DNA from: Hyphomicrobium sp.
Lineage (GTDB): Bacteria > Pseudomonadota > Alphaproteobacteria > Rhizobiales > Hyphomicrobiaceae
NCBI GenBank assembly: GCA_013141015.1
Contig: JABFRT010000042.1
Coordinates: 1-59,045 of the forward strand
Direction of reading: 5' to 3'
Length of the DNA: 59,045 nt
How positions within the stretch are numbered: position 1 is the stretch's first letter; each line of letters begins with the position of its first letter. Of this stretch, positions 1 to 59,045 are shown one piece after another. The notes beneath the pieces are model-generated. The model saw only the letters and a program-made list of their open reading frames with translations, was not told the origin of the DNA and ran no database searches. The position numbers were made by a program, and so were the translations under genes.

Positions 1-82
1 CCGTGCCATCGAGATCGACGGTTGCCGTGATCTGGGTTTCCTTGGTCGTGCGGGTAATCGAGGCTTGCCGTTTCACGTGCAT
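1..82 (-). CDS. hisB: Imidazoleglycerol-phosphate dehydratase, N-terminal fragment
   Basis: Only the first 25-27 codons are present; the gene runs off the left edge. The peptide contains ASITRTTKETQITATVDLDG, the characteristic start of HisB, which dehydrates imidazoleglycerol phosphate in histidine synthesis. Two starts are possible: ATG at 82, or GTG at 76 two codons later. A GGAG lies only 1-2 nt before the ATG but about 7 nt before the GTG, so GTG at 76 is the better-spaced start. The gene is divergent from hslV, an arrangement common in Rhizobiales. The catalytic residues lie outside the window. Confidence 0.85.
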   Translation of the reverse strand, partial: MHVKRQASITRTTKETQITATVDLDGT

Positions 83-249
83 TCTCCGGTTGGTCGGTCG
101 GCATCATCTGGCTGGCGTGCGGGGCCAGTTGCGAGTCTTATTGCGAGTCTGGCCTTCAGCGTTTATCAGCTGAGCACGCCCGGGCAAGCGGGTCTCAGCC
201 CAAAAGCGACAAGACGCTGGTATCTTGTATAAGCGCACCAAACGCCTAA

Positions 250-834
250 ATGACGGTTACCAATATGACCAATTCCCCGACAAATTCCGGCCTTCCGTCG
301 TGGCACGCCACCACCATCTTAACGGTTCGCAAGGGCGGACGGGTGGTGATCGCGGGCGACGGCCAGGTCAGCCTTGGCCAAACCGTCATCAAATCCAACG
401 CCCGCAAGGTGCGCACCCTTGGCCGCGGCGACGTGATCGCCGGCTTTGCAGGCGCAACTGCCGACGCGTTTACACTTTTCGAGCGGCTTGAGAAAAAGCT
501 TGAGCAGTACCCAGGCCAGCTGACCCGAGCGGCGGTTGAAATGGCCAAGGACTGGCGGACCGACCGCTATTTGCGCAAGCTCGAAGCCATGATGATCGTG
601 GCCGACAAAGACGCGACATTGGTGCTGACCGGCAATGGTGACGTGTTGGAGCCCGAACGCCACGTCATGGGCATCGGCTCGGGCGGCACCTACGCGCTGG
701 CGGCGGCGCGCGCGCTGCTTGATCAACCACTCGACGCCGAACAGATCGCCCGCAAGGCAATGGCCATCGCGGCTGAAATCTGCGTCTACACAAACACCAA
801 TGTTGTCGTCGAAAGCCTCGAGTCGCAAACCTAG
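250..834 (+). CDS. hslV: ATP-dependent protease subunit HslV
   Basis: Peptidase subunit of the cytoplasmic HslVU (ClpQY) heat-shock protease; twelve copies form the proteolytic core capped by HslU. The sequence shows an alphaproteobacterial propeptide ending WHA followed by [10 protein letters not shown], so the catalytic N-terminal Thr after processing is about residue 21. The downstream [14 protein letters not shown] block is the family signature. At 194 aa it is slightly long for the family. An in-frame ATG at 265 gives 189 aa; neither start has a strong Shine-Dalgarno sequence. Only 16 bases separate it from hslU, so the two form an operon. A TATAAG hexamer at 228-233 could be part of a promoter, but I could not place a convincing -35 element. 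Confidence 0.95.
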
Positions 835-850
835 TTTTACAGATCTCACC

Positions 851-2164
851 ATGACCAACGCTTCCTTTTCACCGCGCGAAATCGTTTCCGAACTCGACCG
901 CTATATCGTCGGGCAGGGCGACGCCAAGCGCGCCGTTGCTATTGCACTTCGCAACCGCTGGCGGCGTCAGCAGCTGACCGGCGAATTGCGCGAGGACGTG
1001 CTGCCTAAGAATATTCTGATGATCGGCCCGACCGGCGTCGGCAAAACTGAAATCGCGCGCCGCTTGGCGAAGCTTGCCGGCGCGCCGTTCCTCAAAATCG
1101 AAGCGACCAAGTTTACAGAAGTCGGCTACGTCGGCCGCGATGTTGAAAGCATCATCCGCGATCTGGTCCAGGTTGGCATTGGCCTCATCAAGGAAACCAA
1201 ACGCCGCGATGTGCGCGCCAAGGCCGAAAAGGCCGCAGAGGAACGCGTGCTCGATGCGCTGGTTGGCGCAACATCGTCGCCTGCCACGCGCGACAGCTTC
1301 CGCAAAAAACTGCGCGCCAACGAACTGAACGACAAGGAAATTGAAATTCAGGTGGCCGACAGCGGGCCGCAATTGCCGCAGTTCGACATGCCGGGCGGCG
1401 CGTCGATGACTACGATAAACCTCGGTGAAATGCTCGGCAAGGCCTTGGGCGGACGCACCAAGACGCGGCGCGTGACGGTCAAAAACAGCTTTGATATTTT
1501 GATTGCCGAAGAGAGCGACAAGCTGATCGAGGACGACCAGATTGCGGGTGAAGCGGTTGCAGCGGTTGAGAACAACGGCATCGTATTTCTCGATGAGATC
1601 GACAAGATTTGCTCACGCGGCGAGGGCGGGCGCGGCGGCGCCGACGTGTCACGCGAGGGCGTGCAGCGCGACCTGCTGCCGCTGATTGAAGGCACGACCG
1701 TTTCAACCAAGTACGGCCCTGTCAAAACCGACCACATTCTTTTTATTGCGTCGGGCGCGTTCCATGTCTCGAAGCCGTCGGACCTATTGCCGGAACTGCA
1801 GGGCCGCCTGCCCATCCGCGTCGAGTTGAAAGCCCTGACGCGCGACGATTTCCGCCGCATCCTGACCGAGCCGCAATCGAGCCTGATCAAGCAATACATC
1901 GCCTTGATGCAGACCGAAGGACTGACACTCTCCTTCACGGACGATGCGATTGAAGCGATTGCCGACACCGCCGTTGGCGTCAACGAGACGATTGAGAATA
2001 TCGGCGCGCGGCGCTTGCAAACCGTGCTTGAGCGCGTGCTGGACGAGATTTCGTTCGAAGCGTCCGACAGAAGCGGCCAAGCCTCGGAAATCGACGGCGC
2101 CTATGTCCGCGACCGCGTTGGCGAACTGGCCAAGAATGCCGATCTGTCGCGATTTATTTTGTAA
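851..2164 (+). CDS. hslU: ATP-dependent protease ATPase subunit HslU
   Basis: AAA+ unfoldase that recognises, unfolds and threads substrates into HslV. The protein is 437 aa, the usual family length. Walker A GPTGVGKT is at about residues 59-66 and Walker B IVFLDEID at about 244-251. Between them lies the charged, variable intermediate (I) domain. The C-terminal tail ends DLSRFIL, the segment that inserts into HslV pockets. The ATG at 851 begins [20 protein letters not shown], the conserved family start; the reading frame stays open further upstream but that stretch overlaps hslV and is not conserved. A hairpin follows the stop within about 15 bases. Confidence 0.97.
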
Positions 2165-2177
2165 GCCGGCAAAAGCA

Positions 2178-2208
2178 AAAATGCCGGACCCTTCCGGGCC
2201 CGGCATTT
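2178..2208. terminator. Hairpin terminator after hslU
   Basis: The arms AAATGCCGG and CCGGCATTT flank a CCC-TTCC-GGG inner stem, just after the hslU stop. The plus-strand tail has few T residues beyond those in the stem, whereas the minus-strand reading ends in TTTTT, so it may act in either direction. Confidence 0.6.
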
Positions 2209-2568
2209 CCGCAACACCAGGCCCAGCGGGATGAGCTTTGGTGAGGCACCTCGTTTGCTGCGTGCAGGCCGGTGGTTAATGCCGTCCCGCAAATGCAGCC
2301 AATGCGTTTAACCTTCGAGTAAAGTCTGCAACCAAACCGTCATCGCGGTGTTCCGGTCTGGACTCGCAGTCTCCACCGCTGGTGCACAATTTGGCACTGA
2401 AGCGTTGCGATACTCCTCACTTCGGTCTGTCAATTTGAAGCGATTTTTCAGAAAATGCACCGCTCGAACGTAAACACTGCGCGCGGCCGATGTGCGTCTA
2501 AGCCGCTATTCATGGGGCTTAGATGCGGTTAAAAGGACGCTTGAATTCTCAACAGAGCAGCCCGCCCA
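2209..2568. other. Gene-free interval between hslU and rlmN, with hairpins
   Basis: No convincing coding region is seen on either strand. Three structures stand out. A compact GGACT-CGC-AGTC hairpin sits at about 2354-2378. A stem ACTGAAG/CTTCGGT (2396-2402 and 2420-2426) has a 17-nt loop containing ACTCCTCA. A perfect 8-bp stem TCTAAGCC/GGCTTAGA (2497-2504 and 2516-2523) ends 45 bases before the rlmN start. These could be leader structure or a small RNA; nothing proves transcription. Confidence 0.4.
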
Positions 2569-3777
2569 ATGGTTACCGCGACAGAAAGCCAAATATTTTC
2601 TTTAGATGCCGCGGGCGTTAACAAGCCGTCGCTTGCCGGATTGACGCGCGACGGCCTCAAAAACGCGCTGGCTGCGGCGGGCGTGCCGGACAAACAGCTG
2701 CGCATGCGGGTTGGCCAGCTGTGGGGCTGGCTATACGCGCACGGCGTGACCAGCTTCGACCAGATGACCGACGTGTCGAAAGACCTGCGCGCAAAGTTGG
2801 CGGACATGTATTCGCTCGACCGTCCGGAAATCGTCTCCGAACAGATCTCGGTTGATGGCACGCGCAAATGGCTGCTGCGGCTGCCCAAGCGCGGCCACGA
2901 GATGACGGCGCCGGAAATCGAAACGGTTTATATCCCTGAGAGTGACCGCGGCACGCTGTGCATCTCCAGCCAAGTCGGCTGCACACTCAACTGTTCGTTC
3001 TGCCATACCGGCACCCAGCGCTTGGTGCGCAACCTGCTGCCGGAAGAAATCGCCGGCCAGATCATGCTGGCACGCGACCGCATCGGCGATTGGCCGGGCG
3101 CTGAGCGGCCGCTGGATGGCCGGTTGCTACCGGTCGCGGAACGCAAGATTACCAACGTCGTGCTGATGGGCATGGGCGAACCGCTCTATAATTTCGACAA
3201 CGTGCGGGACGCGATGGAGGTTGCCTCCGATGATGCCGGACTGTCGCTGTCGAAGCGGCGCATAACGCTGTCGACCTCGGGCGTAGTACCGGAGATTGCG
3301 CGGTGGGGCGAGGAGAGCGGCACGATGCTGGCGATTTCGCTGCACGCCACCAACGACGCGTTGCGCGATGAGCTTGTGCCGATCAACAAGAAGTACCCGA
3401 TTGCCGAGTTGATGGAGGCGTGCCGTAATTATCCGGGACTATCGAACGCCAAACGCATTACCTTTGAATACGTGATGCTGAAGGGCGTCAACGATAGCCT
3501 TGCTGAAGCCCGCGCGCTGGTCCGCCTGCTGGCGGGCATTCCGGCGAAGATCAACCTGATCCCGTTCAACCCGTGGCCGAACACCAAGTATGAGTGCTCG
3601 GACTGGCAGACGATTGAGCGGTTCGCCGATGTCGTCAACCGGGCCGGATACGCAAGCCCGGTGCGCACGCCTCGCGGCCGCGATATTCTGGCGGCCTGCG
3701 GCCAGCTGAAGTCGGAAAGCCTTAAAGTGCGGGCCAGCGCCCGGCCCGAGGCCGATGCTGCAGACCCCGCGGCTTAA
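2569..3777 (+). CDS. rlmN: Dual-specificity 23S rRNA A2503 / tRNA A37 C2-methyltransferase RlmN
   Basis: Radical-SAM enzyme that methylates C2 of A2503 in 23S rRNA, and of A37 in some tRNAs. The CxxxCxxC cluster motif is CTLNCSFC, with Cys at about 138, 142 and 145. The glycine-rich SAM-binding stretch is [12 protein letters not shown], and the family's C-terminal catalytic Cys is in AACGQ at about 377. At 402 aa it is of normal length for alphaproteobacteria. The ATG at 2569 precedes conserved N-terminal sequence including [15 protein letters not shown]. It stands alone between a hairpin-rich leader and a 184-base gap. Confidence 0.96.
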
Positions 3778-3961
3778 GCTTGGCAGCAAGGGCCTCACTC
3801 AAACGCTAATTTCCGTTGAGTTGGAACGGTTAGGGCCTGTATTCTCAAACGAGATGTGAAATAACGGCCCAAGACTTGCGGTCAGGGATTTCGGCACGCT
3901 AGGCACGTTTGGGGTGCGTTCTGATGACAATGGTCCGTAGCACAGAGGGTATAGCGAGGCG

Positions 3962-4849
3962 ATGATGAGAACTCTTGCGCGCGTGCTCGCCGGATTTGTG
4001 TTGGCCTGCATTGCTGCGGGGCTGACGCAGGTGCTGTTTGTTATTACGCCGGCGAAACTGCTCAGCTCTCCGGCCGGGTTGTTCGCAGAGCGGGCCTTAG
4101 GCACCGGCATCCTCGCGCTCCGGGCTGCCACTCATGTCGCCATCTTCTCAGCGGCCTTCGCGCTGATTTCCGCGGGCATTGGCGAGTGGATGCGCATCCG
4201 CTCGATCGGCTATTATCTGTTTGCCGGCTTGGCCATCGGCGTGCTCGGGTTCGTCGCGCAATACACCAGCGAAGTCGCCGGTCAGCCATCGATCTTCAAC
4301 AATTACGCGGTCCAGGCCTATATGACGTCGGGCTTCTTTGCAGGCCTCGTCTATTGGATGGCGGCCGGGCGGAGCGCAGGTGGTGCGGCCTCTGATCGTG
4401 CTGCATCAGACAGCAGCGATGAAGACGGGACGAGCGGTGTGCCTCCACCCGCTAGAACCTGGAAAACGCGGCCGCGGATCATCGTCGAAGACTATCCAAA
4501 GCCGGGAACCGCCGCCGGCAAGAAAGCGACACTGGCCGAACGGTTGGCCGGGTCGGAAGATGGGTCTGACGTTGTGGTTGTGGCCGCAAGGCCGTCAGAG
4601 CCAGCCAAGGTTACGAGCAGCGCCGCCCCAGCGCCGCAAGCCAAACCAGCGCAACCCGTGGCAGCGCCTCAAGCAGCCCCCGTTCAAGTCCAGACGTCGG
4701 AGGCCCAGACTTCGCAAACCCCGGCTGCGCAAGCTTCGTCCCAATCAAAGCCAGCGCAAGCCGCTCCGGCAACCACAACATCGGTGCCATCCACCAAACC
4801 GAACCCCGGGGCACAAGCCACCGCGAACAACGCACCCAAGAAGTCCTAG
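3962..4849 (+). CDS. Four-helix membrane protein with Ala/Pro/Gln-rich tail, function unknown
   Basis: I do not recognise a named family. The first 140 or so residues contain about four hydrophobic helices: near residues 5-30, 45-72, 82-100 and 118-138. The remaining half is low-complexity and hydrophilic, rich in Ala, Pro, Gln and Ser, and probably a flexible cytoplasmic or periplasmic tail. It includes a short conserved-looking basic patch (TWKTRPRIIVEDYPKPG). Tandem ATGs at 3962 and 3965 follow a purine-rich GAGGGTATAGCGAGG stretch. A 138-base gap separates it from the NPF-rich gene downstream on the same strand, so co-transcription is possible. An envelope role is inference. Confidence 0.75.
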   Translation: MMRTLARVLAGFVLACIAAGLTQVLFVITPAKLLSSPAGLFAERALGTGILALRAATHVAIFSAAFALISAGIGEWMRIRSIGYYLFAGLAIGVLGFVAQYTSEVAGQPSIFNNYAVQAYMTSGFFAGLVYWMAAGRSAGGAASDRAASDSSDEDGTSGVPPPARTWKTRPRIIVEDYPKPGTAAGKKATLAERLAGSEDGSDVVVVAARPSEPAKVTSSAAPAPQAKPAQPVAAPQAAPVQVQTSEAQTSQTPAAQASSQSKPAQAAPATTTSVPSTKPNPGAQATANNAPKKS

Positions 4850-4987
4850 GCCTGTCCGGTCGCGACTGACACTGTCGCGCGTTGTCCTGTCGTGCTTTTT
4901 CCGGGAGCATTCAGGCGGCTGCAGACCTGTCATATTGCTGCAGCGCACAAAATAGTGTATTCTCTCCTTTTCTGGAGAGTTCCGGCT

Positions 4988-5872
4988 GTGTTCGATTTTG
5001 ATTTGCAGGTCCGTTTCTGGCGCGGCGTGACCGACGCCATGTTGCACAATACAGACGCCGCCATTGCAGCTGCATCCGAATGGCAGGACAAGGTTTTGGC
5101 CGCCGGACACGAAGCAACGAACGCCGCCAAGCCGGGTGCACGCCATACACTGCCAAAGACCAGTGCGCCGGTGTTCGGCTTTGCCGGCTTGCCGTCACCT
5201 GCAACCACCAGCAAGGCGGCGCCCAATCCGTTTGCCTCGCTGTGGTGGCTAGCACCGTGGCAGCAGTCCGCCGGTCAAATGTGGGGCCAGTCGTCGAATA
5301 TCCAGAGCCGGGCTGCAGCACCGAACCCGCTGGCCACGAACCCATTTGCTATGAACCCCTTCGCCCTCAATCCATTCCTAACGGCTTTCATGAGCAATCC
5401 ATTTATGGGTGCCGCCGCCAAGCCCGCGCCGTCCGCCAACCCGTTTTTCGACATGAACCCGTTCGTTAGCCAATGGTTTGAGACCTACTGGAGCAACGCC
5501 GCCAGCGTCTGGACCGGTCAACCGAAGAAGCCAACATTGTGGGGCTTTGGCTTGCAGCCCGCGACGGAGCATCCGTTTGCCGCTTTCTGGCCGTTCCCGG
5601 TCAGCCCGTGGGGTTATATGCAAACGCCGCTGACGGCGGCGATGATGTCGGCGGGTATGCCCTTCAAGGTCGCTTCACCGTCCGCCAAGGCCAGCACGGC
5701 GGCGATGGATGCGGCACACGCTGCCCAACAGCAGATGGAGAAGGTCTATTCGGCGTATCGCTCGGATGGCGGGCATGCGGCGGCGCAGATTATGACATTG
5801 CCATGGACCTTGGCGGCCTCGTTGCTGGCGCCAGACGCCACGCCGGCGAAGCCAGTCCCGGCGAAAGCGTGA
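4988..5872 (+). CDS. Aromatic- and NPF-motif-rich protein, function unknown
   Basis: The predicted 294-aa protein starts at a GTG with a good GGAGAG Shine-Dalgarno about 10 nt upstream; the reading frame continues to 4892 but that part lacks support. The first 45 residues are a clean amphipathic-looking segment (FDFDLQVRFWRGVTDAML). The middle carries seven Asn-Pro-Phe motifs at about residues 80, 118, 123, 128, 137, 151 and 157, with many Trp residues. A tract near 240-260 looks helical. There is no signal peptide and no obvious transmembrane helix. The chromosome also encodes a phasin, and the N-terminus is vaguely phasin-like, so granule or surface binding is possible but unproved. Confidence 0.7.
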   Translation: MFDFDLQVRFWRGVTDAMLHNTDAAIAAASEWQDKVLAAGHEATNAAKPGARHTLPKTSAPVFGFAGLPSPATTSKAAPNPFASLWWLAPWQQSAGQMWGQSSNIQSRAAAPNPLATNPFAMNPFALNPFLTAFMSNPFMGAAAKPAPSANPFFDMNPFVSQWFETYWSNAASVWTGQPKKPTLWGFGLQPATEHPFAAFWPFPVSPWGYMQTPLTAAMMSAGMPFKVASPSAKASTAAMDAAHAAQQQMEKVYSAYRSDGGHAAAQIMTLPWTLAASLLAPDATPAKPVPAKA

Positions 5873-5910
5873 CGCGGACACACGGACCAACAATCCCAAC
5901 TGAAAAAATC

Positions 5911-5942
5911 GAAAAGGCCGCGTCGCAAGACGCGGCCTAAGC
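5911..5942. terminator. Bidirectional terminator between convergent genes
   Basis: A perfect 10-bp stem AGGCCGCGTC/GACGCGGCCT with a GCAA loop (5915-5938). On the minus strand it is followed by TTTTCGATTTTTT, and on the plus strand by AAGCTTT. It lies between two genes facing each other and probably serves both, more strongly the minus-strand one. Confidence 0.85.
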
Positions 5943-5987
5943 TTTGTGTGGCAGCACCAGCGTACTGCTCAAAACTCTGGGATCGGC

Positions 5988-6578
5988 TTACTGAGCAGGC
6001 GCCGGTGCCGGTGGCTTGACGGCGGCCGGTGCCGTGACGGGCGCAGGCTTTACTGCGGCCTTCACCGTCGCTTTAGCTGCCGGTGCTGCGGCGTCTGCTG
6101 CTGGAGCCGTCTTGACTGCAGCGGCTGCGGGAGCCACGACCGGCTTCACGGCTGCTGGCTTCTTCAAAGCAACGCCTGCCGTCTTGCGGCAGTATGGGTC
6201 CTGAACCTTGCCGGTCTTATCGTTGGCATCCTTCGGCACGATCCAACTGCACGCCTTTACACCACCACAGGCCTTTTCATCGAGACCCTGGCAGGGCGAG
6301 GGGGCTGCTGCCTTTTTGACCTTTTCTTTTGCAGCGGTAGGCGCTGTTGCTGGCGCAGCGGTAGTTGCCTTTGCAGCTGCCGCCTTCCCGGTTGCCGCTT
6401 TCGCCGGAGCAGCCGTGGCCTTCACCGCGGCATCAACCTTTGCAGGCGCAGCCTTCGCAGCGGTTGCCGCCTTGGCAGCCGGCGCTGCCGCGTCTTGCGC
6501 AAAAGCAGCGGATGCCAGCATGCCTGTCATAGCCAGCAACGCCAAAGCACTTGCGCCTTTGAGATAGTAATGTGTCAC
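5988..6578 (-). CDS. Secreted Ala/Lys/Pro-rich protein with a four-Cys core
   Basis: The 196-aa product begins with a classical Sec signal peptide, likely cleaved after AFA at about residue 27. Most of the mature protein is a repetitive mixture of Ala, Lys, Pro and Val, highly basic and probably extended. A short ordered core at about residues 95-130 holds four cysteines in the pattern PCQGLDEKACGGVKACSW followed by DPYCRK. This looks like a small disulfide-stabilised module; I recall similar modules in Rhizobiales proteins of unknown function. A periplasmic or cell-wall/DNA-coating role is speculation. Composition is biased, so database matches on the tails would be misleading. Confidence 0.75.
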   Translation of the reverse strand: MTHYYLKGASALALLAMTGMLASAAFAQDAAAPAAKAATAAKAAPAKVDAAVKATAAPAKAATGKAAAAKATTAAPATAPTAAKEKVKKAAAPSPCQGLDEKACGGVKACSWIVPKDANDKTGKVQDPYCRKTAGVALKKPAAVKPVVAPAAAAVKTAPAADAAAPAAKATVKAAVKPAPVTAPAAVKPPAPAPAQ

Positions 6579-6904
6579 GGCCGTTCTCCCACTTGGTTGG
6601 CCAAATCAATGATTCGCACGCGGTTTATTGGCTTCGTTTCGGTCAAAAACGCGGCGGCGTGATGAATTTACAAGCATCGCTATAGGCCTAAGGAGTGAAA
6701 CTGCTATCCGGTCATGGACCTTCTGCACTGGAATATTTGCTGATTTGCAGCGAATTCTGCTGACCGGCCCCGCGCCGCCGGCCCCGCTCGACAGTGCCGC
6801 ACCCTGCAATGTGGCCCTGCTGCGTTAGCGGCTCTTGTGACTTTACCGGCATTTGCTAAGAGTTCCGCGCTTTCCGGCGATGCATTTAATCCAGGACGAA
6901 CATC
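6579..6904. other. Intergenic region between divergent genes, before argG
   Basis: About 325 bases separate the divergent periplasmic-protein gene and argG. It must hold two promoters, but I cannot place either with confidence. A short frame begins GTG AAA CTG at about 6698 right after AAGGA and stops after 22 codons; its spacing is too tight to support a leader peptide. No RNA gene is seen. Confidence 0.4.
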
Positions 6905-8140
6905 ATGGCCCAAAAGGGCAAAATCAAAAAAGTCGTACTCGCTTACTCAGGCGGTCTCGACACCTCGATCATTCTCAAGTGGCTGCAGGAAACATACGGC
7001 TGCGAAGTCGTAACGTTCACCGCTGACCTGGGTCAGGGAGAGGAGCTTGAGCCGGCCCGCGCCAAGGCGCTGCTGCTCGGCATTAAAGAAAGCAACATTT
7101 TCATCGAGGACCTGCGCGAAGAGTTCGTGCGCGATTACGTGTTCCCGATGTTCCGCGCCAACGCGGTCTATGAGGGTGTCTATCTGCTCGGCACCTCGAT
7201 CGCCCGCCCGCTGATCGCCAAGAAGCAGATCGAAATCGCCCGCAAAGTCGGCGCTGATGCGGTCTGCCATGGCGCCACCGGCAAGGGCAACGATCAGGTC
7301 CGCTTCGAGCTCGGCTATTACGCGCTCGAACCCGGCATCAAAATCATCGCACCGTGGCGCGAATGGACGTTCAAAGGCCGCGAGGAACTGTTGAAGTTCG
7401 CGCGCGACCACCAGATCCCGGTCGCCAAAGACAAAGAAGGCGACAGCCCGTTCTCGGTCGATGCCAACCTGCTGCACTCGTCGTCCGAAGGCAAAGTGCT
7501 CGAAGACCCGGCCGTCAAAGCGCCGGAACTTGTCTATCAACGCACGATCTCGCCAATGGCCGCGCCCGACAAGGTCACGACCATCAAAATCGGATTTGAA
7601 AAGGGCGACGCGGTTTCGCTCAACGGCAAGAAGCTGTCGCCGGCGACGCTTTTGAAAGCTCTGAACGACCTCGGCCGCGACAATGGCATCGGCCGTCTCG
7701 ATCTCGTTGAAAACCGCTTTGTCGGCATGAAGTCGCGCGGCGTCTATGAAACGCCGGGCGGCACGATTTTGCTGGCCGCCCACCGCGCCATCGAGAGCAT
7801 CACCCTCGACCGCGGCGCCGGCCACTTGAAGGACGAGTTCATGCCGCGCTACGCCGAGCTGATCTACAACGGCTTCTGGTTCTCGCCGGAGCGCGAGATG
7901 CTGCAGGCGATGATCGACAAGAGCCAGGAGCATGTCGAGGGCGAGGTATCGCTCAAGCTCTACAAGGGCAACACGATCGTGGTTGGCCGCAAGAGCGCCA
8001 AGTCGCTGTACGCGCCGACCCTCGTCACCTTCGAAGACGACAAGGGCGCCTATGACCAGAAAGACGCGGCAGGCTTCATCAAGCTGAACGCGCTACGGCT
8101 GCGGACCCTTGGCGCGCGGAACAATAAGAAGAAGGGCTAG
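6905..8140 (+). CDS. argG: Argininosuccinate synthase
   Basis: Condenses citrulline and aspartate with ATP to argininosuccinate in arginine synthesis. The N-terminal ATP-pyrophosphatase P-loop YSGGLDTS is at about residues 14-21. The family blocks [21 protein letters not shown] and PWREW are all intact. At 411 aa the length is standard. The start ATG follows AGGACG by about 6 nt. It appears monocistronic: the next gene begins about 90 bases later with its own ribosome-binding site and an unrelated role. Confidence 0.97.
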
Positions 8141-8229
8141 AGCGGCGGCGGCTCGGTGCCGTTGACTTGAACCAGTGCGAGGGGGTGGGCGACTATCCCC
8201 TCGCAGCACGTAACGGGAGCGAGCACGAG

Positions 8230-8931
8230 ATGGGCAGCGCGCAGGTCGGCCGGATTTTCGGAATTCCGATTGTTCTGGATGGAACGTTCATCTTGCTGGC
8301 ACTGCTCTACGGCTTTCATAACTTTACGTCAGGCAGCACGGCCAGCATCTCGTATGGTGTGGTGCTGGTGGCGGGCGTCGCCTTGTCGATCCTGCTGCAT
8401 GAACTCGGACACGCACTGGCCGCCCGCTATTGGGCCGTGCCGACGGCCTATATCGAACTCAATGGGCTCGGCGGGCTTTGCCATTTCGCCCGCGCGATGC
8501 CGCAAAACCGCGTCGCCAATATCGTCATGCTGCTGGCGGGCCCTGCCGCCAACTTCATCCTCTGGCAGGTGTTTTCAAACGCCGGCAGATGGATGTTCCA
8601 ACAACCGGGCGATACATTTGCGGGCGCCACCCGGACCGCCCACCTGTTGCTGCAGCTTGGCAGCGTCAACTTCATGTTGTTTGTTTTCAACTTGCTGCCG
8701 TCGCATCCCCTCGATGGCGGGCGCACGCTGGTGCAGATCTTGTCGAAGTTCACAGGCTACGACCGGGCGATGCGCGCCGTCGCCTACCTCGGCTTGCTGG
8801 TGGCGGTCTGGCTGGGGCTGCTGGCATTTTCCGGCCAGATTTTCGCGGCGCTGATGGCGTTTGTGCTGCTGCAGACCAACCTTGAAGTGTTGCAATCGCA
8901 TCAGGGGCCGCGCTGGACACGCTGGAATTAG
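8230..8931 (+). CDS. Site-2 protease family (M50) zinc metalloprotease
   Basis: Predicted intramembrane metalloprotease of 233 aa with about five to six transmembrane helices. The zinc motif HELGH is at about residues 57-61. The second motif NLLPSHPLDGG is at about 154-164, with Asp162 as the third zinc ligand. There are no PDZ or CBS domains, so this is the short SpoIVFB/YwhC-like type rather than RseP. I chose ATG 8230 because GGGAG lies about 8 nt before it and MGSAQVGRIFGIPI matches the usual family start; an upstream in-frame start at 8167 would add 21 non-conserved residues. The substrate is unknown. Confidence 0.9.
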   Translation: MGSAQVGRIFGIPIVLDGTFILLALLYGFHNFTSGSTASISYGVVLVAGVALSILLHELGHALAARYWAVPTAYIELNGLGGLCHFARAMPQNRVANIVMLLAGPAANFILWQVFSNAGRWMFQQPGDTFAGATRTAHLLLQLGSVNFMLFVFNLLPSHPLDGGRTLVQILSKFTGYDRAMRAVAYLGLLVAVWLGLLAFSGQIFAALMAFVLLQTNLEVLQSHQGPRWTRWN

Positions 8932-9075
8932 GCATGCAGCAGGGAGCACTGTTGCGGCAAGGGGCTCCGGTCCCTTAAACAAGCTGCTAATCGCGTTCCC
9001 CAAGCTTGGCACCACGCCGTTGTCCAAGTCGATCCTTAACGTCTGAGCCGCATTGCCCCTGTTGATAGGCCATCC

Positions 9076-9852
9076 ATGACCCGCAATTCTGTCAATCGCA
9101 CGTTATCGCGGCTCTACTGGCTGCTCACGATTGTGCTGCTGGTGTTGCTGGCCGCCAAATTCGCCGACGATATGCCGGGCCTGCCGCCGCAGATCGTCAG
9201 CGTGGCTAAGAATTTCTACGAATTCATGCGCGACATGTCGCTGTTGATCGCGACCGGCGGCGTTGCTTATCTTTCAAACATCTTCCAGAAGCGCTCAAAG
9301 TTCGTCGAGAGCTTAGAGGAAGAATGGCGCAACATCGTGCGCACCAAATCGGCACTGCTGACCTATTGCGAAAAGCCCTACCTCGGCACAGACGATTACT
9401 TAGCCGCCTTCAGCCGGATCAGCGAAACAATTGATACGATGCGCATCGTCTATCGTAACGCCGGCGAGACGGAAGGTATGATCGGGTTATACCCCTATGC
9501 ACCGCTGCACGACATGCGGCGCGCCTTGCAAACGCTTGATCCGCGCGTCACGCCGGAGGCCGGGCACGAGCAAAAGAAGCTGGTCAAAGATGCTATTTTG
9601 CAAGCGTTCTATGGGCTGCGCGAAGTGTTCCTGGAAGAATTGGACCTTGAGGAACCGCAGCACACCCTGCTGATTTCCGGCGCACGGCGCTTGAAGGTTC
9701 CAGGCGCGGCGGTGTCAGCGCTGGTCCACCAGGATCTGCAGCGCCGCCGCTTGAGCCGCGAGCCCGCGCCAAAGCCCGAGGTCGATGCGATGCTGGCCGA
9801 GCTGCGTGCGCTGGAAAAAGACAACGGCGGCGAACCGCCAAAGCGCACTTAA
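9076..9852 (+). CDS. Membrane-anchored protein of unknown function
   Basis: I do not recognise a named family for this 258-aa protein. Two hydrophobic segments near the N-terminus (about 12-30 and 52-70) are followed by a soluble, mostly helical domain with many charged residues. That domain contains conserved-looking blocks such as FVESLEEEWRNIVRTKSALL and SRISETIDTMRIVYRNAGE. It is plausibly anchored in the inner membrane with the helical domain in the cytoplasm. The stop codon shares a TTAA with the stop of the convergent J-domain gene. No strong Shine-Dalgarno sequence is visible. Confidence 0.75.
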   Translation: MTRNSVNRTLSRLYWLLTIVLLVLLAAKFADDMPGLPPQIVSVAKNFYEFMRDMSLLIATGGVAYLSNIFQKRSKFVESLEEEWRNIVRTKSALLTYCEKPYLGTDDYLAAFSRISETIDTMRIVYRNAGETEGMIGLYPYAPLHDMRRALQTLDPRVTPEAGHEQKKLVKDAILQAFYGLREVFLEELDLEEPQHTLLISGARRLKVPGAAVSALVHQDLQRRRLSREPAPKPEVDAMLAELRALEKDNGGEPPKRT

Positions 9853-10382
9853 GCCCGTGGCGCCGAGGTGTACACCGGCTTGGCTTTCTCAATTACCGCC
9901 CGTTTGGCCGCGAGATAAGGCACTTCCAATGCGCGGAAGGCGGCGTTCAAGCGGCGCGCCTTGGCCGCCAGATAGTCTTTGACCTCGCCCGGCAGCACGA
10001 CATTGGCATAGAGATCGGGATGATAGACCTTCGACAAGTTCACATAGGCGTGGCGCACGTCTTCCCAAGGCGCGCTTTGAGACACGCCGAGCTCCACATA
10101 GGGGTCGAACTGATCGCCATCGGCCAGGCGGCCGCGCAGCCCGGCAGCTGAAGGAACAGCAACCAGATTGATCGCGGCAAGCGTGGTCTTGGCCAGCAAA
10201 CGGCGCTCGCCTTCATAGCTTTCGAATTCCAGGAACTTGGTGTCGCCGTTCAGCACCTCATAAATCGAGCGCGCCGCAGTGATCAGGAATTTACCTTTGT
10301 GAACCGATCCATCGGTCAGCGTGATCTCGGCTGGCACCGTCATCTGCTGCAGGCTGTTATCGATGCGATTGCGTTCAAACAT
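9849..10382 (-). CDS. J-domain (DnaJ-like) protein
   Basis: A 177-aa protein with an N-terminal beta-rich region of about 85 residues that I do not recognise, and a C-terminal J domain. The J domain begins near residue 94 (DPYVELGVSQSAPWEDVRHAY) and carries the HPD tripeptide at 121-123, which stimulates a DnaK/HscA-type Hsp70 ATPase. It has no Gly/Phe linker or zinc fingers, so it is a class III (type C) J protein with a specialised client. The ATG at 10382 starts MFERNRIDNSLQQM; a longer frame upstream looks non-conserved. It overlaps the convergent membrane-protein gene by 4 bases. Confidence 0.82.
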   Translation of the reverse strand: MFERNRIDNSLQQMTVPAEITLTDGSVHKGKFLITAARSIYEVLNGDTKFLEFESYEGERRLLAKTTLAAINLVAVPSAAGLRGRLADGDQFDPYVELGVSQSAPWEDVRHAYVNLSKVYHPDLYANVVLPGEVKDYLAAKARRLNAAFRALEVPYLAAKRAVIEKAKPVYTSAPRA

Positions 10383-10642
10383 GGCGGTACTACCTTCGTG
10401 CGAAACTGAGACAAGCCAACCGGTTCCGGCTGCCGCTCCCATGCCAAACGCAATTTCCGTGCTAGTTTCCGGCTGGACTGGCGCACGTTTCGGGCGCTGC
10501 CCCCTATACGCCGCACCGCCCGGCCGGGGTTAACGCCTAGCCGTGAGGCCGGGGCTGTGCTACGTCCGGCCCAGATTTTGCGCCGCAACACGCCCATCCT
10601 TCTGATTTGGCCGTGGGCGGGCGCCCAACCTCAGGCAGACAC

Positions 10643-12481
10643 ATGAAACTCCGCAATATCGCGATCATCGCGCACGTCGACCATGGCAAAACGACTCTTG
10701 TCGACGAACTGCTCAAGCAGTCGGGCGCATTCCGCGAAAACCAGAAAGTCGCCGAACGGGCGATGGATAGCAATGACTTGGAACGCGAACGGGGCATCAC
10801 CATTCTCGCCAAGTGCACCAGCGTGGTGTGGAAAGATACGCGCATCAACATCGTCGATACGCCGGGCCACGCCGACTTCGGCGGCGAAGTTGAGCGTATT
10901 TTGAACATGGTCGATGGTGTCGTGGTGCTGGTGGACGCCTCCGAAGGCCCGCTGCCGCAGACCAAGTTCGTCGTCTCCAAGGCCTTGAAGCGGGGCTTGC
11001 GCCCGATTGTTGCGATCAACAAAATCGACCGCCCGGACGAACGCCACCAGGACGTGCTGAACGAAATCTTCGACCTGTTCGCCAATCTCGACGCAACCGA
11101 CGAGCAACTCGACTTCCCGGTGCTGTACGGATCCGGCCGTAATGGCTGGATGGCGATGGCGCCCGAGGGCCCGCAGGTCGATCTCGCGCCGCTGTTTGAC
11201 CTCGTGTTGGCCCATGTGCCGCCGCCGGCAGTCGATGACGGCCCGGTGACGATGCTCGCGACCACACTCGAGGCCGATCCGTTCCTGGGCCGCATTCTGA
11301 CTGGCCGCATTACGTCCGGCACACTCAAATCGAACATGGCTTTGAAGGCCATCCGCCACGACGGCTCACTGGTTGAAACCTTCCGTGCCACCAAGGTTCT
11401 GGCGTATCGCGGCCTTGACCGCGTGCCGGTTGATGAAGCAAGCGCCGGAGAAATCGTTGCCGTTGCCGGCATGACGGATGCGACCGTGGCCGATACGCTG
11501 TGCGACCCGTCGGTCGATAAACCGATCCAAGCCCAGCCGATTGACCCGCCGACCCTGTCGATGACGTTCCGCATCAACGACGGCCCGTTTGCCGGCCAGG
11601 AAGGCAGCAAGGTTCAAAGCCGCGTTATCCGCGACCGATTGATGCGCGAAGCCGAACGCAACATCGCGATCAAGGTTGCCGACAGTTCTGAATCCGACAG
11701 CTTCACGGTGTCGGGCCGCGGCGAACTTCAGCTGGCGATCCTGATTGAAAACATGCGCCGCGAAGGCTTCGAGATGACCGTCTCGCGCCCGAAGGTGGTG
11801 TTCAAGACCGACGAAGAGACCGGCCAGCGCCTAGAGCCTATTGAAGAAACCATCATCGACATCGACGACGCGCATACCGGCGTTGTGGTGCAGAAATTGT
11901 CAGAGCGCCGCGGCGATCTGATGGAGATGCGCCCGTCCGGCGGCGGACGCACGCGCATGGTGTTTCTGGTGCCGACGCGCGGCCTGCTTGGCTATCAGTC
12001 GGAATTGTTGTCCGACAGCCGCGGCACCGCCGTGATGAACCGCCTGTTCCACTCGTATGCGCCCTACAAGGGCGAGATTCAGGGCCGCCGCCAGGGCGTG
12101 CTGATTTCCAACGGCATGGGCGAAGCAACCGCCTATTCGATCTTCAACCTGCAGGATCGCGGCCTGTTCATGATCGGCGCGCAGGCCCGTGTCTATGAAG
12201 GCATGATCGTCGGTGAGCACTCGCGCGACAACGACCTGGTCGTCAACGTCGTGCAGGGCAAGAAGCTGACCAACGTGCGCGCATCCGGCAAGGACGAAGC
12301 CTTGACGCTGGTTCCTCCGATGCGCCTGACGCTTGAAAAAGCCATGAGCTACATCACCGACGAAGAGCTTGTTGAAATCACGCCGGAGAGCATCCGGTTG
12401 CGCAAGCGCTGGCTCGATCCGAATGAACGCAAGCGCCAGGAACGCAAACGCGAGTCTGATCGCGAAGCAGGCGCCGCCTAA
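10643..12481 (+). CDS. typA: Ribosome-associated GTPase TypA/BipA
   Basis: Translational GTPase of the EF-G family that binds ribosomes and helps 50S assembly and stress or cold adaptation. It is 612 aa. The G1 loop AHVDHGKTT is at about residues 10-18, then the RGITI switch region, the G3 DTPGHADFGGEVER and the G4 NKIDR. The C-terminal BipA-specific domain contains RTRMVFLVPTRGLLGYQSEL. I placed the start at the ATG beginning MKLRNIAIIAHVDHG; the frame is open 12 codons upstream, but that part is not conserved. It is a single gene followed by a 140-base gap. Confidence 0.96.
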   Translation: MKLRNIAIIAHVDHGKTTLVDELLKQSGAFRENQKVAERAMDSNDLERERGITILAKCTSVVWKDTRINIVDTPGHADFGGEVERILNMVDGVVVLVDASEGPLPQTKFVVSKALKRGLRPIVAINKIDRPDERHQDVLNEIFDLFANLDATDEQLDFPVLYGSGRNGWMAMAPEGPQVDLAPLFDLVLAHVPPPAVDDGPVTMLATTLEADPFLGRILTGRITSGTLKSNMALKAIRHDGSLVETFRATKVLAYRGLDRVPVDEASAGEIVAVAGMTDATVADTLCDPSVDKPIQAQPIDPPTLSMTFRINDGPFAGQEGSKVQSRVIRDRLMREAERNIAIKVADSSESDSFTVSGRGELQLAILIENMRREGFEMTVSRPKVVFKTDEETGQRLEPIEETIIDIDDAHTGVVVQKLSERRGDLMEMRPSGGGRTRMVFLVPTRGLLGYQSELLSDSRGTAVMNRLFHSYAPYKGEIQGRRQGVLISNGMGEATAYSIFNLQDRGLFMIGAQARVYEGMIVGEHSRDNDLVVNVVQGKKLTNVRASGKDEALTLVPPMRLTLEKAMSYITDEELVEITPESIRLRKRWLDPNERKRQERKRESDREAGAA

Positions 12482-12620
12482 AAAAGTTGCGGCTGATCAC
12501 AATCAAACTCAGCCGCGACACCTTAGTTTCAGGAATTTTTCCTGGGTTTTATTGCCAGATCATCACCACCATATCTGCCATTATCGACCCAGTGATTCAC
12601 TGCAACGAGGAGAATGAATT

Positions 12621-12881
12621 ATGAAACGTAGTCTTTTGGCTGCCGCTGCGGCCTTCGCGATGTTTGCAACACCCGCTATCGCTGACGGCAAGCTCTCGGA
12701 AGATGAAGCCAAGGCTGCAACCGCGGCAGCGGCGGCGTGGGGTTGCGAAGGCGGCACCTGGGAAAAAGAAACCGAAGCCAGCGGCATCTTTGAACTCGAT
12801 GATGCCAAGTGCAAAGACGGCGGCAAGTACGACCTGAAGTTCGACAAGGACTACAAGTTGATGAACATGACCCGCGATTAA
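12621..12881 (+). CDS. Small secreted acidic protein (PepSY-like)
   Basis: An 86-aa precursor with a Sec signal peptide cleaved after AIA at about residue 21. The mature part is about 65 residues and acidic, with two cysteines (WGCEGG and DAKCKDGG) that could form one disulfide. The helix-then-strand pattern, ending FELDDAKCKDGGKYDLKFDK, resembles a single PepSY-type fold, though the match is by eye only. GAGGAG lies about 8 nt before the ATG. A strong terminator follows, so it is monocistronic. Periplasmic location is a firm inference; function is not known. Confidence 0.78.
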   Translation: MKRSLLAAAAAFAMFATPAIADGKLSEDEAKAATAAAAAWGCEGGTWEKETEASGIFELDDAKCKDGGKYDLKFDKDYKLMNMTRD

Positions 12882-12904
12882 GCCGGTCCGCCGTTCGGCA
12901 ATCC

Positions 12905-12948
12905 AAGCCGCTCCGCTGGGTACAGGCCCGGCGGGGCGGCTTTTTATT
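12905..12948 (+). terminator. Rho-independent terminator
   Basis: A 16-bp stem with two G-T pairs, AAGCCGCTCCGCTGGG/CCCGGCGGGGCGGCTT (12905-12942), with a TACAGG loop and a TTTTTATTT tail, directly after the small secreted protein gene. Confidence 0.92.
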
Positions 12949-13094
12949 TGTCTGAAGTAACGCCTTTTTAGCCTTACGGTGGATTAGGCTTGAATTTATC
13001 AAATTCGAAATATGTTCCGGCTACACCTAATCACCGGCGCACTATGTCTTGGCGCCCTGTCTTGGCGCCCGCCGGTTGAGTGGAGTTCAGCGTT

Positions 13095-13577
13095 ATGCAA
13101 ACGGCCACAGCAAATGGTCAATTCGCCATCCAGTCGGATGCGCCGGCCCGCCGCCACGCGCTTGCCCCGATTTTGCTTGGGCTGGCAGCGCCGATGTTGT
13201 TTTTTCTGATTGTTGATCCGCGCGCGGCAACAAACGCCAGCGTGATCTTAAACGTTTATATGATCGCGCTTTTCATCATCGCAACCGCTGCCTATTTGAT
13301 CAGCGTGTTTGAAACCGGCGAAGTCACCAGCGTGACCATCGACAAGCCAGCTAAGACGGTAATCGTTGAACGAACCGGCATGCTGGCCAAATCGGCGACG
13401 GCGTACGAGTTTGCCGACATCGCCACCGTGCGCGTCGAAACCCATTATGACGATGACGGCTACAAGACCTTGATGCCAGTGTTGGTGTTGACCACACGCG
13501 AGCTGGTTGAACTCCCCGAGGGCACCAGCGAAGCTGACGTCGCCGCCATGCGCGCGCTGCTCAACAAATCTTCTTAA
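13095..13577 (+). CDS. Two-helix membrane protein, function unknown
   Basis: A 160-aa protein with a short polar N-terminus, two transmembrane helices (about 24-42 and 52-72), then a soluble beta-rich domain of about 85 residues. The order of strands (TSVTIDKPAKTVIVER then FADIATVRVETHYDDDG) resembles a PH-like or bacterial-PH fold seen in small membrane proteins, but this is a guess from pattern. The ATG at 13095 has GGAG about 10 nt upstream; the GTG at 13080 would add five residues without better support. No operon partner is evident. Confidence 0.7.
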   Translation: MQTATANGQFAIQSDAPARRHALAPILLGLAAPMLFFLIVDPRAATNASVILNVYMIALFIIATAAYLISVFETGEVTSVTIDKPAKTVIVERTGMLAKSATAYEFADIATVRVETHYDDDGYKTLMPVLVLTTRELVELPEGTSEADVAAMRALLNKSS

Positions 13578-13883
13578 TCAGCCCCAAAATAGATTTGGCG
13601 TGGCACCCTGCAGGGGAGCCACGCCATCTAACCAAGACCGGCGCAGGAGAGCACGTGCTTCGTTGCTCTTAGTTTTAGGCTGCAGAGATTAATGCCGGGT
13701 GGCCATTTGGCCGATTGCCAAGAAATATTGTCAGGTCTTATTCCGCTGTGGATCTAATGGCCGGTCCCCCGGCCGCGGGGCAGGCCGCCCGTGATCGTGC
13801 TTGCAATCAACGCACCCAACCTCGTAGGCACTCAATTGACCACCGCGCCGTGATAATCAGGTGCCTGAGGGGGACGACCACAA
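13578..13883. other. Gene-free interval before the PIF1-type helicase gene
   Basis: I see no credible coding region. A perfect hairpin with arms GGCGTGGC/GCCACGCC (13597-13604 and 13618-13625) encloses an inner CCCTGCAGGG palindrome and may end transcription of the upstream gene, although it lacks a T tail. The remainder is unremarkable, and I could not place a promoter. Confidence 0.4.
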
Positions 13884-15230
13884 GTGACCGCCGGCAAGGT
13901 GCCAATGTTAAGCTCAGGCAGATCAGACCTCGCGCTGACCTGGCCGGACGGCATTGTGCCGACGCCGGAATTTGCCGCGGCTCGAGATTTTCTCGCCTCC
14001 GACAACGGCAATCTATTTGTGACCGGCCGGGCGGGGACCGGCAAATCAACGCTTCTGCGGGCACTCAAGGACGCCGCCGGAGAGACCATGGTTGTATTGG
14101 CGCCGACGGGCCTCGCCGCAATCAACGTCGGCGGCCAAACCATCCATTCGTTTTTCGGCTTTCCGCCCCGCCTGATCCAGGCTGACGATATCCGCCGCAG
14201 CCGCAACGGCCGGTTAATGCGCAAACTCGAATTCCTGGTCATTGATGAAGTGTCTATGGTCCGCTCTGACTTGATGTGGGCTATCGACCAGTCGCTGCGC
14301 GTCAACCGCGGCCGGCCGCGCGAGCCGTTTGGCGGTGTGCGCCTGCTGATGTTTGGCGATTTGCATCAGCTGCCGCCTGTTGTTCAGGAAGGCGAGGTCG
14401 CAGCCCACCTCGAAGACGCGCACGGCGGGCCGTTCTTTTTCTCCGTCCCGTCATTGCGCGATGGGGCTGGCACGTATCGCCTCGAACTCGAACAGGTTTT
14501 CCGTCAAACCGATAACGATCTGATTGATGTGCTGAACGCCATCCGCGAGGGCAGTGTCGATCAGGATGACTTGGCGCTGCTCAACAGCCGCGTTCACCCG
14601 ATCCGCACGTTGAGCGAGGGTGAGCCGTATGTGATCCTTACGCCGACGAACGCCGCCGCCAAGCGCATCAACACGGCCTATCTCGACGCACTTCCCGGCC
14701 AGCCGACGCGTTTTCAAGCCGGCATCACCGGCGAGTTCAATGAAAACGTGCAACCGGCCGACTCTGCGCTGGAACTGAAGCCCGGCGCCAAGGTGATGCT
14801 GTTGCGGAACGACCCCGACCGCCGCTGGGTCAACGGATCGGTGGCCCGCATTTCGAGACTCGCGCAAAAGCAGGTCTGGATCGAGATTGGCGGCAAAGAA
14901 TACGAGGTCGAGCCGGTCTCTTGGGAGCACCGCAAATACGCCTACGACCAGACGGCGGAAAAGATCGTCGAAACGATTGCCGGCACGTTTAAGCAATTCC
15001 CGCTCAGGCTTGCCTGGGCGCTGACCATTCACAAGGCGCAGGGCCTGACACTCGATCAGGTTTATGTCGATCTTGGGCGGGGCACGTTTGCCCACGGCCA
15101 GACCTATGTGGCGTTGTCGCGCTGCCGCTCGCTCGAAGGGCTGGCCCTGGCGCGCACGCTGACGCCATCCGATATCCGCTTTGATCCGCTGGCGATGGGC
15201 TATCGCGATGCTTTTCCGTCTCTGAACTGA
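13884..15230 (+). CDS. PIF1/RecD2-like superfamily 1B DNA helicase
   Basis: A compact 448-aa helicase. Walker A GRAGTGKST is at about residues 48-56, the Ia-like APTGLAAINVGGQTIHSFF follows, Walker B LVIDEVSM is at about 118-125, and motif III GDLHQLPPV at about 158-166. The C-terminal UvrD-like segment LAWALTIHKAQGLTLDQVYVD and the YVALSRCRSLEGL block complete the helicase core. It lacks the N-terminal extension of eukaryotic Pif1 and any fused nuclease or RNase domain. Pif1-family members unwind 5' to 3' and resolve G-quadruplexes or help break-induced replication; its role here is inferred from family. The start is GTG 13884 or ATG 13905. Confidence 0.9.
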   Translation: MTAGKVPMLSSGRSDLALTWPDGIVPTPEFAAARDFLASDNGNLFVTGRAGTGKSTLLRALKDAAGETMVVLAPTGLAAINVGGQTIHSFFGFPPRLIQADDIRRSRNGRLMRKLEFLVIDEVSMVRSDLMWAIDQSLRVNRGRPREPFGGVRLLMFGDLHQLPPVVQEGEVAAHLEDAHGGPFFFSVPSLRDGAGTYRLELEQVFRQTDNDLIDVLNAIREGSVDQDDLALLNSRVHPIRTLSEGEPYVILTPTNAAAKRINTAYLDALPGQPTRFQAGITGEFNENVQPADSALELKPGAKVMLLRNDPDRRWVNGSVARISRLAQKQVWIEIGGKEYEVEPVSWEHRKYAYDQTAEKIVETIAGTFKQFPLRLAWALTIHKAQGLTLDQVYVDLGRGTFAHGQTYVALSRCRSLEGLALARTLTPSDIRFDPLAMGYRDAFPSLN

Positions 15231-15373
15231 ACCTCGTTAAGTTGTGTCGATACAACGAAATCTCTTCGCAACAGCGAAGGGATAGCCAGCGCTTTGCTAC
15301 GGGGTATGCACAACTTGCGTGCATTTCCCCAATCGTAAAGGCCCGTGACGGGCTGCCGCAGTTGTTTTCTTGG

Positions 15374-15404
15374 TTGCAGAGCAAAATTATATTGCACTGC
15401 ACAA
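15374..15404. promoter_or_regulatory. Two TGC-rich inverted motifs upstream of the phasin gene
   Basis: TTGC-AGA-GCAA (15374-15384) is a perfect inverted repeat. It is followed 8 bases later by TTGCACTGCACAA (15392-15404), which contains TGCA-C-TGCA. They lie about 100 bases before the phasin start. The PHA-responsive repressor PhaR/AniA is known to bind TGC-rich palindromes at phaP promoters, so these are candidate operators. No binding evidence exists here. Confidence 0.45.
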
Positions 15405-15500
15405 CGTGATCGGATACACACAATGCAGGTTAACGCAGTGGAGACCATCACCGCTGCTGAAATGCCCCCCGATTAAGAAACCAGAGCTGAGGAGATTACC

Positions 15501-15977
15501 ATGAGCGACGCATTCACCAAGCAGGTCCAGGATTTCACCAAGCAGGCCCAGGAAATGTTCACGGCTGGCAAGGACGCCAAGGTTCCGGAAAACATCTCGG
15601 CCTTCGCTGAAGACGCAGTTGCCAAGTCGCGCGACGCCTTCCACAAGGTTTCGGCTGCCGCTAAGGACAACGCCAAGGTCGTCGAAGACGTTCTTCTGAC
15701 CACCCAGGCCGGCGCCAAGTCGATCGGCGAAAAGATCATGGCCAACACGCTCGCCAACACCGAAGCCGCTTTCGAAGCCGCCCAGGCAATGGCACGCGCT
15801 CGCACGTTCCCGGAAATCGCTCGCCTGCAGGCCAACTACATGCAGCAGCAGTTCGCAACGGTCGGCGCCCAGTCGAAGGAACTCTTCGAACTGTCGAGCA
15901 AGGTGACCAAGCAGACGTTCGACACCGTCGGTCAGGCGACCGCGAAGTCGTTCGAACAGATCAAGACCCAGGCCTAA
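15501..15977 (+). CDS. phaP: Phasin family protein
   Basis: A 158-aa, entirely helical, amphipathic protein that coats polyhydroxyalkanoate granules. The sequence pattern (DFTKQAQEMF, KVVEDVLLTTQAGAKSIGEK, MARARTFPEIARLQANYMQQ) is the common alphaproteobacterial phasin type. There are no cysteines, signal peptide or transmembrane segment. GAGGAG sits about 7 nt before the ATG, and codon use looks like that of a highly expressed gene. It is flanked by candidate PhaR operators upstream and a strong terminator downstream, so it is probably regulated alone by PHA level. No PHA synthase gene is in this window. Confidence 0.92.
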   Translation: MSDAFTKQVQDFTKQAQEMFTAGKDAKVPENISAFAEDAVAKSRDAFHKVSAAAKDNAKVVEDVLLTTQAGAKSIGEKIMANTLANTEAAFEAAQAMARARTFPEIARLQANYMQQQFATVGAQSKELFELSSKVTKQTFDTVGQATAKSFEQIKTQA

Positions 15978-16020
15978 GTCTGGCCAAGTCTTATTGACGG
16001 CAAGTCATACTGACGAATTG

Positions 16021-16056
16021 GGGCGCCCTGGGAAACCAGTGGCGCCCTTTTTCTTA
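16021..16056 (+). terminator. Rho-independent terminator of the phasin gene
   Basis: A stem GGGCGCC-CTGG-GAAA-CCAG-T-GGCGCCC with a tetraloop and one bulged T is followed by TTTTTCTT, 43 bases after the phasin stop. Confidence 0.93.
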
Positions 16057-16100
16057 TTCCGGCCCGCAAAGCACTAGGACTTGGCGAAAGTCGGCGTAGG

Positions 16101-16619
16101 ATGGGCGTCATGATCGTTGATCGCCCACTGCTGAAGATCCGCCAGGCCACCCCCGAGGACAGCCGGCCTCTGGCCGTCGTTTTCCGCGATTGCTGGCGGC
16201 ACGCCTATGCGGGCATCATTCCAGCTCTCCACCTCGACCGCATGATCCGCGGCCGCGATGACCAATGGTGGCGCAATGCCATCGAGCGCAACAGGGAAAT
16301 GCTTGTGCTGGATGTGGCGGGTGTGGTTGCCGGATACGCAACCTTCGGCCGGTCGCGCGGCAATACCCGCTATCAAGGTGAGATCTATGAGATCTATCTG
16401 ACCCCCATTTATCAGGGCATAGGCTTTGGCGAACACCTGTTCGAAGCCTGCCGCCAACAGCTGGACCTGCGCGACTATAACGGTTTGATCATTTGGGCTT
16501 TGACGGACAACCAGCGAGCGGCCGATTTTTACTGGCGGCGCGGCGGCCGGCCAGTCGCCGAGGTCAAAGAGCGGTTCGGCCCGAAAACGCTAACCAAAAC
16601 AGCCTTTGCCTGGAAATAA
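16101..16619 (+). CDS. GNAT family N-acetyltransferase
   Basis: A 172-aa acyl-CoA-dependent acetyltransferase with a single GNAT domain. The acetyl-CoA pyrophosphate-binding motif A is IYLTPIYQGIGFGEHLFEAC at about residues 98-117, where the QGIGFG loop fits QxxGxG/A. The C-terminal DNQRAADFYWRRGG is motif B. The substrate cannot be deduced. Start candidates are ATG 16101 and ATG 16110; GTAGG just upstream is a weak ribosome-binding site. It precedes ppa by about 130 bases on the same strand but need not be co-transcribed. Confidence 0.88.
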   Translation: MGVMIVDRPLLKIRQATPEDSRPLAVVFRDCWRHAYAGIIPALHLDRMIRGRDDQWWRNAIERNREMLVLDVAGVVAGYATFGRSRGNTRYQGEIYEIYLTPIYQGIGFGEHLFEACRQQLDLRDYNGLIIWALTDNQRAADFYWRRGGRPVAEVKERFGPKTLTKTAFAWK

Positions 16620-16751
16620 TGAGGGGGTCCGTTCCAACGCCCGCCATAACCGGGGTAGGCTTGCCGGTAAGTAGGGGCTGCCGAACGCCGCGTTGCCTCT
16701 TTAAGATTTTCGCGCCATTCCTGTCCGGCATCACAACAGCGAGATACATCC

Positions 16752-17288
16752 ATGCGCCTCGACGCCATTAAGGCGGGCAACAACCCGCCAGAAGACCTCA
16801 ACGTCATCATCGAAGTTCCGGTTGGCGGCGAGCCGATCAAGTACGAGATGGACAAAGCCTCAGGCGCCCTGTTCGTTGACCGCTTCCTGTACACGCCGAT
16901 GCGTTACCCGGGAAACTATGGCTTCGTGCCCCACACACTCTCGGCCGACGGCGACCCGATTGACGTTCTCGTCTGCAATACCCGCGCGATCATTCCCGGC
17001 GGCGTGATCAACTGCCGTCCGGTTGGCGTGCTGGTCATGGAAGACGACGGTGGCGGCGACGAAAAAATCATCGCGGTGCCATCGTCCAAACTGACCAAGC
17101 GCTACGACAACGTTAAAACTTATACCGACCTGCCAAGCATCTCGATTGAGCAGATCGAGCACTTCTTTGCCCACTACAAAGATCTGGAGCCGGGCAAGTG
17201 GGTCAAGATCAACCACTGGGGCCACGCTGACGAAGCCAAGAAGCTGATCCAAGAAGCGATCAAGCGCGGTGCGGCGAAGAAGGCCTAA
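16752..17288 (+). CDS. ppa: Inorganic pyrophosphatase
   Basis: Family I soluble pyrophosphatase of 178 aa that hydrolyses PPi to phosphate and drives biosynthetic reactions. The active-site signature DGDPIDVLV, with its metal-binding aspartates, is at about residues 66-74. The conserved N-terminal [13 protein letters not shown] and [20 protein letters not shown] blocks, and the KVWVKI-type ending ([10 protein letters not shown]), are present. A strong terminator follows. No operon partner is clear. Confidence 0.97.
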
Positions 17289-17313
17289 ACGCCCACATTC
17301 ACGAGACGTATTC

Positions 17314-17350
17314 AATCATTCCGGGGCTCGTCTCCGGAATGATTTTTTTT
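17314..17350 (+). terminator. Rho-independent terminator of ppa
   Basis: An 11-bp perfect stem AATCATTCCGG/CCGGAATGATT with an 8-9 nt loop, followed by a run of T, 26 bases after the ppa stop. Confidence 0.94.
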
Positions 17351-17471
17351 GAGGCCGCCGCAGGTTTGCTCGAACATCTGTTCACCAAACCGCGAAAAGG
17401 CAGCGGGTGGCCTTCCGCCTGACGGCGCGCGTTGCTATACCCCGGCACCGAACACATGAGCCGGAGCGAAC

Positions 17472-18269
17472 ATGAAAATTGCTGTTATGGGCGCGAGCGG
17501 CCGCATGGGCCGCGAATTGCTGCGCGCGATCGCGGCAACGCCCGGCTGTGAAATCTCGGGCGGCACAGAACGCGCGGGCACGCCAGAAATCGGCTGCGAT
17601 ATCGGACTGCTGATCGGCAACACACCGCTTGGAATTACCGTTTCGGATGATGCGCGCGCCGTCATCGCCACCTCAGATGCGATCTTGGATTTCACCAGCC
17701 CGGCCGCCACCGTATCCTTTGCAAAGCTCGCAGCCGAACTTGGCAAAGTCCACGTGATCGGCACCACCGGGTGGGACGCCGCGGGCGAAGCCGCCATCAA
17801 AGACGCCGCGCAAAAGGCGACCATCATCAAAGCTGGCAACATGAGCCTCGGCGTCAATCTGCTCGCAGCACTAACCAAGCGTGTTGCAGCGGCACTCGGC
17901 CAAGACTTCGACATCGAGATTGTCGAAATGCATCACCGGCTCAAAGTCGATGCGCCGTCGGGCACCGCTCTGATGCTGGGCCAAGCCGCCGCCGACGGGC
18001 GCGGAGTGGCACTGTCTGAAAAATCCGTCCGCGCGCGTGACGGCCACACCGGCGCCCGCAAGGCCGGCGACATCGGCTTTGCAACGTTGCGCGGCGGCAG
18101 CGTGGTCGGTGACCACACCGTCATCTTTGCCGGCGATGGCGAGCGCATAGAACTGACCCACCTCGCCGCCGACCGCGGCATTTTTGCGCGCGGAGCGGTC
18201 AAAGCCGCGGTTTGGGGAAAAGGCCGCGCGCCCGGCCTCTATGCGATGACGGATGTGTTGGGTATTTGA
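17472..18269 (+). CDS. dapB: 4-hydroxy-tetrahydrodipicolinate reductase
   Basis: Reduces hydroxy-tetrahydrodipicolinate with NAD(P)H in diaminopimelate/lysine synthesis. It is 265 aa. The Rossmann motif GASGRMGRE is at about residues 7-15. The nucleotide-binding block FTSPAAT, the GTTGW turn, and the catalytic/tetrahydrodipicolinate-binding EMHHRLKVDAPSGTA at about 155-169 are intact. The ATG follows GGAGCG by about 6 nt. gpmA lies 48 bases downstream on the same strand, which suggests co-transcription; dapB next to gpmA is a common Rhizobiales order. Confidence 0.97.
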   Translation: MKIAVMGASGRMGRELLRAIAATPGCEISGGTERAGTPEIGCDIGLLIGNTPLGITVSDDARAVIATSDAILDFTSPAATVSFAKLAAELGKVHVIGTTGWDAAGEAAIKDAAQKATIIKAGNMSLGVNLLAALTKRVAAALGQDFDIEIVEMHHRLKVDAPSGTALMLGQAAADGRGVALSEKSVRARDGHTGARKAGDIGFATLRGGSVVGDHTVIFAGDGERIELTHLAADRGIFARGAVKAAVWGKGRAPGLYAMTDVLGI

Positions 18270-18317
18270 CACGGGACTGACACGTCATCTGGGCTTTAGG
18301 GATCTGCTGCGAAGATC

Positions 18318-18992
18318 ATGAGCGACGCACTTACCGATAACGTCCTTGTCCTTGTCCGCCACGGCGAAAGCGAGTGGAACCGGCTCAACTTGTTTACCGG
18401 CTGGCGCAACCCTGACCTGACCGACAAGGGCCTGATTGAAGCACGCGTTGCCGGTCGCATGATCCGCGATCACCGCATCAAGTTCGACATCGCGTTCACC
18501 AGCGTGTTGAAGCGGGCCCAGCACACGCTCGACATCATGCTCGGCGAAATGAACCAGCCGGACGTGCCGGTCATTCGCGATGCCGCGCTGAACGAACGCG
18601 ACTACGGCGAGCTTTCCGGCCTCAATAAAGATGAAGCCCGCAAGAAGTGGGGTGATCACCAGGTCATGCTGTGGCGCCGCTCGTTCGATATCCCCCCTCC
18701 CGGCGGCGAGAGCCTGAAAGACACGCTGGCCCGGGTCCGGCCCTATTATGAAGGCGTGATCTGGCCGCAGATCGCCCAGGGCAAGAACGTGATCGTGGCA
18801 GCCCACGGCAATTCGCTGCGCGCGATGATGATGATCCTCGAAGGTTTGTCGGGCGAAGAAATTCTGAAACGCGAATTCGCAACCGGCGCGCCGATCCTGT
18901 TCCGGCTTGGTGCCGATGGCCGCTCGATCGACCGCAAGGAACTTTTACCAGCGCGTTCGCTGGCCGCCCCGCCCGAAGACCGCATCGTCTGA
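18318..18992 (+). CDS. gpmA: 2,3-bisphosphoglycerate-dependent phosphoglycerate mutase
   Basis: Glycolytic enzyme interconverting 3- and 2-phosphoglycerate through a phosphohistidine. The RHGE motif, with the phosphorylated His at about residue 15, is followed by [12 protein letters not shown]. The second catalytic block [15 protein letters not shown] and the AHGNSLRA block near the C-terminus are intact. At 224 aa it is the shorter form usual in alphaproteobacteria (about 206-225 aa). It lies 48 bases after dapB and is probably in the same transcript. Confidence 0.95.
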
Positions 18993-19125
18993 AGCCGACC
19001 ATTTTTTCCGTCCACGATTAACCTCACGCGCGGCCTGCGGTTGCGGATCGTTGCTGCCGCGCTCAATTGTGCCAACCTTGATTTCGTCAGCCTGATTTTG
19101 CCAAGTTGATATTTGGAGTATGCCG

Positions 19126-19722
19126 ATGGCATGGGACCAGCTGAGCCACGACGCCGATACACAAAATGCCAAACGGCGCGATAAGCTGATTGGCGTATTC
19201 ATCGGCCTGTTGGCGGTGGTGCTGGCCGTGTGCTCGATGGGCGCTGGCAACTCGGCGCAGGACGCCACTCTGAAAAACATCGAATCGTCGAATACTTGGG
19301 CCTTCTTCCAGGCCAAGAATATCCGCCGCCATACGGTGCGGCTGCAGGCCGACGATCTGGCATTAACGCTGGCAGCTAATCCGGCGATGTCTGAAGATGC
19401 CAAAAGACTTTTCAAAGAAAAAATCGAAAGCTATCGCGAACTCGACAAGCGGCTGACCAGCGAACCGGACAAAAAAGAAGGCCTGGACGAGCTGTTCATC
19501 AAGGCCAAAGCGCTTGAAACGTCGCGCGATGAAGCGCTGAAACGCGGCCCGTATTTCGACTATGGCCAAGCGCTGCTGCAGATCGCTATCGTGCTCGCAT
19601 CAATTGCGATTATCTCCGGCGGAAACATGCTGCTGATCGCCAGCGCGTGCGTCGGCGTGTTGGGCGTGATTGCTACCATCGGCGGCTTTACGCTGGCATT
19701 TCCGCTGCCGTTCGCGGGCTAA
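19126..19722 (+). CDS. DUF4337 family membrane protein
   Basis: A 198-aa protein with one N-terminal transmembrane helix (about 20-38) and a pair of helices at the C-terminus (about 150-195). Between them is a charged, helical soluble region. The block SSNTWAFFQAKNIRRHTVRL is the DUF4337 hallmark. Its function is not established. I chose ATG 19126 because GGAG lies 7 nt before it; the ATG at 19120 sits only one base from that GGAG. It is convergent with the M23 peptidase gene, with only four bases between the stops. Confidence 0.85.
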   Translation: MAWDQLSHDADTQNAKRRDKLIGVFIGLLAVVLAVCSMGAGNSAQDATLKNIESSNTWAFFQAKNIRRHTVRLQADDLALTLAANPAMSEDAKRLFKEKIESYRELDKRLTSEPDKKEGLDELFIKAKALETSRDEALKRGPYFDYGQALLQIAIVLASIAIISGGNMLLIASACVGVLGVIATIGGFTLAFPLPFAG

Positions 19723-19726
19723 TGCA

Positions 19727-20752
19727 TCAGCGCGTGATCGTCATGGTGCCGCTTTTTTCGCCGATCACCTTGCCATCGCGCAGCAGCTCAATTTTTCCAG
19801 CGTATTCGCCAGCGGGCAACCGGCCGCCTTTACCGGTTTTTGCGGCGCCGAATGCAATGTGACGTCCGCGATCAACTTTTAGCGGATCTTGCATCTTGTC
19901 GAACTTGAAACCCCCAGGTCCGGTTAGCGTGACGTGCACAACGTCGCCACGGCGCACGTTGGCAATGCGAGCCACAAAATAGAGCTCGGACGATTGGCCA
20001 TCGGGCAGCGCGGGCCGGTGATCGGCTTCGAGTTGCGGGCCGGTTGGAACACTTGCCGCAAATACCGCGTCAATGAATTCGGTTTCAGCTCCCGGAAAGG
20101 CGGCCAACACATCCGCCATCCACAGCGTCTGTGCGGTCGATGGAACCGCTTCACAGGCATTCGATTGTTCGCGGCCCGTGAACGGATCGAGCACCGCGCC
20201 GTCCTTGCGCACTTCAAAATGCACATGCGCGAATTCTGCGAGGCCTGAATAGCCGACATCGCCGAGCTTCTGCCCGCGCTTGATGACGTCGCCCTTATTG
20301 ACCTGCACCGAGCCTTTTTTCAGATGGCAGTATTGCGTCTCCCAGCCGCCGCCGTGATCGAGCACCATGCCGTTGCCGCACTCGCGGTTAGCTACAGGAT
20401 TGGGCTCGCCATCAACCACCAACCGGTCTTCCATGCCGTCGCGCGCGCTTTTCACAACCCCGTCGGCAGCGGCCAGCACGGCCACGCCTGGAACAGTCGC
20501 TGCGGCGGAAAGGACCCTGAAATCTGTGCCCTTGTGGCCGTCATAGGCCGCTGTTCCGCACGCGTAATCGCGGAATCCCGGACCCGCGTCATGGTCGGCG
20601 TAGCTCTGAATAAAGCACGTCTTGTGCGGCTCGCAGGCGATGGGCAGGGAAAAACGAGGGGGCTCAGACGCGGGGCTGCCGGCCAACGCCGGTGCCGACA
20701 CGAATAGCCCATGCGCCAGGCCAAAAATCCAACCCTTAGGCTGCCGCATCAT
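19727..20752 (-). CDS. Secreted M23 family (LytM-type) peptidase
   Basis: A 341-aa precursor with a signal peptide (MRQPKGWIFGLAHGLFVSAP, cleaved after ALA near residue 24). The peptidase domain has the zinc-binding HKGTDF (His73, Asp77), the YCHL His at about 143 and the HVHFE motif (His176, His178), all that an active M23 metallopeptidase needs. A C-terminal beta-rich domain of about 110 residues follows, perhaps for wall or substrate binding. Such enzymes cut peptide cross-links in peptidoglycan. Tandem ATGs at 20752 and 20749 follow GGGAGAGC; the frame is open further upstream without a convincing start. Confidence 0.9.
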   Translation of the reverse strand: MMRQPKGWIFGLAHGLFVSAPALAGSPASEPPRFSLPIACEPHKTCFIQSYADHDAGPGFRDYACGTAAYDGHKGTDFRVLSAAATVPGVAVLAAADGVVKSARDGMEDRLVVDGEPNPVANRECGNGMVLDHGGGWETQYCHLKKGSVQVNKGDVIKRGQKLGDVGYSGLAEFAHVHFEVRKDGAVLDPFTGREQSNACEAVPSTAQTLWMADVLAAFPGAETEFIDAVFAASVPTGPQLEADHRPALPDGQSSELYFVARIANVRRGDVVHVTLTGPGGFKFDKMQDPLKVDRGRHIAFGAAKTGKGGRLPAGEYAGKIELLRDGKVIGEKSGTMTITR

Positions 20753-20872
20753 GCTCTCCCGCTGCGCCAAAGTGCCATTTTCAGGCCGCCTCGCTTGCCC
20801 GGCGGCCCATGAGACGTTAGCACTCCCGGCAAGCATTTTCCGCAACTCTCCCTACGAACCGGCAGGACCCAC

Positions 20873-21988
20873 ATGACCACGCACGCCCTTCTACTGCTTC
20901 CCGGCGACGGTATCGGCATCGAAACGATTGCCGAAGTCGAACGCCTGATCGCGTTTTTCAACGCCCGCAGCAACAAGGGCAAATTCACAGTCGAACGCGA
21001 CGTGGTCGGCGGCACGGCCTATGACGCGCACGGCGTCGCCATCACCGACGCAGCTATGGCCAAAGCCCAGAAGGCAGACGCCGTCATGTTCGGCGCGGTT
21101 GGCGGCCCGAAGTGGGATAAGGTGCCCTATGAGCACCGCCCGGAAGCAGGCCTTCTCCGCCTCAGAAAAGATCTCGACCTGTTCGCCAACTTGCGCCCCG
21201 CGATCTGTTATCCGGCGTTGGCTGACGCCTCGAGCTTGAAGCGCGAGCTGGTCGAAGGCCTCGACATTATGATCGTGCGCGAGCTGACGGGCGGCGTCTA
21301 TTTCGGCGAGCCGAAAGAAATCGTGACGCTCGAAAACGGCGAACGCCGCGCGGTCGATACGCAGCTCTATACGTCGCGGGAAATCGAGCGCATTGCCAAG
21401 GTCGCCTTCGATCTTGCCCGCAAGCGCGGCAACAAGGTGCATTCGGCTGAGAAGCGCAACGTCATGAAAACCGGCGTGCTTTGGAACCAGGTTGTGACCG
21501 AAGTCCACAAATCCTATGCGCCCGACGTCAAACTTGAACATATTCTCGCCGATAACTGCGCCATGCAACTTATCCGCAACCCCAAGCAGTTCGACGTGAT
21601 CGTGACCGACAACCTGTTCGGCGACGTGCTATCGGACGAAGCCGCCATGATGACCGGCTCGCTCGGCATGTTGCCATCGGCATCACTTGGCGCACCCGAC
21701 GCCAAGACCGGTAAGCGCAAGGCGCTTTATGAGCCGGTGCATGGTTCCGCGCCCGACATCGCAGGAAAAGGCCTCGCCAACCCGATTGCGACGATTGCCT
21801 CATTCGGCATGGCACTGCGCTATTCGTGCGATATGGGCGCTGAAGCCGACCTGATCGACAAAGCGATCTCCAGCGTACTCGACAAGGGTCTGCGCACCGG
21901 CGACATCATGCAGCCGGGCATGACCCAAGTCGGCACCACGCAAATGGGCCGAGCCATTGAGGCCGCACTCAAAGCCTTGACGGCCTAA
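20873..21988 (+). CDS. leuB: 3-isopropylmalate dehydrogenase
   Basis: Oxidises and decarboxylates 3-isopropylmalate with NAD+ in leucine synthesis. At 371 aa it is of usual length. Recognisable blocks are LLPGDGIG near the N-terminus, the substrate-binding [14 protein letters not shown] arginines, [12 protein letters not shown], the metal-binding [16 protein letters not shown], and the NAD-binding [22 protein letters not shown] lies about 6 nt before the ATG. It is divergent from the M23 peptidase gene. The intergenic stretch after it holds a weak GGC-rich hairpin only. Confidence 0.97.
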
Positions 21989-22133
21989 AAAGGCGCCTCT
22001 GCAACAATTAAGAAATCGTTGACAAATCAGCCTCTTCGCGCGTCCCCCTCAACATGAGACAATCGCTGTAATTGATTCGGGGATTTGGGCGGTTCCATTA
22101 GGAACCGTCCGGCGCGCGGGGGCACGCATTGCT

Positions 22134-23249
22134 ATGACGACGTCAAACGAATTGCGCGCGGGATTACTCGCGGTGGCCAAGCGCTCGGTCAGCATCATGA
22201 CCGCGTGCAACAACGAAGAGAGCACCAAGCTCTATCTCGTTCTGCCGTTCCTCGGGCTGCTTGGCTACGACTACGCCAACCCCTACGAAGTCTATCCCGA
22301 CCACGCGGTATCGCCTGATTGCAAGACATCGTTTGCGATCCTGCGCGACGGCATGCCGGTGATTGCGATTGAAGCCCGCAAGGCCGGCGCCGATCTGTTC
22401 GACGAACGCCACAAGATTGGCCGCTATTTCAATTCGATTGCCGATGTCAAATTGGCCATTCTGACCAACGGCACGCTGTTTGAGTTCTTCGTTGATTCAG
22501 CCGTCCCCAATACGATGGACGAAGAGCCGTTCCTGACCATCGATCTGGAGACGATTGCGCGCGCGGGCGTTGCCGACGAAGTGCTCGAAGCGCTGATTGC
22601 GGCCACTAAAGATCACTATGATCCCGAAACTATTGCCGAAGCGGCGCACGTGCAATTGGTCAAAAAGCGCCTGCGTAGCGCCTTTGTTGATGAAGCCAAG
22701 GGGCCGTCTGAAGACTTCTGCCGGTTCGCGCTGACCCGCATCGGCGTGACCAATGTCCGCAAGGACGTGATCGCCCGCTATTACGCGCCCCTCATCAAGA
22801 ACGCATTCGAGGAAAGCCTGGTTGTGCCGGTTGTCGAGCGCCTGAAAGCGCAGGCGACTGGCGACGCACGTTCGAGCCCGATGGCCCTGCACCAGATTAG
22901 CCAGCGCATCGCAACCACCGAGCATCAGCTGGAAATGTTCAACTACGTGCGCCGCCGCCTGGCGTTCCTGGCGGACGACGAGACGACGTTCGATGCGATC
23001 GAAAACGTCCGCTACACCGACTATGTCGGCCGGATCTGTGTTTTCTACGACCGTGAGCGCAAAGGCCGGATTTTCGACTATATCGAAGGCGCCGACGGCT
23101 ACGACAAGTACATCTTCCCCGACCCAATCGGTGAAATTGTCTCGAACAACGTGCTTGAAATCGACACCGCTTTAAAGACAGTGTTCGCGGCGCGCGTGCG
23201 CGAATTGGGCGGCCTGTCGCAGCACCAGAAGCTGGCGAAGATCGCATAA
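22134..23249 (+). CDS. Solitary HsdR-N-like (PD-(D/E)xK fold) protein
   Basis: A 371-aa protein whose first 150 residues resemble the N-terminal nuclease domain of type I restriction subunit R (HSDR_N family). There is no helicase domain, and no hsdM or hsdS nearby, so this is not a restriction system. The motif region has Asp at about 62 (VSPDCK) and Glu at about 80 in VIAIEARKAG. The ExK position is therefore E-A-R, with Arg in place of Lys, so nuclease activity is doubtful. The C-terminal half is helical and unrecognised. A perfect hairpin CGGTTCC-ATTA-GGAACCG (22090-22107) sits just before the start. The gene 45 bases downstream is probably co-transcribed. Confidence 0.8.
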   Translation: MTTSNELRAGLLAVAKRSVSIMTACNNEESTKLYLVLPFLGLLGYDYANPYEVYPDHAVSPDCKTSFAILRDGMPVIAIEARKAGADLFDERHKIGRYFNSIADVKLAILTNGTLFEFFVDSAVPNTMDEEPFLTIDLETIARAGVADEVLEALIAATKDHYDPETIAEAAHVQLVKKRLRSAFVDEAKGPSEDFCRFALTRIGVTNVRKDVIARYYAPLIKNAFEESLVVPVVERLKAQATGDARSSPMALHQISQRIATTEHQLEMFNYVRRRLAFLADDETTFDAIENVRYTDYVGRICVFYDRERKGRIFDYIEGADGYDKYIFPDPIGEIVSNNVLEIDTALKTVFAARVRELGGLSQHQKLAKIA

Positions 23250-23294
23250 CACCCGGGGCCTAAGCGGTGGCCTCGGCTCATTGTCGAGGCATTC

Positions 23295-24116
23295 ATGGCA
23301 AGCAACCTGTCAACCATCGGCTTTACCTTTGCCGACGAGGAGAGCTTCCGCTCCGCCATGATGACGTGCGCCAGCGAAGCGTCCGTCCGGCTCGATTGCA
23401 GTGTTGGGCACTACGGGCTCTGGCGCTCGCGCACCGGCGCGGAAGTCTGGTTTCATCTCGGCCAGTCGGACGACGGCAACACCGAAATCTTTGGCCTGAC
23501 TCCGTTTTTCGAAGGCCAAAGCGATGTGGCACTCAAAATCACCGGCCCAATCGCCCGCGAGGGTGACAATCCGTTTGAAGGCGCGCTGACCGGATGGGTG
23601 AGCCCTGACGCCGCAAACGAAGGCAGCTATCCGATCGTATTCGACGCCGTCGATTTCGCGGCCTTGAATGATGCCGTCTGGCCCGATGTCCGGCACGTCC
23701 GGCTGACGGGGTTTGCCCGCGAAGTCCAAGCGTTTTCATCAGACGAAGCGTACTACGCAGCGCGGGGCGCAGCCGACGCCGAGCACCCGAAACTTGCAAG
23801 CCACGCCTTCATTCCAGTTGGTCTGTTTGCCGCCGCGCAGGCTGGCGAAGGGGCTAACGACAACGAACCGGGCGACGCATCCAGCAACGCAGACGCCCCC
23901 AATGGCCCAACATCTTCGGCTCTGCTGACCGGCAAGATACTCGATCACCGCACGCTGACAAATGAAGCATCCGGCAATGCCTTCGTGTGGATGTTGGTTG
24001 AAAGCCTGGAAGCAACTTTCGATATCATCGCCGACCCGGCGGTGATTACCGGTGAGTTGACCGATGGCGGCACCATTGAAGCGGCGGTGTGGATGTTCGG
24101 CCGGATGCTTGACTGA
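23295..24116 (+). CDS. Acidic protein of unknown function next to the HsdR-N-like gene
   Basis: I do not recognise this 273-aa protein. Residues 1-140 are a beta-rich domain (TIGFTFADEESFRSAMMT and the FGLTPFFEGQSDVALKITGP block). A low-complexity acidic linker follows at about 182-205 (GEGANDNEPGDASSNADAP). The final domain of about 65 residues contains WMLVESLEATFDIIADPAVI and may bind ligand or a partner. There is no signal peptide, no membrane segment and no catalytic motif I can name. GAGG lies about 6 nt before the ATG. Its 45-base spacing from the upstream gene suggests a two-gene operon, ended by the fold-back repeat downstream. Confidence 0.75.
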   Translation: MASNLSTIGFTFADEESFRSAMMTCASEASVRLDCSVGHYGLWRSRTGAEVWFHLGQSDDGNTEIFGLTPFFEGQSDVALKITGPIAREGDNPFEGALTGWVSPDAANEGSYPIVFDAVDFAALNDAVWPDVRHVRLTGFAREVQAFSSDEAYYAARGAADAEHPKLASHAFIPVGLFAAAQAGEGANDNEPGDASSNADAPNGPTSSALLTGKILDHRTLTNEASGNAFVWMLVESLEATFDIIADPAVITGELTDGGTIEAAVWMFGRMLD

Positions 24117-24150
24117 CAATCGCCCGCTGGATCGGAACGAGAAATATAAC

Positions 24151-24288
24151 CACCCGTCATCCCGTGCGCGGTGCAGCACTCTTGTGGTGCGCCGCAGACA
24201 CGGGATCTTCTTGAGTGGGCTATTGCAAGATCCCGGACCAGCGCCGCACCAATGAAGGATTGCTGCGTCGCATCCGGGATGACGGGTT
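24151..24288. repeat. Fold-back (palindromic) repeat element of about 138 bp
   Basis: Nearly the whole interval is one imperfect inverted repeat. The outer arms are ACCCGTCATCCCG (24152-24164) and CGGGATGACGGGT (24275-24287). The inner arms CGGGATCTT (24201-24209) and AAGATCCCG (24227-24235) flank an 18-20 base centre. Between them GTGGTGCGCCGC is matched by GCGCCGCACC. Repeats with GTCATCCCG ends are frequent intergenic elements in many alphaproteobacteria. No transposase is present, so it is a non-autonomous element or REP-like. It sits right after a + strand gene and could act as a terminator. Confidence 0.8.
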
Positions 24289-24301
24289 TGTGCGTTTCCA
24301 A

Positions 24302-24763
24302 CTAAACGTCGGCGCCATCCTGGCAGGCGGCCCCTTCGCCGGGAATAGAACCGCGCGCCGTCCACTTTGGCTTGCGGTCCTCAGGGCCGGGGGCGGCGGC
24401 TTCGGTGCGCGCTGCGAAATAAAATTCAAAGCAGTTGGCGCCGGCGCGGGTGACGCGAAAACACCCGCCAGTGGGGTCGTTATCGTAGATGGTACACAGC
24501 GTTCCTTCCGTCACCGACCAGTGGCCGCCGATCATGCGGTTGCCCTCGACATACTCAACCCGGCCATCGGGCAGATAGCGCTCAATGAACGCACGCCCGC
24601 TGGCGTAGCTGCCCTCGATGGTCTTGCCAGAGAGCGCGTCGACGATTGCGCTGCCGGCCAGCCATTGGCGGCTTGCGTCCAAGGCGTGCCCGGCGGAAAT
24701 AGGGAGCCCGGCCGTCAAACCGATGACCGAAACAAACACCGCCGCATGCGTCGAAAGTCTCAT
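24302..24763 (-). CDS. Secreted protein of unknown function with a lipocalin-like tail
   Basis: A 153-aa precursor with a signal peptide (MRLSTHAAVFVSVIGLTAGL, cleaved near GHA at residue 28). The mature domain has short beta-strands with aromatic residues (SYASGRAFIERYLPDGRVEY, then GGHWSVTEGTLCTIYD). It contains four cysteines, one in the last ten residues. The pattern resembles small periplasmic lipocalin-like proteins, but I cannot assign a family. I placed the start at ATG 24763 because GGAGGG lies just upstream; a TTG five codons earlier also exists. It is convergent with the fold-back repeat and its neighbour. Confidence 0.7.
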   Translation of the reverse strand: MRLSTHAAVFVSVIGLTAGLPISAGHALDASRQWLAGSAIVDALSGKTIEGSYASGRAFIERYLPDGRVEYVEGNRMIGGHWSVTEGTLCTIYDNDPTGGCFRVTRAGANCFEFYFAARTEAAAPGPEDRKPKWTARGSIPGEGAACQDGADV

Positions 24764-25011
24764 CTCACCCTCCGGCAAAGTAACTCCCAGCTCGCACTCT
24801 GAGCCTCAGTATCGCCGTCAATGGTGGCCAAATTTTCAAACTGCGGCAACCCGGCATAACCTGAGACCGTTCTTCATCCAAATGCCTGCCGCAAGCGCTG
24901 ATATGCCCGCAATCAATGCCTTGAATCTGATGCGTGAGACGGTTAAGTCTCGCGCCAATCCCGCATATGACAGCAGCCCGCTCTGGGCTGCCCTGAAGGA
25001 CACTAAAAGCT

Positions 25012-26031
25012 ATGGGTTACAAGGTCGCGATCGTCGGCGCCACGGGCAACGTGGGCCGTGAAATGTTGAACGTTTTGTCGGAACGCAAGTTCCCAATTGA
25101 TGAGTTGCACGCTTTGGCGTCGCGCCGCTCAGTTGGCACGGAAGTATCGTTCGGTGACAAAACGCTCAAGTGCAAAGACCTCGAAACCTTCGATTTCAAA
25201 GGCATCGACATCTGCCTGATGTCGGCAGGTTCCGCCGTATCGAAAGACTACTCGCCGCGCATCGGTGCGCAGGGCTGTGTCGTGATCGATAACTCGTCCT
25301 ACTGGCGTTATGACCAGGACGTGCCTCTGATCGTGCCGGAAGTGAATGCGGCAGCTATTGCCGGCTACAAGAAGAAGAACATTATCGCCAACCCTAACTG
25401 CTCGACGGCGCAGCTGGTTGTGGTGCTGAAGCCGCTGCATGACGCGGCAACCATCAAGCGCGTGGTGGTATCGACCTACCAGTCGGTATCGGGCGCAGGC
25501 AAAGACGCGATGGACGAGCTGTGGTCGCAGACCAAGGGCAAGTATGTGCCCGGCCAAGAGGTCGATCCGAAGAAGTTTCCAAAACAGATCGCCTTCAATT
25601 GCATCCCCCACATCGACGTGTTCATGGAGGACGGGTACACTAAGGAAGAGTGGAAGATGCTGGCGGAAACCAAGAAAATCTTGGACCCCAAGATCAAGCT
25701 GACCGCCACGTGCGTGCGCGTGCCGGTGTTCGTCGGCCACTCGGAATCGGTCAACATCGAATTCGCCAAGCCGATATCGGCGGACGAAGCGCGCGAAATT
25801 CTGCGCAATGCGCCGGGTATCTCTGTGGTCGATAAGCGGGAACCGGGCGGCTACATCACCCCGGTTGAAGCGGCCGGTGAATTTGACACGTTCGTTTCGC
25901 GCATCCGCGAAGACGCAACCGTCGAAAATGGATTGGCGCTGTGGATCGTGTCCGACAATTTGTTGAAGGGCGCGGCCCTCAACGCTGTGCAAATCGCGGA
26001 AGCGATGGTTGCTGAGAAGATGCTGGGCTAA
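25012..26031 (+). CDS. asd: Aspartate-semialdehyde dehydrogenase
   Basis: Converts aspartyl phosphate to aspartate semialdehyde with NADPH, feeding lysine, diaminopimelate, methionine and threonine synthesis. It is 339 aa. The Rossmann GATGNVGREML is at the N-terminus. The active-site Cys at about residue 130 is in NPNCSTAQ. Other family blocks are YQSVSGAGKDAMDEL and CVRVPVFVGHSESVN. The start ATG is preceded by AAGGA at about 11 nt. A strong bidirectional hairpin follows the stop, so the gene is transcribed alone. Confidence 0.97.
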   Translation: MGYKVAIVGATGNVGREMLNVLSERKFPIDELHALASRRSVGTEVSFGDKTLKCKDLETFDFKGIDICLMSAGSAVSKDYSPRIGAQGCVVIDNSSYWRYDQDVPLIVPEVNAAAIAGYKKKNIIANPNCSTAQLVVVLKPLHDAATIKRVVVSTYQSVSGAGKDAMDELWSQTKGKYVPGQEVDPKKFPKQIAFNCIPHIDVFMEDGYTKEEWKMLAETKKILDPKIKLTATCVRVPVFVGHSESVNIEFAKPISADEAREILRNAPGISVVDKREPGGYITPVEAAGEFDTFVSRIREDATVENGLALWIVSDNLLKGAALNAVQIAEAMVAEKMLG

Positions 26032-26061
26032 GGGACTGACAACAGCCACCGCGCAATAGCG

Positions 26062-26095
26062 AAAAGGGTCAGCGCGGAACGCTGACCCTTTTTCA
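26062..26095. terminator. Bidirectional terminator between asd and the marR-type gene
   Basis: A perfect stem AAAGGGTCAGCG/CGCTGACCCTTT with a CGGAA loop is followed by T-runs on both strands (TTTTT on plus, TTTTCG on minus). It lies between converging asd and marR-type genes. Confidence 0.93.
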
Positions 26096-26127
26096 TATGA
26101 AGACTATTCTGATCCGGTTTGGCCCGC

Positions 26128-26600
26128 TCAGCGTTTGCCTTGGACTTCTTTGACCTGCATGCGGCCGAGAACTTGAACGATGGCGTTCAAATCCTGGATC
26201 AACCGTTCGCGCTGAGCAGCCGGGAGGCTTGCCAAAATGCGCTCATCAACCTTGCGGGCGAGCGGATCGACAGACTTCAAAACGCGCCAGCCTTCTTCGG
26301 TCAGCTTGACGGCGTAAGCGCGCGCATCTTCACGGGTGCGGCGGCGCTGCAGCAGGCCCTTCTTGAGCATGCGGCGGACGATATCGGCGAGCGTCGACCG
26401 GTCGATGCCGGTGCGTTCGACCAAGTGAGTCTGGCTCAAGCCTTCGTTCTGCGACACGGTCACGAGAACTGCGAACTGGCGCGGCGTAACATCGCCTGAA
26501 CCAAGTTCAGCCTGGAACACTTCGGCGGCGCATTGACCGCGCGGTGAAGGAGATGAAGGGGTGAGCGCTCCAGGCGGTTGGAAGCAGTTTCGCGAGCCAT
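26128..26600 (-). CDS. MarR-family transcriptional regulator, 5' end frameshifted
   Basis: The in-frame part from GTG 26520 encodes 130 aa with the MarR winged helix: TPRQFAVLVTVSQNEGLSQ, then GIDRSTLADIVRRMLKKGLL, and the wing RRRTREDARAYAV. Upstream, ATG 26600 starts a peptide (MARETASNRLERSPLHLLHR) that reads exactly like the conserved beginning of this family, but in another frame. Joining HRAV to QCAAEVFQAEL requires one extra base between 26536 and 26535. Either a real one-base deletion has broken the gene or the base is a sequencing error. I gave the whole reconstructed span. A DNA-binding repressor role and its target are unknown. Confidence 0.75.
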
Positions 26601-26720
26601 TTCTAATCTATCCTAAGCAATAACTTCTTTGCCGCTCACAGACGTTGTACCGTCATGCCCACGACCACCAAACTAGATATGGAGAGTGCGCGAGACCATA
26701 CAACCGAATGCGACAGTCAA

Positions 26721-26736
26721 TGTGATAACAATCACA
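26721..26736. promoter_or_regulatory. CRP/FNR-type palindrome
   Basis: TGTGATAACAATCACA matches the classic CRP half-sites exactly (TGTGA-N6-TCACA). It lies in an A+T-rich 295-base interval, about 120 bases upstream of the marR-type start. CRP-like regulators in alphaproteobacteria can use such sites; binding here is inferred from the motif only. Confidence 0.5.
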
Positions 26737-26895
26737 AATCAGTGTTCAAGGTCTAGAAAAAAACACCCATATTCAAGCAAAAATTACATTTTGCCACTAA
26801 TGAAACCTTTCGTAGAAAGATCTTATTCTGGCGTAGACTGAGCGTCTGTTGCAGAATAGTCTGTACTTCAACTTACGACCTTCAGATGATCACTG

Positions 26896-27519
26896 TTATC
26901 GCAATTCGTGGCGCTTTAACAGTCCCACTTGTGCAATTGCGAATGCCATCGTCAACGGCATGATACCAAAAACCTTGAAACTCACCCAGAAATCGGTCGA
27001 GAACCCGCGCCAGACAATTTCGTTGAGCACGGCAAGAAACACAAAGAACAACCCCCAACGGATCGTCAGCTGGCGCCAGCCTGCCTCGGTAAGCTTAAAG
27101 ACGTCACCGAAAACGATTTTGAGCAGCGTGCGCCCACTTGCCAAGCCCGCAAACAAAATCGCGGCAAACAAACCGTTAACGATGGTGGGTTTGAGCTTAA
27201 TGAACTGGTCGTCCTGCAGCCACAACGTCAGGCCGCCGAACACGAACACGAAAAACCCGGTGACCAGCGGCATGGTTGGAATGCGCCCGAGCAATTTTTT
27301 GGAAAGCAGCAACGCAATCAGCGTCGCCACCATGAATGTGCCGGTGCCGTAGAAGATGGCCTGCTTGGGGTCGGCGAGGAACTTGCCAGCCTGCCAATTG
27401 ACCAGGAAGAACACCAGCAGCGGCCCAAGCTCCACCAGCAGCTTGATCGCTTGCTTGCTGTCGAACTCGGGCTCAGCCTGCTTGATTTCGCTGGTCTCTG
27501 ACTTGTCGTGTGTTGTCAT
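26896..27519 (-). CDS. ispZ: IspZ/YciB family inner membrane septation protein (copy 1)
   Basis: A 207-aa integral membrane protein with about six helices. It belongs to the YciB/IspZ (intracellular septation A) family, which affects cell-envelope and septum synthesis. Family blocks are LLVELGPLLVFFLVNW, LTLWLQDDQFIKLKPTIVN and LTEAGWRQLTIRWGLFFV. The N-terminal 20 residues are polar. It is six bases downstream of a second family member on the same strand and is probably translated from the same message as that copy and ftsY. The interval after its stop is A+T-rich and holds no obvious terminator. Confidence 0.9.
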   Translation of the reverse strand: MTTHDKSETSEIKQAEPEFDSKQAIKLLVELGPLLVFFLVNWQAGKFLADPKQAIFYGTGTFMVATLIALLLSKKLLGRIPTMPLVTGFFVFVFGGLTLWLQDDQFIKLKPTIVNGLFAAILFAGLASGRTLLKIVFGDVFKLTEAGWRQLTIRWGLFFVFLAVLNEIVWRGFSTDFWVSFKVFGIMPLTMAFAIAQVGLLKRHELR

Positions 27520-27525
27520 CGCAAA

Positions 27526-28167
27526 TTACTCCGCAGCCGGAGGCAGGCGGTGCTTCTGCATGAGGCGGGTCATCACCCAGGCGTACACCCCGGTGACCGG
27601 AAGCACGATGGCGATTTTGAAAAACACCCAAATATTTATGCCGCTCATCTGTTGGCCAAAAACGTTGTACATCTCTGTTCCGTTGAATGTCAGACGTACG
27701 TATTCGTTGGCAACAGCCGTCAACAAGAAGAACATCGCAAAGCTGAGCGTGAACTGGTTCCAGCCTTTTTCGGTGTAATAGAAGGTTTTTTCAAACGCGT
27801 ATTTGAAGAAATTGCGCTTGGTCCACAAACCGAACAGCAGGAACGCCGCAAACAGCGCATTGAAGATCGTAACTTTGATGATCACCCACGTCGGATTGTC
27901 GGTGACGAGCGCGAGCGTGCCAAATGCGATTGTAACGCCGGACGCGATCAGCGGAAAAATCGGAAAACGCTTGAGCACCAATTTCATCACGATAATAGCG
28001 AGGATCGTGGTTGAGATGATTGCGATTGTACCGTGGCGCAGGGTCGGGTCGGATTCAGAATAGATCGCGTTGGTCACAAACATCGCGATCAGCGGTCCAA
28101 ATTCACTAAGGATGTTGACCGTCTGCTCTACGTTGAATGGAAAGAAACGCTTCTTCTTCATGTCCAT
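27526..28167 (-). CDS. IspZ/YciB family inner membrane protein (copy 2)
   Basis: A 213-aa protein of the same family as the adjacent ispZ, with about six membrane helices. Corresponding blocks are ILSEFGPLIAMFVTNAIYS, LVTDNPTWVIIKVTIFNALF and YTEKGWNQFTLSFAMFFLLT. Identity with copy 1 is low by eye, so the duplication is old or one copy came from elsewhere. The usual Rhizobiales order is ftsY followed by one ispZ; here two sit in tandem. The start MDMKKKRFFPF at 28167 is reasonable; a start at the second Met is also possible. Confidence 0.88.
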   Translation of the reverse strand: MDMKKKRFFPFNVEQTVNILSEFGPLIAMFVTNAIYSESDPTLRHGTIAIISTTILAIIVMKLVLKRFPIFPLIASGVTIAFGTLALVTDNPTWVIIKVTIFNALFAAFLLFGLWTKRNFFKYAFEKTFYYTEKGWNQFTLSFAMFFLLTAVANEYVRLTFNGTEMYNVFGQQMSGINIWVFFKIAIVLPVTGVYAWVMTRLMQKHRLPPAAE

Positions 28168-28228
28168 CGTTTCAACCGTCCCTCAATATCGTTTGAAATG
28201 AGTTGCTTGTTCGAAAGGCCGTCGCACG

Positions 28229-29419
28229 TCAACTGTTTGCAATCGCCCGGGCGAAGTCTTTGGCCTCAAAGGACTGCAAGTCTTCTATCCCTTCGCCAAC
28301 GCCGATAGCATGAACGGGAAGAGCGAATTTTTCGGCAATTGCGACGAGGATTCCGCCACGGGCTGTACCATCCAACTTTGTCATGACCAACCCCGTCACG
28401 CCCGCGCGATCGCGAAACACTTCCACTTGGCCAAGCGCGTTTTGCCCGGTCGTCGCATCGAGCACAAGCACCACGTCATGAGGCGCATCCGGATCAAGCT
28501 TTTTTAAGACCCTGACCACTTTTTCAAGCTCTTCCATAAGCACCTGCTTGTTTTGCAAGCGCCCAGCCGTATCCAGCAAAAGCACATCCGCGCCAGAGGC
28601 TTGCGCCTCCTTTAAGGCTTCAAAAGCCAGGCTGGCTGAATCTGAGCCGACAGACCGTGCGACCACGGGGCACCCGGTCCGGGCCCCCCAGACTTTCAGC
28701 TGATCGATAGCGGCGGCCCGGAATGTGTCGCCCGCCGCGAGCACCACCTTTTTGCCGTCGCGGGTCAATTTGGATGCGAGCTTGCCGATTGTTGTGGTTT
28801 TGCCGGTGCCGTTGACGCCAACCATCATAATGACGTGCGGGCGGCGCGCGGGATCCACCACCAGTGGTTTAGCGACAGGCGCCAGCACGCGCTCGACTTC
28901 TTCCGACAGAATGGCGCGCACGTCGTCGGCTGAAATGCCTTTTTCAAAGCGGCCCTTCGAAATCGCGGCCGTGATCCGCCCCGCCGTTGGCACGCCGATA
29001 TCCGATTGGATCAAAAGGTCTTCGAGGTCTTCAAGCGTTGCTGAATCGAGTTTGCGCTTGGTGAAAAGCCCGGTGATGCCGTCGGAAAGTTTTGCCGACG
29101 TTTTGCCAAGACCGGCTTTGAGTTTCTGGAACCAGCCAACCTTGGGTTCAGCTTTTGCGGCGGTGGCCGGGGTCTCAGCCGCGGCCGGTTCATGCACGAC
29201 AGGCGTCGCTTCGACGTGCGCGGCACCAACCGCATCACCGGCGTCAGCGACCCCCGAAGCGGATTCCGGCGTGGCTTCAATCGCCGCCGGGAAATCTGCA
29301 ACGTCCGGCGGAATTTCAATGCGTGTATCAGCCGGTGAGGGCGCTGCCTTCGGCGCCTCAGCCTTGCCGCCGAACAGCCGCCCGAACAGGCCTTTTCGTC
29401 TTCCGTCCTGCTCGCTCAC
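28229..29419 (-). CDS. ftsY: Signal recognition particle receptor FtsY
   Basis: SRP receptor GTPase that docks Ffh-ribosome complexes at the membrane for co-translational insertion. It is 396 aa. An acidic, Ala/Glu-rich A domain of about 95 residues is followed by the N and G domains. The P-loop GVNGTGKTTT, the DTAGR motif (LLDTAGRLQNK) and TKLDGTARGG are intact. Its start codon overlaps the stop of mtaB in an ATGA, so translation is coupled. Its partner Ffh is encoded about 5 kb to the right of ftsY. Confidence 0.96.
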   Translation of the reverse strand: MSEQDGRRKGLFGRLFGGKAEAPKAAPSPADTRIEIPPDVADFPAAIEATPESASGVADAGDAVGAAHVEATPVVHEPAAAETPATAAKAEPKVGWFQKLKAGLGKTSAKLSDGITGLFTKRKLDSATLEDLEDLLIQSDIGVPTAGRITAAISKGRFEKGISADDVRAILSEEVERVLAPVAKPLVVDPARRPHVIMMVGVNGTGKTTTIGKLASKLTRDGKKVVLAAGDTFRAAAIDQLKVWGARTGCPVVARSVGSDSASLAFEALKEAQASGADVLLLDTAGRLQNKQVLMEELEKVVRVLKKLDPDAPHDVVLVLDATTGQNALGQVEVFRDRAGVTGLVMTKLDGTARGGILVAIAEKFALPVHAIGVGEGIEDLQSFEAKDFARAIANS

Positions 29420-30705
29420 GCCGCAACCTCGTTGTTGAAGTCCTGGCTGACGACCTTGCCGGTTAGTCTGGCTCCGTCATGATGTGCCGTCTCAACGCGC
29501 ACGAGCGAACCCGCGCGCGGCGGATTACCGCCTGTCATCGTCACCTCGAAAAATTGTGGTGTCCGGCCAATGCCGCCGTTTTCCATGAGCACGTCATGCA
29601 CGCGTCCGGTCTGGCGCTGCAGATACGACGCCAAAGCCTGTGCGCCCTTGTGGCGCAAGCGCGCGGCCCGCTGTTTGATGGCGCTGCCCGGCACTTGCGG
29701 CATCTTTGCCGCTGGTGTGCCTTGACGCGGTGAAAATGGAAACACGTGCAGAAACGTCAAATCGCAGTCATCGGCAAGCGACAGTGAGTTCTCAAACATC
29801 GCCTCGGTTTCCGTTGGGAACCCGGCGATAATATCAGCACCGAACACCGTATCAGGACGCAAGCGCCGCACCTCTTTGCAGAAGCGCACAGCATCGCCGC
29901 GCAAATGGCGGCGCTTCATGCGTTTCAAAATCATATCGTCGCCAGACTGCAGCGACAGATGAAGGTGCGGCATCAGGCGTGGCTCATCGGCAATGGCCCG
30001 CATCAACTCGCGATCAGCTTCGACCTGATCGATTGAGGACAGCCGCAAGCGCCGCAAATCTGGCACGTGCTTCAGGATCTGGCGCACCAGTTTTCCAAGA
30101 GACATCTCGCCTGGCAAATCCGGTCCATACGACGTGATATCGACACCCGTCAGCACGACTTCCGGCACGCCGTTTTCAACGACACGGCGGACTTGCGCTA
30201 CGATTTCGCCGGCGGCGACCGACCGCGACGGACCGCGCGCATAGGGAATAATGCAGAACGTGCAGCGATGATCACAACCGTTCTGGATTTGCAGAAACGC
30301 GCGTGCCTTCGAGTGCATGGCATCAATCATGTGCGGCGCGGCCTCGCGCACACTCATGATGTCGTTAACCTGCACACGCTCAACACCGCCAATCGACAAG
30401 CCGCTGAATGTTTCCGCTCTCAGCTTCTCGTCATTGCCGATCACATGATCAACTTCGGCCATGTCCGCGAACCGCTCAGGCTCTATTTGCGCAGCGCAGC
30501 CGGTGACGATGATCCGCGCTGAAGGATTCTCGCGCCGCAGCTTGCGGATTGTCTGTGTCGCCTTGCGGACAGCCTCACCGGTTACAGCGCAGGTGTTGAC
30601 GATGATGGCGTTATCGAGTCCGGCAGCGTGCGCATGGCCGCGCATCACCTCTGATTCGAAGGCGTTCAACCGGCAACCCAACGTGATTACGTCAATTTTG
30701 CTCAT
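29416..30705 (-). CDS. mtaB: tRNA threonylcarbamoyladenosine methylthiotransferase MtaB
   Basis: Radical-SAM enzyme that adds a methylthio group to t6A37 of certain tRNAs. It is 429 aa. The N-terminal UPF0004 domain carries the first iron-sulfur cluster cysteines (LGCRLN, NTCAVTGEA, GCAAQIEP). The radical-SAM CxxxCxxC is CDHRCTFC. The C-terminal segment is a TRAM-like substrate-binding domain. The length and the LGCRLNAFES start separate it from MiaB and RimO. It lies between dapF and ftsY, the common Rhizobiales order. Confidence 0.93.
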   Translation of the reverse strand: MSKIDVITLGCRLNAFESEVMRGHAHAAGLDNAIIVNTCAVTGEAVRKATQTIRKLRRENPSARIIVTGCAAQIEPERFADMAEVDHVIGNDEKLRAETFSGLSIGGVERVQVNDIMSVREAAPHMIDAMHSKARAFLQIQNGCDHRCTFCIIPYARGPSRSVAAGEIVAQVRRVVENGVPEVVLTGVDITSYGPDLPGEMSLGKLVRQILKHVPDLRRLRLSSIDQVEADRELMRAIADEPRLMPHLHLSLQSGDDMILKRMKRRHLRGDAVRFCKEVRRLRPDTVFGADIIAGFPTETEAMFENSLSLADDCDLTFLHVFPFSPRQGTPAAKMPQVPGSAIKQRAARLRHKGAQALASYLQRQTGRVHDVLMENGGIGRTPQFFEVTMTGGNPPRAGSLVRVETAHHDGARLTGKVVSQDFNNEVAA

Positions 30706-30763
30706 AAATTGCTGCGTAAATCCGGTTTCAAGGGCTCACTCTTGTCGCGCGCATCGCGCCGAT

Positions 30764-31624
30764 TCAGCGCGACCGTTGGCTCTGTTCAATCACGCCCTCG
30801 TATTCAAACTCAACCGGGCCGGTCATCAGAATGCGGTTGGCGTCAGTCCACTCGATGACCAGCGGCCCGCCGGGCAATGTGACCGTCACCTTACGATCCG
30901 TGAACTTCTTGCGCACCGCGCAGACCGCTGCTGCACACGCTGCCGAGCCGCACGCTTGCGTTAGGCCGGCGCCGCGCTCCCAGGTGCGCAGCGTGATCGC
31001 GCCGCGCGACGTAACATGAGCCAGCGAGATGTTGGCGCGCTCTGGAAAAATCGGATGGTTTTCGAGCATTGGGCCAAGCCGCCCGAGGTCATAAGCGTTG
31101 ACATCATCGACCCAGAAAATCGCGTGCGGATTGCCGACGTTGACGACCGACGGCGAGTGCAGAACCGGCTTGTCGATTGGGCCAATCTGCAATTCGATGG
31201 CGCGGGTGTCACGGAATTCTTCTGACGTTGGAATATCCTGCCAGCCAAAGCGCGGCTCACCCATATCAACCGTGATCGAGGTATCGTCGCGGACGGCTGT
31301 GTCGAGCACTCCGGCTTTCGTCTCAACCTTGAAACTGTTGCGGCCAAGCGCGCGAGCCAGCCACCAGCCGACGCAGCGCATGCCGTTACCGCAGGCGCCA
31401 GCTTCTGAACCGTCAGCGTTGTAGATCCGCACGTATGACACCGTGCCCGGCGTTTTGGCGGCGTGCAGCACCATCATCTGGTCGAACCGCGAACGGTCAT
31501 GAGCGGCAATATCCGCGACCTCAGCCGCTGCAAAAATTTTGGAACTGGCGCGCAGATCCACGACCACGATCTCGTTGCCGAGGCCGTTCATTTTGACAAA
31601 TGGTATGCTGGCGGATGTCGTCAT
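30764..31624 (-). CDS. dapF: Diaminopimelate epimerase
   Basis: Interconverts LL- and meso-diaminopimelate for lysine and peptidoglycan, without a cofactor. It is 286 aa. The two catalytic cysteines are at about residue 78 (ACGNGMRC) and 225 (TQACGSAAC). The MNGLGNEIVVVDLR start block is typical. I chose ATG 31624, with purine-rich GGGGCG just before it; ATG 31633 adds three residues. mtaB follows 58 bases downstream on the same strand. It is divergent from the sugar dehydrogenase gene. Confidence 0.96.
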   Translation of the reverse strand: MTTSASIPFVKMNGLGNEIVVVDLRASSKIFAAAEVADIAAHDRSRFDQMMVLHAAKTPGTVSYVRIYNADGSEAGACGNGMRCVGWWLARALGRNSFKVETKAGVLDTAVRDDTSITVDMGEPRFGWQDIPTSEEFRDTRAIELQIGPIDKPVLHSPSVVNVGNPHAIFWVDDVNAYDLGRLGPMLENHPIFPERANISLAHVTSRGAITLRTWERGAGLTQACGSAACAAAVCAVRKKFTDRKVTVTLPGGPLVIEWTDANRILMTGPVEFEYEGVIEQSQRSR

Positions 31625-31687
31625 GCGCCCCATATATGGCGAGGAAGCCTGAAAACACAATTCACCTGAGGCTGCAGAGAGGCATTG

Positions 31688-32851
31688 ATGCTGTCGCACC
31701 GGAACCGGGCCACCACGCTGGCCATCACGCTGGCCTTGACGCTAACCCAAGCTGGGGGTGCTCACGCCGTACAGACCAAAGCGCCAGCCGCGCCCGCGAC
31801 CGCTGTCAAGGTTGAAGAGGTTGCCAAGGGCCTCACCAATCCGTGGGGCATGCAGTTCCTACCCGACGGGCGGATTCTGGTGACCGAACGGCCCGGCCGG
31901 ATGCGCCTTATCGCTAAGGACGGCAAGATCTCGGAGCCGATTGGCGGCTTGCCGCATGTGGTCCAAGGCGGACAAGCGGGCCTGCTTGACGTTCTTCTGG
32001 CGCCGGATTTTGCCACCTCTGGCACCATCTATTTCTCTTACGCTGAGCCTCGCGGGTCCTTCAAGAATGGCACGTCCGTGGTGCGGGCGACGTTGAAGCT
32101 GGATGCCAACGGCGGCGCGATTTCAGACGGCACAGTGATTTTCCGCCAGCAACCGGCGATCACGGGGCGTCATCATTTCGGCTCGCGGCTGGCGTGGAGC
32201 AAAGACGGTACGCTGTTCATTACAACTGGTGATCGCGCGAGCGAACGCGACAGTGCACAGGACCTTACCACCCACCTCGGCAAAATCATCCGTCTGAATT
32301 CCGATGGCACGGTGCCGAAAGACAACCCGTTTATCGGCGCCAAAGATGTGCGCCCCGAAATCTGGAGCTACGGTCACCGCAATCTGCAGGGCGCGGCTGT
32401 CAACCCGGCGACCGGTGATCTGTGGACCACCGAGCACGCAGCCAAGGGCGGCGACGAACTTAACAGGCCGCAGGCGGGCAAAAACTACGGCTGGCCGCTG
32501 ATCGCATGGGGCACGGATTACGATGGCTCGCCCATCGGTGACGGCAGTACCGCCAAGGACGGTCTTGAACAGCCGGTCTATTTTTGGAACCCGTCAATCG
32601 GCACGTCCGGTTTAGCATTTTACAACGGCGATTTGTTCAAGGGTTGGAAGGGCAACATTCTCGCGGGTGGCCTTGCCGGCATGGCACTCGAACGGCTTGT
32701 GATGGATGGCGATAACGTGGTCGCTACCGAAACGCTGCTTTCAGATAGGGGTGAGCGTATTCGTGACATCCGTCAGGGACCTGACGGCGCGGTCTATGTT
32801 TTGACCGACGACGCCAACGGTAAGTTATTGCGTCTCATACCAAAGCCTTGA
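31688..32851 (+). CDS. PQQ-dependent soluble aldose sugar dehydrogenase family protein
   Basis: A 387-aa secreted six-bladed beta-propeller of the YliI/GdhB family. The signal peptide is cleaved near AHA at about residue 27. Family marks are GLTNPWGMQFLPDGRILVTE, the RHHFGSRLAW block with the catalytic base His, ITTGDRASE, WSYGHRNLQG and GGDELNRPQAGKNYGWP. Such enzymes oxidise sugars in the periplasm using pyrroloquinoline quinone; the window has no pqq synthesis genes. ATG 31688 follows GAGAGG at about 5 nt. Confidence 0.92.
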   Translation: MLSHRNRATTLAITLALTLTQAGGAHAVQTKAPAAPATAVKVEEVAKGLTNPWGMQFLPDGRILVTERPGRMRLIAKDGKISEPIGGLPHVVQGGQAGLLDVLLAPDFATSGTIYFSYAEPRGSFKNGTSVVRATLKLDANGGAISDGTVIFRQQPAITGRHHFGSRLAWSKDGTLFITTGDRASERDSAQDLTTHLGKIIRLNSDGTVPKDNPFIGAKDVRPEIWSYGHRNLQGAAVNPATGDLWTTEHAAKGGDELNRPQAGKNYGWPLIAWGTDYDGSPIGDGSTAKDGLEQPVYFWNPSIGTSGLAFYNGDLFKGWKGNILAGGLAGMALERLVMDGDNVVATETLLSDRGERIRDIRQGPDGAVYVLTDDANGKLLRLIPKP

Positions 32852-32989
32852 TCTCGCCGTTTGCAGCGACATTCGCTTGAAGGACCGGCGAAGTTCGTCC
32901 ATCCTTGATAAACCACAAGCTGGTGTGCGACAACGCGCCTCAGGCCGGGGAAACGAAAGCTCCCCGGATCACTGCGCCAAGGAGGGGCC

Positions 32990-33805
32990 ATGACAAATAC
33001 ATCAGCCGTTGCGACCGCGAGTCCGCGTGCAAAGTCTCAATGGCCTGAAATCCGGACCATCGGCACAGGCGACATTCTCGACGCCTTGGAAGCCGGGATT
33101 CGCGATTTCAAGACCGCTCCCAAATACGGCTTGTTCTTCGGCTTCGTTTTCGCAGCTGGCGGGTGGATCATCATGCTGCTGTTGACGCAATATGATCTGC
33201 CGTTCCTCGCGTATCCGCTGGCCACAGGTTTTGCGCTGGTCGCGCCGTTTGCTGCCTCCGGCCTGTATGACGTCAGCCGGAAACTTGAGCTGGGCCAGCC
33301 TCTGGATTGGCCCGGCGTACTGGGAGCAATCCGCAGCACCAGCATTAAAGAACTGGCGTGGATGGCTGTCGTCAGCGTGTTTTCGCTGATCATCTGGATG
33401 GATATCGCGGCGTTTCTGTTTTTCGCATTCATGGGCTTTGGCGGCGGCGATTCCGGCAACCTGGTGCAAAGCATCCTGACTACGCCAGCCGGTTGGATGT
33501 TCCTCGCCATCGGCAACGTCATCGGCGCATTCCTGGCCGCGATTGTGTTCTCCTATTCGGCCGTATCATTCCCGATGCTGTTTGACCGGGAAGTGGATTT
33601 CGTTACCGCCATGGTCACCAGCGTCAAGTCGGTGTTGCAGAACCCCAGGGCGATGTTCTTCTGGGCTGCCACGATCGGCATTCTGCTGCTGATCTCACTG
33701 GCTTCGCTGTTCATTGGCCTGATTGTGATCATGCCGGTCCTCGGCCACACCACTTGGCACGTCTACCGCAAGGTGGTCGGGGCCTCGCCAACGCCGGCGG
33801 CCTGA
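32990..33805 (+). CDS. DUF2189 family integral membrane protein
   Basis: A 271-aa protein with about six transmembrane helices between residues 45 and 260. The N-terminal IRTIGTGDILDALEAGIRDF and the MLFDREVDFVTAMVTSVKSV block are typical of DUF2189 proteins, often found near cytochrome or respiratory genes. The function is not established. AGGAGG-like AAGGAGGGG precedes the ATG by about 3-6 nt. A short GTG-initiated frame begins 11 bases after its stop. Confidence 0.85.
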   Translation: MTNTSAVATASPRAKSQWPEIRTIGTGDILDALEAGIRDFKTAPKYGLFFGFVFAAGGWIIMLLLTQYDLPFLAYPLATGFALVAPFAASGLYDVSRKLELGQPLDWPGVLGAIRSTSIKELAWMAVVSVFSLIIWMDIAAFLFFAFMGFGGGDSGNLVQSILTTPAGWMFLAIGNVIGAFLAAIVFSYSAVSFPMLFDREVDFVTAMVTSVKSVLQNPRAMFFWAATIGILLLISLASLFIGLIVIMPVLGHTTWHVYRKVVGASPTPAA

Positions 33806-33816
33806 GGGAGGCCGCC

Positions 33817-33996
33817 GTGCCGCAACCCCGGCGAAGCTCTAATGCGCTGTTGTTTCGTGTCGCATTTGCCCGCGCCCGGCCGTGTTACTGCTACGGCTGT
33901 ATTTGCCTGACGCAGGAAGAAAAAGCCTATGAGCGGCGGGTGTTTAGGCTCGCCCGGGCCTGGGGTAAGATTCTGAAGGCGGAGCGGCGGAGCTAA
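33817..33996 (+). CDS. Small basic Cys-containing protein, uncertain
   Basis: A GTG at 33817 follows GGGAGG at about 5 nt, 11 bases after the DUF2189 stop. It opens a 59-codon frame rich in Arg, with three cysteines close together (PCYCYGCICL; four in total) and an amphipathic basic C-terminus. The ribosome-binding site and tight spacing favour translation. I do not recognise the protein, and short high-G+C frames arise by chance, so confidence is low. Confidence 0.35.
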   Translation: MPQPRRSSNALLFRVAFARARPCYCYGCICLTQEEKAYERRVFRLARAWGKILKAERRS

Positions 33997-34306
33997 CCGC
34001 TGGGCTGGAAGCCCGCCGCATTGACTTTAGCAGCCCTTTCCAGCATACGAACTCCATCCAACCGGCCCTGAACCTCAGAGCCGCCGCCTTACACATGGTC
34101 ATTCCAACCTGAATGGCCGGGAGGTAAGGGGGTCAACATCCGGCGGCGCGTTGCGCTCCCGGGTGCATATTTGTTTGGGCTCACGGGCTGTTCCGCGCGC
34201 TGCGGGCCAATGAGCGGTAACACTGCAATCGTGGCGCGCGCGGGCCCTCCGCCGGGCGGCGCATAAGCGCCGGGCCGCGGTCGCGGCCTTGGAGAAGACC
34301 GGACTT
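33997..34306. other. Gene-free interval upstream of ffh
   Basis: Strongly G+C-rich, with several small palindromes, the clearest being GGCGC-ATAA-GCGCC at about 34257-34270 and CCGCG-GT-CGCGG just after it. I looked for the SRP RNA (ffs) consensus near its partner gene ffh and did not find the GGAAGG...GCAGC core. No credible ORF is seen. Confidence 0.4.
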
Positions 34307-35905
34307 ATGTTTCAAACGCTGCAAGATCGACTGTCTGGCGTATTCGACAAGCTGACCGGCCGCGGTTCGCTGTCGGAGGCCGACGTTTCGGATGCGATGC
34401 GCGAAGTCCGCCGGGCGCTGCTTGAAGCTGACGTGGCCCTCGATGTCGTCAAGGACTTTACGGACAAGGTCAAAGCCAAAGCCATCGGCGCGGAAGTGCT
34501 GCGCTCGATCAAACCCGGCCAGATGGTCATCAAGATCGTCAACGACGAACTGGTCGCGATGCTTGGCTCGGACGCTGAGCCGATTGATTTGGCCGCGGCA
34601 CCTCCAGTTGGCATTCTGATGGTCGGCCTGCAGGGCTCCGGCAAAACCACGACGACCGCCAAGATCGCTTATCGCCTGACCAACCGGGACAAGAAAAAAG
34701 TCCTGATGGCGTCGCTCGACACGCGCCGTCCGGCAGCACAAGAACAGCTGCGCGTGCTCGGCGAGCAGACGAATGTTGCGACACTGCCGATTGTTGCCGG
34801 CCAGAACCCGTTGCAGATCGCGCGCCGCGCCGAAGAAGCAGCCAAGCTCGGCGGCTACGACGTCATCATCTACGATACCGCCGGCCGCGTGACGGTCGAT
34901 GAAGAACTGATGGACGAAGTGCGCGACGTCAAAGCTGCGATCCGTCCGCATGAAACGCTGCTGGTCGCCGACGCGCTGACCGGCCAAGACGCCGTCAACA
35001 CCGCCAAAGCCTTCGATGGCCGCATTGGCGTCACCGGCATCGTGCTGACCCGCGCCGACGGCGATGGCCGCGGAGGTGCAGCCCTTTCGATGCGCGCCGT
35101 CACCGGCAAGCCGATCAAGCTGATGGGCGTTGGCGAAAAATGGGACGCACTTGAGGATTTCCACCCCGGCCGTATCGCCAGCCGCATCCTTGGCAAGGGC
35201 GACGTCGTCTCTCTCGTCGAAAAAGCCGCGCAAACCATCGACGTCGAAAAAGCCACGAAAATCGCCGAGAAAATGCGCAAAGGCGCATTCGATCTCGAAG
35301 ACATGGCCGAGCAGCTGAAGCAAATGGAACGCCTGGGCGGCATGGGCAGCATCATGGGAATGCTGCCGGGTCTCGGCAAACTCAAAGATAAGGTCGATGA
35401 GGCCAAGGCGTCGAAAAACTTCAAGCAGATGGGCGCGATCATCAGCTCGATGACCCCCAAGGAGCGCCGCAATCCCAAGGTGCTTGATGCGCGCCGCAAG
35501 CGCCGCATCGCGGGCGGCTCCGGCACGACACCCGCCGATATCAACAAGCTCATCAAAATGCACATGCAGATGGCCGAGCTGATGAAGCAGATGGGCCGCA
35601 ACCCAGGCATGATGGGCAAGATGGCCGGCATGATGGGTCTGCCCGGCGGCGGGCGCAGCGCGGGGCCGTCGGAAGCAGAACTTGCACAGATGCAGGCCGA
35701 ACTTGCCAAGCTCGATCCCAAAGCGCTCGAACAGTTGCCAGCGGAATTGAAAGACATGCTGCCGGCAGGCGGTGCGCAACCCGCAAAGGGATTGCCGGGC
35801 GTAGCTTTGCCAAAAGGGCTGCCAGGACTTGGCGGGTTGCCAGGTCTCGGCGGTATGGGCGGCGGGTTCCCCAAATTCCCGGGCTTCCCCGGCAAGAAGA
35901 AGTGA
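34307..35905 (+). CDS. ffh: Signal recognition particle protein Ffh
   Basis: GTPase that binds 4.5S/SRP RNA and hydrophobic signal sequences. It is 532 aa. Domains run N (1-90), G (P-loop GLQGSGKTTT at about 107, YDTAGR, and LTRADGDGRGGAAL), then the Met-rich M domain. The C-terminal tail is glycine/proline-rich (GLGGLPGLGGMGGGFPKFPG), longer than in E. coli and usual in alphaproteobacteria. The start MFQTLQDRLSGVFDKL has GGAGAAG about 11 nt upstream; a TTG six codons earlier is less likely. A small gene and rpsP follow on the same strand. Confidence 0.96.
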   Translation: MFQTLQDRLSGVFDKLTGRGSLSEADVSDAMREVRRALLEADVALDVVKDFTDKVKAKAIGAEVLRSIKPGQMVIKIVNDELVAMLGSDAEPIDLAAAPPVGILMVGLQGSGKTTTTAKIAYRLTNRDKKKVLMASLDTRRPAAQEQLRVLGEQTNVATLPIVAGQNPLQIARRAEEAAKLGGYDVIIYDTAGRVTVDEELMDEVRDVKAAIRPHETLLVADALTGQDAVNTAKAFDGRIGVTGIVLTRADGDGRGGAALSMRAVTGKPIKLMGVGEKWDALEDFHPGRIASRILGKGDVVSLVEKAAQTIDVEKATKIAEKMRKGAFDLEDMAEQLKQMERLGGMGSIMGMLPGLGKLKDKVDEAKASKNFKQMGAIISSMTPKERRNPKVLDARRKRRIAGGSGTTPADINKLIKMHMQMAELMKQMGRNPGMMGKMAGMMGLPGGGRSAGPSEAELAQMQAELAKLDPKALEQLPAELKDMLPAGGAQPAKGLPGVALPKGLPGLGGLPGLGGMGGGFPKFPGFPGKKK

Positions 35906-35914
35906 GCGCGGGTC

Positions 35915-36184
35915 ATGGCCGAAGATGCAAGCGAAACCAACCCGCTCAAGAAATTACTGGCGCTGTCCGATCAGCTGAAGACCGCGGGGATAGCGCATGA
36001 CGTGACGAGATACCGGGAGGACGGCGTGTCGATCATCGCGTCCGTACCGGGTGAGAGATGGGAGATTGACGTTCTCGACGACGGTGAAGTCGTGGTCGAG
36101 ATCTACAAATCCCAAGGTGGTTGCCGCGGCGAAGAGGCTCTCAAGGACCTGTTCGAGCGGCATTCAGACATTGAAATCGAATGA
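35915..36184 (+). CDS. Small conserved protein between ffh and rpsP
   Basis: An 89-aa acidic protein with a helix ([20 protein letters not shown]) followed by three beta-strands ([31 protein letters not shown]) and a last helix. It starts nine bases after the ffh stop and ends 37 bases before rpsP. It is probably part of the ribosome/SRP operon. I cannot name a family; an RNA-binding or ribosome-linked role is inferred from position only. Confidence 0.75.
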
Positions 36185-36221
36185 AACTGCACACAAACAA
36201 ACCCGACTGAGGAGAATACCA

Positions 36222-36599
36222 ATGGCCGTCAAGATCCGCCTGTCGCGCGGTGGCGCAAAGAAGCGCCCTTACTACTACGTTGTCGTCGCCCACGGCACGA
36301 GCCCGCGCGATGGCCGCTATATCGAACAAATCGGCACGTTTGATCCGATGCTGAAGAAGGACAACCCGGAACGCGTCAAGCTCAACGACGAGCGCGTCAA
36401 GCACTGGCTCGGCGTTGGCGCACAGCCGACCGACCGTGTGCTGCGCCTGCTCGACATTAAGGGCCTCGCCAAGCGCACGCAGCCGAACAACCCAGACAAG
36501 GCCAAGCCGAAGAAGAAGGCGCAAGAACGCTTGGCTGCCGCTGCTGAGAAAGCTGCAAAGGCCGCGGAAGCCGCTGCCGCTCCAGCGGACGCTTCATAA
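36222..36599 (+). CDS. rpsP: 30S ribosomal protein S16
   Basis: A 125-aa S16 with the classic [20 protein letters not shown] start and the [12 protein letters not shown] block. The C-terminal extension is Lys/Ala-rich ([20 protein letters not shown]), longer than in gammaproteobacteria but usual in alphaproteobacteria. S16 binds 16S rRNA early in 30S assembly. GAGGAG lies about 8 nt before the ATG. A strong terminator follows, so rimM, normally next to rpsP, is transcribed separately. Confidence 0.97.
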
Positions 36600-36625
36600 G
36601 TCTTTAGAACAGAATTGCGTGATCG

Positions 36626-36665
36626 AAATAGCCTCCGGGTGCTTGCGCCTGGGGGCTATTCTTTG
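36626..36665 (+). terminator. Terminator after rpsP
   Basis: A stem AATAGCCTCCGGGTGC/GCGCCTGGGGGCTATT with one T-G pair and one mismatch has a short loop and is followed by CTTTGTGTT, about 26 bases after the rpsP stop. Confidence 0.85.
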
Positions 36666-36783
36666 TGTTGCATGAGCGGTGTGGCCCGCGATTTGAATTC
36701 AGTCCTCCATAGAACCAAGGACTCTTTTCCACCCGCCGCACGATCCGGATTGCCCAAAAAGCATTTTGAAAGGCCACCCGTTC

Positions 36784-37140
36784 ATGTTCCGCAATGGCAT
36801 TTATAAAGTCAGCTATCGCAGCAAAGACGACCCCAGCAGCTTTCCACAGGACGCGCTGGCGCTCATGCGCAATGGCAAGATTATCGGCGCCGACCGGCAT
36901 GGCGGCGTGTTTACCGGCGAACCGGTGTGCGGCGGCGGACCGCTCGAAAGCCTCAAACTCAACTTCACGCTTCCGCCCGGCGGGGAACTGGTGACGGGAT
37001 ACGTCGCAGGCGCTGGCGGCGCGTGCCTCGATCTCAATGGCCGGTTCGACCCGGCGCTCGACCGGCAAACGGCCACCGTTGAGATTTGCGGCGCGCCGGT
37101 TGAAGTGGTCGTCACGTACCTTGGCCCTTTGCCGGGGTAA
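36784..37140 (+). CDS. GrlR-like small protein
   Basis: A 118-aa protein with eight or so beta-strands. The start MFRNGIYKVSYRS, ALMRNGKIIGADRHGGVFTGE and the final VEICGAPVEVVVTYLGPLP fit the GrlR-type beta-barrel seen in many proteobacteria (in pathogens GrlR represses a type III secretion regulator). No secretion genes are in this window, so only the fold is suggested. It lies between the rpsP terminator and rimM, 39 bases before rimM, and may be co-transcribed with it. ATG 36784 has GAAAGG about 12 nt upstream; confidence in the family is moderate. Confidence 0.7.
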   Translation: MFRNGIYKVSYRSKDDPSSFPQDALALMRNGKIIGADRHGGVFTGEPVCGGGPLESLKLNFTLPPGGELVTGYVAGAGGACLDLNGRFDPALDRQTATVEICGAPVEVVVTYLGPLPG

Positions 37141-37179
37141 CCCCTTGCCTGAAAGGGCAAGCCAGGGCATCACCTCGGC

Positions 37180-37761
37180 ATGACAAACGCAACTGAGACA
37201 GCGGGTGGCCGCCGCATTCTGCTTGGCCAGATCGGCAGTGCTCACGGCATCCGCGGCGATGTGATGGTGCGCACCTATACAGCTGACCCGGCAAGCATCG
37301 CAGCCTACGGTCCGCTGACCGATAAGGATGGCGCACGCCCGCTGACATTGAGCGTTGTGCGGGTCACCGATAAAGGCGTGGTCGCCCGCATCAAAGGCGT
37401 CAGCGACCGCAACGCGGCTGAACTTTTGCGGGGACGCGAACTCTATGTGCTCCGCGCCAAGCTGCCGGATGCAGACGAGGCGGAATACTACCACGCCGAC
37501 TTGATTGGGCTTGAAGCCGTCACCGAAGACGGCCATCCCTTTGGGCGCGTGATCGCAGTGCAGAATTTCGGCGCCGGCGATTTGCTTGAAATCCGCGTCG
37601 GAGACAGCCGCGACGTTGAATTTATTCCGTTCACCAACGCCTGCGTGCCGGACGTCGATATTGCGGCCGGGCGGCTGACTGTGGTGCCGCCGGTACTCAC
37701 CGGTGAAGCCGGACCGGATGACCGGGAGGCCGAGGTCGGAGACGCCAGTGGCGACGACTAG
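37180..37761 (+). CDS. rimM: Ribosome maturation factor RimM
   Basis: 16S rRNA processing and 30S assembly factor that binds S19. It is 193 aa. The N-terminal RimM domain (ILLGQIGSAHGIRGDVMVRT) is joined to a PRC-barrel (YYHADLIGLEAVTEDG to the FIPFTNACVPDVDI block). In most proteobacteria trmD and rplS follow; here the next gene is convergent (UbiH-type) and shares the stop-region CTAG, so that operon is broken here. An acidic tail of about 20 residues ends the protein. Confidence 0.93.
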   Translation: MTNATETAGGRRILLGQIGSAHGIRGDVMVRTYTADPASIAAYGPLTDKDGARPLTLSVVRVTDKGVVARIKGVSDRNAAELLRGRELYVLRAKLPDADEAEYYHADLIGLEAVTEDGHPFGRVIAVQNFGAGDLLEIRVGDSRDVEFIPFTNACVPDVDIAAGRLTVVPPVLTGEAGPDDREAEVGDASGDD

Positions 37762-38999
37762 ACCCGCTGACCCCTGACAAGTTTGGGCAGATCGCCGGAA
37801 AGCCCGGCGGCTTCGGTCATGATCATTTGCTTCAACTGCGGGATCTGATCGACGATGCCAAGGCCCGCGCCGCGTGCCGCGCGGAAAATCGCATTATCGA
37901 CGCCGAACACGCGATTGAGCCCGTCATAGGCTGCCGCCGACAACGTTGAATCAAACCGCCGCCAGCGCGCATAGCGCTCAAGAGCTGGCCCGTTACCGAA
38001 ATCAAGACCGATGCGCGCCGCGTCGGTTAGAACCTCAACCAGCGCCGCCACATCGCGGAACGCAAGGTTGACGCCTTGGCCGGCAATTGGATGAACGCCG
38101 TGCGCGGCATCGCCGATCAATGCGAAACGCTTAGCCGTTAAATCACGGGCCATTTTTACATCCAGCGGCCAGGACTGGCGCTTGCCGACCAGCGTGATCG
38201 CGCCGAAGCGGCCGCCGATCCGGTTGTCAATTTCTTCGAGAAACGCCGCGTCGTCGAGCAGCAGAACACGGGCTGCCTCTGCATCGCGCGAACTCCAGGT
38301 GATGCAGGCCCGGTTATCTTTGAGCGGCAGCACCGCGAAGGGGCCACCCGGCAAAAAGTGCTGAATGGCGACGCCGTTGTGCGGACGCTCGAATTGTACG
38401 GTCGCAACGATACCGCGCTGTGCGTAGCCCCAACCCATTGTTTTGATGCCGGCGGCCTGACGCAACTTGGATTGCCGGCCTTCGGCCGCGACACACAAGG
38501 ATGCTTCGATGGCGCGGCCGTCATTCAAGGCAATCGTGGCGGCATAGTCACCCAGCGTGAGGCCGGATGCTTCTGCCGGCGCAATCCAGGTAATCGCCGC
38601 ATCGGTGGCGACCGTTTTATAAAGGGCCCGATGCAGGACTGCGCTTGGCACCATATAAGCCGATGGCGTACCGTCCGCCGTTTTTGCATCATAGGTGAGA
38701 CGCGTTGGCCGCACGCCGTCAGACAAGGCTGAGTCCGAAATTTCAATAGTCGTCATTGCTTCCGCGTCATCGGCAAGATGTTGCCAGACACCAAGACTTT
38801 CAAGCACGGCCTTCGCGCCCGCCCAAATCGCAAACGCGCGGGAGTCGTCAGCCGCAGCAGTCTGTGGCGCAACCGCGCGGTCGATGACGGCGATCCGCAG
38901 GCCCTCGCCCAAGGCCTGACTGAGACCGCGCGCCAAGGCGAGGCCGGCAAAGCTTGCGCCGGAAATGGCGATGTCGAAGCGCGTCGGATTGTCCGTCAC
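37758..38999 (-). CDS. UbiH/UbiF/VisC-type FAD-dependent ubiquinone hydroxylase
   Basis: A 413-aa flavoprotein monooxygenase of the UbiH/COQ6 family, which hydroxylates the ubiquinone ring. The N-terminal FAD-binding ISGASFAGLALARGL fits the GxGxxG fold (Ala/Ser variant). The C-terminal RFALIGDAAHGVHPIAGQGVN contains the GD motif that binds the FAD ribityl. The residue pattern does not let me say whether it acts at C5, C6 or C1, so no symbol is given. It shares a four-base overlap with rimM (convergent) and is divergent from tesB. Confidence 0.92.
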   Translation of the reverse strand: MTDNPTRFDIAISGASFAGLALARGLSQALGEGLRIAVIDRAVAPQTAAADDSRAFAIWAGAKAVLESLGVWQHLADDAEAMTTIEISDSALSDGVRPTRLTYDAKTADGTPSAYMVPSAVLHRALYKTVATDAAITWIAPAEASGLTLGDYAATIALNDGRAIEASLCVAAEGRQSKLRQAAGIKTMGWGYAQRGIVATVQFERPHNGVAIQHFLPGGPFAVLPLKDNRACITWSSRDAEAARVLLLDDAAFLEEIDNRIGGRFGAITLVGKRQSWPLDVKMARDLTAKRFALIGDAAHGVHPIAGQGVNLAFRDVAALVEVLTDAARIGLDFGNGPALERYARWRRFDSTLSAAAYDGLNRVFGVDNAIFRAARGAGLGIVDQIPQLKQMIMTEAAGLSGDLPKLVRGQRV

Positions 39000-39111
39000 A
39001 GCAACTGTCCTTCGAAATGCCCGATCGATTGCTTGACAGGCTTGCTGGCAAGCAGGTCCAGTGTCGCCATGCTACGCCCGGCAAAGCAAGCGAATAAAGT
39101 CGAGGATGACG

Positions 39112-40011
39112 ATGTCTGACGCCGACCAGTATGCCTCCCCCGCACTGCAAAAACTTATCGCAACGCTGACTTTGGAGCGGTTGGAGGACAACCTGTTTCG
39201 CGGCGTCGAAGCGGGTGTCGGCTGGCAGCGGGTCTACGGCGGGCAGGTGCTGGGGCAGGCCCTTGCGGCCGCCGCAGCAACTGTTGGCGATGACCGCGCC
39301 ATTCATTCACTGCATGGCTATTTTCTGCTGGCTGGCGACCCTGACCATGCGATTGTTTACGATGTTGAACGGATCCGCGATGGCGGCAGTTTCACAACCC
39401 GCCGGGTGAAAGCGCTGCAGCATGGCCGCGCGATATTCTCGATGAGCGCTTCATTCCATAAGCACGAGGACGGCTTTGAGCACCAATCGACCATGCCGGA
39501 TGTGCCGCCGCCCGAAGCCCTGCCGAGCGCCCAAGATCTGATTTCCGGCATGATGGCGCATTTGCCGGAAAACATGCGGGCCTATTGGAAGCGCGCGCAC
39601 CCCATTGACGTGCGGATCGTCGATCCAAGCCGCTATACCAGCCGCGAGCCGCGCCCCGCCCAGCAAAGCGTGTGGCTGAAGACCAACGGCCGGCTGCCCG
39701 AGACGCCCCACCTGCATCAGGCGACGCTTGCCTATGCCTCCGATTTCACATTGCTCGACACGGCGCTGGTTGCCCACGGCAAGTTGCTGTTCGACCGCGA
39801 CATCCAACTGGCAAGCCTTGACCACGCCATGTGGTTCCACAGGCCGTTCCGCGCCGATGACTGGCTTTTGTACGTCCAGGACAGCCCGACAGCGTCAGGT
39901 GCGCGAGGGTATTGCCGGGGCGCCATCTATGACCGGTCAGGTGCGTTGGTCGCCTCAACGGTACAGGAAGGTCTCATGCGCAAACGCGACACCGCCTTCG
40001 TGCTTAAATAA
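39112..40011 (+). CDS. tesB: Acyl-CoA thioesterase II (TesB)
   Basis: A 299-aa double hot-dog thioesterase that hydrolyses medium- and long-chain acyl-CoA. Recognisable blocks are VYGGQVLGQALAAAAATV, SLHGYFLLAGDP, RRVKALQHGRAIFSMSASFH, and SLDHAMWFHRPFRADDWLLY near the C-terminus with the catalytic Asp. I chose ATG 39112 because GAGG is spaced six bases before it; ATG 39106 overlaps that GAGG. It is monocistronic, followed by the nitrogen-regulated glnK promoter region. Confidence 0.93.
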   Translation: MSDADQYASPALQKLIATLTLERLEDNLFRGVEAGVGWQRVYGGQVLGQALAAAAATVGDDRAIHSLHGYFLLAGDPDHAIVYDVERIRDGGSFTTRRVKALQHGRAIFSMSASFHKHEDGFEHQSTMPDVPPPEALPSAQDLISGMMAHLPENMRAYWKRAHPIDVRIVDPSRYTSREPRPAQQSVWLKTNGRLPETPHLHQATLAYASDFTLLDTALVAHGKLLFDRDIQLASLDHAMWFHRPFRADDWLLYVQDSPTASGARGYCRGAIYDRSGALVASTVQEGLMRKRDTAFVLK

Positions 40012-40113
40012 CTAGCACAAACACCTTTTTGCACTATTTTTTAGCCGCTTTTGCTGCGCTGCAACCTAAGTCCAGTTGCGAGCAATCTCAATTTTTGCAT
40101 GCTTTTCAACATG

Positions 40114-40128
40114 TTAACGATTCGTTAG
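40114..40128. promoter_or_regulatory. CtrA-box-like motif upstream of glnK
   Basis: TTAACGATTCGTTAG has TTAA-N7-TTAG, one mismatch from the CtrA consensus TTAA-N7-TTAA. It ends four bases before the sigma-54-type element. The motif is short and may occur by chance. Confidence 0.25.
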
Positions 40129-40132
40129 CGAG

Positions 40133-40148
40133 TTGGCACGGGACTTGA
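40133..40148 (+). promoter_or_regulatory. Sigma-54-type -24/-12 promoter of glnK-amtB
   Basis: TTGGCACGGGACTTGA matches TGGCAC-N5-TTGC with the GG and the final dinucleotide at the right 12-base spacing, but has GA in place of GC at -12. It lies about 100 bases before the glnK start. glnK-amtB operons in Rhizobiales are usually transcribed from NtrC-activated sigma-54 promoters, so this is the expected place. A possible NtrC half-site TGCACTA is at 40030-40036. Confidence 0.7.
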
Positions 40149-40230
40149 CTCTCTCCCTTCCGAAGCCCGGATCCGACAGCATTTTGCCGGGTGGCGTTTC
40201 GAGCATCCGGCGTTTTGCCGGAACAGATAG

Positions 40231-40584
<354 letters not shown>

Positions 40585-40636
40585 GCCAGCGCCGCGCCTT
40601 CAAACACCTCACTTTGTCAAATCAGGGAGTTTTCAC

Positions 40637-42184
40637 ATGACGTCTCGACTTCTAGCGCGCTGCGCCTTGGGCTTGGGGGCCCTTGGTGCCTTAGCGCTTG
40701 TCATTGACCCGGCGCTGGCCCAAGACGCCGCAACCGCCGTCAAGGATGCAGCTGCCGCTGCCCCGGCCGCCGCTGAAGCAGCACCCGCTGCCGCACCCGC
40801 CGCACCCGTTCCCAACAAAGGCGACACCGCCTTTATGGTTCTCTCATCGGTCCTGGTTCTTCTGATGACCGTGCCCGGCCTCGCCCTTTTCTACGGCGGC
40901 CTCGTGCGCACCAAGAACATGCTGTCGATGTTCATGCAGGTGTTCGCAACGCTGTGCCTCGTGGCTGTGATCTGGGTGGTCTATGGCTACTCGATGACCT
41001 TCACCAACGGCGGCTCGCTTAACGACTATGTCGGCGGGTTCTCTAAGGTCCTGCTGAAAGGCGTTGATGCCAACAGCGTCGCGGCGACCTTCTCGAATGG
41101 CGTGTACATTCCGGAATACGTGTACATCGTGTTCCAGATGACCTTCGCCTGCATCACGCCAGGCCTCATCCTCGGTGCGGTTGCCGAGCGTATGAAGTTC
41201 TCGGCCATCTTGTTGTTCATGGCGCTGTGGGTCACGGTGATCTACTTCCCTGTTGCACACATGGTCTGGTACTGGGGCGGCCCGGATGCGTTCGGTAACG
41301 CTGCCAAGGCCCTTGCAAGCGCAACGGGCGAAGGCAAAGCTGCAGCTCAGACCGCTCTTGATGGCGTGCTTGGCGATGCTGGCCTGCTGTTCAAGTGGGG
41401 CGCACTCGACTTCGCCGGTGGCAACGTTGTGCACATCAACGCTGGTATCGCGGGCCTCGTCGGCTGCCTCATCCTCGGCAAACGCGTCGGCTACGGCAAA
41501 GAACATATGCCGCCACACTCTCTGACGATGTGCATGATCGGCGCTGCCCTTCTGTGGGTTGGCTGGTTCGGCTTCAACGTCGGCTCGAACCTTGAGATCA
41601 ACGCTTTCGCAGGCCAGGTGTTCATCAACACCTTCATCGCGACGGCAGGTGGCGCACTCTCTTGGATGATCATCGAATGGATCGCCAAGGGTAAGCCATC
41701 GGCACTTGGTCTCGCGTCCGGCGTGGTTGCTGGTCTCGTGGCGATTACACCGGCTTGCGGTTTCGTCGGCGTCATCGGCGCTCTCGCACTCGGCCTGATC
41801 GTCAGCCCAATCTGCTTCTTGTTCGTCTCGGCGATCAAGGGCGCACTCGGCTACGACGACAGCCTCGACGTCTTCGGCGTACACTGCGTCGGCGGCATCA
41901 TCGGCGCTCTGGCGACTGGCATCCTGGTCGATCCGAGCCTCGGTGGCACGGGTATTCCGGACTACATCTCCAAGCCGGGTGAACTGACGGTCGGCACCTA
42001 CGACATGATCACCCAGCTCACCGCTCAGGCGAAGGCTGTTGGAACGACGCTGCTGTGGAGCGGCATCGGTTCGGCGATCTTGTTCAAACTGGTTGATATC
42101 ATCGTCGGTCTGCGTCCGGTCACCGACCAGGAACGCGAAGGTCTCGATATCACCGACCACGGCGAACGCGCTTACAACTACTAA
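40637..42184 (+). CDS. amtB: Ammonium transporter AmtB
   Basis: A 515-aa ammonium channel. A signal sequence of about 30 residues (ending PALAQ) is followed by an Ala/Pro-rich linker of 33 or so residues, then about eleven transmembrane helices. Pore residues appear in family blocks: the twin-His motif is likely His of VVHINAGIAGLVG and of GVHCVGGIIG; the gate Phe region is VWYWGGPDAF. The N-terminal extension is longer than in E. coli AmtB. AGGGAG lies about 8 nt upstream. Two hairpins follow. Confidence 0.95.
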   Translation: MTSRLLARCALGLGALGALALVIDPALAQDAATAVKDAAAAAPAAAEAAPAAAPAAPVPNKGDTAFMVLSSVLVLLMTVPGLALFYGGLVRTKNMLSMFMQVFATLCLVAVIWVVYGYSMTFTNGGSLNDYVGGFSKVLLKGVDANSVAATFSNGVYIPEYVYIVFQMTFACITPGLILGAVAERMKFSAILLFMALWVTVIYFPVAHMVWYWGGPDAFGNAAKALASATGEGKAAAQTALDGVLGDAGLLFKWGALDFAGGNVVHINAGIAGLVGCLILGKRVGYGKEHMPPHSLTMCMIGAALLWVGWFGFNVGSNLEINAFAGQVFINTFIATAGGALSWMIIEWIAKGKPSALGLASGVVAGLVAITPACGFVGVIGALALGLIVSPICFLFVSAIKGALGYDDSLDVFGVHCVGGIIGALATGILVDPSLGGTGIPDYISKPGELTVGTYDMITQLTAQAKAVGTTLLWSGIGSAILFKLVDIIVGLRPVTDQEREGLDITDHGERAYNY

Positions 42185-42200
42185 GGGCTTGAGGGAGCCT

Positions 42201-42250
42201 GCTGCGGACCGGTCTTACAGGGATTGGTCCGCGGCATTCCTCTTTGTTTC
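42201..42250 (+). terminator. Terminator after amtB
   Basis: A 10-bp stem GCTGCGGACC/GGTCCGCGGC (one wobble) with a 15-base loop is followed by ATTCCTCTTTGTTT. A second hairpin at 42289-42320 (CCCGGCA/TGCCGGG with TCATTTTT) probably terminates transcription in the opposite direction or backs up this one. Confidence 0.7.
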
Positions 42251-42318
42251 TCCCGGGCACACGTTTCCCCTAGATGTGCTCAAACCTTGGCCCGGCAGCG
42301 AAAGTTGCCGGGTCATTT

Positions 42319-42861
42319 TTATGTGCAGGTGATGACCTTCGATCCTTGCCGGACGGCCCGCAGAACTTTGATCAGGTCGCGTCGGGAGAGCGCTATGCAC
42401 CCCTCGGTCGGCTGATATCCCCGTCGTGCCACATGCATGAAGATGGCACTGCCGCGCTGGCGCAGACGCGGGCGGATATTGTAGTCGAGCACGACAATGA
42501 TATCGTACAGCCCATCCTCCCGCCACAGCCGTTCAGCACTCGCCGGATAGGGGTGGCTGACGGGCCTGTTGTAATTGCGGTCACCGGCCGCATCGCACCA
42601 GCCATCGTCCACACCAATCGCCTGGACCGTCAGGGCGGTCACAGGGCGGCGGCCAGCTGTAGGGTTGAAATAGGCTGTCTGCACCCCGAACCGGCCCCAC
42701 GGCGTCGCGCCATCGCCCTCACGCTTCACAACCCGGGTTCCACCACGCCCAAGCGCACAGCGCAGGCGCAGGGGGCCGCAGTCCAGCAGCCCCTGTTGCC
42801 GGTTGGCGCTCAACCGTCTCACGATGAGTTGAGGTGGTTTGCCTCTGGCCCGTGTTGACAT
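42319..42861 (-). CDS. L,D-transpeptidase (YkuD) family protein
   Basis: A 180-aa protein with a YkuD catalytic domain. Catalytic Cys at about 155 (TEGCIALSR) and His at about 143 (IFMHVARRG) match the H...GC(I/V)xL signature of L,D-transpeptidases, which make 3-3 cross-links or attach proteins to peptidoglycan. It has no clear signal peptide. The start at ATG 42861 is preceded by a purine stretch GGGGGAT at about 12 nt; GTG 42891 is an alternative. It is an unlinked gene, convergent with amtB. Confidence 0.85.
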   Translation of the reverse strand: MSTRARGKPPQLIVRRLSANRQQGLLDCGPLRLRCALGRGGTRVVKREGDGATPWGRFGVQTAYFNPTAGRRPVTALTVQAIGVDDGWCDAAGDRNYNRPVSHPYPASAERLWREDGLYDIIVVLDYNIRPRLRQRGSAIFMHVARRGYQPTEGCIALSRRDLIKVLRAVRQGSKVITCT

Positions 42862-42986
42862 CGCCGGCTGCCGATCCCCCTTGTCAGACACCGCCCTGAC
42901 CCTATGTTGCGGGCAGCCGTGATGCTAGACTTCAGCCACGATCACACGCAAGACGTCCACCCAACCGACACCTGGAGCTTCTATCC

Positions 42987-43673
42987 ATGAGCACGGCCCG
43001 TAAGGTCCTTCTCGTCGACGACGACGAGGATCTCCGCACCTCTCTCAAGGATCAGCTGGTTCTGCACGACGAATTTGATGTCTTCGAAGCCAACACGGCA
43101 ACCAAGGGCATGGAAGCCGCCAAGGCCGGACGATTCGATCTCGTGGTCTTCGACGTCGGCCTGCCCGACATGGATGGCCGCGAGGCCGTCAAGATGCTGC
43201 GCAAGGGCGGGTTCAAAACACCAATCGTAATGCTGACCGGAAACACCTCCGACGCAGATCAGATCCTCGGTCTCGACGCTGGCGCCAACGACTACGTTTT
43301 AAAGCCGTTCAAGTTCGCAGTGCTGCTGGCCCGCATTCGCGCCCAACTGCGCCAGCATGAGCAAAGCGAAGATGCAGTGTTCGCCATCGGCCACTACACT
43401 TTTAAACCGGCCTCAAAACTGCTGGTCGATCAGACCGGCACCAAAATCCGTCTGACAGAAAAGGAAACCTCGATCCTCAAATACCTGTATCGCTCGGGCG
43501 ATAAAGTGGTCTCGCGCGATGTGCTGCTGCATGAGGTGTGGGGCTATAACGCAGGCGTCACCACTCATACGCTTGAGACGCATATCTACCGTCTGCGCCA
43601 GAAAATTGAAAAAGACCCTTCAAATGCTGAGCTTTTGATCACCGAGAGCGGCGGATACAAACTCGCGCCCTGA
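42987..43673 (+). CDS. OmpR-type two-component response regulator
   Basis: A 228-aa regulator with a REC domain (phospho-acceptor Asp at about residue 56 in VFDVGLPDMDG; acidic DDDED at 11-15; Lys in YVLKPF) and a C-terminal winged helix (RLTEKETSILKYLYRS, ETHIYRLRQKIEKDP). No histidine kinase is adjacent, so its partner is elsewhere. The type resembles CenR-like regulators of envelope integrity in alphaproteobacteria; that is a guess from pattern. It begins 96 bases after the opposite-strand L,D-transpeptidase, divergent from it. Confidence 0.92.
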   Translation: MSTARKVLLVDDDEDLRTSLKDQLVLHDEFDVFEANTATKGMEAAKAGRFDLVVFDVGLPDMDGREAVKMLRKGGFKTPIVMLTGNTSDADQILGLDAGANDYVLKPFKFAVLLARIRAQLRQHEQSEDAVFAIGHYTFKPASKLLVDQTGTKIRLTEKETSILKYLYRSGDKVVSRDVLLHEVWGYNAGVTTHTLETHIYRLRQKIEKDPSNAELLITESGGYKLAP

Positions 43674-43912
43674 TCTATTGTACACAGGACATTATTCTCA
43701 AGTCGGGTTGTCCCAGACTATCCCCAGGGCGTCCACACCCTGGCTGGACCCGGCCGCCGCGATGTGGTGAGTAGCAACACGGACATGCCGCCTCCCGCCG
43801 CGTCAAGCGCGCGATTGCTGGCTCTTCGCGTACGATGTTGAACTCGTACTGTGTGACGTTGCGTCTGTCGCGTTCCAGTTCCCCAGTTCCAAATCGCAGT
43901 GGAGAGTGACCG

Positions 43913-44431
43913 ATGGCAATCGATGCCCTCGTCAAACCGTTTTTGCTTTTGCCCCTGTTCCAGGGATTGAAGCCTTTGCAGTTGACGGAAATTGTACGCC
44001 GCGCGGACCGCATCATTTACCGGCCGGGCGACGTCATCATCGAGGAAGATCAGCCCGGTGAAGCGGCGATTATCATCGTCTCAGGCGAAGCTGTGCGATT
44101 GCAGAATGACGAACCTGGCAATGCGGCGCAGCCCATTGCTGAAGGATCGATGATTGGCGAATTGGCGATGCTGGTTGAAACCGTGCACGCGTCAACCATC
44201 GTAGCGCGCACCACTGTTAAAGCCTTGCGCCTCACGCGCAGCGAAATGCATGAAGCGATGGCAGATGACCCAAGACTTGCCGATCATCTAACTCAGAAAA
44301 TTACTGCCCGCCTTCACCGCCTCGCCCAGGAGTTGCGCTCGGTTGATCAGGCTTTGGCCGATATCGCCGGGATTGAAGCGATTGTGCAGGCGCAAGTGCC
44401 GCCGGCTTTCACAGCGTCACCGCTGCACTGA
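43913..44431 (+). CDS. Cyclic-nucleotide-binding-domain protein
   Basis: A 172-aa protein with one cNMP-binding (CRP-like) beta-barrel. The blocks FLLLPLFQGLKPLQLTEIV, IIYRPGDVIIEEDQPGEAAI and GSMIGELAML (phosphate-binding cassette) are typical. There is no helix-turn-helix after the effector domain; the C-terminus is helical (RLHRLAQELRSVDQALADI). So it is a sensor without DNA binding, probably acting by protein contact. GGAGAG lies about 6 nt before the ATG. The candidate small RNA lies convergent just after it. Confidence 0.86.
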   Translation: MAIDALVKPFLLLPLFQGLKPLQLTEIVRRADRIIYRPGDVIIEEDQPGEAAIIIVSGEAVRLQNDEPGNAAQPIAEGSMIGELAMLVETVHASTIVARTTVKALRLTRSEMHEAMADDPRLADHLTQKITARLHRLAQELRSVDQALADIAGIEAIVQAQVPPAFTASPLH

Positions 44432-44461
44432 ACCGCATATAAGCTTGATCTATACGGAAGC

Positions 44462-44610
44462 CAGAAAAGGGTGCGCCCAGTTCCGGGGGGAGGAACTGGG
44501 CGCTATTTGCGCTTGTCGCGCTCGGTTCCGGGAGGGAAGCCGGAACCAGAGATGACGCCTTCGGTCAGACGGGGGGCACTTACCGAATACAGGGTGGCGT
44601 CACCTGCATG
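44462..44610 (-). ncRNA. Candidate small RNA with three C-rich-loop hairpins
   Basis: Read on the minus strand, three hairpins follow each other. The first, TTCGGT/ACCGAA (44560-44587), has a 16-base loop with CCCCCC. The second, GGTTCCGG/CCGGAACC (44524-44547), has loop CTTCCCTC. The third, GCGCCCAGTTCC/GGAACTGGGCGC (44473-44503), is a perfect 12-bp stem with loop TCCCCCC and then ACCCTTTTCT. C-rich CUCCC loops that pair with Shine-Dalgarno sequences are the mark of alpha-r14/cuckoo-type RNAs of alphaproteobacteria. The last stem could be its terminator. The 5' end and promoter are not placed. The alternative is simply a terminator of the cNMP gene. Confidence 0.45.
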
Positions 44611-44680
44611 TGAGGTAGTTAAGCGCAGAACCGGCAAATTCAATAGGGGGTGTGTGGCCAGATCACGAAAACGTGATCGG

Positions 44681-44699
44681 TTATCCAACCTTATCCACA
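44681..44699. promoter_or_regulatory. Paired DnaA-box-like 9-mers
   Basis: TTATCCAAC at 44681-44689 is followed one base later by TTATCCACA at 44691-44699, the latter an exact match to the DnaA-box consensus. A perfect GATCACG/CGTGATC hairpin (44661-44678) lies beside them. The two 9-mers in a row are unlikely to be coding. They may titrate or bind DnaA, or occur by chance. Confidence 0.4.
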
Positions 44700-44753
44700 A
44701 CCAGCCGCTTGCGTGCTACCCGGCAGCAACACACTGATTTGCTTCGACAAAGC

Positions 44754-45551
44754 CTATTGTGGCGTTCCCGGCTTTGCTCCAAGCTGTTGAATTTTAAAGA
44801 GATTAGCATCAATTTCGTCGGTCTTGACGACGTCGGAAACCTCAAGCCGGGTATCAAGACCCTGCGCGTCGCTTGTTACCCATTCTTTCAATTCCAGGGC
44901 CGGCTTGGTCGCCAGGAACAATTTGATCTTGCCGGGTGTATCAGGGCTTTTGTCCTGTAACCCCAACACGATAAGGTCGTCTGCTTGTTGCACTTCAATG
45001 ATCCGGGCGTCGCGCAGAAGATCGACATCTTTGCGCAGCAATAGCCGGAAAGGCGTCTGGTCCAGCGCCACGCGGTCCTCATTGTTCAAGTCGAGATCCT
45101 GGATCGCCAAGTATTCGCCGTCCGATACGATGATTTGCCTGGAGGGAAGCGCGTAGTCGAAGCGGAATTTGCCTGGGCGTTTGACGAAAAACTTGCCCTT
45201 GAGCTTTTTCTTGTCAGCGCCGGTCTGGACAAAATTGCCCTTCATTCCTTTGAGATCAGCAAAATAGCCGCTGACCGTCTTGACCAGTTCGGTCTGCTTT
45301 TCATCGAGTGAGATGCCAGTGGTGCCGTTGGCCGGGGCGACTTCCTGCACCCAACCGCCGTCGCCAGCCGATGGCTTGGCGGCCGTTGCAGCGCCTGGAG
45401 CCTGTGGAGTGGTGGCCGGTGCGGCCTGCGCTGGCGGTGCAGCAGGCGCTGCGGGCTTAGCTGCCTCCCCGGCATAAGCGGCGCTGGCCAAGCCAAGCAC
45501 TGCAAGCGACGTGATCGTCCGGCCAAGCGCTGTCATATTCCGTCCCATCAT
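44754..45551 (-). CDS. lolA: Outer-membrane lipoprotein carrier protein LolA
   Basis: Periplasmic chaperone that carries lipoproteins from the LolCDE complex to the outer membrane. About 265 aa: a signal peptide (cleaved near AYA), a long Ala/Pro-rich linker, then the LolA fold with SGYFADLKGMKGNFVQTGAD, GKFFVKRPGKFRFDYA and the QIIVSDGEYLAIQDLDLN blocks. The linker makes it longer than E. coli LolA. Possible starts are ATG 45551, 45548 and 45536; GGGGG is right before the first pair. It lies next to ftsK on the same strand, a common alphaproteobacterial order. Confidence 0.9.
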   Translation of the reverse strand: MMGRNMTALGRTITSLAVLGLASAAYAGEAAKPAAPAAPPAQAAPATTPQAPGAATAAKPSAGDGGWVQEVAPANGTTGISLDEKQTELVKTVSGYFADLKGMKGNFVQTGADKKKLKGKFFVKRPGKFRFDYALPSRQIIVSDGEYLAIQDLDLNNEDRVALDQTPFRLLLRKDVDLLRDARIIEVQQADDLIVLGLQDKSPDTPGKIKLFLATKPALELKEWVTSDAQGLDTRLEVSDVVKTDEIDANLFKIQQLGAKPGTPQ

Positions 45552-45722
45552 TCCCCCAAAGTGCCCGCATCCCCAACGGCGCCGGCCATGACCGGCGAAC
45601 CGCTGTATCATGTCTGCAAAAATTGCGACGACACCGGGGCGATAATCTCGAGTTGAGGGCATAGTTGACACCGCCGCCATGCGCAAGTTGCCGCCCCGGA
45701 GCTGGACCGGTTCTGGCGGCGA

Positions 45723-48440
45723 TCAGGCCGCATCGGCGTTGCCGGGGCCTGCAACGAGAACGTCGCGCTTGCCGACCGGGTTGGCTGCAGACACCAGCCC
45801 CTCGCGCTCCATCCGCTCGATGATATCGGCGGCGCGGTTATAGCCAATCGACAGGCGGCGCTGAATGTAGCTGGTCGATGCCTTGCGGTCGCGCAGCACA
45901 ATCGCCACTGCCCGATCATAGAGATCGCCCTCATTGGGTGTGCGTTCGCCGCTGGCGATATCCTGCGTTCCAGCCGTCTCACCGATCCCGTCGACATAGT
46001 TCGGCGGGCCTTGACGGCGGAGTGCGTTGGCAATCGCCTCGACTTCTTCATCTGACACAAACGCGCCGTGCACCCGAACAATCTGACCGGTGCCGCTGGA
46101 AAACAGCATGTCGCCCTGGCCAAGCAGTTGTTCGGCACCTTGTTCATTGAGGATCGTGCGGCTGTCGATCTTTGACGTGACCTTGAACGAAATGCGGGTC
46201 GGGAAATTGGCCTTGATCGTGCCAGTGATCACATCGACGGATGGGCGCTGCGTTGCCATGATCAAGTGGATGCCAGCGGCGCGCGCCATTTGCGCCAAGC
46301 GCTGCACGGCCACTTCGACGTCTTTGCCAGCGACACTCATCAGATCGGCGAACTCGTCGACCACGATCACGATGTGCGGCAGCGGCTCAAGATCCATCTT
46401 CTGTTTTTCAAACAGCGGCTGACCGGCCTTATCAAATCCGGTCTGTACCGTGCGCGCCAGCATCTCGCCGCGCTTCTTTGCGTTGCGCACGCGGTTGTTG
46501 AACATATCGATGTTGCGAACCGACAGCGAGGCCATGCGCTTGTAGCGCTCTTCCATTTCACCGACCGCCCAGTTGAGCGCCGCAACGGCCTTATGCGGAT
46601 CGGTGACGACGGGCGCCAAAAGGTGGGGAATACCGTTGTAAACCGACAATTCGAGCATCTTCGGATCGATCATCAGCAGGCGGCAGTCTTCCGGCGCGTG
46701 ACGATAGAGCAGCGACAGAACCATCGCATTGACGCCGACCGACTTGCCAGATCCCGTGGTGCCAGCCACCAGCAAATGCGGCATGCGCGCGAGATCGGCG
46801 ACGACAGGTTCGCCACCAATCGATTTGCCAAGCGCTAAAGGCAGCGCGAATTCGCTTGTCTTGTAAGCATCCGCTTCAAGAATCTCGCGCAGCAAGACCG
46901 GCTCGCGACGCATATTCGGCAACTCAAGGCCAATGGCATTGCGGCCCGGCACGACAGCGGCGCGCACGCTAACCACGCTCATCGAGCGGGCGATATCGTC
47001 AGCCAAACCAATCACGCGCGAAGACTTGGTGCCGCGCGACGGCTCCAATTCGTAAAGCGTGATAACAGGGCCGGGCTTGATATCCTTGACTTCGCCTTTG
47101 ACGCCGAAATCTGCGAGCACATCTTCCAGCAGCCGCGCATTGCCGCGCATTACCGTCTGTGTGAATTCGGGACCCGGCTTGGAGGACGCCGCCCGCTTCA
47201 GTAAATTGAGCGATGGACGCTTCCATTCCGGTTCTGATTTGCGGAACGACAGGCCACCGAGAAGGGCCGCTGCTTTGCCGCTGGCTGGCGCTGCTGCTTT
47301 GGGCATTGCAGCGGTTGCGGCTGGTGCATCTGACGCGCCCGGCGCAAATCGCGCGGCAATGGCCCGGCTGGCGTTGTCGGTGTTGACGTCGAACGCAAAC
47401 GCGCGCGTTGCGGGCGGCGCATCGCGTGGCGTTGGCGATCCAAAATCAAAGGCGGCAACAGGTGGGGGCGTGCTGTGATCAACGTCGTAGCCGGCATCGC
47501 GGCTGAGCGCTGAAAAGCCACCGGTTTCATCAAAGCCTGCCGGCGCCGGCATTCCATGGTTGGCCACCACATGGGCTGCAAATGCAGCTGAAATTCCGGT
47601 TGCCGGGGCGTAACTGTGCAAATGCGGCACGCGTTCGTCGCGCGTCCACTGGTGCGGCGGCGGAAATGGTTCCGGAACAGCCAGCTCCGCGGCCGCGCCG
47701 TAAAGGCTCTCGGTCACCGGCTTGGCTTTGCTCTTGGCCGCGAACGGCCACCAAGAACCAGCCTCACGCGCCGCAGATTTGACCTGCAAAGGGTTGGGTG
47801 CCGGCATGGTCTGCGCATCGTCTGAGACCCGCGTTGCCGCCGCCTGCAGCCCGCTTCGCACAGCCCCTTCCAAATCAAAACCAATGCTCTTGGCAAAGGT
47901 GGTGACGGCAGCGGCGACCAACACAAGCGCCGACGCCAAACCCGCGCGGTCCTCGTTGATCAATCCGAACACACGCGACGCAAGCTTGAACAACGCATCA
48001 CCCAGTACACCGCCTAAGCCATGATGCAACGGCCAAACGCTAGGCGCCGGCATTGCCGACAGCGCACCCGCGACAGCGAGAATGGCGAGGGGATAAAAGC
48101 CAACCTTGGTCCGCGCTGCATCAACGCGGCGGGCGCGCATCAGCTGCAAAGTCCAAACAACCGGTGCGATAAGCGCAATGACAGCGGAAAAACCAAGCGT
48201 TTGCAGCAATAGATCAGCAACGACGGCGCCGATGCGGCCCATCCAATTGCGCGGTTCGACCGTTGTTGCGTGGGTCAAACTCGGATCGGAAAACGACCAA
48301 GTGGCGAGGCTCAGCCAGACCACGCCAACGAGCGCCAGGAGGACGAGACCTCCAAAGCGTGCGAGCCAGCCCAACAGCCGGTCCTCCATCGACTGTGGCA
48401 ACAGCCTTTGAGGATCGATGCCTCGTGTATCGAGCGACAT
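45723..48440 (-). CDS. ftsK: DNA translocase FtsK
   Basis: A 905-aa division protein. The N-terminal part has four transmembrane helices (about 20-200), followed by an Ala/Pro-rich linker and the motor. Walker A GTTGSGKS is at about residues 560-567, and the [15 protein letters not shown] block follows. The C-terminal gamma winged-helix domain ([21 protein letters not shown]) recognises KOPS sequences to steer the chromosome. It is 22 bases downstream of the DapC-like aminotransferase gene and upstream of lolA. Start ATG 48440 begins [20 protein letters not shown]; an upstream frame extends to 48539 but is not conserved. Confidence 0.95.
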
Positions 48441-48462
48441 CTTCGCGAACGAACTCTCATAC

Positions 48463-49677
48463 TCAACGCAGCACGCTAACCGTGCGTTCGAGCGCTTCCC
48501 GGATTGCCGCCGCATCCTGAACCAAGGCAACGCGCACATAGTTGGCGCCAGGATTGGTTCCGTGACCGTCGTTTTGAGCCAGGAAGGCCCCTGGTATGAC
48601 CTTGACGCCCATACGTTTCCATAAGGTTACCGTTGCGTCACTGCCGCCGCCAAATTGGCTCATATCGAGCCAAAGGCAGAACCCGCCGTCAGGCCGTTTG
48701 TATCCATAGCGGCCGCCCAGAACCGCATCGGCAATGGCGAATTTTTCGCGATACTGCGCACGCGCCGCCTCAACGTGGGCTTCGTCTCCCCAGGCGGCAG
48801 CAGACGCGTGTTGCACAGGCCCCGGTACGGTCGGCGCGCACATGTTGCGGATTTCGGCGAAGGCCTCCAGGAACGCCGCGTCGCCCGCGCAAAACCCAGA
48901 ACGCAATCCAGGCAGGTTCGAACGCTTGGACAGCGAATTGAAGACCACCAGATTTGCGAAACGTTCGGGCGTTCCGCTTGCCACCTCAAGGCCACCCACG
49001 GGAGCAGCGCCTGTATAAATCTCCGAATAGCATTCATCCAGAAACAGCATGAAATTATGGGCGCGCGCCAACGTCAACGCTTTGAGGATATAGCCGCGCG
49101 ATGCAACCGTGCCCTGCGGGTTGGCTGGCGAATTGATGAACAGCGCGCAGGTGCGGGCAAGCAAGTCCTTGTCGCGCGCCAAGGTGTCGAGGTCCGGCAG
49201 GAAGCCGGTTTCTGCGGTCGCGTTGAGATAGACCGCCTCCGCGCCGACGCCGAGAGCGCCCGCGACATAGGCTGAGTAATACGGATTGCACATCAGGATC
49301 GCCGGCCGGCCTGTTACCGCCTTGCGGCCCACCGCCGGCAGGCACGCAAAGAACAAGCCTTCGCGCGATCCGTTAAGAGCGAGGACTTCGCGGGCTGGAT
49401 CAACCCCGCCAGGGATCACATAGCGCCGCGACAACCACTGAGAGATTGCACCGCGCAACTCATCTGACCCGCGGATCGGCGGGTATTTGCCGTAGAGGCT
49501 GGCTGCCTCATCGAGCTTAGCCGCGATAAAATCCGGCATCGCCTCGCGCGGCTCGCCAATCGTCAATTCAATCGGTTTGGCATGCCCCGGCTCTATGCCG
49601 CTCAACAAGCGGCGCAGCTGCGTGAACGGCGAAAGGATCGCGCCAGAGGTAAGGGACGAGAGGCTCGATGACTGCAT
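48463..49677 (-). CDS. DapC-like succinyldiaminopimelate aminotransferase
   Basis: A 404-aa fold-type I PLP aminotransferase. The Schiff-base Lys is about 251 in [10 protein letters not shown], with the [10 protein letters not shown] Asp at about 214 and [13 protein letters not shown] near the start. The N-terminal [17 protein letters not shown] pattern is close to known DapC sequences, which convert N-succinyl-2-amino-6-ketopimelate to N-succinyl-LL-DAP. The substrate is assigned by similarity by eye only. It lies immediately upstream of ftsK (22 bases), also common in Rhizobiales. ATG 49677 is the probable start. Confidence 0.82.
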
Positions 49678-49806
49678 AGTGTGCCGCCGGAAATAAAGAT
49701 TGGACGAACCAGCGCATAGAACGTCCAAGCCAGCCCGTAAACGGAAAATGGGCCCGCCGGCAGGCGAACCCATTCCGAATTTCTAAAGTGTTGGGCGCGG
49801 AGCGGT

Positions 49807-50061
49807 TTAAGCCCTTCGCAGAACGCCAAGCAAAACAAGCAGAATCACGGCACCGATCGTGGCGGTGATAATCTGGCCGACGACGTCTCCGCCAGCGAAC
49901 AGGCCAAGGCGCGGCAACAGATATCCACCCAGCAGCGCGCCAACGATGCCAACGACAATGTTGCCGACCACGCCGAAGCCATAGCCTTTGACAATCAGCC
50001 CGGCCAAGAACCCGGCAATTGCGCCGATGACGAGTAGAACAAGTAGTGCTTCGAGAGCCAT
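49807..50061 (-). CDS. GlsB/YeaQ/YmgE family stress membrane protein
   Basis: An 84-aa protein with three transmembrane helices and the repeated small-residue blocks IGAIAGFLAGLIVKG and VGIVGALLGGYLLPRLG, typical of the transglycosylase-associated/YmgE family. Members are induced by general stress in many bacteria; the molecular role is unclear. GAGGGG lies about 5 nt before the ATG. It is unlinked to either neighbour. Confidence 0.9.
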   Translation of the reverse strand: MALEALLVLLVIGAIAGFLAGLIVKGYGFGVVGNIVVGIVGALLGGYLLPRLGLFAGGDVVGQIITATIGAVILLVLLGVLRRA

Positions 50062-50341
50062 CTGCCCCTCCTGTTGTTGTCACGCAGCCGTTCAGACATC
50101 CAGCACGCCCCCGAAGTCTGTCCGGAGAAATGCGCCTTGAAGGCATTGCGCGCAAATAGATGGCCGGTCGATCCGGCGATCTTCACAGGTGAAGCGCTTA
50201 TCTCAGCTAAAGGTTCCGGCTCGCCCCAATATCTTTTGCGCGAAACCCCGCACCGATCATTGTTTTTGAGAATACCAATGAAAAAGCCGGGCCCCAACGA
50301 GGTCCGGCTTTTCGAAACAGCGAAGGAAACGTCAACCGCGA
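50062..50341. other. Gene-free interval with several hairpins
   Basis: No convincing ORF. On the plus strand I see CAGAC/GTCTG (loop with CCCCC) at about 50094-50120, GCCGG-TCGAT-CCGGC, CTTCA-CAGG-TGAAG and, at the end, AAAAGCCGG/CCGGCTTTT (50282-50313). It might be a structured RNA or just a leader plus terminator. I could not match it to 6S or SRP RNA. Confidence 0.35.
50280..50313 (-). terminator. Terminator downstream of the NlpC/P60-like gene
   Basis: A stem AAAAGCCGG/CCGGCTTTT with a loop of about 13 bases. On the minus strand the stem ends in CCGGCTTTTTCATTGG, placing a T-run after the NlpC/P60-like gene that ends at 50342. It may also work on the plus strand. Confidence 0.75.
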
Positions 50342-50695
50342 TTAGCCGACGCGGAAGACAGCGCCCGAAACAGAGCGTGCGCGTTCGCGGACGCGGCCGC
50401 CATCGTTGCCCGACTTGACGATCCACTGGCCCTTTGAATTGCGGCCGGTGATCATGCCGACGTGATGCGGCCAGACGACAACAGCGCCCACCTGCGGACC
50501 GCTTGAACGGCCCCAACGCTTCCAGTTGGCAGCGAGATTGAATTCCGGGCCGCCACCAAGCTGCGTGCGCATCCACCATCCGCACCATGCACCTGGGCGG
50601 CCTTCTTCAGACACGCGCGACCGGCGCGCTTCGGCCGGCATCACACCCGCCAGCGTCACAACCGCCATCAACGCTGCAAGATAAACTCGACGCAT
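50342..50695 (-). CDS. Small secreted NlpC/P60-like (CHAP-type) protein
   Basis: A 117-aa precursor with a signal peptide (cleaved near AEA at about residue 23). The mature domain is about 95 residues: AWCGWWMRTQLGGG has the nucleophile-like Cys, VWPHHVGMITG the His, and the SGNDGG block completes the core. This order fits TIGR02594-like or CHAP-type peptidoglycan amidases, although I cannot be sure that it is active. Such short single-domain proteins are common in Rhizobiales. An upstream in-frame extension is not supported. Confidence 0.75.
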   Translation of the reverse strand: MRRVYLAALMAVVTLAGVMPAEARRSRVSEEGRPGAWCGWWMRTQLGGGPEFNLAANWKRWGRSSGPQVGAVVVWPHHVGMITGRNSKGQWIVKSGNDGGRVRERARSVSGAVFRVG

Positions 50696-51051
50696 ACGAA
50701 CTCTCCCGTACTTGATTTTTCAGTCTTCACTTGATTGAACGGGTCGCATCGAGCCTGCGAAAGCGTCGAAAAAAAGAGGACATATGTGCGCGCGGCCTAT
50801 CGACGCCGTGCACGGCCCAAGCGTTAGTCTTGACGTTCACAAAGTTTGTCAGCGGTTTGAGTGTGTTGCGAAATCCGGCAACGGTGCTGTGGCCAATCGG
50901 CCAGCATTCCGGGGTTCAGAATGCCGCACGCGAGGCGGTCATAGTTTGCCGCCTGTGGTTGTTTTCGGCAGTAACCACCGCGCCCAACCAACGAAAAAAG
51001 GCCGGAACGGTTGCCCATTCCAGCCCCTTTGTTTGCGCAAACGGCAGACGC
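50696..51051. other. Gene-free interval upstream of the NlpC/P60-like gene
   Basis: About 355 bases. An ATG at 50784 follows AGAGGACAT and could start a frame, but its composition does not look like a protein and it runs antisense into the ammonium transporter gene, so I reject it. A stem GGCTGGAA/TTCCGGCC read on the minus strand (50996-51030) followed by TTTTTTC is a good terminator for the transporter gene. Nothing else is resolved. Confidence 0.45.
50996..51030 (-). terminator. Terminator after the second ammonium transporter gene
   Basis: On the minus strand, AAAGG-GGCTGGAA, a 10-nt loop, then TTCCGGCC-TTTTTTC. The T-run and stem fit a rho-independent terminator, about 22 bases beyond the stop. 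Confidence 0.75.
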
Positions 51052-52263
51052 TCAGATACGGCCCATGCGCGCGTCGTCCTCAGGATTGGCACCGATCTTG
51101 TGGATCGAAATGTCGGCACCTTGGCGCTCGTCATCGGCTGACAAGCGGAACCCAAATGCAGCGTCCACCAGCCAATAGATGGCCGTACCGCAGACGAAAC
51201 CAAACGCGGCCCCGGCGACTGAACCAACCAGCTGCGAGGCGAACGTCACACCGCCCAACCCGCCAAGTGCCTTCAAGCCGAAAATTCCGCACGCAATGCC
51301 GCCCCATAGGCCGCACAAGCCGTGCAGCGCCCAGACACCAAGCACGTCGTCGATTTTCCATTTGTCGGTCGAGATCATGAACATCCGCACGAATATTACG
51401 CCTGCAATTGCACCGGTCGCTAAAGCGCCGAGTGGATGCATGACGTCGGAACCTGCACAAACAGCGACGAGACCGGCCAGCGCACCGTTGTGAACGAAGC
51501 CCGGATCGTTACGCCCAACGATCAACGCTGACAGAATGCCGCCGCACATCGCGAGCAGAGAATTGACTGCGACCAGCCCCGAAATACCTTTCAAGCTTTG
51601 CGCGCTCATCACGTTGAACCCGAACCAGCCGACGCACAGCATCCATGAGCCCATAGCGAGCCACGGGATCGACGACGGCGGCGGGGTTATCGGGCGGCCG
51701 CGATCATATCGGCCGATGCGGGCGCCAAGCTGGCGGATGGCGCCAAGCGCCACCCACCCGCCGAACGCGTGCACCACAATTGATCCGGCAAAGTCTTTCA
51801 GCGGCGCTCCGAGCATGTTTGTGAACAGCGCGTCTTGCAGTCCGAAATTCTTGTTCCAGACAACGCCTTCTAGCAGCGGATAACCAAAGCCAACGATCAA
51901 TGCGGTCGCCGCGCATTGCGGCAGGAACCTCGCGCGCTCAGCGATGCCACCGGAGACGATGGCCGGCACCGCGGCTGCAAACGTGGCGAGGAAGAAGAAT
52001 TTGACGAGATCAATGCCCTGGTTGCCACTGATCGCTTCGGCGCTGGCAAAGAACGTGATGCCATAGGCTATCCAATAGCCAGCGAAGAAATAGCACAGCG
52101 TCGAAATCGCAAAATCGACCAGAATTTTGACCAGCGCATTGACCTGGTTCTTGTGGCGGACCGTGCCGACTTCAAGAAACGCGAACCCACCGTGCATGGC
52201 GAAGACCAGGATCGCCCCCATGAGCAGAAAAAAGACGTCTGCCCCCTGTAAAGTCTGCTCCAT
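51052..52263 (-). CDS. Second ammonium transporter (Amt family)
   Basis: A 403-aa Amt protein with about eleven helices. The blocks TVRHKNQVNALVKILVDFAI, GSIVVHAFGGWVALGA (pore His) and VLGVWALHGLCGLWGG (second pore His) are family hallmarks. It lacks a signal-like N-terminal extension and its sequence is divergent from the first amtB. No glnK is linked and I saw no sigma-54 motif upstream. It may be a housekeeping or methylammonium-type transporter; function is inferred from fold. Confidence 0.93.
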   Translation of the reverse strand: MEQTLQGADVFFLLMGAILVFAMHGGFAFLEVGTVRHKNQVNALVKILVDFAISTLCYFFAGYWIAYGITFFASAEAISGNQGIDLVKFFFLATFAAAVPAIVSGGIAERARFLPQCAATALIVGFGYPLLEGVVWNKNFGLQDALFTNMLGAPLKDFAGSIVVHAFGGWVALGAIRQLGARIGRYDRGRPITPPPSSIPWLAMGSWMLCVGWFGFNVMSAQSLKGISGLVAVNSLLAMCGGILSALIVGRNDPGFVHNGALAGLVAVCAGSDVMHPLGALATGAIAGVIFVRMFMISTDKWKIDDVLGVWALHGLCGLWGGIACGIFGLKALGGLGGVTFASQLVGSVAGAAFGFVCGTAIYWLVDAAFGFRLSADDERQGADISIHKIGANPEDDARMGRI

Positions 52264-52422
52264 GCCAGAAATCTCCCCCGCGCTGATCGTTTTTTACGCA
52301 TGCCGTCCGCTCTGACCGGTTTTGCCTAACCGCCATGCAGACGCTGCCCGTTATCTCGGCAGGGAAATCAAGAAACGGAGGAGCGGTCAACGACACCGGC
52401 TGCACGCACGCATAAAAGCACG

Positions 52423-52455
52423 CGGTTTCCCGAGCCTTGTTGGCTGGGAAACACG
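52423..52455 (-). terminator. Possible hairpin after the 52.5-kb gene
   Basis: GTTTCCC/GGGAAAC with a 15-base loop, followed on the minus strand by CGCGTGCTTTTAT. The stem is short and the T-run is distant, so this is a weak candidate. Confidence 0.35.
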
Positions 52456-52497
52456 ATTTGCCTTAATTTTAAGCAGTTGCCTAAGTCGTAAGCTTCA

Positions 52498-53433
52498 TTA
52501 GCGAACGCGGCGCGGATTCATATACAGATCGGCTTCCTGGCGCTGGATATCCGGCGTCATGCGGCCAGCGCGCACTTCGCGGGCAATGCGTTTGACGTGG
52601 CGGCGCGCTTCGCCATTGAACAGGATCATACCGGCAAACAGCTTCATGATCATCATGATGCGCGGGTCCGCATGGTCGCCGCGCACCGTGCAGCGCCACT
52701 TTCCACCGACCGTCAGCACTGCACCATTGAGATAGCCGACGGTTTCGCCGGTTTGATCGATCAGTGTGTAGTCGCCGCCCAGATTGATGATGTCGCGGCG
52801 GAACCGGTAAAATTTCGGCACGCCGTCATCCATAATGAAAAACGAGAAGTGTTCGGGCAAGAATGGCCACTTGTTGGCCGAGCGTTCCAGCGTCACCAGG
52901 AAATCGTCGCCGCTGGTGTTGATCGCATAGGTGGTAACGGGCAGGCCACGCGCGCCGAGCGTCTGTTGAATCGACCGGCCCAGCATCAAATCCATGCTGG
53001 CGCGCCAGTTCAGCGTTTCCGAAAACAGCTTGAAAACAAGGCGTTTGTCCATGCCGGTTGCGTCGTTCCACAATTCCTTGCGGAAGCCGAGCACGCCGGT
53101 GCGTTCGCCATTCTCGATGATTTCAGCGAACACATCCATGTCGGTCGTGAACTGGCGCGACTTGCCCTTGTTGCGGTCGCGCTTCCAGAAGCCGAATTCG
53201 ATGGAGTTGAACGGCGTGATCCAGACGTCAACCGTGAAGTCCTGCCACTTCTTTTTCAGTGCTTCATCGGCGCTTTTCTTGGGAGCGGCTTTGGCATCTT
53301 CGCGCTTTTGCGCCGCGGTTTGTGCTTTGCGGGCTTGCTCCAGGCTTTCGGCGCGCGCGTCTGCTGCGGCCTCAGCGGCGGCAGCGCGAGCCTCGGTCTC
53401 TACCGGATCCTTGCGTTGAGCGGATGTGGCCAT
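52498..53433 (-). CDS. Cytoplasmic protein with Ala/Lys/Glu-rich N-terminus and LURP-like domain, uncertain
   Basis: A 311-aa protein. The first 70 residues are charged and helical (EARAAAAEAAADARAESLEQ), probably coiled coil. The remainder is beta-rich, with the blocks VWITPFNSIEFGFWKRDRNK, FYRFRRDIINLGGDYTLIDQ and GETVGYLNGAVLTVGGKWRC. These look like the tubby-like/LURP1-related fold, but I cannot confirm this. No signal peptide. I placed the start at ATG 53433 (GGGGA about 6 nt upstream), four codons after an upstream ATG. Confidence 0.75.
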   Translation of the reverse strand: MATSAQRKDPVETEARAAAAEAAADARAESLEQARKAQTAAQKREDAKAAPKKSADEALKKKWQDFTVDVWITPFNSIEFGFWKRDRNKGKSRQFTTDMDVFAEIIENGERTGVLGFRKELWNDATGMDKRLVFKLFSETLNWRASMDLMLGRSIQQTLGARGLPVTTYAINTSGDDFLVTLERSANKWPFLPEHFSFFIMDDGVPKFYRFRRDIINLGGDYTLIDQTGETVGYLNGAVLTVGGKWRCTVRGDHADPRIMMIMKLFAGMILFNGEARRHVKRIAREVRAGRMTPDIQRQEADLYMNPRRVR

Positions 53434-53572
53434 GTCAGTCCCCAAGTATCAGCGCACACGTTGCGCATAAAACGAATCACTCGAGAACCCTAGCATCGCG
53501 CTTGCGCAACGCCGCGGCAGCGCTGAATTTTGCAGTGGGAAAAGCCAACATACCGAGCATGGCCAATGTGGA

Positions 53573-53758
53573 TTAGGGCGGTGGCACGACCGGTGACGGC
53601 AGCGGCTCGAAGTCCGGCAACGGCGGCAAATCCGGCGGCTTCGGCGTAATGGGCCCTGGCTCCGGCGGCGGTCCAGGTTGGTTTGGATTGGGGTTGTGAG
53701 GATCGGGCAGTCCACCACCCATCGGCAGCAGATCGCGTGTGTTCACTGGTCTCGTCAT
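53573..53758 (-). CDS. Short proline-rich protein, uncertain
   Basis: A 61-aa frame: about 20 residues of ordinary sequence (MTRPVNTRDLLPMGGGLPDP) followed by a Pro/Asn/Pro-Leu repeat tail. GGAGG lies about 8 nt before the ATG. Low complexity makes it hard to judge; it might be an authentic small protein or chance. No homologue is recalled. Confidence 0.4.
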   Translation of the reverse strand: MTRPVNTRDLLPMGGGLPDPHNPNPNQPGPPPEPGPITPKPPDLPPLPDFEPLPSPVVPPP

Positions 53759-53944
53759 TCGGCGCGCCTCCGCACATTGCAGATCCTGCACCTCAACCCC
53801 AATGCTGTGCGGAAAGTTCCGCAAAGGCTTGATGCATCAAAGGTTGATCACGCTGATGGAACGCTGCGGCGGAAGCCACGTTTAGCTTCCACACGCCCAA
53901 GACAGCGCATGCTGCGAATTTGAGGCTGCTTTGGAGGCTGGCCG

Positions 53945-54241
53945 ATGAAAACCAAATCAAACACAATGTCGCCGCAGGACGTGACGCTGGCAAAGACCAG
54001 CCCGACCGCGATTTTCGACAGTCCAGCCGAGGTTCTCGCCCGGCACGAACTTTCACGCGAGCAGAAAATCGAAATCTTGAAAAGCTGGGAATTGGATGCC
54101 CGCGCTCTTCAACGGGCGACGGATGAAAGCATGGGCGGCGGCGAACCGCCCGAACTCGACGCCGTCAACAAGGCGCTTTTGACTTTGGACCCGAAAGACA
54201 AGACCCGCGATCAGTTCGGCAAGGCGCCAACCAAAATTTGA
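53945..54241 (+). CDS. Small conserved hypothetical protein
   Basis: A 98-aa helical protein with a conserved-looking block AIFDSPAEVLARHELSREQKIEILKSWELDARALQRATDESM. Good RBS (GGAGGCTGGCCG before ATG). It lies opposite to yggS with five bases between stops. I recall similar short proteins in Rhizobiales but no function. Confidence 0.72.
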   Translation: MKTKSNTMSPQDVTLAKTSPTAIFDSPAEVLARHELSREQKIEILKSWELDARALQRATDESMGGGEPPELDAVNKALLTLDPKDKTRDQFGKAPTKI

Positions 54242-54246
54242 GCTTG

Positions 54247-54936
54247 CTATCGCCCGCCGAAAATCGCCGAGCCGACGCGGACGTGGGTGGCGCCGAAGGC
54301 AATAGCTGTTTCATAGTCGCCGCTCATGCCCATGCTAAGGCCCTTGAGACCCAGTTCGCGCGCAAGTTTTGAGAGAAACGCGAAGTGCACGGCCGGTTCT
54401 TCCTCAACGGGCGGAATGCACATCAAGCCGGCGATATCGAGCTTCAATGCCTCGCGGCACATCGCAACGAACGCCTTTGCGTCAGCCGGCATCACGCCGG
54501 CTTTTTGTGGTTCTTCACCCGTGTTGACTTGAACGAACAATTCAAGACGCTTCGGTTGCTTGGCCATTTCTTCAGCAACCGCGCGCGCAATCTTCGGCCG
54601 GTCAATGGTGTGAATGGCGTCGAACAGGCGGACGGCATCGGCGGCTTTGTTCGATTGCAGCGGGCCAATCAAATGCAATTTGAGATCTGGGAATTCAACG
54701 CGCAAGGCTGGCCATTTGCCTTGCGCTTCCTGAACCCGGTTTTCGCCGAACACGCGTTGGCCAGCGGCAAGCGCCGGGCGGATCTCGTCTGCGCTGAACG
54801 TCTTTGATACCGCGATCAGCGCCACGCTTGCTGCTTCTCGCTTCGCGGCCTTGGCCGCGTCCGCAATCCGGCAGCGCACATCCGCCAAACGTCCGGTGAT
54901 ATCGTCCGCAATTGTCTCGCCGCTCAAGCTCGTCAT
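54247..54936 (-). CDS. PLP homeostasis protein (YggS/PROSC family)
   Basis: A 229-aa alanine-racemase-fold protein that binds PLP and balances vitamin B6 and amino acid pools, without enzyme activity known. The PLP Lys is about 45 in LIAVSKTF. Other family blocks are FGENRVQEAQGKW, LHLIGPLQSNK, VNTGEEPQKAG, SMGMSGDYETAIAFGATHVRVGSAIFG. ATG 54957 is an alternative start. Family symbol yggS fits, but alphaproteobacterial copies are often unnamed. Confidence 0.93.
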   Translation of the reverse strand: MTSLSGETIADDITGRLADVRCRIADAAKAAKREAASVALIAVSKTFSADEIRPALAAGQRVFGENRVQEAQGKWPALRVEFPDLKLHLIGPLQSNKAADAVRLFDAIHTIDRPKIARAVAEEMAKQPKRLELFVQVNTGEEPQKAGVMPADAKAFVAMCREALKLDIAGLMCIPPVEEEPAVHFAFLSKLARELGLKGLSMGMSGDYETAIAFGATHVRVGSAIFGGR

Positions 54937-55085
54937 CCTTAATGCTGCGCCACCCATGTCTTAATGCCGGAGACAGGTCATTGATTACTTGTGGCAACAC
55001 TTCTAGCTATTCCGCTTTGCCTGCGGCACCCTACATAACGTCTCGACGCAGCCACGAAACAAAAAACAACACCGGAGATCGCCCA

Positions 55086-55490
55086 ATGCTGAAACTCGCC
55101 GACGCACGCCGCATCATCGCTGCCGCGGAAAAAGAAGCCGTCAAGATTGGCCAGCCGATGAACATCGCCGTCGTCGACGAGGGCGCCAATCTGATCGCCC
55201 ACGTGCGCATGGACAATGCCTGGATCGGCTCTATTGACATCTCGATCAACAAGGCTTTCACCTCGCGCGCCTTCAACATCTCGACCAAGGAGCTCGCTGA
55301 AAACAGCCAGCCGGGCGATCAGTTCTTCGGCATTCACGCATCGAACCACGACCGCGTCATGATCTTCGCCGGCGGTATTCCGTTGAAGGACAAGAACGGC
55401 ATCGTGATCGGCGCAATCGGCGTCTCGGGCGGCGGCGGCGCGCAGGATCATCAGGTGGCCGAAGCGGGAGCCGCAGCCCACACCTGCTAA
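55086..55490 (+). CDS. GlcG/HbpS family heme-binding-like protein
   Basis: A 134-aa cytoplasmic-looking protein of the GlcG/HbpS fold. The blocks AEKEAVKIGQPMNIAVVDEG, AHVRMDNAWIGSIDISINKA and GVSGGGGAQDHQVAEAG are family hallmarks. HbpS binds heme in Streptomyces; GlcG has no proven role. GGAGATCGCCC sits about 6 nt before the ATG. It is followed by a terminator and stands alone. Confidence 0.88.
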   Translation: MLKLADARRIIAAAEKEAVKIGQPMNIAVVDEGANLIAHVRMDNAWIGSIDISINKAFTSRAFNISTKELAENSQPGDQFFGIHASNHDRVMIFAGGIPLKDKNGIVIGAIGVSGGGGAQDHQVAEAGAAAHTC

Positions 55491-55510
55491 GCCCAGCCTG
55501 TCAATTTGAA

Positions 55511-55555
55511 AAAACGCGGCGGGCGAGGCTGATGCTTTGGCCCGCCGTTTGTTTC
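55511..55555. terminator. Terminator between convergent genes
   Basis: CGGCGGGC/GCCCGCCG stem (55517-55547) with a 15-base loop and a TTTGTTT tail on plus; on the minus strand a run of T follows (TTTTTTCAA). It lies between the GlcG-like gene and fic. Confidence 0.85.
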
Positions 55556-55568
55556 CCATCCGCAACGG

Positions 55569-56831
55569 TTACGCCCCGCCGTCCACCCTTGTTTGCAGAC
55601 GTGGGCTTCCATAGCGCTCGAAATCGTGATCCTCGCTCGACAACAGATCGAGGTACTTGCGATTGATGAACACCTTGTCCCGCCAGACTTTCTCTTCTTC
55701 CAGCATGCCGATAGCGACCAGCTGTTTCAGATAGCCTGATGCAGTCGTTCGATTTCCCAAGTCATGCGCGGTCAGATTTTCGATGCGGCAGTACGGCTGG
55801 GTAAACAGAAGCTCGACCAGCTCGCGCGAATAGAGCCGCGGGCGCGTGGCGCGCAGATATGTTGCGGCTTCCTGCATCAACGCCCGGATGGCGTGAACCT
55901 TTGCGTTGGTCCAACGCGCTGTTTGTTCAACAGCGGTCAGCATATAAATGATCCATTCTTCCCACGCTGCGTCGCGCGTTACCCGGGCCAGCTTGTCATA
56001 GTATTCGGCGCGCGTGCGCAAGATGTGGCGGCTCAAGTACAGCGTCGGTTTGTCAAGTAGCCCGGTCTGGATGAGAAACAACAAGTTGAGAATGCGTCCG
56101 GTTCTGCCATTGCCATCGCTGAATGGGTGGATGGCTTCAAACTGATAGTGCAGCACAGCCATGCGAATAAGCGGATCGACGTCACTGTCTGAATTGACGT
56201 ATCGCTCCCAGTTGCCGAGCAGGTCGCGGATGATGGGCGCACCTTCAGGGGGGGTGTAAATGACCTCGTCAGTCGCGCGGTTTTTCAGTGTCGTGCCGGG
56301 CGTCGCGCGGACATCGAGGTCTGTGCCGGTAATTGTCCGGCAGGTGTCAATGGCGATACGCGCGGTCAGCGGCCGGTCGCTCAGCGCTGTGAAGCCTTGA
56401 TGCAGCGCCGTCCGGTAGCGCAGCGCTTCCTTGGCCGCCGGATCGCCTGCCGGATTGTCGTGGCCGAGGCTTGCTTCGCGGAACAGCGAGTCGTTCGTCG
56501 TCACGATATTCTCGATCTCAGAGCTGGCCCGCGCTTCAAGCATTGGAATGGCGTTGATCAGGACAGAGTCATCGGGGATCAGTTGCCCCGAAACCCTCAG
56601 TTCCGCGAGTTCGCTCCGGGCCGCCACGCAGCGCTTCAAGATGGCCTTGGTTTCAAGTTCGGCTAAAGGCGGCAGAAGCGGCAGGCCATTGTAAGGCTGG
56701 GCCGGGTGATGAGCCGGCGGGTGCGGCCTTGGCTTTACAGGCTGGCCCGGCCGGGCTTTGCCCGCTGCCGGTTTTGCGGTTGGCTTTGATTTGGGTTTTG
56801 TCATATTCATTTTCTGGCTGTTTTTGAACAT
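55569..56831 (-). CDS. Fic (AMPylase) family protein with N-terminal inhibitory motif
   Basis: A 420-aa Fic-domain protein. The catalytic HPFSDGNGRTGR is at about 235-246, matching HPFx(D/E)GNGR. The N-terminal inhibition motif (S/T)xxxE(G/N) is at about 103-108 (SSEIEN), so it is an auto-inhibited class II Fic. The N-terminal extension of about 45 residues is Pro/Lys-rich. The C-terminus is a winged-helix (RTTASGYLKQLVAIGMLEEE), typical of Fic/DUF4172-like regulators. It could be a toxin or an AMPylator, with no antitoxin gene adjacent. The start is uncertain: ATG 56831 lies inside the operator repeat; 56810 and 56804 are alternatives. The 72-bp repeat array is in its promoter region. Confidence 0.88.
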   Translation of the reverse strand: MFKNSQKMNMTKPKSKPTAKPAAGKARPGQPVKPRPHPPAHHPAQPYNGLPLLPPLAELETKAILKRCVAARSELAELRVSGQLIPDDSVLINAIPMLEARASSEIENIVTTNDSLFREASLGHDNPAGDPAAKEALRYRTALHQGFTALSDRPLTARIAIDTCRTITGTDLDVRATPGTTLKNRATDEVIYTPPEGAPIIRDLLGNWERYVNSDSDVDPLIRMAVLHYQFEAIHPFSDGNGRTGRILNLLFLIQTGLLDKPTLYLSRHILRTRAEYYDKLARVTRDAAWEEWIIYMLTAVEQTARWTNAKVHAIRALMQEAATYLRATRPRLYSRELVELLFTQPYCRIENLTAHDLGNRTTASGYLKQLVAIGMLEEEKVWRDKVFINRKYLDLLSSEDHDFERYGSPRLQTRVDGGA

Positions 56832-56978
56832 GATAAGCGACTCATGTTCAAGGCATGCTCATGATACCTCAATCATGTTCAAATTCGCAATATTTTTGCG
56901 CATGATGGCGGCCTTGTGCGCGACCACCGATCATGATCCGCCCGTCATGCGCCATTTCTAACCATTTTTGCACATGAT
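56821..56978. repeat. Imperfect 72-bp tandem repeat with CATG-centred motifs
   Basis: TTTTTGAACATGAT (56821-56834), TTTTTGCGCATGAT (56893-56906) and TTTTTGCACATGAT (56965-56978) recur at exactly 72 bases. Within each unit TCATG recurs at offsets of about 23, 39 and 53. Two inverted TCATGTTCAA copies (56842-56851 and 56873-56882) face TTGAACATGA (56825-56834). It sits between fic and leuS. The phase and inverted symmetry suggest operator sites for a DNA-binding protein, perhaps the Fic winged helix itself (inference). Confidence 0.65.
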
Positions 56979-57061
56979 AGTGCCAGCAAACCCGCCTTGA
57001 CCCCTGGAACCAATCGGGGCCATTAACGCGTTCGAACTCCAGACAGAGATCCCACCCGCTC

Positions 57062-59045
57062 ATGGCCTCCGAACGCTACAACGCCCCGGCACGCGAAAAG
57101 CACTGGCAGAAGATCTGGGACAAGGGCCAGATTTTTAAAGCCAGCGACGATGAGACGAAGCCGAAGTGCTACGTGCTGGAGATGTTCCCGTACCCGTCGG
57201 GCCGCATCCACATGGGGCATGTGCGCAACTACGCGATGGGCGACGTATTTGCCCGCTATAAGCGCGCCAAGGGCTTCAACGTGCTGCACCCAATGGGCTG
57301 GGACGCGTTCGGCATGCCAGCCGAGAACGCCGCTATGGAGCGCAAGGTACATCCCGGCAAGTGGACTTATGCCAACATCGACACGATGCGCGGCCAGCTG
57401 AAAAGCATGGGCCTGTCGCTCGACTGGTCGCGCGAAATCGCAACCTGTTCCCCCGACTACTATCAGCACCAGCAAAAGCTGTTCCTGGATTTCCTGGCCA
57501 AGGGTATCGCCTATCGCAAATCGTCGAAGGTCAACTGGGATCCGGTCGATCATACCGTTTTGGCAAATGAACAAGTCATTGACGGCCGCGGCTGGCGCTC
57601 GGGCGCGCTTGTTGAACAGCGCGAGCTGACCCAATGGTTTTTCAAAATCACTGACTACGCCGAGGAACTGCTGCGTGACCTCGACACGCTGACCAACTGG
57701 CCGGAAAAAGTCCGCCTGATGCAGGCCAACTGGATTGGCCGCTCGGAAGGCATGTTGATCCGCTGGGCGGTTGATCCCAAAACCGCACCCAAGGGCACAA
57801 GCGAAATCGAGGTCTACACCACGCGGCCAGACACATTGTTTGGCGCGTCGTTCCTTGCGGTCGCCGCCGATCATCCCATCGCCAGGGCCGCAGCAGAAAA
57901 GAACGCAGCACTTGCAGAATTTTGCGACGAATGCCGCCGTCTTGGCACCTCGGTCGCTGAAATAGAAGCAGCGGAAAAGCGCGGCTTCGACACCGGCATC
58001 CGCGTCACGCACCCGTTCGACAAGGATTGGCAGCTGCCGGTTTACGTCGCCAACTTCGTGCTGATGGACTACGGCACCGGCGCGATCTTCGGCTGCCCGT
58101 CTGGCGACCAGCGCGACATGGATTTCGCGCGCCGTTATGATCTGCCCGTCGTGCCAGTCATTCTGCCGCCCGGCGAAGATGCCAGCAAATACACGCTGAA
58201 AAGCAAGGCTTACGAAGACGACGGCGTGATGATCAACTCGCGCTTTCTCGATGGCAAATCAACCAAGGACGCGTTTGAAGAGGCAGCCGCGCGCCTCGAA
58301 AAACAAAAGCTCGGCAAGGGCCCGCAAGGCGCGCGCAAGGTCAACTTCCGGCTGCGCGACTGGGGCATTTCCCGCCAGCGCTATTGGGGCTGCCCGATCC
58401 CAATCGTGCACTGCAAAGATTGCGGCGTCGTGCCGGTCGCTGAAAAAGATCTGCCGATCAAACTTCCCGAGGACGCAACGTTCGACAAGCCGGGCAACCC
58501 GCTCGACCGCCATCCGACGTGGAAAAATTGCGCCTGCCCGAAGTGCAACAAGCCGGCGACGCGCGAAACCGACACGATGGACACGTTCGTCGATTCATCC
58601 TGGTACTACGTTCGATTTACAGCGCCCAAGGCCGCGACTCCGGTAGAAAAGAAAGCCGCGCAATACTGGCTGCCGGTTGACCAATACATCGGCGGCATCG
58701 AGCACGCCATTTTGCATCTGCTGTACTCGCGCTTCTTCGCCCGCGCGATGAGCGACACGGGGCATCTCGCATTCGCCTCCAACACCCGCGAGCCGTTCGG
58801 CGCGCTGTTCACCCAAGGCATGGTCACGCATGAGACCTACAAGTCTCAGGACGGCTATTGGCTGCTGCCCAACGAAGTCAAATTCGAAGGCGAAGGCGCC
58901 GCCCGCCACGCCATCGAAGCCGCAACCGGACGGCCCGCCACCATCGGCTCCATCGAAAAGATGTCGAAGTCGAAAAAGAACCTCGTCGATCCCGACGACA
59001 TCATCGCCCACTACGGGGCCGACTGCGCCCGCTGGTTCATGCTGT
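57062..59045 (+). CDS. leuS: Leucyl-tRNA synthetase, N-terminal two-thirds
   Basis: Class I aminoacyl-tRNA synthetase that charges tRNA-Leu with editing. The HMGH (HIGH) motif is at about residues 50-53. The editing CP1 domain shows [14 protein letters not shown]. The KMSKS signature is at about 633-637 in EKMSKSKKN. About 661 codons are present; the protein runs beyond the right edge, where the anticodon-binding and C-terminal domains must lie. Start ATG 57062 begins [20 protein letters not shown]. The promoter is shared or nearby the fic operator array. Confidence 0.96.

Follow-up and report, generated by a model that had tools for sequence, protein, structure and literature searches.

What is encoded between lolA and a cyclic-nucleotide-binding-domain (cNMP) gene of Hyphomicrobium sp., where several hairpins with C-rich loops follow one another? 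The locus lies on contig JABFRT010000042.1, in a window (the whole stretch of DNA analysed) of 59,045 nucleotides. A first-pass annotation of the window had proposed a minus-strand small RNA, either a member or an analogue of the alpha-r14 (ar14) RNAs. We found a structured element with near-fixed loops, a usual genomic place and conserved upstream sequences (features are listed in Table 1). With a probability of about 0.68, the best explanation of the whole is an independent, conserved gene for a trans-acting small RNA with C-rich loops.

Table 1. Features of the element and its surroundings, in window coordinates.
Feature	Position	Strand	Basis
Response regulator, OmpR/PhoB type, 228 aa	42987..43673	+	PF00072 and PF00486
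cNMP-binding-domain gene, convergent neighbour	43913..44431	+	PF00027
Small RNA gene	44464..44610	-	extent of R1 covariance-model match, 147.7 bits; transcript ends predicted
Tail ACCCUUUUCU, 3' of terminator stem	44463..44472	-	direct reading
Hairpin 4, terminator-like, loop UCCCCCC at 44485-44491	44473..44503	-	terminator scan, covariation
Terminator-like stem	GCGCCCAGTTCC 44473-44484 with GGAACTGGGCGC 44492-44503		direct reading
Small hairpin 3 (GCGC...GCGC)	44509..44521	-	window-sequence fold; absent from consensus fold
Hairpin 2	44523..44548	-	covariation, fold
Hairpin 2 stem	GGTTCCGG 44524-44531 with CCGGAACC 44540-44547		direct reading
Loop 2 CUUCCCUC	44532..44539	-	unpaired probability about 1; UCCCUCC invariant in 42 A1 rows
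Hairpin 1, outer and inner stem	44550..44605	-	minimum-energy fold
Hairpin 1 stem	TTCGGT 44560-44565 with ACCGAA 44582-44587		direct reading
Loop 1 motif CCCCCCGUCU	44567..44576	-	invariant in 42 A1 rows; mean unpaired probability 0.62 (ten letters)
Promoter-like block TTGAAT-N15-TTAACT	44617..44643	-	TTGA enrichment; conserved, no consensus sigma-70 site
Palindrome TCACGTTTTCGTGA, candidate CenR-type box	44663..44676	-	centre 59 bases before model start
lolA, more constant neighbour	44754..45536	-	PF03548; probable ATG
GGGGG in lolA start region, candidate target	45553..45557	-	read from sequence
ftsK-like gene upstream of lolA	45723..48539	-	ORF

Hairpins and fold of the element

Direct reading of the sequence confirmed the three perfect stems at the places where the first-pass annotation had put them, their C-rich loops on the minus strand (GTGCCCCCCGTCT, CTTCCCTC and TCCCCCC) and ACCCTTTTCT directly after the last stem. 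The stems are beyond chance: 201 nt of the minus strand fold at -79.2 kcal/mol, compared with -56.0 ± 4.0 for 200 dinucleotide shuffles (z -5.8, none as low). For the plus strand the z value was -3.8, again with no shuffle as low. The terminator-like stem was found on the minus strand only, and the T-run lies likewise on the minus-strand side, the terminal U-run being short. Four hairpins are present in the fold of the window sequence; the longer outer stem of hairpin 1 and the small hairpin 3 had gone unseen in the annotation. Loops 2 and 3 (the latter being that of the terminator-like hairpin) are nearly all unpaired and the loop 1 motif is partly so. Three hairpins with unpaired C-rich loops, as in ar14-type RNAs, are thus present in both the window-sequence fold and the consensus fold, loop 1 being partly unpaired.

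No conserved reading frame was seen, in agreement with the earlier view that no coding frame explains the stems. A coding reading was rejected because the two overlapping ORFs (65 and 88 aa) gave no Pfam match up to E 0.001 and gaps of 1-2 bases between aligned relatives break the frame.

Conservation and covariation

Two alignments were used: A1, in which 41 of the 42 distinct rows are family sequences and the last, L030, belongs to a different family of the same order, and A2, with 55 order-level matches, 11 of them from the family, which were aligned by covariance model and are hence biased towards it. In all 42 rows of A1, loop 1 keeps CCCCCCGTCT and loop 2 keeps TCCCTCC without change. 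Two-sided changes occurred in 20 of the 34 consensus pairs of A1 (shuffle mean 11.5, sd 1.6), and 98.5% of cells pair, compared with 35-42% when the partners are slid. These changes affect all seven consensus pairs in helices 1 and 2 of hairpin 1, 6 of 8 pairs in hairpin 2 and 7 of 12 in hairpin 4; the inner stem of hairpin 1 has none, so that support is weak there. The corresponding count in A2 was 32 of 34 pairs against 22.9 in shuffles, in an alignment fitted to the model. Compensatory stem changes and loop conservation, proposed in the annotation as a check, were therefore both found: the stems covary and the loops stay nearly fixed. What stands of the proposed minus-strand small RNA with anti-Shine-Dalgarno loops is a conserved structured element with compensatory changes, and from this we infer its transcription as a small RNA.

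The pattern along the locus was followed in 21 Hyphomicrobium loci by per-column majority, which was 0.90-0.96 in 25-base blocks from 44596 to 44472 and 0.86 in the block over the RNA start. The same measure was 0.75-0.90 for lolA coding sequence, 0.73-0.80 for the gap between lolA and the RNA, and at most 0.59 for the blocks from the RNA to the cNMP gene. Within the genus, the RNA-matching DNA is 80-89% identical and the adjoining cNMP protein 51-78% (20 genomes with a close copy).

Occurrence in Alphaproteobacteria

A DNA search detected the element in 33 of 60 related genomes, including 20 of the 21 other genomes of the genus Hyphomicrobium. Covariance model R1 matched 98 of 103 family genomes and 114 of 297 genomes of the order. 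A broader model, R2, was built from 51 order-level representatives; its source alignment (A3) omits L134, L137, L150 and L152, judged on score or truncation, which are still within A2 and its counts. R2 matched 124 of the 297 order genomes and 41 of 385 class genomes (39 of these 41 outside the order), with 173 and 344 genomes, respectively, giving no match; the calibration behind its E-values was short, and chance may account for the weakest class matches. The class loci discussed below are the 29 best-scoring of the 39 matches outside the order, and two of them (L296 and L300) have a shortened match without the loop 1 motif.

In the source genome, R1 gave a single match up to E 10 and no paralogue. 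Two of the 103 family genomes (G001 and G064) had a second match, L150 and L152, the latter truncated by a contig end, and second R2 matches occurred in four genomes of the order sample (G132, G208, G265 and G266). L150 is a second locus of H. facile, whose weaker element (2001-2117, 35.3 bits) carries UCCCUCA and CUCCUCCCCCCGG and is either a paralogue or a chance C-rich terminator. A strict DNA pattern identified 83 stretches in named genomes, and the 80 listed were labelled Hyphomicrobium, Filomicrobium, Rhodomicrobium, Methyloceanibacter, Methyloligella, Chthonobacter, or more broadly. With this pattern the loops were found in Hyphomicrobium facile DSM 1565, Filomicrobium insigne, Methyloceanibacter methanicus and Rhodomicrobium sp. 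R_RK_3.

Genomic context

The annotation had placed the element next to the cNMP gene, which holds here and in 16 of the 55 order loci of A2, but lolA is the more constant neighbour: it lies upstream on the same strand in 41 of the 55 order loci and in 17 of the 29 class loci. Where lolA is present in the order, the distance from the end of the LolA match to the RNA start is 84-206 bases in 36 of 41 loci. Farther upstream, a stretch homologous to the gene that we take from its sequence to be ftsK-like is present on the same strand in 39 of the 55 A2 loci. Downstream, the cNMP gene was found in at least 16 A2 loci and in none of the 29 class loci, and the response regulator in at least 20 A2 loci; the cNMP and response-regulator counts are lower bounds since the loci span at most 2 kb on each side. 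lolA is absent upstream from 14 order loci (two of which have less than 400 bases of sequence) and from 12 class loci. Several loci without lolA have another long ORF upstream, which in several of the 12 class loci is aminotransferase-like, and exonuclease-III-like ORFs lie 3' of the RNA in some class loci (both names were given by eye).

Other RNAs were also seen in these sequences. The window contains an ffh sRNA (RF01793) at 34122-34173 on the plus strand (51.6 bits, cut-off 35). In the distant relative L129, DUF3800-VII and ffh sRNA matches above the Rfam cut-off (2323-2406 and 3382-3433) lie within 1.3 kb downstream of the element.

Putative upstream control region

A palindrome, TCAC-N6-GTGA, is perfect in 30 of the 42 A1 upstream regions (0.07 expected from letter shuffles). 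With at least 7 of 8 letters it occurs in 37 of 42 A1 regions (about 1.7 in shuffles) and 28 of 54 A2 regions (2.05 in shuffles), these rows being related and not independent; other spacers from 2 to 11 gave 0-8 regions in A1 and 1-5 in A2. Of the 28 A2 rows with the box, 18 have its centre 52-61 bases ahead of the model start. A second perfect copy is located at the RNA start (44600-44613), and the two are the sole perfect pair in the window; the second was taken as chance, as it is not kept in relatives among those listed. With up to one mismatch, the pattern is not enriched in the window (19 versus 18.1 expected). In the 3.94-Mb genome there is one copy of the exact box TCACNTTTTCGTGA and five more at one mismatch, and the reversed control pattern occurs once. 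No box of at least 7 of 8 letters was found in one tolQ-like locus, where the promoter may lie outside the stretch scanned. The single exact box in the genome and the tolQ-like locus without a near match argue against a wide regulon with the exact box.

The palindrome resembles the S. meliloti repeat AgTCAC--C--cGTgAct, which genetic evidence links to CenK-CenR (PMC9561847). The CenR motif of R. sphaeroides is TGA-N8-TGA (PMC9275681), from which the TCA-N8-TGA of the window box differs by one letter. With 228 codons, the response regulator in the window equals S. meliloti cenR in length (PMC9561847); together with its domains, this suggests that it may be CenR.

TTGA was found in 38 of 42, 44 of 54 and 23 of 29 upstream regions (A1, A2 and class, respectively), compared with 9.9, 11.3 and 6.9 after shuffling. 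This conservation supports a promoter of the RNA's own, despite a scan of the upstream region of the window element finding no consensus sigma-70 promoter. Another pattern, CTTG-N17-20-CCATNT, was found in nine of the 54 order regions and one of the 29 class regions but in none of the 42 A1 regions (0.0 in shuffles); it was seen upstream of L117, L141, L128, L109 and others, and is similar to heat-shock-sigma promoters. The sigma factor that serves the RNA may differ from family to family.

Relationship to known RNA families

At the element, neither the window nor the relatives scanned gave a match above cut-off to any Rfam 15 family. The best match at the locus up to E 10 was 6C RNA (RF01066), with 21.4 bits (E 1.1), below its cut-off of 47. 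6C RNA is known from actinobacteria; the likeness comes from the terminator hairpin with its CCCCCC loop, and the match covers this one hairpin only. Other overlaps below cut-off were anti-hemB, partly in L291 (23.6 bits versus 49.5), and, in L109, a Brucella CI408 match (34.3 bits versus 398) whose end reaches the element. All three were taken as chance or flank. The CI408 match in L109 covers 1260-1543 on the minus strand, downstream of the RNA, where CI27 also matches with 29 bits (cut-off 59.8); perhaps a shared repeat is involved.

The general plan recalls several characterized RNAs. sX13 of Xanthomonas has three stems with apical C-rich loops of 4C, 4C and 5C (PMC3771888), but it is gammaproteobacterial, and the scans made gave no Rfam match to sX13 at the element; an sX11 match among the scanned loci lay at another place. 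The alpha-r8 RNAs (MmgR, SisA-D) share with the element a C-rich anti-Shine-Dalgarno seed in an alphaproteobacterial RNA. Their seed UUUCCUCCCU, reported to be single-stranded and to lie downstream of a weak hairpin (PMC12559287), occurs in none of the 42, 55 and 29 aligned rows (A1, A2 and class). EcpR1 (SmelC291) is likewise conserved in Rhizobiales, with members reported in Hyphomicrobiaceae as well. However, it has two stem-loop domains and a position in S. meliloti between divK-pleD and rpmG (PMC4414408), whereas our element lies between lolA and the cNMP-domain gene and the locus gave no EcpR1 Rfam match.

The closest comparison is with alpha-r14 (NfeR1, SmelA075/SmelA099; RF02344), with which we take CcsR and cuckoo RNAs to be grouped; CcsR-like RNAs have a DUF1127 gene adjacent (CIN1 locus), and the neighbours scanned here are lolA, the cNMP-domain gene and the response regulator. 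Like the element, these are alphaproteobacterial multi-hairpin RNAs with C-rich anti-Shine-Dalgarno loops. They are characterized by an identical CCUCCUCCC motif in each hairpin loop, whereas the loops here are not CCUCCUCCC and are unlike each other; the motif is absent from the window element and occurs anywhere in the row in just 1 of 42, 0 of 55 and 0 of 29 aligned sequences (A1, A2 and class). The element also differs in being present in one copy in the source genome, usually beside lolA. The Rfam ar14 model (cut-off 58.8 bits) gave no match up to E 10 at 44400-44760, contrary to what membership would predict, and none up to E 0.1 in the source genome. Above the cut-off, ar14 was detected in 54 of 297 order genomes, 36 of which had no R2 match; in all 18 with both, the ar14 and R2 matches lie at different places (compared by hand), although R2 matched weakly in G270 and G369 (36-37 bits). 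The order sample includes 13 family genomes, of which two (G011 and G030) had ar14 matches below the cut-off; their element loci (L002 and L024) gave none up to E 5.

Some cross-matching was observed. Among 18 element loci scanned, one (L129) matched ar14, with 32.1 bits (E 0.025-0.039), which is below the cut-off. In the opposite direction, 30 ar14 loci were scanned with both models. R1 gave matches of 7-31 bits in 25 of them up to E 10, almost always at the ar14 element, and missed five; R2 matched 11 up to E 0.01. Because there is no ar14 match at the locus, the loops are not CCUCCUCCC and ar14 lies elsewhere in 18 of 18 genomes, we do not consider the element an ar14 member. Since the models cross-match weakly, it is better described as an analogue, perhaps a distant sister, so that one half of the original proposal is retained and the other abandoned. 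The element probably works like ar14 and may be its distant sister.

Proposed mode of action and candidate target

Two studies illustrate how such RNAs act. Repression by sX13 needs C-rich loops and G-rich mRNA motifs, and Hfq is dispensable (PMC3771888). NfeR1 has three anti-Shine-Dalgarno loops that are redundant on ntrB and two transporter mRNAs, independently of Hfq (PMC10746234). Loop letters that stay fixed while the stems drift are what such pre-formed seeds predict.

The search for targets covered lolA and four other genes of the window. The lolA start was readable in 37 of the 42 A1 rows, the other five having no start in the sequence or no lolA match. A run of at least five G was present in 28 of these 37 rows and exactly four G in the other nine. 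Among control starts, such a run was found in none of 27 for the regulator and 1 of 44 for the cNMP gene; for lolA, every ATG up to 240 bases from the match was considered and the one with the longest G-run taken, for the controls an ATG, GTG or TTG within 20 codons, so the counts were not made alike, and the rows are related. In the window as a whole, 1.3% of 40-base pieces contain a run of at least five G. Pairing energies between the loops and the lolA region were also compared with those of random pieces of the window: loops 3 and 1 ranked in the top 2-5%, loop 2 at 21%. This energy test is weak; counting G-runs at the starts of the two other genes gives the better control. These features suggest that lolA mRNA is a likely target in Hyphomicrobiaceae. 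Outside the family, most lolA starts have no run of five G, so that lolA may serve as a local target without accounting for the wide conservation.

Alternative explanations

Three other explanations need to be weighed. The element could be a divergent member of alpha-r14 (NfeR1/CcsR/cuckoo) that has lost the exact CCUCCUCCC motifs. The L129 match, the R1 and R2 matches to ar14 loci and the common plan of several hairpins with C-rich loops all point in this direction, and NfeR1 is 123 nt long and Hfq-independent (PMC10746234). Yet the locus itself lacks an ar14 match, a single aligned row holds CCUCCUCCC, above-cut-off ar14 genes sit at other loci in all 18 genomes with both, L129 stands alone among the loci scanned and R1 misses five of the 30 ar14 loci, which together make such descent unlikely. 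We consider it still less probable that the RNA is derived from the 3' UTR of lolA, or is a complex terminator of the lolA transcript, without function in trans. Its start shortly behind lolA on the same strand and the terminator-like hairpin at its end would fit, but the loop letters are conserved beyond the need of a terminator, conserved promoter-like and palindromic blocks separate lolA from the RNA, and the order and class loci without an upstream lolA carry the element nonetheless.

The remaining explanation, a terminator of the cNMP gene accompanied by chance hairpins, was also the one to which the annotation would have been reduced had stems and loops not been conserved. The gene ends at 44431 and the first plus-strand hairpin begins at 44473, as expected of a terminator. 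However, the matches extend across the order and class, hairpins 1, 2 and 4 covary, the T-run is on the minus-strand side and the cNMP gene is a downstream neighbour in a minority of order loci and in no class locus. As both stems and loops are kept in genomes without a cNMP neighbour, we regard this explanation as refuted; it is extremely improbable.

Discussion

The independent small RNA gene thus remains our preferred explanation. Positions 44610-44464 of the minus strand would encode a trans-acting RNA of about 145 nt found in many alphaproteobacteria. Its stems would present three C-rich loops (CCCCCCGUCU, UUCCCUCC and CCUCCCCCC, or variants) as pre-formed seeds, the third being the loop of the terminator hairpin. 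Through these loops the RNA would bind G-rich ribosome-binding regions in several mRNAs and so prevent their translation, probably independently of Hfq, and the mRNA of the neighbouring lolA would be a likely target in Hyphomicrobiaceae. The TCAC-N6-GTGA box upstream would probably set transcription, perhaps through binding of CenR, an envelope regulator. Transcription, target repression, Hfq independence, CenR control and the choice of lolA as a target are predictions.

It is well supported that the element represents a family of C-rich-loop small RNAs, with a mechanism of known type, a new loop set and a constant place, and the family is apparently undescribed: among the open-access titles and abstract openings listed, none dealt with a small RNA adjacent to lolA in this class. 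A broader, rather doubtful idea is that the RNA is of ancient origin in alphaproteobacteria and serves envelope control, as a single gene retained next to ftsK-lolA in several orders and driven by CenR, and that its C-rich loops tune LolA lipoprotein traffic and other envelope mRNAs. It would then be an RNA arm of CenKR, and possibly an ancestor or sister of ar14. The logic would be comparable to that of the envelope RNAs MicA and RybB under sigma-E.

Besides ar14, the finding gives alphaproteobacteria another, separate line of C-rich RNAs with several loops. Its loop sequences and place are kept across much of the order and, more loosely, in part of the class, and the element offers a ready test for an RNA arm of the envelope regulator CenR.
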